Below, piece after piece: positions 1-40,721 of a DNA stretch of 40,721 bases (position 1 is its first letter; every line of letters starts with the position of its first letter). The stretch is from Bacteroidota bacterium (GTDB lineage: Bacteria > Bacteroidota > Bacteroidia > Cytophagales > UBA9547), in assembly GCA_004293915.1 (NCBI GenBank), contig RDZG01000071.1, positions 1 through 40,721 of the forward strand, in the 5' to 3' direction. Under the pieces are notes generated by a model. It made no database searches, had not been told where the DNA came from, and was given only the letters and a program-made list of their open reading frames with translations. Position numbers and translations under genes: made by a program.

Positions 1-109
1 ACTCCATTTGTTAGTTTAGACAAAAAAAACAAAGACTTCAATCTATCTCTAAAATGATATTTTTGATTCTCTTCATACACACTTTTTAGGATACTACCTT
101 AAGAATATC

Positions 110-370
110 TTGAAAGCCGATAGAACTTATATGCAAGATGAAGATGCCTTAGAAGGCTATATGTTTATCAATCATATAGCCATACAATGGTATTATATCA
201 TTTATAGATTACTGAAAGAAAACAAATTATTGAAAAAGTATTCTGTAACAGACTTTATTAAACTTCTTATTGAAGTCAAAAAAGTTAGAATCAATGAAAC
301 TTGGTACACAGAACCAATCATCAAAAGAATTCAGATCCTGCTCGAAAAACTTAAAATATCTGTTCCGTAA
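110..370 (+). pseudogene. IS1634/IS4-type transposase, C-terminal remnant
   Basis: The reading frame encodes only the C-terminal end of an IS1634-like DDE transposase. The recognisable part runs from ADRTYMQDEDALEGYMFINH through YSVTDFIKLL to the closing LLEKLKI, which is the family's characteristic tail after the catalytic domain. The same frame reads back without a stop to about position 53, where a TAA interrupts it. An intact family member is several hundred residues long, so the catalytic DDE part is missing here or lies before the window. The first usable start would be a TTG at 110, with no convincing ribosome site. I call it a dead fragment. The assignment rests on recalled family resemblance, not a search. 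Confidence 0.7.
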
Positions 371-404
371 AAATCTTTCGGGGTTAGGGATTAATAACAT
401 TATA

Positions 405-508
405 TTTGATGGCGACAAAATCTGGATAGAGACAAGGCATGCCTTGTCTCTATCCATCAAAAATCCGTTTGATGGCGACAAAAAAGAGACAAGGCATGCC
501 TTGTTTCT
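405..508. repeat. Two-unit palindromic interspersed repeat
   Basis: The 16-base sequence TTTGATGGCGACAAAA occurs at 405-420 and again at 468-483. Each copy is followed by a palindrome with core AGAGACAAGGCATGCC. The first palindrome (423-456) is perfect over 34 bases. The second (485-508) is 24 bases with one mismatched pair. The 8-base arms TTTGATGG (405-412) and CCATCAAA (454-461) also bracket the first unit. The array lies 9 bases beyond the stop codon of the large surface-protein gene, so it could act as its 3' hairpin. It looks like a REP-like dispersed palindrome, but copy number elsewhere in the genome cannot be seen here. Confidence 0.75.
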
Positions 509-516
509 ACAAAAAA

Positions 517-3500
517 TTATTTTTTTGTATCTAACCCCAGTTGCCTTTTGATGGCATCTATTTCTGATTGCAAACTGACTGTGTTTGATTCTAGTTTGTC
601 GTTTTTAGTTTGCAATGTTTCTATCATTTTTTGTTGTTCTTTAATAGCTTCTATCAGAAAAGGAATTATTTTGGTATATTCCAACGATTTAAAGCCGTCA
701 GGTGCTGTACTAACTATTTCTGGTAGTATTTTTTCAACCTCTTGGGCAATCAAGCCAAATTGTTTTAGATTATCAATAACCTTTCTTTTATCCAAAAAGT
801 CTTTTTTCCAAAAATAGCTTGTTCCTTGAAGTTGTTCCAATGTTTTGATTGCATTAGTTATTGGTAATATATTCTCTTTATAGCGAGCATCGGAAGTTAA
901 TGCTATTGTTGCAGACCTAACTGATCCAGTTGCATTTATATCTCCTACTACATCTAACTTATATGCAGGAGCAGCAGTACCAGTTCCAATACCAACATTG
1001 CCTCCAGCTTGATTTATAGTCAAATCTGCCCAAGCATTTAGAGCATTATTGTGTCCACCAATAGATGCTCTACCAAGATTGTTTCCAAAAACCACTCTAT
1101 CTCCGCCAGTACCTGTACCAAAATTTCCAGCTATCCAATTTACTCCATTGTTGATTGTATTGATATGCAATGGATTATTGGGTGTCGTAGTGCCTATTCC
1201 TACATTACCATTTTGATTGATTGTAATTAAATCTGTTGCTGTATTAGTTCTAAAAACATAGTTATCGTCCGAGCCATTCATGCCAACAAACCATTTTTCA
1301 TTACCTTGTCTGCTCAAAGTTAAACCAGTATATAATCTACTTGCATTATCATTATTTAATCGTATAGATGTGTTTCCAGTATTATTTTGATTTCTAATAT
1401 CTAATGAAAAGATGGGGGTTGAAGTTCCTATTCCTACATTGCCATTGTTATAAACCGTCATTCTGTCGATTCCTTGCGTTGAAAAAGCTAGAAATCCATC
1501 ATTATTAACTATACCTCTATAAAAGTTTATAGAAGCATTGTTAATTCCAGAAACGGAACCGTAAAATAAACCTAATCTAGCTTGAAGTGGATTTCCTGTT
1601 ATTCCATTCATTACTTGTAGCTGATAATTTTGATCATTAACACCCGAAGTTAACACAGCTTGCACATTATCTGAAATATTTCCTCCAATATCTAATCTTG
1701 CTCTTGGTACTGAAGTTCCTATCCCTACATTCCCCAAATTAGAAATCCTCATTCTTTCTGTGCCAGTAGTAGACTGTGAAGCAGTATAAAAAGACATTCC
1801 CACAGTATTAGCACTGGTACTTTCACTCACTGCCGCCACGCCAGCCCATTTGTTATATTCGGAACCGAAACCAACATTCAATCGCAATCCTATAAATTCA
1901 CCAGTTCCTGCACTTGCTGCATTTCCTTTAATGGTTTGAAGCCAGCCATCTTGAGGGCTGTTTACTTCAAAAAATGTAGTTGGATTTACATTTCCTATGC
2001 CCACTTTACCAAAAGAACCATTTCCTTCGGCTGAAAACGAAATAAAATTGGAGGTTCTAGGATTTACGGTATTATCAACCCCCATGCCAAGAACCAAAGC
2101 TGAAGTTTGCCAATCTGCACCAGCCGCAACTCGCACTGCTGTCATATTAAGTGCCATAGAATTGCCGGGGTTGCATCCAAAACTGCTGAGAATCAAAGAG
2201 TTATTTAAAACAGAACCCAAAACACCTGCATGTGTTCTAAAAGCATTACTAAATGCCGTACCAGCAAAAGTGGTGCCAGGAACAGCCGCTACCGTAAGTT
2301 TTGCTGGGGGGGTATCAGTCCCAATTCCAACATTATTAGTCAAAGGCAAATTGCTAGTATTGGTTCCGTTAATTGTCCAAGCATTAGCACCCGAGCTTGT
2401 ATTTATAAACAAATCACCATTAGTATTAGCAAAAACAGCTCCAGAAGTAGAAAGATTGCGGATTCGAACAGCACCGTTCACATCAAGCATGGCAGAAGGT
2501 GCAGCAGTTCCAATCCCCACATTGCCATCGCCTCTTATGCGCATAAGTTCTACGGCAGCGGTAGCACTCGAAGCCGCCATAAAAACGTGCGATTGTGTAT
2601 TATCACTTGTTGGAATCATATACCTTGTTTGACCTGTTGCCATACCCAACCCTGCAAACTGAAAATCATTCGTAACGCCACCATCATATAAAATAAGTTT
2701 TTTGTTTCTAACATGATCTCCCAGGTGCATACTACCTTGAGTTTGGCTAAGTACTACATTACCATCTCCTTTAATTCTAAATAATTCTAGGCTAGAAGTA
2801 GAATTAGTACCTGAATAAAAAACATGAGAATTTGTTGAAGCAGGTATTTGATAACGCAAAATTCCATTATTAATACCAAACCCAGCTACCTCATGATCAT
2901 TGTTTTGAAATTGAAAAAGTACTAATTTGCGATTAGATAAATTATTACTTAATTGAAGTTCAACATTGGGCGTGGTTGTCCCAATCCCTACATTTCCACT
3001 TACAATCAAACTATTGGCTGGTGGCGTGTTTACGCCTGCATACGCTCCCATAGCTATACTTCCAGCTACATCCAAACTATTTAAAGGCGAAATTGTGCCA
3101 ATACCAACATTCCCATTTGGACGAATAGTTAATCTTTGAACATCTGAAACTCCATCATTATTATAAATAGAATAATTAGCTTGCCCTGCCCATAAGCCTG
3201 TTGACCATTTTGGATTAGTGCCAGATAATGCACCTGATGGAACAAAATCTAAACTTGCCCAATTTCCATTCGTTGTTCTTTCGATTATCGAAACCGCATT
3301 TGAACCTCTAACATGAAGCATTTGTCCAGGTACATTTGTCCCAACCCCTAATCTTTTATTAGTATTGTCAAAAAATAAATTTGCACCATCCGAAGTTACT
3401 GTTATAGCATTACTAAAAAAACCTACTCCACCAGCAACACCTCCACCAGCCAAAGCTCCCGAAGGCAAAGGATTGGCACTTACGCTCACCATTTGCCATT

Positions 3501-3813
3501 GACCTCCACTACTTACATCAAAAATTACTCTTACAAAATGCCCTGCTTTAATATCGTTTGCCACCAAAGGCTGATCAAAATTTTTGAGAATAGGTCTTGC
3601 ACCAGTGCCATTCAAATTTAAAGTAGCAGCTCCCGTAATATTTTGATTAGATTTAAAAGTAAATTCTATACCTCCATTCGGTGCAGAAACTATCACGGCA
3701 GGATAAGTTACCACAAAAGCATTGCCTGAGCCAGTGGCATCGAGTTGCACTTGAGCTTGGCTAGTAAAAAAGGCAAAAAGAAGAACGGAAAATACAAGTA
3801 ATGTTTTTTTCAT
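517..3813 (-). CDS. Secreted repeat protein with S74 intramolecular chaperone domain
   Basis: This is a 1098-residue surface or secreted protein. Residues 1-20 are a clear signal peptide ending in SQAQ. Most of the length is low-complexity beta-rich sequence punctuated about every 70-100 residues by NVGIGT-x-x-P motifs, at least nine recognisable. This is the pattern of Bacteroidota tail-fibre-like proteins. The end, from SDARYKENI at residue 974, is the endosialidase-type intramolecular chaperone (Peptidase_S74), followed by a coiled coil near 1056-1093. In the family this domain drives trimerisation of the fibre and then cuts itself off just before the Ser. The Ser974 and Lys979 expected for that cleavage are present. 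A weak -7-like element (GATTTTTG, 3841-3848 on this strand) precedes the start. The ligand of the fibre is unknown; adhesion is an inference. Confidence 0.9.
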   Translation of the reverse strand: MKKTLLVFSVLLFAFFTSQAQVQLDATGSGNAFVVTYPAVIVSAPNGGIEFTFKSNQNITGAATLNLNGTGARPILKNFDQPLVANDIKAGHFVRVIFDVSSGGQWQMVSVSANPLPSGALAGGGVAGGVGFFSNAITVTSDGANLFFDNTNKRLGVGTNVPGQMLHVRGSNAVSIIERTTNGNWASLDFVPSGALSGTNPKWSTGLWAGQANYSIYNNDGVSDVQRLTIRPNGNVGIGTISPLNSLDVAGSIAMGAYAGVNTPPANSLIVSGNVGIGTTTPNVELQLSNNLSNRKLVLFQFQNNDHEVAGFGINNGILRYQIPASTNSHVFYSGTNSTSSLELFRIKGDGNVVLSQTQGSMHLGDHVRNKKLILYDGGVTNDFQFAGLGMATGQTRYMIPTSDNTQSHVFMAASSATAAVELMRIRGDGNVGIGTAAPSAMLDVNGAVRIRNLSTSGAVFANTNGDLFINTSSGANAWTINGTNTSNLPLTNNVGIGTDTPPAKLTVAAVPGTTFAGTAFSNAFRTHAGVLGSVLNNSLILSSFGCNPGNSMALNMTAVRVAAGADWQTSALVLGMGVDNTVNPRTSNFISFSAEGNGSFGKVGIGNVNPTTFFEVNSPQDGWLQTIKGNAASAGTGEFIGLRLNVGFGSEYNKWAGVAAVSESTSANTVGMSFYTASQSTTGTERMRISNLGNVGIGTSVPRARLDIGGNISDNVQAVLTSGVNDQNYQLQVMNGITGNPLQARLGLFYGSVSGINNASINFYRGIVNNDGFLAFSTQGIDRMTVYNNGNVGIGTSTPIFSLDIRNQNNTGNTSIRLNNDNASRLYTGLTLSRQGNEKWFVGMNGSDDNYVFRTNTATDLITINQNGNVGIGTTTPNNPLHINTINNGVNWIAGNFGTGTGGDRVVFGNNLGRASIGGHNNALNAWADLTINQAGGNVGIGTGTAAPAYKLDVVGDINATGSVRSATIALTSDARYKENILPITNAIKTLEQLQGTSYFWKKDFLDKRKVIDNLKQFGLIAQEVEKILPEIVSTAPDGFKSLEYTKIIPFLIEAIKEQQKMIETLQTKNDKLESNTVSLQSEIDAIKRQLGLDTKK

Positions 3814-3855
3814 AATAAGTAAATTTTAAGCGTAATATTACAAAAATCTTTTTTT

Positions 3856-3884
3856 AAACCCAAAAAAGTATTGAATTTGGGTTT
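3856..3884. terminator. Hairpin between acyl-CoA reductase and surface-protein genes
   Basis: AAACCCAAA (3856-3864) pairs perfectly with TTTGGGTTT (3876-3884) around an 11-base loop. It lies downstream of the acyl-CoA reductase stop and just upstream of the surface-protein promoter region, so it may separate the two units. The T-run is weak on both strands, so termination is only probable. Confidence 0.4.
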
Positions 3885-3973
3885 TAATATTATATAGTCT
3901 GTAATAATTACCACATTTTGGTATTGAAAGCGTTTTACAAATTTATGTACCAATAAATATAAAATGAAACTTG

Positions 3974-4978
3974 TTAAAGTGTAACCAAAAACTTCATAGT
4001 ATCCACATTATCAGCATATTGGTTTGCTTTAGGCATTTGTGTTTGTCCAAATTTTATATTTCCTTCTCCCGTTTTTGATACAATACATTGTATAATTTTT
4101 TGATTGCTATTTATAAAATCCAATACTTCATCCATTTTTTGATAACGTTGATAATACAACACCGAAACAGGCGAAAACAGTTGTTTTGATTCACGCAACA
4201 TCAAAAAATTGTTATCCAAAAATGGATCTTGATTCATCAAAAAAAGTGCCTTGTGATAATCATAATTATTACTATACTTATTGTTTTCTTGCATATCAAA
4301 ACCAAATTCAAAAATGGATTCAAAAAATAAATCAAAAGTATAGTTTTGTGGCACAAAAAGTTTAGCTATATTCCTACAACCTAAGCCAAAATAAGTAAAA
4401 ATATCATTACCCAATGCTTTGAAATCTGCTTCGGTTTCGGTGCCATCTAATATGGCTATCGAAGTTCTGTTTTTACGAATAATACGAGGGATTTTAGAAA
4501 AATAATAATCAAAATAACGAGCCGAATTATCACTTCCTGTGGCAATCAAAGCATCAATTTCTTTCATAGATTCGGTAAAAACTACTTTTTTTTTGATCGA
4601 AGGTTCTATTTCAAACAATTTTGAAAAAATAAATTGCGAAAATATTTTATCATCCGAACTTAGTTTTGCATACAAAATATTACCCGAAAGCAACACACAC
4701 ATCGCATCGTGAAAACCAACAAACGGAATATTTCCTGCCATGATTACACCAACTTTTTTAGGTTCACTTTTAACTATTTTATATCCTGATAACCAATTGA
4801 TTAAGTCGTTTTCATTCGTCAGAGTTACGATGCCATCAATAGCATTTAAAATTGATTTTTGTGTAAACCAACCGTTATGTGCTTTGGCTTGCTGAGCTAG
4901 CACATCTATCTCTGATTTTGATAATGTTGACAATGTTTTGCCGAGTTTTACAAATGCTATTTTATATATTTCATTCAT
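3974..4978 (-). CDS. LuxC-family acyl-CoA reductase
   Basis: This 334-residue protein belongs to the LuxC/acyl-CoA reductase family (PF05893), which reduces fatty acyl-CoA or acyl-enzyme thioesters to aldehydes with NADPH. Supporting segments are the nucleotide-binding stretch GVIMAGNIPFVGFHD (77-91) and FGLGCRN, where Cys201 fits the acylated catalytic cysteine. IIRKNRTSIAILDGTET (166-182) also matches the family. It is shorter than luminescence LuxC (about 480 residues) but near the length I recall for Bacteroidota homologues. It is divergent from a ferredoxin gene 93 bases away. A perfect -7 element TATGTTTG lies 45 bases upstream on this strand. The substrate is unknown; a role in lipid or pigment aldehyde formation is inference. 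Confidence 0.85.
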   Translation of the reverse strand: MNEIYKIAFVKLGKTLSTLSKSEIDVLAQQAKAHNGWFTQKSILNAIDGIVTLTNENDLINWLSGYKIVKSEPKKVGVIMAGNIPFVGFHDAMCVLLSGNILYAKLSSDDKIFSQFIFSKLFEIEPSIKKKVVFTESMKEIDALIATGSDNSARYFDYYFSKIPRIIRKNRTSIAILDGTETEADFKALGNDIFTYFGLGCRNIAKLFVPQNYTFDLFFESIFEFGFDMQENNKYSNNYDYHKALFLMNQDPFLDNNFLMLRESKQLFSPVSVLYYQRYQKMDEVLDFINSNQKIIQCIVSKTGEGNIKFGQTQMPKANQYADNVDTMKFLVTL

Positions 4979-5023
4979 TATTTTTTGAATATCTTGATAA
5001 TTATCGCTTTTTTTAATAGTTTA

Positions 5024-5031
5024 CAAACATA
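5024..5031 (-). promoter_or_regulatory. -7 element of acyl-CoA reductase promoter
   Basis: On the minus strand this reads TATGTTTG, an exact match to the Bacteroidota sigma-ABfr -7 consensus TAnnTTTG. It sits back to back with the ferredoxin -7 element. No clear -33 TTG is visible. Confidence 0.5.
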
Positions 5032-5039
5032 ATTGTTTC

Positions 5040-5047
5040 TAACTTTG
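5040..5047 (+). promoter_or_regulatory. -7 element of ferredoxin promoter
   Basis: TAACTTTG matches TAnnTTTG exactly and lies 24 bases before the chosen ferredoxin start. A longer in-frame start at 5033 would lie upstream of this element, so it helps select the start at 5072. Confidence 0.55.
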
Positions 5048-5071
5048 TATCAGAATTATAATTTAACAAAG

Positions 5072-5422
5072 ATGGCAATTATTATAACAGACGAATGTAT
5101 TAATTGTGGAGCATGCGAACCCGAATGTCCAAATACGGCAATTTACGAAGGTGGAGTAGAATGGACTTACGCTGGAGGCACAAAGCTTACACAAATCGAA
5201 TTAGAAGATGGCTCCATGATGGATGCCAAATCAAAACTTGAACCCGTTTCAAACGACTTATATTATATAGTTCCTACAAAATGTACCGAATGTACAGGTT
5301 TTCATGAAGAGCCTCAATGTGCGGCTGTTTGCCCTGTCGATTGCTGTGTAGACGATCCTGATGTGCGAGAAACTAAAGAAGAATTGCAAGCTAAAAAACA
5401 ATGGCTACATCAAGAAGCCTAA
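5072..5422 (+). CDS. 2[4Fe-4S] ferredoxin, Allochromatium (Alvin) type
   Basis: This is a 116-residue electron carrier with two iron-sulfur cluster motifs. The first is [12 protein letters not shown] near the N-terminus. The second is C-x2-C-x8-C-x3-CP (from CTEC to AAVCP), whose enlarged loop between the second and third cysteines is the hallmark of Alvin-type low-potential ferredoxins. The central region carries an insert of about 40 residues, and the tail is a short helix ending WLHQEA. I start it at [12 protein letters not shown] because family members begin this way and a promoter element lies between this Met and an earlier in-frame Met. It diverges from the acyl-CoA reductase and ends in a strong terminator. 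Electron supply to the reductase is suggested only by position. Confidence 0.93.
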
Positions 5423-5428
5423 CAAAAA

Positions 5429-5451
5429 GCCCTCAAACGAGGGCTTTTTTT
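5429..5451 (+). terminator. Rho-independent terminator of ferredoxin gene
   Basis: GCCCTC (5429-5434) pairs with GAGGGC (5439-5444) around the loop AAAC and is followed by seven T. It begins 7 bases after the ferredoxin stop codon. Confidence 0.9.
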
Positions 5452-5463
5452 ACCTTTTATGTA

Positions 5464-5496
5464 TTTTTAATCCAAAAATAAAGTTTATTTGCACCA
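5464..5496 (+). promoter_or_regulatory. Probable thrC promoter region, duplicated at 7704
   Basis: TTTTTAATCCAAAAATA (5464-5480) is followed by AAGTTTATTTGCA, whose TTTATTTG (5484-5491) is one mismatch from TAnnTTTG and lies 46 bases before thrC. The same 17-mer and a similar following segment recur at 7704-7736 with no gene downstream on that strand. Confidence 0.45.
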
Positions 5497-5537
5497 ATTT
5501 TTAGCACCTAAAATTAAAAGAATTTACAAGAAATATA

Positions 5538-6839
5538 ATGCAGCTTTACTCAACCAACAATCCAAACCACATTGTATCTTTAGAAGAAGCCGTTTTTAAA
5601 GGTTTACCACCTGATAATGGGCTTTATATGCCAACAAATATTCCAACTTTACCAAAATCTTTTTTTGACACAATCGAAAATCTTTCGATGCAAGAAATTG
5701 CTTTTGAAGTAACAAAAACGCTACTAAAAGGTTATATTTCAGATGTTGATATAAAAAAAATAATTGACGAAGCCATCACTTTTACAGCACCTGCAGTGCA
5801 AGTGCATGATAATATTTATTCGCTCGAATTGTATCATGGACCTACTTTGGCTTTCAAAGATTTTGGCGCTCGATTTATGTCAAAACTAATGGCTTATTTC
5901 CTTGAAAAACAGGCTAGTAATATCAATATTTTGGTAGCAACTTCTGGCGATACAGGTGGTGCTGTTGCTAGTGGTTTTTATAAAACAAATGGCATAAAAG
6001 TTACTATTTTATATCCAAGCGGAAAAGTAAGTACTTTGCAAGAAAAACAACTGACTACACTTGGCGAAAACATCACTGCTTTAGAAATTGATGGCACTTT
6101 TGATGATTGTCAAAAATTAGTTAAAACAGCTTTTTTAGATGCAGAATTAACTCAAAAACTTAATTTATCATCTGCTAATTCAATAAACATTGCCCGACTG
6201 ATTCCACAATCTTTTTATTATTTTAATACCTATGCTCAACTTAAAAAACTGGGCAAGCCAATTGTTTTTTCGATTCCAAGTGGCAATTTTGGTAATATTT
6301 GTGCTGGATTAATGGCTCAAAAAATGGGTTTACCTGTTCATCATTTTGTGGCTTCGGTTAATGCCAACGACACTTTTGTACAATTTTTAAAAACGGGAGA
6401 ATATAAACCAAAACCTTCGGTTGCAACACTTTCAAACGCAATGGATGTGGGCAATCCGAGTAATTTTGTGCGTATTTTTGAATTATTTGGCAAAACCGCA
6501 GATGGTGTACGCAATGCTGTAAGCGGATTTAGTTATGATGACGATATTACTCGAAAAATCACACGAGAAATTTATAACAAAACAGGATATTTGATGGATC
6601 CGCACGGTGCAGTTGGGTATTTAGGTTTGATGGATTACTTAAAAACACAAAAAACAGAACTTACAGGTGTATTTTTGCATACCGCTCACCCAGCTAAATT
6701 TATAGATACCTTTGAAACCGATTTGAAATCAAAAGTTGAAATCCCTTTTGAGCTTTCAAAACTTGCCAACAAACCAAAAGTTTCGATCAAAATGGCAAAT
6801 AACTTTGGCGATTTTAAAACGTTTTTATTGAAAAAATAA
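5538..6839 (+). CDS. thrC: Threonine synthase
   Basis: This 433-residue enzyme is threonine synthase, which converts O-phospho-L-homoserine to L-threonine with pyridoxal phosphate in the cytoplasm. The N-terminal LYSTNNPNHIVSLEEAVFKG and GLPPDNGLYMP are typical of the long (E. coli-like) class. The PLP-binding lysine is Lys107 in PTLAFKDFGARFM, and the cofactor phosphate loop is seen in ATSGDTGGAVASGF. PSGNFGNICAGLMAQ and the late DPHGAVGYLG are further family signatures. Length is normal. It stands alone, without the aspartokinase or homoserine kinase genes that often accompany it. Its own promoter lies upstream and a hairpin lies downstream. Confidence 0.97.
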   Translation: MQLYSTNNPNHIVSLEEAVFKGLPPDNGLYMPTNIPTLPKSFFDTIENLSMQEIAFEVTKTLLKGYISDVDIKKIIDEAITFTAPAVQVHDNIYSLELYHGPTLAFKDFGARFMSKLMAYFLEKQASNINILVATSGDTGGAVASGFYKTNGIKVTILYPSGKVSTLQEKQLTTLGENITALEIDGTFDDCQKLVKTAFLDAELTQKLNLSSANSINIARLIPQSFYYFNTYAQLKKLGKPIVFSIPSGNFGNICAGLMAQKMGLPVHHFVASVNANDTFVQFLKTGEYKPKPSVATLSNAMDVGNPSNFVRIFELFGKTADGVRNAVSGFSYDDDITRKITREIYNKTGYLMDPHGAVGYLGLMDYLKTQKTELTGVFLHTAHPAKFIDTFETDLKSKVEIPFELSKLANKPKVSIKMANNFGDFKTFLLKK

Positions 6840-6850
6840 TTATAATTTTT

Positions 6851-6885
6851 ATCTTGTTTGGTATTCCTCAAAAACCAAACAAGAT
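6851..6885. terminator. Stem-loop after thrC
   Basis: ATCTTGTTTGGT (6851-6862) pairs perfectly with ACCAAACAAGAT (6874-6885) around an 11-base loop, 12 bases after the thrC stop. There is no long T-run after it, so it is a probable but not classical terminator. Confidence 0.55.
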
Positions 6886-7060
6886 ATTTCACTGTTTTAA
6901 AATGTAAAAATCTGAATCAAATTAGTTATCAAAAAAGACTAAAATGTCATGATATTCAACTAATTAAATTAAAATTAAGCTCCAAACTATTTTATATGTT
7001 AATATTTTGAAACAAAAATTGTTAAATAACATTTTAATGATAAAAACATTAAGATGAATT

Positions 7061-7564
7061 ATGGAAGCCCTCATTTTTTTTATAATACCTTTAATTATTT
7101 TTATATTTTTTAAAATTCTTATTTGGAAAGATGTTGATAAGATAGAAGTTGATACATTAAAATTTAAAATTGGAATTGATTACTACAAAAATGGCGATAT
7201 TGAAAAATGTATTGAATATTTTGATGCTATAGTAATTCAAAATCCTAAATCTTGCGTTGCATTTTATTACAGAGGATTGGCAAATATACAATTAAAAAAT
7301 GTGCATAGTGCCTTGTTTAATTTTGAAAAAGCTAGTAATTTAAGTTACGAATTACCAGATATTTATTACCAAAGTGCGTTATTATATTATGAACTCGAAG
7401 AATATGAAAAAGCATTAATAAAACTCAATTTCCTTTCTCGGCTTTATCGAAATAGCCATGAAGAGATTTATGAGCTTCGGTCAAAAGTTTATACCAAACT
7501 GAATAACCCTATTTTAGCAGCTGTGGATAAACAAAAAGCTGAAAATATTTTAAAAATGTCATGA
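7061..7564 (+). CDS. Small membrane-anchored TPR protein
   Basis: A 167-residue protein with one N-terminal hydrophobic segment (residues 3-21, ending KILIW). About four helical TPR-like units follow from near residue 35, for example KIGIDYYKNGDIEKCIEYFD, CVAFYYRGLANIQLKNVHSA and DIYYQSALLYYELEEYEKAL. TPR units are protein-protein interaction scaffolds. The anchor suggests the repeats are held at the inner membrane, but the side is not determined. No enzymatic motif is visible. It stands alone between the thrC hairpin and a gene-free gap, with no clear promoter match. The specific role is unknown. Confidence 0.7.
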   Translation: MEALIFFIIPLIIFIFFKILIWKDVDKIEVDTLKFKIGIDYYKNGDIEKCIEYFDAIVIQNPKSCVAFYYRGLANIQLKNVHSALFNFEKASNLSYELPDIYYQSALLYYELEEYEKALIKLNFLSRLYRNSHEEIYELRSKVYTKLNNPILAAVDKQKAENILKMS

Positions 7565-7908
7565 AAATTAGAATATTAATCCACAATTAAACAAATAATC
7601 TAATAAGATAAATATTTTGGAAGTATAAGATTCAACTAAAACAAATGTAGACTTTGATAATTTGGCTATATTCTAAATTAAACAATAATTGTTAAATTCC
7701 TTTTTTTTAATCCAAAAATATAAGTTCAATTGCAAATTTATTACTATTTTTTTTTACAACGAATTCACTAATTTTGAATGTTTTTTCTTGAATTCGAGGC
7801 TGATATTAATTAGAATAATTAATTATACTCATGTAGTTACTTTATGATTGTTTTATGCCGAAATGCATGAGATAAACGAAATAGTATTTTACTAAATAAA
7901 CAAGAATA
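7565..7908. other. Gene-free gap with orphan promoter-like repeat
   Basis: This is 344 AT-rich bases between the ends of the TPR gene and the PIN gene. I find no coding frame and no RNA gene. It contains a near copy of the thrC upstream element (TTTTTAATCCAAAAATA at 7704-7720, then AAGTTCAATTGCA). It also contains an 8-base inverted repeat ATTAATTA/TAATTAAT at 7805-7823, which may be compositional. Confidence 0.6.
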
Positions 7909-8283
7909 TTATACATACATTATTACCATATCCAACTCATTTATTTTTTCAAAATCGGTATCAAAAGTATATAACGGCAAGTTCATAAATATTGCTGTTG
8001 CAGCGATAATGGCATCAGGAAGCTTTAATCCTTTATACTTTTGCTTTAAAATAATTACTTCATTTTTGATAAAATCATTAAACCCAATTTCGACACATGG
8101 CTCTAAAATTAATGCATAAATTTGTTTTTCTGATGCAGTCATTCCAAACTTCCCAAGTAACTCCATACTTGTAATAAAAGAATAGTGGATGATTTTTGAC
8201 TGAATAAAAGTTGGAACAGTGCCACGTTTTTCTAATAAATTGATGTAAACATTTGTATCAACTAAAATATTAATTCCATTCAT
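7909..8283 (-). CDS. PIN-domain toxin (VapC-like)
   Basis: This is a PIN-fold ribonuclease of 124 residues, starting MNGINILVDTNVYINLL. The four acidic positions that bind Mg2+ in VapC toxins are present: Asp9 (LVDTN), Glu41 (SMELL), Asp90 (KLPDAIIAA) and Asp108/Asp110 (TFDTDF). An earlier ATG at 8292 (MLEMNG) is also possible; I use 8283 because it places the first beta strand at the usual distance. The gene overlaps the end of the small upstream frame by 14 bases, the arrangement expected of a toxin following its antitoxin. VapC toxins cleave specific RNAs; the target here is unknown. Confidence 0.82.
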   Translation of the reverse strand: MNGINILVDTNVYINLLEKRGTVPTFIQSKIIHYSFITSMELLGKFGMTASEKQIYALILEPCVEIGFNDFIKNEVIILKQKYKGLKLPDAIIAATAIFMNLPLYTFDTDFEKINELDMVIMYV

Positions 8284-8461
8284 TTCTAGCATTTTTTTGA
8301 AAAGTAACGCCATCAATTCCCTTTTGCATCATTCCTTCAAATTTTTTGGCATCAAAAGGCACACCCATGTTAGATGGAATTTGTTTATTGTGGCTACTTT
8401 TTTGCATCAACTTTTTATCAATATCAGAAACTGTTGTCAAATTTGATGTATGAATGACCAT
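8270..8461 (-). CDS. Putative antitoxin paired with PIN toxin
   Basis: A 63-residue charged protein immediately upstream of and overlapping the PIN toxin. I recognise no AbrB, RHH or HTH DNA-binding motif. The C-terminal half (GVPFDAKKFEG to GVTFQKNARNEW) resembles the tails of small Bacteroidota antitoxins that end QK-x-x-R-x-EW, presumably the toxin-wrapping segment. The N-terminal TSNLTTVSDIDKKLMQ could be a helix. The -7 element TAAATTTG lies 26 bases upstream on this strand, so the pair has its own promoter. Antitoxin function is inferred from position, size and overlap. Confidence 0.6.
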   Translation of the reverse strand: MVIHTSNLTTVSDIDKKLMQKSSHNKQIPSNMGVPFDAKKFEGMMQKGIDGVTFQKNARNEWN

Positions 8462-8487
8462 GATGATTTTACATATTTATTACAAAA

Positions 8488-8495
8488 CAAATTTA
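8488..8495 (-). promoter_or_regulatory. -7 element of PIN toxin-antitoxin promoter
   Basis: The minus strand reads TAAATTTG, an exact match to TAnnTTTG, 26 bases before the antitoxin start. Confidence 0.5.
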
Positions 8496-8684
8496 CAAAA
8501 CTATTCATTGAAACACAATTTTAAGTCAAACATTTTGTTACTATGTAGTTCAAAAATAATCGCTTTTGCTAGAATGAGCATTCTATGTTTATACTAGTTA
8601 ATATATTTAAAATATCATAAAAACACGACTTGTTAATATGTTGCAAAAATCTTTTCGATATTTGCATAAAATACTTCGTTTATA

Positions 8685-11333
8685 ATGCTTAAAATAGGAA
8701 TTTTCTTTGGTGGACAATCACGTGAGCGTGAAATTTCATTTGCTGGTGGTAGAACCGTTTACGACAACCTCAATAAAGACCTTTTCGAGCCCATCCCCAT
8801 TTTTGTAGATAGCATAGGGAATTTTATAGTTTTAGATTGGAAATATGTGTACAAAGGCACTATTCGTGATTTTTATCCTGCATCAAAATTTTATCCTGAA
8901 AACGAAAATTTCTTTCAAATTTATATCGAATCTTTAGGACAGCTATCTGATAATGAACTAAATAAAATCATTTCTGAAGCTGGAAAAAAAATATTACCAC
9001 ACGAATTTTCTAGCACTTTTGATATAGCATTTTTGGCTTTGCATGGGCAACATGGCGAAGATGGAAGTATGCAAGGTTTGCTCGAATGGTATGGAATCCC
9101 TTACTCAGGCTCTGGAATTTTACCTTCTGCAATTGGTATAAATAAGTTAATTCAAAAGCAAATTATGCGAGATGCAGGTTTTGATGTGCCTCAATTTTTG
9201 ACACTAAAAAGAGAGAATTGGAATCCTGAATCTACTCAAAAAACATATGATGAAGTTGTAAAAAAAACTGGTTTGCCAATAGTTATAAAAGCACCAAATC
9301 AAGGTTCTTCTATTGGCGTTTCTATTATTCAACATGCTGATTTAGAAGCATTTAAACTTGCAGTTAATAAAAGTTTCTTTATCGAAGTTATTAGTAAAAA
9401 TCAATGGAAAGCATATTCAGAAACCGAAAAACATAGTTTCATAAGAGATTTGGCAGATATAAGAGTTGGTATAGGCATGCCAGTACAAATAAATAAAAAA
9501 ACGTGCTTCTCTCCTACCCTGCTTTTGTCAGAAATCAATTTGTATTTTGAATCAAATGCTAAAGATTTAATCATCGAAAGTACTAATGGTGAATCGTATA
9601 TTTTGTTTGAAGAATTTGTGAACGGCAAAGAGTTTTCGACTATTGTAATTCAAGACGAAAACGGAAATGCGGTTTCGCTTCCGCCAACACAAATCATTAA
9701 GAAAAACGATGTTTTTGATTACAGAAGTAAGTATTTGCCCGGAATGAGCCGCAAAATTACACCAATAGATTTGCCTATTGAAAGCATAAAAAAAATATGC
9801 AGCGATACCGAAAAATTATTTGATACTTTACATTGCAATGTTTATGCTCGAATTGATGGTTTTATTACTGAAAGTGGAAAAGTATTTTTAAACGACCCCA
9901 ACACGACTTCGGGAATGATGCCAAGTTCGTTTTTCTTTCATCAAGCGGCAGAAATTGGACTTTCACCTTCGCAGTTTTTAACTTATTTGATTCGTACTTC
10001 GCTCAAAGAAAGAGCAAATTCGGGTAAAAACACATTGAAATCAGCCGAATTGATGCAAAAATTGGATAATAGTTTAGAAGCGCAAAAAACTGCATCAAAT
10101 CAAAAAATACCTGTTGCTGTAATTATGGGTGGATATTCCACAGAACGGCATATTTCCGTAGAAAGTGGTCGGAATATTTATGAAAAACTTGCATCTTCGA
10201 CCAAATATGCACCCTTTCCTGTGTTTTTAACTGGCAATGACGATGCGTATGATTTATATAAAATACCTGTAAATATCATGCTAAAAGATAATGCAGATGA
10301 TATAAAAGAAAAAGTGCTGCATCCATCTGATATTCACCCAATTATATTAGAAATTAGACAAAAAACAAAGTCTATTTTTGAGAAATACACATCTGGAATT
10401 ACATTAAAATCAGAAAAAATAAGTTTAGAAGATTTAGCAAAAATTTGTAAAAAAGTATTCATTGCATTGCATGGCAGACCAGGCGAAGATGGAAGTTTGC
10501 AACAAAAATTAATTAAAGTTGGGTTGCCTTTTAATGGCTCTGGCGTAAAAAGCTCTTCTACAACAATTAATAAATATGAAACAAACGAAATTTTAATGAA
10601 ATCTGGATTTTTAGTTGCAAAACATCAATTAGTTGATTCAATTTCTTGGCATGAAAACAAAGAAGAAACAATTAATAAAATAGAAAAAAATCTTATGTAT
10701 CCATTAATTGCAAAACCACATGACGATGGATGCAGTTCGGCTGTTAAAAAAATAAAAAATAGCGAAGAACTCAAAGCTTTTGGTAATATGATGTTTAGAC
10801 CACAGCCCGAATTTCTCGACAAAGAGGCAAAAATTTTGAATTTGAAATACAACGAAGAATTTCCACAAAAAAAATATTTTTTGATTGAAGAATTAATATC
10901 AGCAAATGGAGCGAGCCACTTTTTAGAAATAACAGGAGGAATGCTTACACACAAAGATTTTTCTTACGAAGTATTCGAACCTTCCGAAACCTTGGCATCA
11001 GGCGAAATTTTATCTTTAGAAGAAAAATTTTTAGCTGGTGAAGGGCAAAACATCACACCTGCACGTTTTAGTAAAAATCCTCAAAACCAACAAATTATAT
11101 CAGAAAAAGTAAGAGAAACATTGGGGAAAGTTGCACAAACTTTAAATGTAGAAGGTTACTGTAGGATTGATGCTTTTGTTCGTGTTTTCGAATCTGGAAA
11201 AGTAGAGACAATAATAATAGAAATAAATTCGTTGCCTGGCATGACACCTGCAACATGTATTTTTCATCAATGTGCCTTAAATAATTATAAACCTTACGAA
11301 TTTATTGATGAAATTTTAAACGTTGCCATTTAG
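8685..11333 (+). CDS. ddl: Tandem (double-length) D-alanine-D-alanine ligase
   Basis: This 882-residue protein contains two complete ATP-grasp Ddl modules joined by a linker near 445-473; a usual Ddl is about 300-370 residues. Ddl makes D-Ala-D-Ala for peptidoglycan. Module 1 has GGQSRERE (9-16), HGQHGEDGSMQG (120-131), Lys154, Lys202 with GSSIG, an insert of about 75 residues (220-300), Lys349-Tyr350, and Arg389/Asp391. Its metal site reads LNDPNTTSG, giving Asp404 where E. coli DdlB has Glu270. Module 2 has GGYSTERHIS (482-491), HGRPGEDGSLQQ (596-607), Lys630, Lys677, Arg827/Asp829 and a canonical EINSLPGMT (846-854). It has His745 where a Glu precedes Phe in DdlB and Phe782 for Tyr216. It is unclear whether both halves are active. 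DedA and fabI follow on the same strand. Confidence 0.9.
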   Translation: MLKIGIFFGGQSREREISFAGGRTVYDNLNKDLFEPIPIFVDSIGNFIVLDWKYVYKGTIRDFYPASKFYPENENFFQIYIESLGQLSDNELNKIISEAGKKILPHEFSSTFDIAFLALHGQHGEDGSMQGLLEWYGIPYSGSGILPSAIGINKLIQKQIMRDAGFDVPQFLTLKRENWNPESTQKTYDEVVKKTGLPIVIKAPNQGSSIGVSIIQHADLEAFKLAVNKSFFIEVISKNQWKAYSETEKHSFIRDLADIRVGIGMPVQINKKTCFSPTLLLSEINLYFESNAKDLIIESTNGESYILFEEFVNGKEFSTIVIQDENGNAVSLPPTQIIKKNDVFDYRSKYLPGMSRKITPIDLPIESIKKICSDTEKLFDTLHCNVYARIDGFITESGKVFLNDPNTTSGMMPSSFFFHQAAEIGLSPSQFLTYLIRTSLKERANSGKNTLKSAELMQKLDNSLEAQKTASNQKIPVAVIMGGYSTERHISVESGRNIYEKLASSTKYAPFPVFLTGNDDAYDLYKIPVNIMLKDNADDIKEKVLHPSDIHPIILEIRQKTKSIFEKYTSGITLKSEKISLEDLAKICKKVFIALHGRPGEDGSLQQKLIKVGLPFNGSGVKSSSTTINKYETNEILMKSGFLVAKHQLVDSISWHENKEETINKIEKNLMYPLIAKPHDDGCSSAVKKIKNSEELKAFGNMMFRPQPEFLDKEAKILNLKYNEEFPQKKYFLIEELISANGASHFLEITGGMLTHKDFSYEVFEPSETLASGEILSLEEKFLAGEGQNITPARFSKNPQNQQIISEKVRETLGKVAQTLNVEGYCRIDAFVRVFESGKVETIIIEINSLPGMTPATCIFHQCALNNYKPYEFIDEILNVAI

Positions 11334-11369
11334 TTTTTATTTAATATTTTCAGTACAAAAAAAATCGAA

Positions 11370-11377
11370 TATATTTG
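11370..11377 (+). promoter_or_regulatory. -7 element upstream of dedA
   Basis: TATATTTG matches TAnnTTTG exactly and is 28 bases before the TTG start at 11406, supporting that unusual start. Confidence 0.5.
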
Positions 11378-11405
11378 CGACTCATAATTTTAAAACTCAA
11401 ACGAA

Positions 11406-12047
11406 TTGGAATTTATAAAATCATTTCTCGATATATTTTTACATTTAGATAAACACCTAAGTGAAATCATAACTACTTATGGAACAACAACTTATGCCAT
11501 ATTATTTGCTATCATATTTATAGAAACAGGCTTAATTATCATGCCTTTTTTACCAGGCGATTCGCTTTTGTTTGTGGCTGGATATTTTGCCAAAAGAGGC
11601 GATTTAGATATTACTTTGCTTTGTGTTTTACTTTTTATTGCAGCATTTATTGGCGATTTTTTAAATTATAACATAGGTAAATTTTCTGGCGAAAAAGTAA
11701 TGAAAATGAATTTGCCATTTGTAAAACCAGAATATTTTGAAAAAACAAATGCTTTTTATGCCAAATACGGACCCAAAACCATCATTTTGGCTCGATTTAT
11801 ACCTATCATAAGAACATTTGCTCCGTTTGTTGCAGGTGTAGGGAAAATGAATTATAAAACATTTATGACTTATAATTTCATTGGTGGACTTTTGTGGGTG
11901 GTTTTATTGCTTTTTGCTGGATATTTCTTTGGCGAAATTCCAATAGTTAAGAAAAACTTTGAATTAGTTGTGTTTGGCATTATTTTCATTTCTATACTTC
12001 CACCAATTATCGAAGTTATAAGGGCAAAAATGAATAAAGGTGCTTAG
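11406..12047 (+). CDS. DedA-family membrane protein
   Basis: A 213-residue inner-membrane protein of the DedA (SNARE-associated/VTT) family, whose members help recycle undecaprenyl phosphate or flip phospholipids. Signatures are FIETGLIIMPFLPGDSLLF, GDFLNYNIGKFSG and the conserved ARFIPIIRTFAPFVAGVGKM. Four or more hydrophobic segments are visible. The start is a TTG: the sequence from it (MEFIKSFLDIFLHLDKHLSE) aligns with the start of E. coli DedA-type proteins, and the first ATG would delete a membrane segment. It lies 72 bases after the ddl fusion and 59 before fabI. Pairing with a cell-wall ligase fits a carrier-lipid role, but that is inference. Confidence 0.9.
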   Translation: MEFIKSFLDIFLHLDKHLSEIITTYGTTTYAILFAIIFIETGLIIMPFLPGDSLLFVAGYFAKRGDLDITLLCVLLFIAAFIGDFLNYNIGKFSGEKVMKMNLPFVKPEYFEKTNAFYAKYGPKTIILARFIPIIRTFAPFVAGVGKMNYKTFMTYNFIGGLLWVVLLLFAGYFFGEIPIVKKNFELVVFGIIFISILPPIIEVIRAKMNKGA

Positions 12048-12106
12048 TTAAAAATTAATAGCTAATATTGTATTTATAAAAACGTAATAAATTAAATAAG
12101 AAAAAC

Positions 12107-12922
12107 ATGTCGTACAACTTATTAAAAGGCAAAAGGGGAATTATTTTTGGTGCTTTAAACGACCAATCTATAGCTTGGAAAGTAGCAGAACTAGCTCACA
12201 AAGAAGGTGCAAAATTCACACTTACAAACGCACCACTCGCAATGCGAATGGGTGAAATTAATAAATTAGCCGAATCTACTGGCTCTACAATTATTCCTGC
12301 AGACGCAACTTCGGTCGAAGAATTAGAAAACTTATTTTCAGAATCAGTAAAAGTTTTGGGAGGCAAAATTGATTTTGTTTTGCATTCAATTGGGATGAGT
12401 CCAAACATCAGAAAATCGAAAAATTATGGCGAATTAAACTATGAGTTTTTCTTAAAAACATTAGATATTTCTGCACTATCGTTTCATAAACTAATGCATG
12501 TTGCCGAAAAACAAGATGCGATGGCAGAATATGGCTCGATTGTAGCACTTTCATACATTGCTGCTCAACGAAATTATCCAGATTATACAGACATGTCGCA
12601 AGCAAAAGCTGCACTTGAATCTATTGCTCGCAGCTATGGTGCTCGATTTGCAAAACTAAAAAAAGTGCGTGTAAACACCATTTCTCAAAGCCCGACTAAA
12701 ACCACTGCTGGTGCTGGGATTGCAGGATTTGATGTATTTTATGAATTTGCAAACAAAATGTCGCCACTAGGAAATGCAACAGCCGAAGATTGTGCAAGCT
12801 ATTGTATAGCTATGTTTTCTGACTTTACTCGTATGGTAACAATGCAAAACCTAATGCACGATGGCGGATTTTCATCATCAGGTATTACTCAAGAAATAAT
12901 TGAAAGCATGAGTGCTAAGTAA
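12107..12922 (+). CDS. fabI: Enoyl-[acyl-carrier-protein] reductase (NADH)
   Basis: A 271-residue short-chain dehydrogenase of the FabI type, which performs the last reduction of each fatty acid elongation cycle. The N-terminal GKRGIIFGALNDQSIAWKVA is the FabI variant of the dinucleotide loop. The catalytic Tyr150, Tyr160 and Lys167 (LSYIAAQRNYPDY-x6-K) match E. coli Tyr146, Tyr156 and Lys163 at constant offset. DFVLHSIGMSP and the C-terminal NLMHDGGFSSSG also fit. Length is normal. It is last in the ddl-dedA-fabI run and is followed by a clear terminator that faces the terminator of the next, convergent gene. Confidence 0.97.
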   Translation: MSYNLLKGKRGIIFGALNDQSIAWKVAELAHKEGAKFTLTNAPLAMRMGEINKLAESTGSTIIPADATSVEELENLFSESVKVLGGKIDFVLHSIGMSPNIRKSKNYGELNYEFFLKTLDISALSFHKLMHVAEKQDAMAEYGSIVALSYIAAQRNYPDYTDMSQAKAALESIARSYGARFAKLKKVRVNTISQSPTKTTAGAGIAGFDVFYEFANKMSPLGNATAEDCASYCIAMFSDFTRMVTMQNLMHDGGFSSSGITQEIIESMSAK

Positions 12923-12947
12923 TTGATTTTTAAATAAGTATAATACA

Positions 12948-12983
12948 AAAAAACCCAAATACTGATTTGTAATTGGGTTTTTT
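12948..12983 (+). terminator. Terminator of fabI
   Basis: AAAAAACCCAA (12948-12958) pairs with TTGGGTTTTTT (12973-12983). It begins 25 bases after the fabI stop. Confidence 0.85.
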
Positions 12984-13008
12984 GTTTTTAAAAAATGTTA
13001 CAAAAACA

Positions 13009-13038
13009 AAAAAGGGTAAAATTCAATTTACCCTTTTT
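13009..13038 (-). terminator. Terminator of the ComA-like gene
   Basis: AAAAAGGGTAAA (13009-13020) pairs with TTTACCCTTTTT (13027-13038) around the loop ATTCAA. On the minus strand the stem runs into a T-rich tail, just past the stop at 13046. Confidence 0.85.
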
Positions 13039-13045
13039 GTATTGA

Positions 13046-13804
13046 TTATTTCATAAAGTCGCTAAAGGTATCACCTCGCAGACCTAAGCGTATGGTTTCT
13101 AGCGGAATAACTTCGTTTGGAGCAATGTTTCCTAAATTTACATTTGTACCCAAAAGTTTGATAAACCAAACTTGTTGCGATTTTTGAGGAGCTTCCCAAA
13201 TAATTTTTTCAAATGGTATTTTTGTCAAAATTTCTTCTACCAGTCCTGAGCGAACTTCACCAGTTGAGCGAAAAAGCCCCACATTTCCACCTTCACGAGC
13301 TTCGCCAATTACTTTCCAAGCACCAGCATCAAGCTCAGCTTGCATCAATTGAATCCATTTGTATGGAGGGATTATTTTTTCGGCATCTTTTGAACCAACT
13401 TCTGATAAAACTGTAACTTGAGTAGATAGTTTTCTGATATACTCGCATTTTACATCATGTGGCAATTCGATTGAGCCATCCGAAACTTCGGCAAATTCTA
13501 ATCCAAATTTATCAATTGTTCTGCGATATTCGTCAAACTGACCTCTTACTATAAAAGCTTCGAAAAGTGTACCACCAAAATAAGTTGGAATACCAGCATC
13601 TTTGTAAACTTTTATTTTGTCTTCCAAACGAGAAGTTACATACGATGTAGCCCAACCTAGTTTAACAATGTCTACATAATTTCCAGCAACATCCATGAAA
13701 TCTTCGGCTTCGCGAACGCTCAAGCCTTTGTCCATTGCCATTGTAAATCCAGAATCTCTAGGTTTTAGAGGTCTTTCTGGTATTTGATTTAAGTGATAAT
13801 TCAT
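13046..13804 (-). CDS. Phosphosulfolactate synthase (ComA)-like protein
   Basis: A 252-residue TIM-barrel protein of the ComA family (PF02679), close to the length of archaeal ComA. ComA adds sulfite to phosphoenolpyruvate to give phosphosulfolactate on the way to coenzyme M; plant HSA32 heat-stress proteins are homologues. Family-like segments are MDKGLSVREAEDFMDVAG, VDIVKLGWATSY, IPTYFGGTLFEAF, FAEVSDGSIELP and VIGEAREGGNVGLF. The ATG directly follows the stop codon of the upstream TPR gene, so the two are probably translated together. Bacteroidota do not make coenzyme M, so the product may feed sulfonate or sulfonolipid metabolism, or the protein may have another role. This is not decided by the sequence. 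Confidence 0.85.
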   Translation of the reverse strand: MNYHLNQIPERPLKPRDSGFTMAMDKGLSVREAEDFMDVAGNYVDIVKLGWATSYVTSRLEDKIKVYKDAGIPTYFGGTLFEAFIVRGQFDEYRRTIDKFGLEFAEVSDGSIELPHDVKCEYIRKLSTQVTVLSEVGSKDAEKIIPPYKWIQLMQAELDAGAWKVIGEAREGGNVGLFRSTGEVRSGLVEEILTKIPFEKIIWEAPQKSQQVWFIKLLGTNVNLGNIAPNEVIPLETIRLGLRGDTFSDFMK

Positions 13805-15211
13805 TTAATTTTGGTCTGTCCTATATTGGTCGATTATTTTATACAACGCTTTTTGAATTTCGAGATCTGTGAAAAAATCGAAAAGCTGCGTATGCTTATT
13901 AAAGTCCAAAGTTAAAGCATTTTCTAGAAATACAAATGCTTGTTTGTATTTTCCTGATAAAATTAAATAAGAACATGCTCTATAATGTAAATCTGCGTCA
14001 TCGGGCATGTCGTCAATTCCTTCTTCTATTATGGCTAAAGCTTTTTCAAAATCTTTTGATTGGTAATATACAAACGACCAATTGAGCCACAAATCGGCAT
14101 TAAAAGGGTCAGTATCAGCTGCTTTTTGATAATATTCAATTGCTGAAACTTCGTTTCCGCCATTAAATTCGGCATCAGCCAAAGCCAACATATAGGTTAC
14201 ATTACTTTGGTCGTGGTGTAATGCTTTTTTAAAAAAATGTATAGCTTCAAACCATTTTTCTTGTTCGTCTAAACACGAACCAATGCCATACATGGCTTCG
14301 TGATAAGTTGGTTCTATTTTTAAAGCCTGTTTAAAATGCGAAATTCCAGCTTCGTACAATTCCATTTTTTCATAAGTAGCTGCTAAACAGCACAATACAT
14401 CTGGAGCTGGACCTTCTAAATCAATCGTTTTTTTATAACATTCGTTTGCAGCCGAGAAATTACTCAAATTCATAAACGCATTGCCCATATTAAAATGTGC
14501 TGACGAAAAATCATCTTTCAATAAAGTAGCATATTCGTAAGCATCAATTCCTTTTTGCCATTGCATTAATTTACTATAAACCACACCTAAATTGTACCAT
14601 GCATTGGGAGAAAAAGGGTCGTTATCTATAAATGCTTGATAATAACTAATGCTTTCTTCAAGCTGGTTTGTGGTATCTAAACAATAAGCCAATTCGTATG
14701 TTGCATCTTCATGATTAAGGTCGATTTCGATACATTTTTTGTAATTAATAATAGCTTCATCATATTTTCCCCATGTTTGGTATGCCAAACCGATACTGTA
14801 ATATATTTCGTCCAACTCAATATTCATTTCAAGTGCATTTTCGAGCAAATGTATAGAATCTTCGTACTTTTCGAGATTAGTTAAAACGGCAGATTTTAAT
14901 AAAATAATCTCGATATCATTTGGATGTAAATTTTCTGTACTTTCTATCACATCTAAAGCTTGCTGAAAATATTCTAATTCAAATAAAATTCGAGCTTTTT
15001 CTAATTGCATATCCATCGAAAACGGGTAGGCATTTACTGCAAATTCGACTGCTTTTAGTGCTTTTTTTTGTTTTTTGATATACAGAAAATGTTGAATAAT
15101 ATAATCATATTCATCTTCAGTAAAAAATAATGAAGAATTGTTTAACAACATTTCTTCGTATCGCTTAACCGAGATTTTTCCTTCTTCGGTTTCTTTAAAT
15201 TCTCTGTCCAT
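13805..15211 (-). CDS. TPR-repeat protein
   Basis: A 468-residue soluble protein made almost entirely of tetratricopeptide repeats, about eleven to twelve units of 34 residues. Examples are DEIYYSIGLAYQTWGKYDEA, PNAWYNLGVVYSKLMQWQKG and YHEAMYGIGSCLDEQEKWFE. There is no signal peptide or membrane segment, and no enzymatic motif. The repeats form a superhelical scaffold that binds protein partners. The stop codon abuts the start of the ComA-like gene, which argues for a shared transcript and perhaps a shared function. Proteins of this type are, as I recall, well conserved in Bacteroidota, but the partner is unknown. Confidence 0.85.
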   Translation of the reverse strand: MDREFKETEEGKISVKRYEEMLLNNSSLFFTEDEYDYIIQHFLYIKKQKKALKAVEFAVNAYPFSMDMQLEKARILFELEYFQQALDVIESTENLHPNDIEIILLKSAVLTNLEKYEDSIHLLENALEMNIELDEIYYSIGLAYQTWGKYDEAIINYKKCIEIDLNHEDATYELAYCLDTTNQLEESISYYQAFIDNDPFSPNAWYNLGVVYSKLMQWQKGIDAYEYATLLKDDFSSAHFNMGNAFMNLSNFSAANECYKKTIDLEGPAPDVLCCLAATYEKMELYEAGISHFKQALKIEPTYHEAMYGIGSCLDEQEKWFEAIHFFKKALHHDQSNVTYMLALADAEFNGGNEVSAIEYYQKAADTDPFNADLWLNWSFVYYQSKDFEKALAIIEEGIDDMPDDADLHYRACSYLILSGKYKQAFVFLENALTLDFNKHTQLFDFFTDLEIQKALYKIIDQYRTDQN

Positions 15212-15408
15212 AAGTTTTGTAGTTATACATACAGATTTATATAAAGGTAACGAAAAGTTTTAAAGAAAGATTTTTTTTAGTTAATAATTATCCACAAAGC
15301 AATAAAAATTGAATGTAATAAAGTTTTATGATTTTATAGTTTAATTTCTATTGCCTGACAATTTTTCAAACAAACAAAACTAAAGCTAAGCATAGCCAAA
15401 AATTTTGA

Positions 15409-16707
15409 CTACACCTTTTTTCTATTTTTAAAATAATCAGCAGTATTTACGATTTCGAATGTCATTCCATTGAAAAACGCATTTGGTTCTGACTGCATCG
15501 TAAATATCAATCCTTTTTGGGTGTTCAAGTATTGGCAAGCCCCTAATAGTCCCATGTATTCACGTTTGCGTGTGTCTGTATTGCTCATGTCATAACATAC
15601 CTGAGCAGGCACAAGCGTACCATCATTATTTTGTATGATAATGTCGCATTCTTTTTTGTCTTTAAAATAATACAGTTTATGACCTGTTTTGAGCAATTCT
15701 AGCATCACAGTATTTTCGAGTACACTTCCAAAATCATTGCTAAACTCAAGTGTGAGTGCTTGTAACAATCCTGTATCGATCGCATAGTATTTTTTTTCGC
15801 TCAATTCTTGTTTAAGTACAGATTGGCTATACTTATGTACACCCGCACACATGTATATCGTATGTGCTGCATCTAGATATTGATACAAAGTATTTTTGCC
15901 GATGTTGTAGTTTTGAGATTTAAGGTCATTATATACTTTGTTTACCGAAAATGGTTTACCTACCGACTCATACATTCGCTTTAGGAAATATTTTAGCACA
16001 TGTACATTGCCAAATTGGTATCTTTCTATCATATCTCGGTATATCATTACGTTAAAATAATCTTGCAATATGTTTTTGTGATAGGCTTCGGGCAGTAGTG
16101 CTATTTCTGGAAATCCGCCATACTTCATAAAGTCGCTGAAAGCAGCATTTATTTTAGCCTGATTTACTGAGTTTTCTAGTGTAGCATCTATTTTTTTGAA
16201 TCGTAAGTATTCGTTGAACGATAATGGCAACAATTCAAAAGTTAGTGTTCGACCACGCAATTCGGTAGCTATTTCAGTGCTTAAAAGCTTTGAATTAGAA
16301 CCTGTTATATATACGTGGTAACTTATGGTATCATATATTCTACGTACAAATTTTTCCCATCCTAATATATTTTGTATTTCATCAAACATGAAATAACAGG
16401 TTGACATATCTTGAGAAGGATACATTTCGGCATATACTTGCAAGATAGTATCCAGTTCGTTGGTATCGAGAACCAGCCGCTCGTCTTCAAAATTAAGGTA
16501 CAATATTTGAGATGGTTTCAACCCATTTTTTTGAAGCGTTTGAGCCATTTGTTCTATCACTGCTGTTTTGCCACTTCTTCGAGGTCCTATTACTGTTATT
16601 ATTTTATTGATATCATCAGGTAACGACAAATTCCTTTCTACCAGTTTTTTGGGAGGCTTAGTGTGATAATCAGATATTATCCTTTGAAGTTTATTTTTAT
16701 CTAACAT
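15409..16707 (-). CDS. AAA-family ATPase with DUF4143 domain
   Basis: A 432-residue protein with an N-terminal AAA_14 ATPase and a C-terminal DUF4143 domain. The Walker A loop is GPRRSGKT (41-48) and the Walker B end is FMFDEIQN with Asp109-Glu110. ITGSNSKLLSTEIATELRGR (about 144-163) is the sensor-like segment typical of this family. DUF4143 shows LENTVMLELLK and YYFKDKKECDIII, which resembles a restriction-endonuclease fold. Such proteins are common, patchily distributed accessory genes, often next to toxin or mobile genes, and their function is unclear. A perfect -7 element (TATATTTG) lies 19 bases upstream. No partner gene adjoins it. Confidence 0.88.
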   Translation of the reverse strand: MLDKNKLQRIISDYHTKPPKKLVERNLSLPDDINKIITVIGPRRSGKTAVIEQMAQTLQKNGLKPSQILYLNFEDERLVLDTNELDTILQVYAEMYPSQDMSTCYFMFDEIQNILGWEKFVRRIYDTISYHVYITGSNSKLLSTEIATELRGRTLTFELLPLSFNEYLRFKKIDATLENSVNQAKINAAFSDFMKYGGFPEIALLPEAYHKNILQDYFNVMIYRDMIERYQFGNVHVLKYFLKRMYESVGKPFSVNKVYNDLKSQNYNIGKNTLYQYLDAAHTIYMCAGVHKYSQSVLKQELSEKKYYAIDTGLLQALTLEFSNDFGSVLENTVMLELLKTGHKLYYFKDKKECDIIIQNNDGTLVPAQVCYDMSNTDTRKREYMGLLGACQYLNTQKGLIFTMQSEPNAFFNGMTFEIVNTADYFKNRKKV

Positions 16708-17020
16708 AATTTCTCTTTTATAATTACAAATATATAAAATATTTATTTATAAAAAATACAAATATTAAAATACTTTCTTTATTAAAAAGAAATAATTAAT
16801 AAAATATTCATTTTAAAAAAGAAAAATAGTATAATTTTATTCATCAAAACAAGCATTTTGATTGATGTCGTGGCTAGTAAAATCACGACATAAGTAGCTA
16901 AATAAATGACTCATCCTTCTTTCTGAAATTGGAAATGTTAAATCGAAGGATAATCGGGTTTGTATATTTTTTTGACTTTAATCAAATTTATAAATTAATG
17001 TATTTAATTTGTAGTATACT
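16708..17020. other. Intergenic region with hairpin and divergent promoters
   Basis: This 313-base gap separates the divergent ATPase and PagL-like genes. It has no coding frame or RNA gene that I can recognise. The -7 element of the ATPase is at 16727-16734. A hairpin with perfect 8-base arms ATGTCGTG (16865-16872) and CACGACAT (16884-16891) and an 11-base loop stands out from the AT-rich surroundings and could be an operator or a small-RNA end. Confidence 0.55.
16727..16734 (-). promoter_or_regulatory. -7 element of ATPase gene promoter
   Basis: The minus strand reads TATATTTG, matching TAnnTTTG, 19 bases before the start codon. Confidence 0.5.
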
Positions 17021-18151
17021 ATGCTTGCTAGAGTCCAAAATGTCGTTTTTTTAGTTTTTATTAGTTCATTGTGCGCTAACTCAAACCCCGATTCGCTAAA
17101 GATAAAACATCCATTTTCTTTTGGAATTAGTGTTAATAGAGGATTTATTCTTAATCATAAAAAAGGTAAACTTGTTGGTAGTGAGATCAATAATAGCTTG
17201 GTTTTAACCCATTTCACATCTGTTCAAGCTATGTTTGAATGGCAAACTACTGGGAATAAAAACTGGCATAAATGGTTTAATTATCCAACTTATGGTCTTT
17301 CGCTTACCTATTTCAATATTGACGATAGCCGAATTGGAAATCATGGATTGTCCGCTATGGCACATCATAATTTAAGTTGTATTTCGTCTACATTTTATAA
17401 ACTTAAATTTGGTATAGGAGTAGGAATTGGCTATTTTTCAACAATTTATCATCCAGTCGAAAATCCAATTAATCAATATGTATCAACACATATTAGTGCT
17501 GCAGTTCAAGTTGCTTTTGAAAATTCGTTTTTAATCCACAATAAACTTAAACTAACTGTTACTCCAACTTTTAATCATTTTTCAAATGGAGCAAGTGTTT
17601 TGCCAAATTTTGGTTTAAATATGTTTGGAATTGCTTTGGGTTTGAAATATAAAATAAACGATTTCGACACAAAACATGAACCCAAAAAACCAGATATTTT
17701 CGCATCAAAAAAGAATTTTTTACATTTTTATATTGCATATGGGTCAAACATTTTGGCAATCCCCAATTATAACTATTTTTATAATTATACAATTGATTTA
17801 AGCTATGGGAGAAAGCTTGGGAAAATATCGAAACTAATTATCGGAACCAATATTATGCACAGCAATATAGATAATAACCCAACGGCAAATAACGTTGTTG
17901 TAATTAATAGACCTTTTTTAGCAATTGATAGAAGTAGCATTTGGGTAGCGCATGAATTTATACTAAATCGAATAGGATTAATTACTGGATTTGGTGTTTA
18001 TACCTTTAAGCCCAGCGGTTTAAGCTCAATATTTTACTCCCGACTTGGATTGCGTTATCATTTTCATAAAAACATGTTTGGAGCTGTAATTTTACGTTCG
18101 CATAGCAATGTTGCTGATACAATCGAATGGGCTTTAGGTTTTACACTTTAA
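17021..18151 (+). CDS. PagL-like outer-membrane lipid A deacylase/acyloxyacyl hydrolase family
   Basis: A 376-residue exported protein with an N-terminal signal peptide (about 1-20) and alternating beta-barrel strands. The segment TPTFNHFSNGASVLPNFGLN (181-200) matches the active-site region of PagL-type lipid A 3-O-deacylases: His186 and Ser188 correspond to the His-x-Ser of PagL. At the position of the PagL catalytic Glu (12 residues after the Ser) there is Asn200. Bacteroidota homologues are, as I recall, longer than PagL and end with a motif like the ADTIEWALGF seen here. The product should act in the outer membrane on lipid A acyl chains if active. Its stop codon overlaps that of the convergent gene. 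Confidence 0.75.
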   Translation: MLARVQNVVFLVFISSLCANSNPDSLKIKHPFSFGISVNRGFILNHKKGKLVGSEINNSLVLTHFTSVQAMFEWQTTGNKNWHKWFNYPTYGLSLTYFNIDDSRIGNHGLSAMAHHNLSCISSTFYKLKFGIGVGIGYFSTIYHPVENPINQYVSTHISAAVQVAFENSFLIHNKLKLTVTPTFNHFSNGASVLPNFGLNMFGIALGLKYKINDFDTKHEPKKPDIFASKKNFLHFYIAYGSNILAIPNYNYFYNYTIDLSYGRKLGKISKLIIGTNIMHSNIDNNPTANNVVVINRPFLAIDRSSIWVAHEFILNRIGLITGFGVYTFKPSGLSSIFYSRLGLRYHFHKNMFGAVILRSHSNVADTIEWALGFTL

Positions 18152-19503
18152 TCTGCTTCTACTTCTTTAATAAGTAAATCAAAAATAGCTGTAGCCTCAA
18201 GTTTTAAATTTGTATTTTTTGAAGAAATATAAACTGGAAAATCTGCTTCGGATTCAGGTATTCTTCCATGCGAACCTTTTATCAATGTTGCGTCTAGCGG
18301 TATAACATTAAATAAAGTACGAAATCCCAATTTTTTACACAAAAGTTTGAAACCAAGTTTTAAAATCGGAATTTTTATGTTTGGGTTTATATACATTTCT
18401 ACTGGATCATAACCAGGTTTTTTGTGTATATCAACCATTCGGGCATAATCTGGAGCTTTTTTATCATCTTCCCAAAAATAATAAGTAAACCAACTTTTTA
18501 CATCTGCAACAACAATCAAATCTCCAGCTCTTTTGTGATTTAATTGCGATATAGATTTTTCAAAAACTTGCTCCACACCTTCAATTGACTTCAAAATTTG
18601 TTTTACGTTTTCGATGTTTTTTTTATCCTTTACATATACGTGTGCAAGCTGGTGGTCGGCAACTGCAAATGCTTCGCTTGCACCTGCATCGAGTAGTTCT
18701 TTTCCTGATTCTAACCTGATTTTCAATAGGTTATGTTTTCTTAAAACACGATTCAAATGAATAGGATTCGATACATTTGTGATTCCATATTCTGACAAAA
18801 TCACAATATTTGTGTTTGTAGATTCGTAATATGTGATAAGTTTTTTTACTTCATTATCAATTTCGATTAAGTCGGTTGTGATTTTTTCAAAATCGATGCC
18901 AAAACGTTGCAAATTATAATCTAAATGAGGCAAATAAATCAAGCTTAAAGTCGGATTGTGTTTTTTATCCGTAAAAATACTGGCATCGGCAATCCATTTG
19001 CTTGATTTTATACTTGTTTTAGGTCCCCAAAAATTAAAAAGCGGAAACTGCCCTAATTCATTTTGCAATTCATCTCGCAATGATGCTGGTTCTGTATAAA
19101 TATCTGGTATTTTTTGTCCATCTGCCCAATATTGCGGTCGTGGAGTTACAGAAAAATCTACATCACTATACATATTGTACCACCAAAAATGATTCGCAAC
19201 TGTAAATTCTTTGTGTTTATTTTTTAAAATATCCCAAATTTTTGGACTTTCTACCAATTTATTGCTTTGTTGCCAAAAACGCACTTCTTGTGTATCTTCA
19301 AAAAACCAGCCGTTTCCAACAATTCCATGCTCAGTTGGCGTTTTTCCTGTCAAGTAAGTTGTTTGCATAGAACAAGTTACGGCTGGCAAAATTGGTTTTA
19401 CACTTGCAATGTGCTTAGCATTTGCCCATTTACTCAAAAAAGGCATTTTTTCGATGAGTGGTTTTGTAAGTCCAACTACATTTATGACAACAGTTTTTTG
19501 CAT
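18148..19503 (-). CDS. Alkaline-phosphatase-superfamily phosphodiesterase-like protein
   Basis: A 451-residue protein of the type I phosphodiesterase/nucleotide pyrophosphatase family (PF01663). The nucleophile region is PILPAVTCSMQTTYLTG, with the Thr of AVTC as candidate nucleophile, followed by EHGIVGNGWFF. FWWYNMYSDVDFSVTPRPQY and late metal-ligand regions ADHQLAHVYV and GSHGRIP are present. The first strand reads NVVGL where most relatives have a DG metal site. As I recall this is normal in the subfamily associated with ebo-type clusters, which are not visible here. No signal peptide is visible, so it is probably cytoplasmic. The -7 element TACATTTG is 21 bases upstream. The substrate is unknown. 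Confidence 0.82.
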   Translation of the reverse strand: MQKTVVINVVGLTKPLIEKMPFLSKWANAKHIASVKPILPAVTCSMQTTYLTGKTPTEHGIVGNGWFFEDTQEVRFWQQSNKLVESPKIWDILKNKHKEFTVANHFWWYNMYSDVDFSVTPRPQYWADGQKIPDIYTEPASLRDELQNELGQFPLFNFWGPKTSIKSSKWIADASIFTDKKHNPTLSLIYLPHLDYNLQRFGIDFEKITTDLIEIDNEVKKLITYYESTNTNIVILSEYGITNVSNPIHLNRVLRKHNLLKIRLESGKELLDAGASEAFAVADHQLAHVYVKDKKNIENVKQILKSIEGVEQVFEKSISQLNHKRAGDLIVVADVKSWFTYYFWEDDKKAPDYARMVDIHKKPGYDPVEMYINPNIKIPILKLGFKLLCKKLGFRTLFNVIPLDATLIKGSHGRIPESEADFPVYISSKNTNLKLEATAIFDLLIKEVEAD

Positions 19504-19524
19504 CTATTTCCAATTATTTTGCCT

Positions 19525-19532
19525 CAAATGTA
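19525..19532 (-). promoter_or_regulatory. -7 element of the phosphodiesterase-like gene
   Basis: The minus strand reads TACATTTG, an exact TAnnTTTG match 21 bases before the start. Confidence 0.5.
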
Positions 19533-19592
19533 AATCATTTGCCAAAAACGGTGTAATTTTATTCCGAATTCGTTTTTATAAAATTATTAATA

Positions 19593-20120
19593 GTGAAAAA
19601 TAACTTAAAAATCTACGTTAGAATTGCTTTATTTTCTTTTATATTTTTATTGTTTACATGCTCAAAAACGCCAAAAAACAGCTTTTCTGACGAAGTTTTG
19701 GCAGAAAAACTAGAAAACCAAACTAATGAAAAAATCACATTAGCAGATATATATATACCCAAATCGGATAGCATAACAATCATAGATTTTTGGGCTTCGT
19801 GGTGTCCCGATTGTATAAAAGGTTTAGGTGCAGTAAAAGAAATTCAACAAATTTATGCCTCCAAAAATGTAAAATTTATATTTTTATCTGTTGATGACGA
19901 TGTTTCGGCTTGGAAAAGAAGCATTGAAAAACATCAAATCAAAGGAACACATTTTCGTTTACTTGATAAATGGAAAAAAAGTAAACTTTGTGATTATTTA
20001 GAAGTTTCTTGGATTCCAAGATATTTGGTTTTGGATGCAAATGGAAAAATTATTCATTATAATTCTATTGAAGCCAATGATAAAGAATTGATTGCTGTAC
20101 TCGAAAAATATGCCAAATAA
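19593..20120 (+). CDS. TlpA-like thioredoxin-fold protein
   Basis: A 175-residue envelope-anchored thiol-disulfide protein. The N-terminus is a hydrophobic signal with a possible lipoprotein cysteine (Cys23 in LLFTCSK; the lipobox is weak). The active site is FWASWCPDC (Cys71 and Cys74), followed by a thioredoxin fold with VSWIPRYLVLDANGKI carrying the cis-proline loop. Such proteins reduce or oxidise cysteines of envelope proteins or cytochrome-maturation partners. Translation begins at a GTG, since no ATG precedes the signal. The stop codon is directly followed by the RNase Z start, so the two are co-translated, although their functions appear unrelated. Confidence 0.88.
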   Translation: MKNNLKIYVRIALFSFIFLLFTCSKTPKNSFSDEVLAEKLENQTNEKITLADIYIPKSDSITIIDFWASWCPDCIKGLGAVKEIQQIYASKNVKFIFLSVDDDVSAWKRSIEKHQIKGTHFRLLDKWKKSKLCDYLEVSWIPRYLVLDANGKIIHYNSIEANDKELIAVLEKYAK

Positions 20121-21023
20121 ATGAAAATTACAGTATTAGGAAATGGTTCGGCATCACCTACTTTAGACAGAAATCCGTCTTCGGTTGTTTTAGAATATCG
20201 TAATAAATTGTATTTATTGGATTGTGGTGAAGCCACTCAATATCGTTTTTTGGAACATAATATTAGTTTCACAAAGCTTTCTTATATTTTAATTTCTCAC
20301 TTGCATGGCGACCATTTTCTAGGGCTATTTGGCTTATTATCAACGCTTAATACATGGGGGAGAGAAAAAGAACTGACCTTGGTTGGACCTCTTGGGCTTA
20401 AAGAAATCTTGATTACACAGTTTAAATATCAACAAACTATATTAAATTATACTATTCGTTTTATTGAAACGCAATCAGTTGAAAAACAACAAGTTATTGA
20501 AACCAAGGATGTAACTATTTTTACTTTTCCGCTTCAACATCGTATTGAAACTACTGGTTTTTTGTTTGTAGAAAAAATGCAAGATTATAAACTCAAAAAA
20601 GATAAACTTCCTATGAATATAAAACTTGAGCATATTCATCAGCTCAAATCTGGAAACGATGTGTATGAAAATGATAAAATATTCTACAAAAATTCGGATT
20701 ATGCAAAGGAGCCAGATGCTCCAAAGCAATTTGCATATTGTACCGACACTATTTTCGACCCCTCAATTTTAGCTTATTTTAATAAAGTAGATTTGCTTTA
20801 TCACGAAGCCACTTTTTTAGACGAACATGCGGCTAGAGCAGCCTCAACATTTCATAGCACAGCAAAACAAGCCGCCACAATTGCCTTACAATCAGATAGT
20901 AAGCAATTATTGATTGGTCATTTTTCGGCTAGATACACTGAAATAAATAGTTTTAAAACCGAAGCCGAAACAGTATTTTCAAATACCGTTTTAGCAACAA
21001 ATGGACTTGTAATCGAAATTTAA
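20121..21023 (+). CDS. rnz: Ribonuclease Z (tRNA 3'-processing)
   Basis: A 300-residue metallo-beta-lactamase-fold nuclease that trims the 3' trailer of tRNA precursors in the cytoplasm. The N-terminal GNGSASPTLDRNPSS matches RNase Z. The zinc motif is SHLHGDHFLGL (His60, His62, Asp64, His65), followed by FPLQHRIETTGF, the AYCTDTIFD metal site, YHEATF and GHFSARY, all in the expected order. The length is that of the short bacterial form. The ATG immediately follows the TAA of the thioredoxin-like gene. A gap of 69 bases separates it from the DUF2911 gene. Confidence 0.95.
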   Translation: MKITVLGNGSASPTLDRNPSSVVLEYRNKLYLLDCGEATQYRFLEHNISFTKLSYILISHLHGDHFLGLFGLLSTLNTWGREKELTLVGPLGLKEILITQFKYQQTILNYTIRFIETQSVEKQQVIETKDVTIFTFPLQHRIETTGFLFVEKMQDYKLKKDKLPMNIKLEHIHQLKSGNDVYENDKIFYKNSDYAKEPDAPKQFAYCTDTIFDPSILAYFNKVDLLYHEATFLDEHAARAASTFHSTAKQAATIALQSDSKQLLIGHFSARYTEINSFKTEAETVFSNTVLATNGLVIEI

Positions 21024-21092
21024 TGATGTAATTTATTTTATATTAATTTAATTATTTAATATTGTACACACTTTAAAAAATAAATTATTCAA

Positions 21093-21950
21093 ATGAAAAT
21101 GTTAAAAAAATCATTATTAGTATGTGTAGCTGCTTGTACAACAAGTTTTGCTCAAATAAATATGCCTGCTTTGAGTTCGGCTGCAACAGTAACTCAAAAA
21201 ATAGGAATCGTTGATGCTAAAGTAGAATATTCTCGTCCATCGGCTAGAGGCAGAAAAGTATTCGGAGAAGTTGTAAAACTGAATGAAATGTGGAGAACAG
21301 GAGCAAATTCGCCAACAAAAGTAACTTTTTCTGACACAGTTATGATTGCTGGAAAAAAAGTTGCTGGTGGAACTTATGCATTATATACTATGCCTTCGGC
21401 TACCGAATGGACAGTAATTTTAGGTAAAAATCCAAATGCCTATGCTTGGGATTATAAAGAAGGAGATGAAGTTGTAAAACTTAAAACGCCAGTTTTAGCA
21501 ATGAATCCAATAGTTGAAACATTTACAATTGATTTTGCAAATGTAACCACAAAAACGGCTGATTTAATGATTTCTTGGGATAATGTAGCCGTAAAATTTG
21601 CAATTTCAACTGATCCTGATAAAAAAATAATGGAAGAAATTGAGAAAAAAACGGCAAATGTTGATACCTATTGGAATTCAGCTAACTATTATTTCGATAA
21701 TGGAAAAGACTTAAAAAAAGCATTGGAATGGTCGAGCGTTGTGGCTGAAAAAAATCCTCAATTTTGGACAGTGCATCTAAAAGCTAAAATTTTAAATAAA
21801 ATGGGAGATTGTGTTGGTGCACAAGAAGCTGCAAAAAAATCTATGGAACTTGCAACAGCTGCAAAAAACGATGATTATATCAAAATGAATACGAAACTAA
21901 TTGAAGGTTGTCCATTGCCTGCAACGCCTAGTACGAAAAAGAAAAAATAA
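21093..21950 (+). CDS. DUF2911 secreted protein with TPR-like tail
   Basis: A 285-residue exported protein. Residues 1-20 form a signal peptide ending SFAQ. The DUF2911 domain follows (about 30-170), with the family-typical VEYSRPSARGRKVFG, LNEMWRTGANSPT, GTYALYTMP and WTVILGK segments. The last 100 residues are helical and TPR-like (YWNSANYYFDNG, KALEWSSVVAEKNP). DUF2911 proteins are widespread in Bacteroidota and of unknown function, probably periplasmic. TAATATTG at 21057-21064 is one mismatch from the -7 consensus. The C-terminus is a lysine tail (KKKK). Confidence 0.9.
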   Translation: MKMLKKSLLVCVAACTTSFAQINMPALSSAATVTQKIGIVDAKVEYSRPSARGRKVFGEVVKLNEMWRTGANSPTKVTFSDTVMIAGKKVAGGTYALYTMPSATEWTVILGKNPNAYAWDYKEGDEVVKLKTPVLAMNPIVETFTIDFANVTTKTADLMISWDNVAVKFAISTDPDKKIMEEIEKKTANVDTYWNSANYYFDNGKDLKKALEWSSVVAEKNPQFWTVHLKAKILNKMGDCVGAQEAAKKSMELATAAKNDDYIKMNTKLIEGCPLPATPSTKKKK

Positions 21951-22051
21951 TACGAAATTAAAATTTGTATTTATTTCAACTTTTCTTATGTATTAAAAAG
22001 TTTTAATGTTTAATTTGAGTACTGAAATTTAAAATATAAACCCATATAGTT

Positions 22052-22462
22052 ATGTCAAAACCAATGAATCTTGATAAAATATTAGAAGATTATGCCAACG
22101 AAGTTGGTGGAAAAATCATTCCATATACTGATAGTCAATCAATTATAATCATGCCTACTTCTCATGGACGTTTTCAGCGTGTGTTGGGATGGAGCAGAAT
22201 TTCGAAATCTAAAAAAGTAAAATTCTTAGAATTTGATTCTAAAGTTTGTGAGTTTAACGACTCAATAGACATGAAAAAATATTTGGCTGAGGCTGCTCAT
22301 TTTAATTTTTCGAGATTAATAATCAAAGAAGGTTATTTACAAGTTGCTTCATCTGTAATTGTTGAACATGCAACAGATGATTTAATTAGAGATATGGTAA
22401 AAGAAGTTTCTGAAATTGCTGATGATTTGGAATTTCAAATCACTGGCAAAGACGAACATTAG
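22052..22462 (+). CDS. Conserved-looking protein of unknown function
   Basis: A 136-residue cytoplasmic protein that I do not recognise. The N-terminus (LDKILEDYANEVGG) is helical, followed by beta-rich sequence with SIIIMPTSHGRFQRVLGW and a C-terminal acidic helix (LIRDMVKEVSEIADDLEFQI). The alpha-beta-alpha pattern and size resemble the YbjN/type III secretion chaperone fold, but this is only an impression. A strong terminator follows, and the next gene has its own promoter, so it is probably transcribed alone or with the upstream DUF2911 gene (101-base gap). Confidence 0.6.
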   Translation: MSKPMNLDKILEDYANEVGGKIIPYTDSQSIIIMPTSHGRFQRVLGWSRISKSKKVKFLEFDSKVCEFNDSIDMKKYLAEAAHFNFSRLIIKEGYLQVASSVIVEHATDDLIRDMVKEVSEIADDLEFQITGKDEH

Positions 22463-22481
22463 TTTTTGCTGTTTTAGAAAT

Positions 22482-22525
22482 AAAAAACCACTTCCTGCGT
22501 TTATGCTCAGTCAAGTGGTTTTTTT
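22482..22525 (+). terminator. Terminator of the 136-residue protein gene
   Basis: AAAAAACCACTT (22482-22493) pairs with AAGTGGTTTTTT (starting 22513), and the T-run extends to 22525. It lies 19 bases after the stop. Confidence 0.9.
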
Positions 22526-22527
22526 AT

Positions 22528-22535
22528 TATCTTTG
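22528..22535 (+). promoter_or_regulatory. -7 element of the T9SS plug gene
   Basis: TATCTTTG matches TAnnTTTG exactly, directly after the preceding terminator and 23 bases before the start codon. Confidence 0.6.
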
Positions 22536-22558
22536 AAATACTTTCAATTACAAAAACT

Positions 22559-23836
22559 ATGTTAAAATATCAAAAAATAATAGTCTTACTCATTTTTTCG
22601 ACACAACTTTTTGCTCAACCCACTTTGGTTTATGATGACGAAATTTATGATTCTAACATCAGAACAACCCTTTTGTATTTAAAAACAGGCGAAAATAACC
22701 AAATGTTGAACCCAGCAGTAAGTGCTTTAAATCAAATTTATCCGCTTTATTGCGAGTTTGATGAAATTTCAGACAAAGTTGGTTCGTTTTATTATAAAAT
22801 TATCAATTGTAATATGGATTGGACGCCAAATAACCTGATTGATAGCGAGTTTCTGAAAGAATTCATGAATGATCAATTAATTACAACATATAATTTATCG
22901 TTCAACACAAGAGAAAAATATGTGCATTATAACTTCACTTTACCAAAAGTAAAATTATCGGGGAATTATCTTTTAGTAGTTTATAGAAATGGAAATGCCG
23001 ATGAGATTGTGTTTTCAAAAAGATATATTATTTATGAAGATAGAATAAGTTTGAATGTCGAACCTAAACTTTCGACAGGCATTTCTGAACGATATACACA
23101 TCAACAAATAGATTTTTTGCTTACTTATAATGATTACCCTTTTATTTTTAATCCAAAACAAGAAGTGAAAGCTATAATTAGGCAAAACTACAGATGGGAT
23201 AACTTACTGGATTTGAAGCCTTTGTATATAAAAGAAAACGAAAGGATTTTAGATTATCGTTTTTTTGACTTGGAAAATAATTTTCCTGGCGGTAAGGAAT
23301 TTAGGTTTTTTGATACCCGAAAAGTTTATTCAAATTCGATGAATATCGACCATGTTGATTTTACGCCAACAGAAGTAAATGTTTATCTCATGCGAGAAAA
23401 AGAAAGAAATACGCTCAATTATTTATTTAATATTGATGCTAATGGCAGATTCGTAATTGCGAACAACGAATTGGGTGCAATTTTTCAAGACCCTGATTAT
23501 GTGAATGTTAATTTCGATTTAAAAGCTAGTTTGCAATTTGGCGATGTATATGTTTTAGGTGCAGTAAATAATTATAAACCGAATGATAAATTTAAAATGT
23601 CTTATGATGGCACTACAGAAAGTTATAAGCTAAAGACCAAACTCAAAATGGGGTATTACAATTATATTTATGGCGTTTTGAACCGAAAAACAGGAAAGTT
23701 CGATGAAATTTCTATCGAAGGAAGCTCTAATTTGACCGAAAACGATTATGAAGTCATAATTTACCATCGACCAATTGGCACACGTTCTGATTTGGTAATT
23801 GGCTATTATCTATTGAAATACAATGGCAATCAATAG
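22559..23836 (+). CDS. Type IX secretion system plug protein (DUF5103)
   Basis: A 425-residue secreted protein matching DUF5103, the T9SS Plug family. In Flavobacterium, Plug occupies the SprA translocon on the periplasmic side and closes the channel when it is not engaged with cargo. A signal peptide covers about residues 1-19 (ending LFAQ). Family-like features are YDSNIRTTLLYLKTGENNQM, LNQIYPLYCEFDEI, YYKIINCNMDWTPNNL, IDFLLTYNDYPFIFNP and the end IIYHRPIGTRSDLVIGYY. It indicates that this organism has type IX secretion, possibly with gliding, although no other T9SS gene is in the window. The promoter is directly upstream. Confidence 0.9.
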   Translation: MLKYQKIIVLLIFSTQLFAQPTLVYDDEIYDSNIRTTLLYLKTGENNQMLNPAVSALNQIYPLYCEFDEISDKVGSFYYKIINCNMDWTPNNLIDSEFLKEFMNDQLITTYNLSFNTREKYVHYNFTLPKVKLSGNYLLVVYRNGNADEIVFSKRYIIYEDRISLNVEPKLSTGISERYTHQQIDFLLTYNDYPFIFNPKQEVKAIIRQNYRWDNLLDLKPLYIKENERILDYRFFDLENNFPGGKEFRFFDTRKVYSNSMNIDHVDFTPTEVNVYLMREKERNTLNYLFNIDANGRFVIANNELGAIFQDPDYVNVNFDLKASLQFGDVYVLGAVNNYKPNDKFKMSYDGTTESYKLKTKLKMGYYNYIYGVLNRKTGKFDEISIEGSSNLTENDYEVIIYHRPIGTRSDLVIGYYLLKYNGNQ

Positions 23837-23875
23837 TTTTTGATTAATGAAAAACTAAAAAACACAAGCCTAAAA

Positions 23876-25711
23876 CTACTCCACCGTTACCGATTTTGCT
23901 AAATTACGAGGTTGATCTACATTGCAGCCTCTGTATATGGCAATATAATAAGAAAGTAATTGAAGTGGGATTACAGCCAAAAGCGGCACAAGCAAATCAT
24001 GTGTGGCTGGAATTTCTATCACAAAATCCGACATTTTCTGTATATGCGTTTCGCCTTCGGTTACAATAGCAATCACTTTGCCTTTCCTCGCTCTCACTTC
24101 TTGAATATTTGAAACTATTTTTTCATATGAATTATCTTTTGTTGCAACCACAACCACAGGCATTTCTTCGTCAATCAACGCAATTGGTCCATGTTTCATT
24201 TCCGCAGCTGGATATCCTTCGGCATGGATATAGGATATTTCTTTTAATTTTAATGCTCCCTCTAAAGCTACTGGAAAGTTCACCCCACGACCGAGGTACA
24301 GGAAATTTTTGGCATCTTTAAACTCTTGAGAAATGTATTTTATTTTTTCACTTTGAGCCAATATTTGCTCCACTTTGGTTGGAATTTGCTCTAAATCCAC
24401 CAAAAGTTCATGAAATTTACTTTCTGTAATTGTACCTTTTTTCTGTGCGAGAGAAAGTGCCATCATGGTAAGCACTGTAACCTGAGCTGTAAATGCTTTT
24501 GTGCTAGCCACACCAATCTCTGGTCCTGCATGCAGATACGCACCTGCGTGAGTAGCACGTGGAATCGAAGAACCTACCACATTACATACCCCAAAAATAA
24601 TCGCACCTTTCGATTTTGCAAGTTCTATAGCTGCCAAAGTATCGGCTGTTTCGCCTGATTGCGAAATGGCAATAATCACATCTCCTTCATTGATTACTGG
24701 ATTGCGATAGCGAAATTCAGAAGCATATTCTACTTCTACATTTACTCTAGCTAATTCTTCAAAAATATATTCTGCAACCAATCCAGCATGCCAAGAAGTA
24801 CCACAAGCAATAATTACAATGCGATTGGTACTCAACATGCGGTTCATATAATCTCTCAATCCTCCCAAAACCAAGTGATTGTTTTCGGAATTAATCCTTC
24901 CTCGCATGGCATCCTTGATAGACTTAGGTTGCTCAAAAATCTCTTTGAGCATAAAATGGTCGTACCCCCCTTTTTCTATGGCTTCGAGTTCTAGATCTAA
25001 TTTTTGAATATAAGGTGTATTGTCCGTATTTTCTATTGTCTTGATAGTGAGTTTATTGTCTCTAATAACGGCAATTTCCAAATCGTTCACATACACTACT
25101 TCTTTAGTATATTCTATAATGGGAGTGGCATCTGAAGCCAAGAAAAACTCGTCTTTACCCACTCCAATCACAAGTGGACTTCCTTTACGAGCAGCGATTA
25201 ATTGATTATTATTATCTCGAGAAATAATTACGATGGCGTAAGCCCCTACTACTTTTGATAAAGCCAAACGAACTGCTTCTTCGAGCGAACATTTTGCATT
25301 TTCTTGAATATCTTCTATAAAATGAATAAAAACTTCCGAATCGGTATCGCTATGAAAAACGTGTCCACGATTTTCTAAATCTTGTTTGACTGAAGCATAA
25401 TTTTCTATAATTCCATTGTGGATAATGGCAAGATTTTTATTTTCTGAATAATGTGGATGAGCATTTCTATCGCTAGGCTCACCATGGGTAGCCCAACGAG
25501 TGTGTCCAATACCAATAGTACTTTTTAAAATTTGCCCTTCAAGAAAATTTTCTAAATCAGCTACTTTCCCTTTTTTCTTATATACATTCAAATCGCCATT
25601 CATCAAGGCTATACCTGCACTATCATAACCACGGTATTCTAATCTTTTTAAGCCTTTAATAATAATAGGATAAGCCTCACGATGCCCCACATAAGCTACA
25701 ATTCCACACAT
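23876..25711 (-). CDS. glmS: Glutamine-fructose-6-phosphate aminotransferase (isomerizing)
   Basis: A 611-residue two-domain enzyme that makes glucosamine-6-phosphate, the entry to UDP-GlcNAc for peptidoglycan and lipid A. The N-terminal glutaminase begins MCGIVAYVG, where Cys2 becomes the nucleophile after Met removal, and has HTRWATHG and HNGIIENY. The C-terminal half has two SIS isomerase domains, seen in IACGTSWHAGL, AISQSGETADTL and LGRGVNFPVALEGALKLKEISY. It ends with the family tail DQPRNLAKSVTVE. Length is standard. A perfect -7 element lies 16 bases upstream. It converges on the plug gene with 39 bases between and no obvious terminator. Confidence 0.98.
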   Translation of the reverse strand: MCGIVAYVGHREAYPIIIKGLKRLEYRGYDSAGIALMNGDLNVYKKKGKVADLENFLEGQILKSTIGIGHTRWATHGEPSDRNAHPHYSENKNLAIIHNGIIENYASVKQDLENRGHVFHSDTDSEVFIHFIEDIQENAKCSLEEAVRLALSKVVGAYAIVIISRDNNNQLIAARKGSPLVIGVGKDEFFLASDATPIIEYTKEVVYVNDLEIAVIRDNKLTIKTIENTDNTPYIQKLDLELEAIEKGGYDHFMLKEIFEQPKSIKDAMRGRINSENNHLVLGGLRDYMNRMLSTNRIVIIACGTSWHAGLVAEYIFEELARVNVEVEYASEFRYRNPVINEGDVIIAISQSGETADTLAAIELAKSKGAIIFGVCNVVGSSIPRATHAGAYLHAGPEIGVASTKAFTAQVTVLTMMALSLAQKKGTITESKFHELLVDLEQIPTKVEQILAQSEKIKYISQEFKDAKNFLYLGRGVNFPVALEGALKLKEISYIHAEGYPAAEMKHGPIALIDEEMPVVVVATKDNSYEKIVSNIQEVRARKGKVIAIVTEGETHIQKMSDFVIEIPATHDLLVPLLAVIPLQLLSYYIAIYRGCNVDQPRNLAKSVTVE

Positions 25712-25727
25712 AATATTATATTTTACC

Positions 25728-25735
25728 CAAAGTTA
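25728..25735 (-). promoter_or_regulatory. -7 element of glmS promoter
   Basis: The minus strand reads TAACTTTG, the same as the ferredoxin element and an exact TAnnTTTG match, 16 bases before glmS. Confidence 0.5.
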
Positions 25736-25825
25736 GACAATAAATCAAAAAACTAAATTAACATGATAAATAATATTTTTTTTGTGGAAAATTGATAAAA
25801 TTAGTTTCAAATTAAGATTATAAAA

Positions 25826-26425
25826 TCATCCTCTTTTCAACCAACCCGTTACACTCATTCTGCGTTTGTTAGTCAGTAAAACTTCATGTTCGAGTTCATT
25901 GCTTTTGAAAAAAACAGTTTTGCCCTGCATTGGACTTATTTTTTGATTATTATTTTTTTGATGAATCAATAATTGTCCTCCATCTTCTGTTTTCCAATCT
26001 GCATTCAAATAACTAATCATAGAATATTGACGATTAAAATTGTTTTGAAATTGATCTACATGTTTAGTATAAAAACTACCTTTTTCATAAAGCGAATAAT
26101 GAAATTCATAATCCGTAATTCCTGTATAACAATTACAATTCAGGTATTTAATAAATGATTCTATGAGGTCGAAAAAATCGTTTTCGTGCAAATTATTGTT
26201 TTTTCTATCAAGCCAATATATGGTATCGTTTCGAATCAACGCATTATGCGAAAGCTTGTTTTCATTTCCAGTTCCAGCAGTTTTCAAAAGCTTTTGTTTG
26301 CATAATTCAACCAAATTTTCTTTAAGATGATTTGCTAAAATATCACTTAGAAAATGATTTGAAATTCCAACTTTATGTTCGATGAAACTTAAAATTAATG
26401 TTTCAAAATCGTTTTCTGTTTCCAT
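25826..26425 (-). CDS. 2-oxoglutarate/Fe(II) oxygenase, prolyl-hydroxylase-like
   Basis: A 199-residue protein of the 2OG-Fe(II) oxygenase superfamily (P4H-like). The iron ligands are His122 and Asp124 in FYTKHVDQF and His180 in NELEHEV. The 2-oxoglutarate-binding Arg is probably Arg189 in NKRRMSVTGWLKR, at the expected distance. YSMISYLNADWKTEDGGQLLI is the typical core strand. Such enzymes hydroxylate protein or small-molecule targets; the target here is unknown. There is no signal peptide. CAAAGTTC upstream on the plus strand gives a near match to the promoter element. Confidence 0.88.
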   Translation of the reverse strand: METENDFETLILSFIEHKVGISNHFLSDILANHLKENLVELCKQKLLKTAGTGNENKLSHNALIRNDTIYWLDRKNNNLHENDFFDLIESFIKYLNCNCYTGITDYEFHYSLYEKGSFYTKHVDQFQNNFNRQYSMISYLNADWKTEDGGQLLIHQKNNNQKISPMQGKTVFFKSNELEHEVLLTNKRRMSVTGWLKRG

Positions 26426-26495
26426 TTTATAACCGAAGTAAATTCAAAGTTCTAAAAAAAATAAAGCTATATTTCAGCAAACAAATAAACATTAG

Positions 26496-26720
26496 TTATT
26501 CGTATCGCTGAATTTCTCTGTCATAAAAATCATTTGCCAAATCTATCAATAGATTCATTTTAGTGTCTAGTTCTACTTTTGAAAGTTTTTCAGTACTTTC
26601 CAAAAGTTCAACTTCATCATCTTTTAAATTGATGATAAAACGAGGAAACTCAAGATGAAAAATAAAAATATCTTCGGGATAATCGGTATTGTCGCAGAGC
26701 AAAAACTTTGGTAAGTCCAT
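26496..26720 (-). CDS. Small acidic protein of unknown function
   Basis: A 74-residue acidic protein that I cannot assign to a named family. Beta-rich segments (FLLCDNTDYPEDIFIFHLEFPRF) come first, followed by an acidic helix (LLESTEKLSKVELDTKMNLL and LANDFYDREIQRYE). The codon use matches the neighbours and the frame ends cleanly. It lies downstream of tktC on the same strand, after the tktC terminator, with no clear promoter match. I believe similar short proteins are common in Bacteroidota, but this is recall only. Confidence 0.6.
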   Translation of the reverse strand: MDLPKFLLCDNTDYPEDIFIFHLEFPRFIINLKDDEVELLESTEKLSKVELDTKMNLLIDLANDFYDREIQRYE

Positions 26721-26752
26721 TTTTAAAATTTTATTATATTTAAAATAAACAA

Positions 26753-26782
26753 AAAAGAGGAAATTTTAGGTTTTCCTCTTTT
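26753..26782 (-). terminator. Terminator of the transketolase C-half gene
   Basis: AAAAGAGGAAA (26753-26763) pairs with TTTCCTCTTTT (26772-26782) around an 8-base loop. On the minus strand the stem is followed by a T-run. It lies just after the stop codon at 26798. Confidence 0.85.
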
Positions 26783-26797
26783 AAAATTGTTCATAAA

Positions 26798-27757
26798 TTA
26801 TTTTTTTTTTCTTTTCAATACTTTCTCAACTGCCTCAACAATATTGGCAGCTTTCAAACCATATTTTGCAAGCAGTTCATCTGGAGTTCCACTTTCTCCA
26901 AAGGTATCTTTTGTGCCAATAAACTCTTGTGGAGCAGGAAATGCACTACTCAATACATGAGCAACACTCTCCCCTAGCCCACCAATAATATTGTGTTCTT
27001 CTGCTGTAACTACACAACCTGTTTTCTTTACAGATTTTAGAATAGCTTCTGCATCCAAAGGCTTGATGGTGTGTATATTTATAATTTCAGCATCAATACC
27101 TTTGGCTTCAAGTAACTCACCTGCTTGGATGGCTTCCCAAACCATGTGTCCTGTTGCTATGATAGTAACATCTTTACCTTCGTTTACCATCCAAGCTTTT
27201 CCGATTTCAAATTTTTGATTTGGATCGGTATAAATTGGAACAACTGGACGTCCGAAACGCAAATAAGCTGGACCTTCATGGTCGGCAAGTGCTATGGTTG
27301 CAGCTTTGGTTTGATTATAATCACAAGTGTTGATTACTGTCATACCTGGAAGCATTTTCATGAGTCCTAAATCTTCTAAAATTTGATGTGTAGCACCATC
27401 TTCTCCCAAAGTAAGACCAGCATGCGAACAAGCAATTTTTACATTTTTACCTGAATATGCCACAGATTGGCGTATTTGATCATACACTCTTCCTGTTCCG
27501 AAATTGGCGAAAGTAGTTGCGTAAGGAATTTTACCACCTATGGTCAATCCTGCGGCTATACCAATCATATTGGCTTCGGCTATTCCAGTTTGAATAAAAC
27601 GCTCTGGATTTTCTTTTGCAAAAGCACCTAGTTTTAAGCTATCTGTAAGATCGGCACAAAGTGCAACTACATTTTTGTTAGATTTACCTAGTTCGGTCAT
27701 GGCATCTCCAAAACCTGAACGGGTATCTTTTTTTTCCGTAAATGTGTATTTTTTCAT
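26798..27757 (-). CDS. Transketolase, C-terminal half subunit
   Basis: A 319-residue protein corresponding to the pyrimidine-binding and C-terminal domains of transketolase. The activating glutamate is in FIQTGIAEANMIGIAAGL. YATTFANFGTGRVYDQIRQS, ATHQILEDLGLMKMLPGM and the later GPAYLRFGRPVVP are family signatures. With the N-half subunit it interconverts pentose-phosphate-pathway sugars using thiamine diphosphate. Split transketolases of this kind are usual in Bacteroidota, with the two genes normally adjacent. Here the N-half lies about 1.9 kb upstream, and five accessory genes stand between. No promoter is visible in the 45 bases upstream, so expression probably depends on readthrough. Confidence 0.95.
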   Translation of the reverse strand: MKKYTFTEKKDTRSGFGDAMTELGKSNKNVVALCADLTDSLKLGAFAKENPERFIQTGIAEANMIGIAAGLTIGGKIPYATTFANFGTGRVYDQIRQSVAYSGKNVKIACSHAGLTLGEDGATHQILEDLGLMKMLPGMTVINTCDYNQTKAATIALADHEGPAYLRFGRPVVPIYTDPNQKFEIGKAWMVNEGKDVTIIATGHMVWEAIQAGELLEAKGIDAEIINIHTIKPLDAEAILKSVKKTGCVVTAEEHNIIGGLGESVAHVLSSAFPAPQEFIGTKDTFGESGTPDELLAKYGLKAANIVEAVEKVLKRKKK

Positions 27758-27802
27758 TAATTATTTAATTCGATTTACTTTAGTGATTTATTTACTTAAC
27801 TC

Positions 27803-28156
27803 TTATAATCTTTTTTTTATTCTAAGCCCATTGTTTGATAAAACAGAAAAGTTATTTTTTAACTCAAGAAAATATTTATCAAAAATGTTCAGTACTAATT
27901 CAATCCTTGATTCTCTCTTTAAATCAGTTATTCTTAGCAATAATATTCCGAAATGTTCTAAATTCAATCTGTGTACAAGCTCTCCAAAATCTTTATCTTC
28001 TGTTAATAATATACACTTGTTCTCATTTGCAATATTCAAAACAGTTTCATCTGAAACTCCAGAATTATTTTCCAAAACGGAGTATATTAAATAGTTTTTA
28101 TTTCTTAATGCTATTATAACTCCAAAATCAACACTTTCGTCAGCAATCAAATCCAT
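27803..28156 (-). CDS. DUF5615 PIN-like toxin
   Basis: A 117-residue protein of the DUF5615 PIN-like family. It begins with the strand MDLIADESVD, carrying the first acidic residues. The hallmark CILLTEDKDFGELVHRL (48-64, with Asp54 and Asp56) follows, then HFGILLLRI. These proteins are predicted RNA-cleaving toxins paired with DUF433 antitoxins, which is exactly the gene found directly upstream. The DUF433 stop codon is followed at once by this ATG, so the two are translationally coupled. The last 30 residues form a helix. It is the last accessory gene before tktC. Confidence 0.85.
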   Translation of the reverse strand: MDLIADESVDFGVIIALRNKNYLIYSVLENNSGVSDETVLNIANENKCILLTEDKDFGELVHRLNLEHFGILLLRITDLKRESRIELVLNIFDKYFLELKNNFSVLSNNGLRIKKRL

Positions 28157-28408
28157 TTATGAAGCATTAGCATAAAACACTTCGTTTTTGATTGATTGAG
28201 AAGCAAACATTAAAGAAGCTGATATATGCTCTTTTGATAAAGTAGGATATGCCAATAATATTTCTTCTATACTATCTGTTGATAGTTTTTCAAGAATTAA
28301 ATCTACAGGGATTCGAGTTCCTATAAATATTGGTTTACCAAACATTTTATTGGTAGAAATTTCAATATAGTTTTTCCAATTTTTCATACCCATAATTTTA
28401 TACATCAT
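28157..28408 (-). CDS. DUF433 antitoxin
   Basis: An 83-residue protein with a DUF433 domain, a small winged-helix-like antitoxin partner of DUF5615 toxins. The core is GKPIFIGTRIPVDLILEKL, followed by DSIEEILLAYPTLSKEHI. The reading frame overlaps the 3' end of the Uma2 gene by 11 bases with ATGATG after a GAGGAA stretch. A second possible start, MKNWKNYIEI at 28387, would remove seven residues and avoid the overlap. Either start leaves the domain intact. It couples directly to the DUF5615 gene. Confidence 0.88.
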   Translation of the reverse strand: MMYKIMGMKNWKNYIEISTNKMFGKPIFIGTRIPVDLILEKLSTDSIEEILLAYPTLSKEHISASLMFASQSIKNEVFYANAS

Positions 28409-28982
28409 AAAATATTTCCTCGCAACTTATACTTTTTTCCTCCCACAAAAATAAAGGCACATTATCTTTTTCAGCATAATGGTCTTTTAAATCATATTTT
28501 CCAACTTCGTTAAGCACATACACAGAAACTTGTTTTTCTTTAGGATGTACCACCCAATATACTTTCACTCCAGCTTCTTCATACAATCTGAATTTATCAT
28601 TCAAATCTTTTTTCATGGTAGAAAGCGAAAGTATTTCTACTATGAAATCAGGAGCTCCCACACAACCTTTGTCTTTTATTTTAGTCCTATCACAAATAAT
28701 ACAAATATCAGGCTCTACAACTGTATTTTTTTCGGCTTCATCACCAAATAAATATACATCAAATGGAGCTACAAATACTTTGCATGGTAGTCTTCTAAAT
28801 AGCTTTTCTAATTCAAAAGAAATATTTTGAGAAACAGCCTGATGATAACTTCTAGGGGAAGGAGACATTTGTACTACCTTTCCTTTGATTAATTCTACCA
28901 ATTCATCAAACTTCCAAGTAACATAATCTGCTATGGTATATGTTTTTGAAAAATCTAATTGTGAGATAGAATGTATGCTCAT
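28398..28982 (-). CDS. Uma2-family (DUF820) PD-(D/E)XK nuclease-like protein
   Basis: A 194-residue protein of the Uma2/DUF820 family, which has a restriction-endonuclease-like core. The expected acidic residues are in VVEPDICIICD (Asp92) and APDFIVEILSLST (Glu116), followed by LNDKFRLYEEAGVKVYWVVHP. The family is abundant in cyanobacteria and found sporadically in Bacteroidota, often near toxin-antitoxin and mobile genes, and its biological function is unsettled. Here it sits between the PIN pair and the DUF433/DUF5615 pair, overlapping the latter by 11 bases. The start follows a 33-base gap after the PIN gene. Confidence 0.9.
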   Translation of the reverse strand: MSIHSISQLDFSKTYTIADYVTWKFDELVELIKGKVVQMSPSPRSYHQAVSQNISFELEKLFRRLPCKVFVAPFDVYLFGDEAEKNTVVEPDICIICDRTKIKDKGCVGAPDFIVEILSLSTMKKDLNDKFRLYEEAGVKVYWVVHPKEKQVSVYVLNEVGKYDLKDHYAEKDNVPLFLWEEKSISCEEIFYDV

Positions 28983-29015
28983 ACTATGAAACTATATAGA
29001 ATGTGGTTTTCCAGT

Positions 29016-29426
29016 TTATTTTTTTGATTCTAAATATACGATTTTATTAAATAAATGATCAAAACTAATGATTTCATTTATATCTGTATTAGACAAAGCA
29101 GATGATATTTGGAGTGAATCCAAGGTTCTTAAGCCTTCAACTGCATATTTATCTATCAAAAAAATAGCTCTACCAAATATTGATTTATCAATATTAATAA
29201 TTTTAAATGCTGATAAATCGTTAGTAAATGAATCAACAATATCTATCGCATCTAGTTTTTCAATTGATTTAGTCCTAACTTTTTTCCAAATAGCAGAATG
29301 AAATTCTAATATACCAATTTCTCCAATATAAATTACTTTCCCCTCTATCAAAAGTTGTAAATCTTTTGATTCTTTTTCATTAGAATAAAGTTTTACAATT
29401 GAAGATGTATCTAAATAAATATTCAT
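29016..29426 (-). CDS. VapC-type PIN-domain toxin
   Basis: A 136-residue PIN-domain ribonuclease. The four acidic metal ligands are visible: Asp6 (MNIYLDTSS), Glu41 (GILEFHSAIW), Asp103 (LRTLDSLQIS) and Asp123 (ISFDHLF). SIVKLY after the first Asp is typical of VapC. The ATG overlaps the stop of the upstream antitoxin as ATGA, which is tight translational coupling. VapC toxins cleave tRNA or rRNA when freed from the antitoxin. It is part of the cassette lodged between the two transketolase genes. Confidence 0.92.
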   Translation of the reverse strand: MNIYLDTSSIVKLYSNEKESKDLQLLIEGKVIYIGEIGILEFHSAIWKKVRTKSIEKLDAIDIVDSFTNDLSAFKIINIDKSIFGRAIFLIDKYAVEGLRTLDSLQISSALSNTDINEIISFDHLFNKIVYLESKK

Positions 29427-29656
29427 CTATAACTTTCACGTTCTTCGGCTACAGCATCACTTAAAATCACATTAGGATATTTTTCTTTCATCATTTTACT
29501 CGTTTTGATAAACCCCCACTCTACCTTATGCTCTTTCTTAGGTTCTGAATTGATAATTTCATATGTCACAATCACTTCATCTCCATTGTGAAGATTTGGT
29601 TTAGATTGAAATACAACAACTCCATCGTTGTAAATTCCCTTTGTAGTAGCTAACAT
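29423..29656 (-). CDS. Putative antitoxin, DUF104/AF2212-like
   Basis: A 77-residue protein beginning with a beta-rich domain, KGIYNDGVVVFQSKPNLHNG followed by DEVIVTYEI, resembling DUF104/AF2212-type antitoxins that pair with PIN toxins. The C-terminal part (GFIKTSKMMKEKYPNVILSD, then AVAEERESYR) is probably the toxin-binding tail. Its stop codon overlaps the VapC ATG by 4 bases. Its start is only 26 bases after the stop of the transketolase N-half gene, with no promoter match between. This suggests expression from the transketolase promoter. Confidence 0.8.
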   Translation of the reverse strand: MLATTKGIYNDGVVVFQSKPNLHNGDEVIVTYEIINSEPKKEHKVEWGFIKTSKMMKEKYPNVILSDAVAEERESYR

Positions 29657-29682
29657 AACAATAGTTTTTTACACTAAAACGT

Positions 29683-30516
29683 TTAATAATCTCCTAAAGT
29701 TTCCTCTAATTGAGCTAAAGCAATATCTTTTTGCTCGTCATTTGGAGCATTTCCATGCCATTTATGGGTATGCATCATGAAATCTACACCCATTCCCATT
29801 TCAGTTTTCATCATGATGGCCGTAGGTTTGCCTGTGCCTTTTTGTTTTTGAGCTTCTAGAATGGTTTTTTCTAACTCTTCAAAATTATTTCCATCACAAG
29901 CAAGAACATTCCAGCCAAAAGCAGCATATTTTTTTCCCAAATCCAAAAGCGAAAGTACTTTATCGGTACTTCCATCAATTTGTTGTCCATTTACATCCAC
30001 AAAAGCAATAAGATTATCTACTTTATTATGAGGAGCAAACATAGCAGCTTCCCACACTTGGCCTTCTTGTTGTTCGCCATCTCCCATGAGGCAATATACA
30101 AAACGGTCGTCATTGTTAAGTTTTTTTGCTAATGCAGTGCCTATAGCTACTGACAAACCCTGTCCTAATGACCCAGAAGCCATACGAATACCTTCCAAAT
30201 GTTCATGTGGAGTTGGATGTCCTTGTAATCTTGAGTTGATTTTGCGGTGAGTTCCTAGTTCTTTCACTGGAAAATAGCCAAAACGAGCCAATGTGCTATA
30301 AAAAACAGCCGAAATATGTCCATTTGAAAGATAAAAAACATCTTCTCCTATGGCATCCATATTGAAGTTTTTATTATGTTTCATTACTTTAAAGTATAAT
30401 AAAACAAATAATTCGGTACAACCCAATGCACCACCAGGATGTCCACCTTTGGCACCATGCACCATTCTAATAATATCTCTTCTAACTTGCGAAGCAACCT
30501 TTTTTAAATCTGTCAT
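29683..30516 (-). CDS. Transketolase, N-terminal half subunit
   Basis: A 277-residue protein equivalent to the thiamine-diphosphate-binding domain of transketolase. Signatures are GAKGGHPGGALGCTELFVLLYF, LSNGHISAVFYSTLARFGY, SGSLGQGLSVAIGTALA and the ThDP/Mg motif GDGEQQEGQVWEA, closing in AFVDVNGQQIDG. It needs the separate C-half (26798-27757) for activity. A perfect -7 element, TACCTTTG, lies 17 bases upstream, making this the head of a transcription unit. The next genes on the strand are toxin-antitoxin genes rather than the expected partner. Confidence 0.95.
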   Translation of the reverse strand: MTDLKKVASQVRRDIIRMVHGAKGGHPGGALGCTELFVLLYFKVMKHNKNFNMDAIGEDVFYLSNGHISAVFYSTLARFGYFPVKELGTHRKINSRLQGHPTPHEHLEGIRMASGSLGQGLSVAIGTALAKKLNNDDRFVYCLMGDGEQQEGQVWEAAMFAPHNKVDNLIAFVDVNGQQIDGSTDKVLSLLDLGKKYAAFGWNVLACDGNNFEELEKTILEAQKQKGTGKPTAIMMKTEMGMGVDFMMHTHKWHGNAPNDEQKDIALAQLEETLGDY

Positions 30517-30533
30517 TTAATCTATTTTTTTGG

Positions 30534-30541
30534 CAAAGGTA
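30534..30541 (-). promoter_or_regulatory. -7 element of transketolase operon promoter
   Basis: The minus strand reads TACCTTTG, an exact TAnnTTTG match 17 bases before the N-half gene. The same octamer precedes the polyprenyl synthase gene. Confidence 0.55.
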
Positions 30542-30585
30542 AAAGCAAATGATAAATATGCCAATATTATTTTATCTTGATTGTG

Positions 30586-31560
30586 CTATTTGTTTCTATC
30601 AATGGTAAATTGAATCAAATCTTTGAGCGATTGTGTATATTGATTTTTTTCTAATGAATCTAAAATATCAAAAGCTTCGTCCAAATATTTTTTCATTACT
30701 TGCGTAGTATATTCAATTCCGCCAGATTTTTTAACAAAATCAATTATAAATTGAACTTTATCGGCTTTATGACTTTCGTTTTTTATAATATTTACAATTT
30801 TAGATTTATCTGAAGTATTGGCATTTGACAATGCAAAAATCAAAGGTAGGGTCATTTTTTTTTCTTTGATATCGATTCCCAAAGGTTTACCAATTTCATC
30901 TGTGCCATAATCAAACAAATCGTCTTTTATTTGAAACGCAATGCCTACTTTTTCGCCTAATAACCTGCATTTTTCAATGATTTCTTTATCAGAAATTACC
31001 GAAGCTGCACCAGCAGCACAACACGATGCAATCAACGAAGCTGTTTTTTGACGAATAATTGTAAAATAATCCGCTTCTTTTATGTTTAATAATCTAGCTT
31101 TTTCAATTTGTAACAATTCGCCTTCGCTCATTTCTCTTACAGCATGCGAAACTATTTTTAAAAGATCAAAATCCTCACTATCGATTGATAAAAGCAATCC
31201 TCTCGAAAGTAAATAATCGCCAACCAAAACTGCTATTTTGTTTTTCCAAAGGGCATTAATCGAAAAAAAACCTCTTCTATAATTTGATTCGTCCACCACA
31301 TCGTCATGCACAAGTGTAGCAGTATGTAAAAGTTCTATTAAAGCAGCTCCACGATAGGTTTTTTCGTTTAATCCTCCACACAATTTTGCAACGAAAAACA
31401 CAAACATTGGTCGGATTTGTTTGCCTTTTCTTTTCACAATATAAGCCATAATTTTGTCCAAAAGAAATACATTGCTTTTCATGTAAATGCTGAATTTTTC
31501 TTCAAACACTTCCATTTCTTTCGCAATCGGTTTTTGAATATCTTTTAGATGTTTTGCCAC
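30586..31560 (-). CDS. Polyprenyl diphosphate synthase (IspB-like)
   Basis: A 324-residue trans-prenyltransferase that extends farnesyl diphosphate with isopentenyl diphosphate, probably for the menaquinone side chain. The two aspartate-rich motifs are TLVHDDVVDES (Asp86, Asp87, Asp90) and IKDDLFDYGTDE (Asp213, Asp214, Asp217). KRKGKQIRPMFV and LVGDYLLSRGL are also typical. The bulky residues before the first motif suggest a medium to long product, but the chain length cannot be read with certainty. A TACCTTTG -7 element lies 34 bases upstream. Confidence 0.93.
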   Translation of the reverse strand: MAKHLKDIQKPIAKEMEVFEEKFSIYMKSNVFLLDKIMAYIVKRKGKQIRPMFVFFVAKLCGGLNEKTYRGAALIELLHTATLVHDDVVDESNYRRGFFSINALWKNKIAVLVGDYLLSRGLLLSIDSEDFDLLKIVSHAVREMSEGELLQIEKARLLNIKEADYFTIIRQKTASLIASCCAAGAASVISDKEIIEKCRLLGEKVGIAFQIKDDLFDYGTDEIGKPLGIDIKEKKMTLPLIFALSNANTSDKSKIVNIIKNESHKADKVQFIIDFVKKSGGIEYTTQVMKKYLDEAFDILDSLEKNQYTQSLKDLIQFTIDRNK

Positions 31561-31594
31561 TTAATTATTTGGTATAGAAATCATTAATAACGCT

Positions 31595-31602
31595 CAAAGG
31601 TA
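31595..31602 (-). promoter_or_regulatory. -7 element of polyprenyl synthase promoter
   Basis: The minus strand reads TACCTTTG, exact TAnnTTTG, 34 bases before the start and just after the terminator of the upstream small gene. Confidence 0.5.
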
Positions 31603-31621
31603 ACACAGCCTTTGGTAAAAA

Positions 31622-31660
31622 TAAAAACGCATCTTCAAAATTTTTGAAAATGCGTTTTTA
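31622..31660 (-). terminator. Terminator of the small Cys/Lys-rich peptide gene
   Basis: TAAAAACGCAT (31622-31632) pairs with ATGCGTTTTTA (31650-31660). The inner bases TTCAAAA/TTTTGAA can pair too, giving one long hairpin. It lies 24 bases after the peptide stop. Confidence 0.85.
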
Positions 31661-31684
31661 AATAATGTTAATAATTCAAAAGAA

Positions 31685-31870
31685 TTATTGTTTTTGCTCT
31701 GGTTTTGTATCTTCTGTTTTTTTATCACAAGATGCTGCTTTTGATTTGCTGCAACACGATTTTTTTTCGCTTTTGCTACACGATTTTTTTTCTTTTTCTT
31801 TATCGTTTCCTGCAAAAGAAAACGATGCAGCCATTACAGCTAGAGACAAGGCAAATGCTAACTTTTTCAT
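31685..31870 (-). CDS. Small secreted Cys/Lys-rich peptide
   Basis: A 61-residue precursor with a textbook signal peptide (MKKLAFALSLAVMAASFSFA, 1-20). The mature part would be about 41 residues with 13 lysines and four cysteines (31, 39, 40, 48) in KKSC-like units, for example KSCSKSEKKSCCSKS. It is hydrophilic, and no fold is apparent. The composition suggests metal binding or disulfide-linked oligomers in the periplasm, but that is inference. The gene is a complete unit with a perfect -7 element (TATATTTG) 36 bases upstream and a strong hairpin terminator, which supports it being real. A short inverted repeat GTTGA/TCAAC (31890-31904) lies in the leader. Confidence 0.8.
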   Translation of the reverse strand: MKKLAFALSLAVMAASFSFAGNDKEKEKKSCSKSEKKSCCSKSKAASCDKKTEDTKPEQKQ

Positions 31871-31906
31871 AATATATTATTTTTTAAGTGTTGAAATTCT
31901 CAACAA

Positions 31907-31914
31907 CAAATATA
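31907..31914 (-). promoter_or_regulatory. -7 element of the small secreted peptide gene
   Basis: The minus strand reads TATATTTG, an exact match to TAnnTTTG, 36 bases before the start. Confidence 0.5.
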
Positions 31915-31930
31915 AGGAATTAAGTTCAAA

Positions 31931-33055
31931 CTATGCCAGCAATTTGACTAAATTTCGTTCAATTAATTCCCAGTTGTATTTTTCATTAAATATCTCCAAT
32001 GCATTTCTACAATGATTTTGATACAAATCTGGATTGTCAATATAATTCAGAATTAAATTTGAAATCAAATTAATATCTTCATTATCAACTAAATACCCAA
32101 CTTTTGACACATCAACTTCTTTGCGAATAGCTTTTAAATCTGTAAAAATAATTGGTCTATTTAATCCCAAATAATAAAATAGTTTTATTGGCAGACAATG
32201 TCGATTTTCAATATCTGATTTTCTTAAATCTAAAAAAACGTCTGTATCTTTTATTGTCTGTATAAATTTATGAAATTCTAATATGTCATAATTAGTGATA
32301 TTAATATTTTTAGTAAGCTTTTTAATTATGTTTAAATAAATGTTTTTTTCAGAATCAGACACATACCATCCAATTATTTTGACATTAATTATCAAATTTG
32401 GTCTTAAAACTGATAAATAATTAACTACATTTAAAAAAGCATCAAATCCTTTTTCTTTCGTTAATTTACCAGAATATGAAAGATTAATTTCTGAACTTAA
32501 TTTGCGAGGTAAAATTGGGTTTAAGTAATTTAAACTAGGATAATAACTCAAAAAAGCATACGGTTTAAAAGGAAATAAAAATCGATATGGTAACGATTTA
32601 TAATATTCTCCAAAAATAAACTTATCTATATAAAAACAAGATAAAAAATTGAATATCAATAATTTAAAAAAAACAAAAAATACTTTTGGATATGATAAGT
32701 TTGTTAAATTTTTTTTTGAAGGATACCATTCTGTAACATCGTATATTAATACAGGTTTTATTTTTTGTGATTTAATATATTTGTGTGCAGCCCAAACTGG
32801 CAAAGGCTCTGATGCAATAATTCTGTCTGGCTCAAAAGAAGTAAGTTTTTCAATAAAAATTTTTACTTTTTCTCTTTTCGACAAGTTGTTTCCATCGAAA
32901 CTATCAATCAAAACAGAATTTAATTCTCTTTTAACATTTTCTTGACTACTAACTATCAAAATTTGATGCCCATTTCTTACAATAGTCATTGCAAAATGAT
33001 AAAAAATGCGATCGTCAAGCGAAAAATGCGATGATGTTAGAAAAATAATTTTCAT
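31931..33055 (-). CDS. Glycosyltransferase, GT4-like
   Basis: A 374-residue GT-B-fold glycosyltransferase. The N-terminal domain opens with MKIIFLTSSHFSLDDRIFYH, a pattern common in capsule and O-chain glycosyltransferases. The C-terminal domain has LSYSGKLTKEKGFDAFLNVV and the donor-binding region HCLPIKLFYYLGLNRPIIF, where the usual EYL is YYL. A hydrophobic patch near 122-142 suggests membrane association. The donor and acceptor are unknown. It is divergent from the flippase gene, which suggests a shared role in surface-polysaccharide assembly. No exact promoter element was found on this strand. Confidence 0.82.
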   Translation of the reverse strand: MKIIFLTSSHFSLDDRIFYHFAMTIVRNGHQILIVSSQENVKRELNSVLIDSFDGNNLSKREKVKIFIEKLTSFEPDRIIASEPLPVWAAHKYIKSQKIKPVLIYDVTEWYPSKKNLTNLSYPKVFFVFFKLLIFNFLSCFYIDKFIFGEYYKSLPYRFLFPFKPYAFLSYYPSLNYLNPILPRKLSSEINLSYSGKLTKEKGFDAFLNVVNYLSVLRPNLIINVKIIGWYVSDSEKNIYLNIIKKLTKNINITNYDILEFHKFIQTIKDTDVFLDLRKSDIENRHCLPIKLFYYLGLNRPIIFTDLKAIRKEVDVSKVGYLVDNEDINLISNLILNYIDNPDLYQNHCRNALEIFNEKYNWELIERNLVKLLA

Positions 33056-33137
33056 ATTTTGGCTCCCATTTTATAAAAACGATGTGAATCTATAAAATTA
33101 TTTTATGCTAGTTTATAATTTAGTCTATTATGTCAAT

Positions 33138-33145
33138 TAGATTTG
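33138..33145 (+). promoter_or_regulatory. -7 element of flippase-ceramidase operon
   Basis: TAGATTTG matches TAnnTTTG exactly. An in-frame ATG at 33130 lies before it, so it supports the start at 33196. Confidence 0.45.
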
Positions 33146-33195
33146 TTCTACCATTTTTTGAATATTATATAAATAGTCGTTTTATAAGCCAATTT

Positions 33196-34407
33196 ATGAA
33201 CATAAAAAACAGCACCATACTTTCTGTTTTATCAAAAGGGTTATCGACTCTTGTTGTATTTGGCATTGTTGTTTTAACGGCTCGCATGTATGGCAAAGCT
33301 GGACGTGGCGAAATATCCTTATTTACAGCCAATTACACTTTTATTCTACATTTTTGTTCTATCATCGGAGGTAGCGGATTAGTGTACTTATATCATAAAA
33401 AATCCCTCAAAAAAATGATTTTTTATTCTTATTTATGGACAATTGGAGTATGTTTTTTAGCTTTTTTAGTATTATTATTTTTCTATTCTTTTCAAATTAG
33501 CCATGTCATTTTAGTTGTAGTTACATCTTTTTTAGTTGCTAGTACTCAAATTCATAGCAACATTTTATTAGCAAATCAAAAATTAGTGGCATACAATACA
33601 ATCAAAACTGCACAATCACTGATTTTAATCGGAATTTTAATTTTTGATTATTACTTTTTAATCACTCAAACAAACACAATATTTTTTATGATTTATACGC
33701 TTATTTCATTTTTTATAACTGCCATTTTGAGTTATTTTTATGTACAAAACATAATTTCTTTGCAAAAAAAAGAAACACAAAAAACATTTGAAACCATGTT
33801 AAAATATGGAATAAATGGTCAAATATCAAATATTTTTCAATTTATATGTTATCGAGCAACTTTTTATTGGATTGAGTATTTTTATCAAAAACACGAAGAA
33901 TTAGGTGTGTTTGCAGTGGCAGTTATGATTGCAGAGTCGGTTTGGGTCGTTAGTTCAAGTATTGCAACTATGCAGTACGCTAAAATTGCAAATTCAACTT
34001 CTGATAAATTTTCAAGAATTTATACAAATCAATTGCAAATTTGGGTTTTAGGTGCTACAATTTTGCTATTATTTATTTTGATAATTATTCCAGAAATACT
34101 TTGGATGAGTATTTTAAAAGTTGAGTTTTCGGGAATAAAAATGCTGTTAATTTGCTTAGCACCAGGCATTTTGGCACAAGCAGTATCACGTATGCATACC
34201 CATTATTTTAGCGGAAAAGGAAATTATACACTCAATAATTATTCAGCAATTTTAGGAGCTTTTTCGGCTGTTATTAGTGGCTTTATTTGTATCTATTTTT
34301 GGGGAGTTAATGGAGCAGCAATTAGTATGAGTTTTAGCTATATTTTAGTTTTAGTTTTTACAACTTTTCAATATAAAACAGTAAGATTCAATCAAATAAA
34401 TCAATGA
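33196..34407 (+). CDS. Polysaccharide (Wzx-like) flippase, MVF/MATE fold
   Basis: A membrane protein of 403 residues with about twelve hydrophobic segments. It starts MNIKNSTILSVLSKGLSTLVVFGIVVLTARMYGKAGRGE, an N-terminus typical of oligosaccharide flippases that move lipid-linked sugars across the inner membrane. I use the ATG at 33196 because the earlier ATG at 33130 precedes the promoter element and adds an atypical extension. The central KTFETMLKYGINGQISNIF also fits the family. Its last codons overlap the ceramidase-like gene by ATGA, so the two are co-expressed. The glycan transported is unknown. Confidence 0.87.
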   Translation: MNIKNSTILSVLSKGLSTLVVFGIVVLTARMYGKAGRGEISLFTANYTFILHFCSIIGGSGLVYLYHKKSLKKMIFYSYLWTIGVCFLAFLVLLFFYSFQISHVILVVVTSFLVASTQIHSNILLANQKLVAYNTIKTAQSLILIGILIFDYYFLITQTNTIFFMIYTLISFFITAILSYFYVQNIISLQKKETQKTFETMLKYGINGQISNIFQFICYRATFYWIEYFYQKHEELGVFAVAVMIAESVWVVSSSIATMQYAKIANSTSDKFSRIYTNQLQIWVLGATILLLFILIIIPEILWMSILKVEFSGIKMLLICLAPGILAQAVSRMHTHYFSGKGNYTLNNYSAILGAFSAVISGFICIYFWGVNGAAISMSFSYILVLVFTTFQYKTVRFNQINQ

Positions 34408-35078
34408 ATTGCCCTTGGAACTCTTTTAAACCATCAGAAATTGATTTTTGTGAAGAAAATCTATGTTCATGGATAGTCGAACCAGCAAGTACTTATTCTT
34501 GTGTTTTTTATATTATTGCTGGGATTTTAATAATTATTTCAGCAAAAAGCAAGTCATTTATTCATCAATCTTTTGGATGGATGGTAGTTTTAATTGGTTT
34601 ATTTTCAGTTTGTTATCATGCAACACTTACTTTTTGGGGAAGCATTCTCGATTTGGCTTCTATGTATTTGCTTGGTACAACATTTGTGTATATAAATTTG
34701 AGCAGGTTTAGAAACTTAACCACAATTTCATTCAACAAATCAGCAATTATTTTTTATTTAATATTTAATATTTTATTACTCATTTTTACATTTTTATATG
34801 AAAAAAGTACAGGAATTTTATATTTAATTTTAATGCTTTCCGTTTTAGGAATGGAAACCTATCATTGCTTTTCAAAAAACAATAAAATCAACTACAAATG
34901 GATATTTTATGCCTTGTGTTGCTATGTTTCGGTTTCGTTTTTTTGGTATTGGGACACCTATCGCGTATTTTGCGACCCTTTTAATCATATCGTTAATGGA
35001 CATGTAATTTGGCATTTTGGGTCAGCAACAGCTGCTTATTGTATGTACAAATATTATTATCAATTTGAACTAAAATAA
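34404..35078 (+). CDS. Alkaline ceramidase-like CREST membrane hydrolase
   Basis: A 224-residue protein with about seven hydrophobic segments, matching the alkaline ceramidase family (PF05875, CREST superfamily). The ACER3 metal-site residues are all present at the same spacing: Ser68 and His72 (SVCYH), Asp83 eleven residues later (LDLASM), and His200 and His204 (GHVIWH). The N-terminal DFCEENL resembles the ACER3 calcium site. ACER enzymes hydrolyse the ceramide amide bond; Bacteroidota commonly make sphingolipids. The ATG overlaps the flippase stop codon. The stop codon abuts that of the convergent lpxB. Substrate specificity is not determined; related CREST proteins act on other lipids. 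Confidence 0.85.
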   Translation: MNCPWNSFKPSEIDFCEENLCSWIVEPASTYSCVFYIIAGILIIISAKSKSFIHQSFGWMVVLIGLFSVCYHATLTFWGSILDLASMYLLGTTFVYINLSRFRNLTTISFNKSAIIFYLIFNILLLIFTFLYEKSTGILYLILMLSVLGMETYHCFSKNNKINYKWIFYALCCYVSVSFFWYWDTYRVFCDPFNHIVNGHVIWHFGSATAAYCMYKYYYQFELK

Positions 35079-36197
35079 TTATTTGATTATCAGTGAACTA
35101 TAAATCAATTTTGCTGTATTTTCTGATGCATTTTCATTTCCTAAAATAGAAATTATTTCATCATATCCAGCTAAAATTTTTGATCTATAGTGTTGATTTT
35201 CAAGTATTTTTTTCATTTCATCCATAGCATTTGATGGAGAAAAATCATCCTGAATTAATTCTTTAACTACTTGTTTTTGTGCAATTAAATTTACTAGTGA
35301 TATAAATTTTACTTTTATCAAAGCCCTGATAATTAAGTATGTAATTGTGCTGGTAGAATAACATACAACTTGAGGAACTTTGAATAATGCAGTTTCTAAT
35401 GTTGCAGTTCCAGAAGTTACTAATGCAGCTTTTGCATGAGAAAGCACATCATAGGTTTGTTCATAAACTATATTTACTATACCATCTCTGTGAAAAGCTT
35501 CGTAATATTTTGAATCTAAATTATTTACCCCAGCAACCACAAATTGATATTCTCTAAATCCTGGCAAAATACTTACCATAAAATGAAGCATGTTTTCGAT
35601 TTCGTTTTTTCTGCTTCCAGGCAAAACAGCAATAATAGGTTTTGAAGATAATTTATTGTCTATTAAAAAGTTAGGATTAGGAGCAAACTGTTTTATTGCA
35701 TCCAAACAGGGATTTCCAACATAATCGACTTCATAATCAAACTTTTTGTAAAAAGCCTTTTCAAAAGGCAAAATCACATACATGTGATCAATTATTTTTT
35801 TTATTTTATTTGCCCTCGATTGATTCCAAGCCCAAATTTTTGGTGAAATATAATAGTGAATTGGTATTTGAGGATGATTTTTTTTTATAAATTTGGCAAT
35901 TCTCAAATTAAATCCAGAATAATCTACTAATATTAACGCATCAGGCTGATATTGTGATATATCTGATTTACAGCGTTTTATATTTGCCCAAACTTTGTCT
36001 AAATTCAAAAATACTTCTAAAAAACCCATAAAAGCCATTTGCCGATAGTGTGTAACAAGCTCTCCTCCAACCTGTTGCATAAAATCTCCACCAAAAAACC
36101 TAAAACTTGCATTTGAATCAAGTTTACAAATTTCTTTCATTAAATTAGAAGCATGCAAATCTCCGGAGCGTTCGCCAGCAATGATATAATATTTCAT
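35079..36197 (-). CDS. lpxB: Lipid-A-disaccharide synthase
   Basis: A 372-residue GT19 glycosyltransferase that joins UDP-2,3-diacylglucosamine and lipid X into the lipid A disaccharide at the inner face of the inner membrane. It begins MKYYIIAGERSGDLHASNLM and has FFGGDFMQQVGGELV, GFLEVFLNL, ILVDYSGFNLRIAKF, HYYISPKIWAWNQSR, YVGNPCLDAI and LPGSRKNEIENML, all LpxB hallmarks in order. TSGTATLETALFKVPQVV forms the donor site. Length is normal. It follows queD by 44 bases on the same strand and may be co-transcribed with it. Confidence 0.96.
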   Translation of the reverse strand: MKYYIIAGERSGDLHASNLMKEICKLDSNASFRFFGGDFMQQVGGELVTHYRQMAFMGFLEVFLNLDKVWANIKRCKSDISQYQPDALILVDYSGFNLRIAKFIKKNHPQIPIHYYISPKIWAWNQSRANKIKKIIDHMYVILPFEKAFYKKFDYEVDYVGNPCLDAIKQFAPNPNFLIDNKLSSKPIIAVLPGSRKNEIENMLHFMVSILPGFREYQFVVAGVNNLDSKYYEAFHRDGIVNIVYEQTYDVLSHAKAALVTSGTATLETALFKVPQVVCYSTSTITYLIIRALIKVKFISLVNLIAQKQVVKELIQDDFSPSNAMDEMKKILENQHYRSKILAGYDEIISILGNENASENTAKLIYSSLIIK

Positions 36198-36241
36198 TTG
36201 TTGCTTATAATTTATTGATATAAAGGCATTTACTGCAAAAA

Positions 36242-36655
36242 TTACCCATAGTATTCTACAAAATTTTTATTAGTTTCTACTAATTTGATATAATGTAATT
36301 TACAATCTGATACCTTTTTTAGCTCACGCTCAATTATTTTCCAAAACTCAATAACCATAATTTCGCAACTCGGAATTTTATCTTTAAAAATTTCTACTTG
36401 TAAATTAATATTTTTATGATCAACTAACTCCACAATTTCCCGCTTCATTATGTCTCCAAGTATTTTCATATCAATCACAAAACCTGTATCAGGATTTGGA
36501 ATGCCTTTTACTGTAACTAAAATCTCAAAATTATGACCGTGATAATATTCGTTCGCACATTTTCCAAAAACTTCTTCGTTTTTTTCTTTGCTCCAATTTG
36601 GATTAAAAAGTCTATGTGCGGCATTAAAATGCTCTTTACGCGATACGTAAACCAT
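36242..36655 (-). CDS. queD: 6-carboxytetrahydropterin synthase (QueD/PTPS family)
   Basis: A 137-residue enzyme of the 6-pyruvoyl-tetrahydropterin synthase family. It converts dihydroneopterin triphosphate to 6-carboxytetrahydropterin on the queuosine pathway. The zinc ligands are His14 (FNAAHRL) and His39/His41 (YYHGHNF), and Cys33 in GKCANEY is the catalytic cysteine. VDHKNINL carries the catalytic Asp/His pair, and the final KLVETNKNFVEYYG supplies the Glu. A perfect -7 element (TAATTTTG) lies 45 bases upstream and faces the same octamer of the divergent DUF1080 gene. Confidence 0.94.
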   Translation of the reverse strand: MVYVSRKEHFNAAHRLFNPNWSKEKNEEVFGKCANEYYHGHNFEILVTVKGIPNPDTGFVIDMKILGDIMKREIVELVDHKNINLQVEIFKDKIPSCEIMVIEFWKIIERELKKVSDCKLHYIKLVETNKNFVEYYG

Positions 36656-36700
36656 CTGGCAAGTTTTGTTTTATATCAGGTTTTTCTGCGACTGATGATG

Positions 36701-36708
36701 CAAAATTA
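36701..36708 (-). promoter_or_regulatory. -7 element of queD promoter
   Basis: The minus strand reads TAATTTTG, exact TAnnTTTG. The same octamer serves the divergent gene 27 bases away. Confidence 0.5.
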
Positions 36709-36734
36709 GGTTTATTTTTTTCAATTACAAACTT

Positions 36735-36742
36735 TAATTTTG
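36735..36742 (+). promoter_or_regulatory. -7 element of the DUF1080 gene
   Basis: TAATTTTG matches TAnnTTTG exactly, 63 bases before the chosen start at 36806. Confidence 0.45.
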
Positions 36743-36805
36743 TGCTATTCTTTTAAAATTAGTTATTTATTATGAAATTTGTTACATACTAAATCCAAAA
36801 TCTGC

Positions 36806-37471
36806 ATGAAAACAATAAAATCACTTTTATTATTTATAATTGTTTTATTTTGTACTTCAACAACTTTAAAATCTGATTCAGAATTGATTTTTAATGGAAA
36901 AGATTTTTCTGGTTGGTACACCTATTTGGATAAACACGGAATTGGTAAAGATCCAGAAAAAGTTTTTAAAATTGAAGATGGGATTTTACATATTTCAGGT
37001 AAAGAAAATGGCTATTTAGCTACAAAAAAATCGTTTACAAATTATAAACTTATTGTGGAATTCAAATGGGGAACAGATAAAAGAGACCCATCTCCAAACT
37101 ATAAAAGAGACAGCGGAATACTCTATCACATGACTGGATTAGATAAAATTTGGCCCAAAAGTTTTGAATGTCAAATCCAAGAAAGCGATTGTGGAGACTT
37201 TTGGCTAATTGATGGTATTGAAATAAAATCCAAACATACAATTCATCAAAAGTTTGGTTATCAACACATTATAAAAAGCAATAATGCAGAATTGCCACAC
37301 GGAGAATGGAATCAGGTAGAAGTAATTTCAAACAATGGTAAATGTACACATATTGTAAATGGAATGGTTGTAAACGAAGGTACGGAAGCTTCTGTGCAAT
37401 CAGGAAAAATACTTATTCAATCCGAAGGAGCTGAAATTTTTTTTAGAAGAATCGAGCTTAAACCTTTATAA
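36806..37471 (+). CDS. DUF1080 (3-keto-disaccharide hydrolase-like) secreted protein
   Basis: A 221-residue exported protein starting MKTIKSLLLFIIVLFCTSTT, a signal peptide; an ATG at 36779 would add nine unneeded residues. The rest is a DUF1080 concanavalin-like domain: ELIFNGKDFSGWYTYLD, FKIEDGILHISGKENGYLAT, RDSGILYHMTGLDKIWPKSFE and CQIQESDCGDFWLI. ELPHGEWNQVEVISNNG and HIVNGMVVNEG close it. Characterised members bind or cleave modified disaccharides, but most are untested. It is divergent from queD and overlaps the convergent flippase gene by 6 bases. Confidence 0.88.
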   Translation: MKTIKSLLLFIIVLFCTSTTLKSDSELIFNGKDFSGWYTYLDKHGIGKDPEKVFKIEDGILHISGKENGYLATKKSFTNYKLIVEFKWGTDKRDPSPNYKRDSGILYHMTGLDKIWPKSFECQIQESDCGDFWLIDGIEIKSKHTIHQKFGYQHIIKSNNAELPHGEWNQVEVISNNGKCTHIVNGMVVNEGTEASVQSGKILIQSEGAEIFFRRIELKPL

Positions 37472-38722
37472 ATCAGCTGATTGCTTAAATAAATTATTTT
37501 TATAAAAGCTCAAAAGTATAATCAAATATAGCCCAAACCGAATAGCATGTGCTATTGGCAAATTTTCAATATTTCCTGTTTTTGCGAAAATATAAATAAA
37601 TACACAATATACAATTGCAGAAAATGCTTGTAAAATCACATATTCTTTAATTCTAAGTTGAGAAAGCATCAAAAAAGCTAAAATAAGGCTCGGAAACTTA
37701 AATAAATCTCCTAAAAATTGATAAAACATAAACTTTTGAGCAGAAATAAAATCAACATTATAAAAAAATAGTAAAGCGTATTCTTTCAAAAACCAAAGTG
37801 TTGTTAATCCCAAAAATGCTAATAGTAAAACAAATCCTATAGATTGTTTTAAAAATGTATTTAATTCTATTGGTTTATTCAATAGCGAGGAAATTTTCAC
37901 AAAAATCAACATTCCAACTGCCGAATTAAAAACGGTAGTATATCCATCAGAAATTTTTACAACACTTTGCCAAAGTCCAGTTTCGTAGATAGAAAATGTA
38001 TTCATCACAAATTCACGCACAAAAAAATCAACTATTTTTCCAAATACAGATACACTCAAGGCTGTAACTATGAACATATTAATTAATTTAAAGGCTGTTT
38101 TATCAAGAGTAAATTTAAAATTTATAACCCATGATTTTCGTTCATGATAATAATAAATCAACATAAAAACCAAAACAAAACTTGGCGAAAATGCCACAAA
38201 AACTAATCCCCAAACTAAACTTAATTTCAAACCCCAAAAAACTAATCCTATTCCAACTAAATTATTTAAAGTACTAAAAATAGCAAATGCCTTTACTAAC
38301 ATCGAAGACAATAATAAATTTGCAATCAACAAAGCCAGAATATGAAAAAAAACACCTAAAACTATTATAATCAAATAGTTATAAGAAAATAAAGTTTCTG
38401 GGAAATCATTAAAATAAAAAGGATAAATAGCTACAATAAAAATTAAGCAAGCCAAAAAACTAATAAAGTTTGTACTAAAAGCAGCCGAAAGGAGCTTATT
38501 ATATTCAACTTGTTTCAACTCAGGATTAGCAATGTGTTGTGCCACTGCTCTATTTGTGCCCTCGCTTGGCAAAGTAGTAAAAATTGCAATTGCATTTTGA
38601 AAATGCGACAGCAATGTTACACCTTCGGGTCCAAAAAAAGTCGAAAATAATTTATTACACAAAAAACTATTTAGCGCAAAGGCTAACGAAGAAAGAGCAG
38701 TCCAAATACTTTTTTTAAACAA
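37466..38722 (-). CDS. O-antigen/polysaccharide translocase (Wzx-like)
   Basis: A 418-residue membrane protein with about twelve hydrophobic segments, of the MVF-type flippase superfamily. FSTFFGPEGVTLLSHFQNA and LPSEGTNRAVAQHIANP near the N-terminus resemble O-antigen translocases of the WzxE/RfbX kind. It starts 12 bases after the thyA stop on the same strand, so it is probably read as part of a nadC-thyA-flippase run. It is the second flippase in the window and is not closely similar to the one at 33196-34407. The substrate is unknown. Confidence 0.82.
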   Translation of the reverse strand: MFKKSIWTALSSLAFALNSFLCNKLFSTFFGPEGVTLLSHFQNAIAIFTTLPSEGTNRAVAQHIANPELKQVEYNKLLSAAFSTNFISFLACLIFIVAIYPFYFNDFPETLFSYNYLIIIVLGVFFHILALLIANLLLSSMLVKAFAIFSTLNNLVGIGLVFWGLKLSLVWGLVFVAFSPSFVLVFMLIYYYHERKSWVINFKFTLDKTAFKLINMFIVTALSVSVFGKIVDFFVREFVMNTFSIYETGLWQSVVKISDGYTTVFNSAVGMLIFVKISSLLNKPIELNTFLKQSIGFVLLLAFLGLTTLWFLKEYALLFFYNVDFISAQKFMFYQFLGDLFKFPSLILAFLMLSQLRIKEYVILQAFSAIVYCVFIYIFAKTGNIENLPIAHAIRFGLYLIILLSFYKNNLFKQSADL

Positions 38723-38734
38723 AATAGTGCATAT

Positions 38735-39547
38735 TTAAACGGCAACTTCGCCTTTAATTGCAGGCCAAGGGTCGTAGTTTTCGAGCTCAAAATTATCAAA
38801 CTTAAATCCAAAAATATCTTTTATATCAGGATTTATTTTCATTATAGGAAGTGCTTTTGGCGTTCTAGTAAGCTGCAAATTTACTTGTTCCAAATGATTT
38901 TTATAAATATGCACATCGCCAAAAGTATGTACAAAATCGCCAATTGCTAAATCGCAAACTTGAGCAATCATCATAGTAAGCAATGCATACGATGCAATAT
39001 TAAATGGAACACCCAAAAATACATCGGCACTTCGTTGATACAATTGGCACGAAAGTTTGCGTTTTTCCCCATTTTGTGCTGGTGAAACATAAAATTGAAA
39101 CATGGTATGACATGGAGGTAATGCCATTTGATTCACATCAGCCACATTCCATGCACTCACTATAAGTCTGCGAGAATCTGGATTTTTTTTAATTTGAGTA
39201 ATTAAATTTTTAATTTGATCCACTACCCTACCATCAGGACACTTCCAACTCCGCCATTGATAACCATAAACAGGACCTAAATTTCCATTTTCATCTGCCC
39301 ATTCGTCCCATATCCGTACTCCATTATCTTTTAAATATTTAATATTGGTATCCCCAGCCAAAAACCATAACAACTCATGAACTATAGATTTGAGATGTAC
39401 TTTTTTGGTTGTAACCATTGGGAAACCCTCGGCTAAATCAAACCGCATCTGATACCCAAAAACACTATAAGTGCCTGTACCGGTTCGGTCTTCTTTATAG
39501 CTTCCTTTTTCTAAAATATGTTTTAATAAATCGTGATAAATTTTCAT
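38735..39547 (-). CDS. thyA: Thymidylate synthase
   Basis: A 270-residue classical thymidylate synthase, which methylates dUMP to dTMP using methylene-tetrahydrofolate. The nucleophile Cys146 is in [14 protein letters not shown], the same number as in E. coli. [57 protein letters not shown] and [12 protein letters not shown] are diagnostic. Length is normal. It follows nadC by 64 bases and precedes the flippase by 12. Confidence 0.98.
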
Positions 39548-39611
39548 ATTTTTATTTTAAAACAGATAAATCATTTTGATTTTTTTACGATATTAAATAT
39601 TTTTAAACAAA

Positions 39612-40469
39612 TTAAAATGCTTTAAGACTAATATCTAAACTCTTATATGAATGAGTTAGTTTACCTACCGAAATAAAATCTACTCCTGTTTCGGCAATAC
39701 CAACAATAGTTTCTTTAGAAACTCCACCAGATGCCTCAGTAAAAAATTTTTTATTTACCATTTTTACAGCATCTTTTAACATTTCATTGGGCATATTGTC
39801 AAGCAAAACCCTATAAATGTAATTTAGTTTTAATAATTGTTCTAGTTCATTCAAATTTCGAACTTCAACAATTATTTTCAAATCTTTTTGCTCTTTTTTT
39901 AAATATGCTAAAGTATTTAAGACTGCGTTTTCTATACCTCCAGAATAATCAACATGATTATCTTTGATTAATATCATATCAAAAAGTCCAAATCTATGAT
40001 TTTCTCCACCACCAATTTTTACTGCCCACTTTTCTAACATTCTAAAATTCGGAGTAGTTTTGCGAGTATCTAATAATTTGGCATTTGTATGAGAAATTAG
40101 GCTTTTATATTCAAATGTTTCTGTTGCAATGCCACTCATACGTTGCATACAATTCAAAACCAATCTTTCTGCTTTTAAAATAGAATGTGTACTTCCTTTT
40201 ACAACCAAACCAATTTCACCATACAAAAAACGACTTCCATCAGCAATCCTATAATCAACATCTAGTTCTCTATCAACAAATTTAAAAATATACTTTGAGA
40301 GTTCAATTCCTGCCACAATACCATTATCTTTTAGTATTAATTGTGCCTTACCTATTGTATTTTTGGGTATAGAAGCTAACGATGTATGATCTCCATTACC
40401 GCAATCTTCATAAATAGCAGAATTAATGAAATCATTTAGTTTTTCTTTTGTAATATAATCTGGAAGCAT
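39612..40469 (-). CDS. nadC: Nicotinate-nucleotide diphosphorylase (carboxylating)
   Basis: A 285-residue quinolinate phosphoribosyltransferase of the de novo NAD pathway. Signatures are YEDCGNGDHTSLASIP, ERLVLNCMQRMSGIAT, LLDTRKTTPNFRMLEKWAV, GGGENHRFGLFDMILIKDNH and a phosphate-binding end EASGGVSKETI followed by DFISVGKLTHS. I start at the ATG 40469 (MLPDYITKEK) rather than the TTG two codons earlier. It is the first gene of the nadC-thyA-flippase group, separated from the rRNA operon by its terminator. Confidence 0.96.
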   Translation of the reverse strand: MLPDYITKEKLNDFINSAIYEDCGNGDHTSLASIPKNTIGKAQLILKDNGIVAGIELSKYIFKFVDRELDVDYRIADGSRFLYGEIGLVVKGSTHSILKAERLVLNCMQRMSGIATETFEYKSLISHTNAKLLDTRKTTPNFRMLEKWAVKIGGGENHRFGLFDMILIKDNHVDYSGGIENAVLNTLAYLKKEQKDLKIIVEVRNLNELEQLLKLNYIYRVLLDNMPNEMLKDAVKMVNKKFFTEASGGVSKETIVGIAETGVDFISVGKLTHSYKSLDISLKAF

Positions 40470-40604
40470 GTCCAAAGTTTATGTATTAATTATACAAATA
40501 TGTGTTAATTTTTTGGATGTAAAAGCAAATTCTAAAAACCCACAAAAAAAGGATAAAAAATAGTAATACTTAATAAATGCTATTGAGGATTGATAAAAAA
40601 CAAA

Positions 40605-40637
40605 AAAGCCGATAAGCAATTGATGCACATCGGCTTT
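40605..40637 (-). terminator. Terminator of the rRNA operon
   Basis: AAAGCCGAT (40605-40613) pairs with ATCGGCTTT (40629-40637). On the minus strand the hairpin follows the 5S end and runs into a T-tract (positions 40602-40607). Confidence 0.88.
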
Positions 40638-40647
40638 ATAATAAAAT

Positions 40648-40721
40648 TGGCAGCTACTTACTCTTGCACATGTTATTGCACTACCATCAGCGTTACTGGG
40701 CTTAACTTCTCTGTTCGGAAT
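40648..40721 (-). rRNA. rrf: 5S ribosomal RNA, 3' part
   Basis: Read on the minus strand, the window edge gives CCGAACAGAGAAGTTAAGCC, then the GCTGATGGTAGTGC region and the end AGTAAGTAGCTGCCA, the conserved middle and 3' end of Bacteroidota 5S rRNA. The 5' third lies beyond the window. A terminator hairpin follows, as expected for the last gene of an rRNA operon. Confidence 0.95.

Follow-up and report, generated by a model that had tools for sequence, protein, structure and literature searches.

The window, the 40,721-nucleotide stretch of Bacteroidota DNA analyzed here, holds a gene that encodes two complete D-alanine–D-alanine ligase (Ddl) modules in one chain, and this tandem is a common form in the class Bacteroidia. 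In sequence alignments the two halves do not depart from the canonical Ddl residues at the same site: module 1 does so in its metal/oxyanion loop and module 2 in its acceptor pocket, and two active sites fixed in such different ways suggest divided labor rather than a simple duplicate. The reading we prefer, to which we give about an even chance, is that the tandem is the cell's D-Ala-D-Ala ligase in subfunctionalized form, with module 1 making D-Ala-D-Ala and module 2 serving as a re-tooled ligase and brace. The features on which this reading draws are listed in Table 1.

Table 1. Features of the tandem Ddl gene, in nucleotide positions of the window (residue equivalents follow E. coli DdlB)
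Feature	Position	Strand	Basis
Tandem D-Ala-D-Ala ligase gene, 882 aa	8685..11333	+	ORF, Pfam, NCBIfam, homologues
Module 1, residues 1-446, Tyr-type Ddl	8685..10022	+	Alignment; structural match to 3i12_A
Module 1 insertion of ~70 residues (~233-302)	9381..9590	+	Alignment to E. coli DdlB; model
Module 1 metal/oxyanion loop D404-P-N406-T-T-S409 (E270D, P275S)	9894..9911	+	Alignment
Linker helix, residues 450-473	10032..10103	+	Predicted structure
Module 2, residues 474-882, Phe-type, apparently re-tooled Ddl	10104..11330	+	Alignment; structural match to 3se7_A
N-terminal piece of module 2 (~474-570), counterpart of the short-form minimum (families f2, f4, f11)	10104..10394	+	
His489, Glu17 position, module 2	10149..10151	+	His 134/134
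Cys683, Ser150 position, module 2	10731..10733	+	Cys 134/134
Phe782, Tyr216 position, module 2	11028..11030	+	Phe 134/134

The open reading frame translates from its ATG without an internal stop, and its 882 codons exceed the 300-370 residues of a single-module Ddl. Pfam finds Dala_Dala_lig_N (PF01820) in two stretches of the protein and Dala_Dala_lig_C (PF07478) in four, both above cut-off, bearing out the original prediction that two complete Ddl modules are fused here. Against the NCBIfam model TIGR01205 (cut-off 245.65 bits) the whole chain scores 360.3 bits, and the modules scored separately reach 217.3 (module 1) and 149.1 (module 2), both below the cut-off. A frameshift or an assembly join at the joint of the two halves (residues ~446-474), which would have undone that prediction, can be set aside because the joint is read in one frame in all 80 kept loci from the Genome Taxonomy Database (GTDB) and in 24 of 39 close relatives, and the linker predicted near residues 445-473 falls where the model places a helix. 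The host genome (3.85 Mb in 156 contigs, listed as 100% complete) yields no second Ddl in a TIGR01205 profile search; the four other matches are AccC, CarB, PurK and PurD, and on the earlier question of a separate ddl gene this search thus found none. MurF, which uses D-Ala-D-Ala, is present in this genome with a score above its cut-off.

The 39 closest relatives, the host genome included, comprise 24 with a single-frame tandem, one in which it is cut by a contig end, six with a shorter form, one with two separate genes, four with an ordinary single Ddl and three without a match (completeness 68%, 89% and 94%). Both modules are spanned, at 55-67% identity, in the GTDB loci of the best 80 of 423 relatives, among them Pontibacter, Hymenobacter, Rufibacter, Rhodocytophaga, Marivirga and Xanthovirga, neighbors that point to a probable member of Cytophagales as the source of the window. 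Among class genomes from other orders (284 in a sample of 295), at least 118 carry both modules in one frame, a count that excludes partial pieces and omits one genome with pieces at contig ends (G349). Single Ddls stand in place of the tandem in three genomes (G054, G105 and G171) and in most of family f20. Searches for the Ddl family as a whole, rather than for the tandem, gave a match above the single-Ddl cut-off in 54 of 291 genomes of the order sample (at most seven candidates scored per genome) and in 110 of 118 of the phylum sample; outside the class, 84 of 89 genomes had such a match, and the remaining five scored 179-244 bits. The original prediction would have lost its point if a double-length Ddl were already a described common form. 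Common it is, but among the papers listed by full-text literature searches, judged by titles and the beginnings of abstracts, none describes a fused or tandem Ddl. As a neighborhood observation, a PASTA-domain ORF (Pfam) lies within 500 bases downstream in 50 of the 79 loci with room for one; the window, counted among the 79, has none. Such a neighbor is compatible with a cell-wall role and uninformative on module 2.

The active sites were compared across 134 distinct tandem proteins, that of the window included, in E. coli DdlB numbering; the roles given to individual DdlB residues other than 150 and 216 (acceptor, Mg2+, metal/oxyanion and omega-loop) are those we take them to have. As reference served 61 distinct single Ddls, best matches to TIGR01205 from the loci of the order and phylum searches and of the search that covered family f21, a selection that favors canonical residues; S150, Y216, E270, P275, G276 and S281 are present in 61 of 61. 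In module 1, E15, K97, S150, E180, E187, K215, Y216, R255, D257, N272 and G276 are invariant in all 134 tandems, and K144 is present in 133, so that the four acceptor residues (E15, S150, Y216 and R255) are each complete. Among the Mg2+ ligands D257 and N272 are kept, but E270 is Asp, still acidic, in 134 of 134, a replacement found in none of the 61 single Ddls; P275 is Ser in 131 and Ala in 3. Module 1 also carries an insertion, located after the GSSxG region and ahead of the strand that precedes Glu180, missing in E. coli DdlB and modeled as helices and strands. Its active-site positions have an entropy of 0.056 bits against a module mean of 1.41, and 0 of 10000 random site sets were as low. 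Module 1 is very probably the D-Ala-D-Ala ligase.

Module 2 keeps E15, K97, K144, E180, E187, K215, R255, D257, E270, N272 and P275 in all 134 tandems (E187 corresponds to the invariant E748), and the loss or drift of ATP and Mg2+ ligands expected of a pseudoenzyme is absent, the nine residues concerned being kept 134/134. Around the acceptor, in contrast to the single Ddls with their Ser150 and Tyr216, it has S150 replaced by Cys and Y216 by Phe, together with E17 to His, Y210 to Leu and S281 to Thr, each in 134 of 134, and Leu takes the place of both omega-loop tyrosines, 210 and 212. The His at position 17 is less telling, since Glu17 itself varies among single Ddls (Glu in just 40 of 61). 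The active-site entropy is 0.069 bits against a module mean of 1.31, again lower than in any of 10000 random site sets. Measured against the window copy, module 2 is the better conserved half in 116 of 133 homologues, so it is not decaying, and neither is module 1. The original prediction of a full ATP-grasp motif series in both halves thus stands for the presence of two complete modules and needs amending in that each half has its own departures from the canonical residues.

What is known of positions 150 and 216 gives these replacements a direction. As summarized in PMC5996685, Tyr or Phe at the 216 position decides between dipeptide and depsipeptide ligase activity; the account in PMC7691350 adds that ligases whose only product is D-Ala-D-Ala conserve Ser150 and Tyr216, and that DdlB with Phe216 and Ala150 acquired weak D-Ala-D-Lac activity. 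The suggestion that one half might have a different substrate role gains from this, because module 2 has Phe216 and Cys150, at positions tied to depsipeptide activity, in all 134 tandems. We regard it as quite plausible, at near-even weight, that module 2 remains competent to use ATP as a ligase but prefers another acceptor.

An AlphaFold2 model built on 42 aligned tandems reached a mean pLDDT of 88.8 and a pTM of 0.88, with both omega-loop regions low. VIA-align, whose listed matches are mostly to module 1, paired module 1 with 3i12_A (Z 39.6, rmsd 2.9 over 338 residues; query 1-451) and module 2 with 3se7_A (Z 37.1, rmsd 2.0 over 311 residues; query 473-882); Foldseek was also run.

Nature has truncated the tandem. 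In all 69 genomes of families f2, f4 and f11, module 1 is retained and module 2 is reduced to an N-terminal piece, with matches that stop at query residue 568-639 and frames of 553-671 residues. A further match to the query occurs in G289 and G073 only, leaving 67 of the 69 without one, and the second Ddl of G289 is the single one above the TIGR01205 cut-off; module 1 is therefore probably sufficient as Ddl in those 67 genomes. Residues were read in 32 distinct short proteins, the other short-form genomes being judged from match spans. E270 is Asp in 32/32 and Y212 is Phe in 29/32, and position 275 is Pro in 32/32, against Ser in 131 and Ala in 3 of the 134 tandems. The nine f2, f4 and f11 short forms placed in the tree make one clade, so that the Pro275 pattern counts as one loss event. 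In the AlphaFold2 model of a 558-residue short form, built on 29 sequences (pLDDT 90.4, pTM 0.90), the retained piece is predicted at pLDDT 89-97 when read in blocks of ten, and a helix at 450-470 resembles the linker helix of the tandem; on this model the N-terminal piece is probably folded and placed against module 1 rather than a loose tail. The short form of Bernardetia sp. Wsw4-3y2 is annotated just as D-alanine--D-alanine ligase. One candidate for an independent short form, in G306 (locus L172), was dropped since its frame reaches within one base of the sequence end; it was nonetheless included in the tree as row L172_short1.

The tandem has also come apart. Family f21, a reduced-genome family (0.7-2.7 Mb) that is probably the Amoebophilus/Cardinium group, includes 21 genomes, of which six have the tandem, 12 have separate halves, one (G097, 96% complete) has a module 2-like gene alone and two have none. 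The split halves lie on the same contig in five genomes, 85 kb to 1.4 Mb apart (in G181 at 335 kb and 1743 kb of one contig), and on different contigs in seven. Among the 12 split pairs, position 275 of module 1 is Ala in nine, Val in two and Ser in one, never Pro; module 2 has Phe216 in all 12 and Cys150 in 11, the twelfth (G164) having Ser150, and its frame is broken in G205. The lone module 2 of G097 combines Ser150 with Phe216, and Cys150 is thus not absolute. MurF scores above its cut-off in 18 of the 21 genomes, G097 included, and published accounts describe Cardinium and Amoebophilus as able to make peptidoglycan (PMC3486910) and Cardinium as having most of the pathway (PMC12342168). 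As a side observation, the half that survives the loss of its partner shows the canonical residue, Pro275 where module 1 stands alone and Ser150 where G097 has only module 2; Ser150 also occurs in G164, a relative of G097 that has both halves.

In a quick maximum-likelihood tree (IQ-TREE, 103 rows, SH-aLRT support, unrooted) the 45 rows of module 1, which take in the short and split forms, the 31 rows of module 2 and the 27 rows of single Ddls, E. coli DdlA and DdlB among them, form separate groups, with SH-aLRT values of 98, 100 and 95 on the respective branches. The stem of module 2 is the longest in the tree, and ECddlB and L229_m1 sit on long branches. A root among the single Ddls would make sisters of the two modules, in keeping with a single ancient duplication and fusion; the tandem may have arisen by duplication in place or by fusion of two older paralogues, the tree being unrooted.

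Under the preferred reading, module 1 would have an ordinary Tyr-type pocket that binds two D-Ala along with ATP and Mg2+, and would make the D-Ala-D-Ala that MurF consumes. Module 2 would be a paralogue of the ATP-grasp ligase type, one still able to bind and use ATP and Mg2+, with an acceptor pocket re-tooled by Cys150, Phe216, Thr281 and Leu at omega-loop positions 210 and 212; most likely it would join D-Ala to a second acceptor, or else make the same product with the work divided otherwise. Its N-terminal part would pack on module 1 and remain there as a brace where the rest of module 2 has been lost. A second product of module 2 would not be essential in the lineages where its catalytic part is gone (the 69 short-form genomes) or where single Ddls replace the tandem.

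The same truncations bear on a rival reading, in which module 2 is a non-turnover partner that binds ATP, and perhaps D-Ala, and stabilizes or allosterically regulates module 1 while yielding no product of its own. Retention of the N-terminal piece without the catalytic part, in 67 genomes with no other Ddl match, agrees with it, as do the folded and placed state of that piece in the model, the pTM of the tandem, which suggests a defined arrangement of the two halves, and the replaced acceptor residues of module 2. A pure brace would, however, need neither the ATP and Mg2+ residues nor the odd acceptor residues that are fixed in 134 of 134 tandems, and module 2 has a gene of its own in 12 of the 21 f21 genomes and is the sole match in G097, which has MurF. 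We therefore judge this reading somewhat unlikely, although it is the strongest of the rivals.

Less likely still is that one polypeptide couples a Tyr-type D-Ala-D-Ala ligase to a Phe-type ligase whose acceptor is another D-amino acid or a D-hydroxy acid, with D-Ala-D-Lac or another D-Ala-D-X as the predicted product of module 2. The Phe at the Tyr216 position that marks the D-Ala-D-Lac ligase LmDdl2 of Leuconostoc (1EHI) is found in module 2 in 134 of 134 tandems, and the likeness extends to the missing Ser at 150. Module 2 differs from LmDdl2 and VanA in having Cys rather than Ala at 150 and Leu at both omega-loop tyrosines, and its sequence match to 1ehi_A is weak (E 1e-7). On the D-Ala-D-Lac model NF000206 it scores 83.8 bits against a cut-off of 550 and is thus by score not a member of the Van family; by profile score it is nearer the general Ddl model, with the 149.1 bits given above. 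Van-type D-Ala-D-Lac ligases are accompanied by VanH and VanX, which supply D-lactate and remove D-Ala-D-Ala.

Both halves might instead make D-Ala-D-Ala, their differences tuning affinity or pH response only. Ordinary single Ddls do replace the tandem in some genomes, and G097, with its MurF, apparently manages with just module 2; against this, the two positions of acceptor specificity differ in a fixed manner, 134/134 tandems versus 61/61 single Ddls, and we hold this alternative to be distinctly improbable.

The last rival takes the tandem for a covalent copy of a Ddl homodimer whose sole gain is the fixed pairing of two equal subunits. According to the summary in PMC6899670, Ddl crystal structures have a recurrent dimer, which buries little surface and gives way to a monomeric enzyme at low concentration, and the interface of B. 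pseudomallei Ddl (BpDdl) comprises Gly77, Gly81, Val95, Ala99 and Asp103. These residues were mapped onto the window protein by sequence and counted over 143 rows, duplicates included. Three of the five positions are kept or similar in module 2 (603, Gly 143/143; 621, Ile or Val 104/143; 629, Asn or Asp 141/143), while 607 (BpDdl G81) is Q/K/A/T/R/E in 129/143 and 625 (A99) is Ala in only 21/143; module 1 mostly keeps the corresponding residues (Gly131 140/143, Ala149 127/143). The pseudo-dimer idea of the original prediction is weakened accordingly, and a plain covalent homodimer through the usual interface is less likely by these residues. For all that one chain does hold two complete modules, the unequal active-site residues of the halves and their persistence as separate genes in f21 make mere fixed pairing a very remote explanation.

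Compared with known systems, the tandem shares with the single-module Ddls (E. coli DdlA and DdlB, TIGR01205) the fold, the ATP-grasp motifs and the acceptor residues of module 1, and differs from the E. coli enzymes in its two modules per chain, in E270D, P275S and the ~70-residue insertion of module 1 and in Cys150 and Phe216 of module 2. Ddl is also fused to a cell-wall enzyme in MurC-Ddl (NCBIfam NF011171), which occurs in Chlamydia; its partner is MurC, against a second Ddl here. The large subunit of carbamoyl-phosphate synthase has two unequal ATP-grasp halves, each with its own ATP-dependent step, and unlike it the tandem belongs to a different family and gives no sign of an intermediate passed between its halves.

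Ddl is a cell-wall enzyme and the target of D-cycloserine, as outlined in PMC5717164, and PMC5996685 summarizes an association, in lactic acid bacteria, between its acceptor residue and sensitivity to vancomycin. Together with the truncated and split forms found in nature, the tandem provides a comparative system for the contribution of each half. The preferred reading predicts that bacteria not expected to have a second D-Ala-D-X product do make one, and if the pairing of a Tyr-type with a Phe-type ligase were true, much of the class Bacteroidia would use one fixed pair to produce D-Ala-D-X ends or metabolites of two kinds.

In 50 of 79 loci, taken from the best 80 of 423 relatives and counting the window, the gene immediately after the tandem Ddl gene encodes a PASTA-domain protein; the window itself has no PASTA-domain gene in this position. 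Another tandem Ddl locus (L018), of the Cytophagales type and 63% identical, lies on a metagenome-bin contig titled Bifidobacterium breve, a bin that is apparently mislabelled.

Outside the class Bacteroidia, Ddl-like ATP-grasp frames of ~350-440 residues each were observed as neighbouring pairs on the same strand in six genomes of the phylum sample, in all of which the paired frames score below the curated Ddl cut-off (TIGR01205, 245.65 bits) and a canonical Ddl is also present.

Features discussed, with locations (window coordinates unless a locus or genome handle is given)
Feature	Location	Strand	Remark
PASTA-domain protein gene, example locus	L027:8764-9579		directly after tandem Ddl
Paired Ddl-like ATP-grasp frames	G634:C9, G577:C8, G598:C39, G604:C4, G628:C1, G631:C2		
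1098-residue repeat protein	517-3813	-	C-terminal Peptidase_S74 chaperone domain
Phosphosulfolactate synthase domain, ComA-type	13046-13801	-	PF02679
Transketolase, N-terminal	29683-30516	-	
Transketolase, C-terminal	26798-27757	-	

Elsewhere in the window, the repeat protein carries many copies of an 'NVGIGT' type segment, and its chaperone domain is known from phage tail spikes. The ComA-type domain was observed here in a Cytophagales genome. Transketolase is divided over two genes, one for each terminal part, and genes with PIN, Uma2, DUF433 and DUF5615 domains sit between them, as if a toxin-antitoxin-like cluster had been inserted between the transketolase halves.
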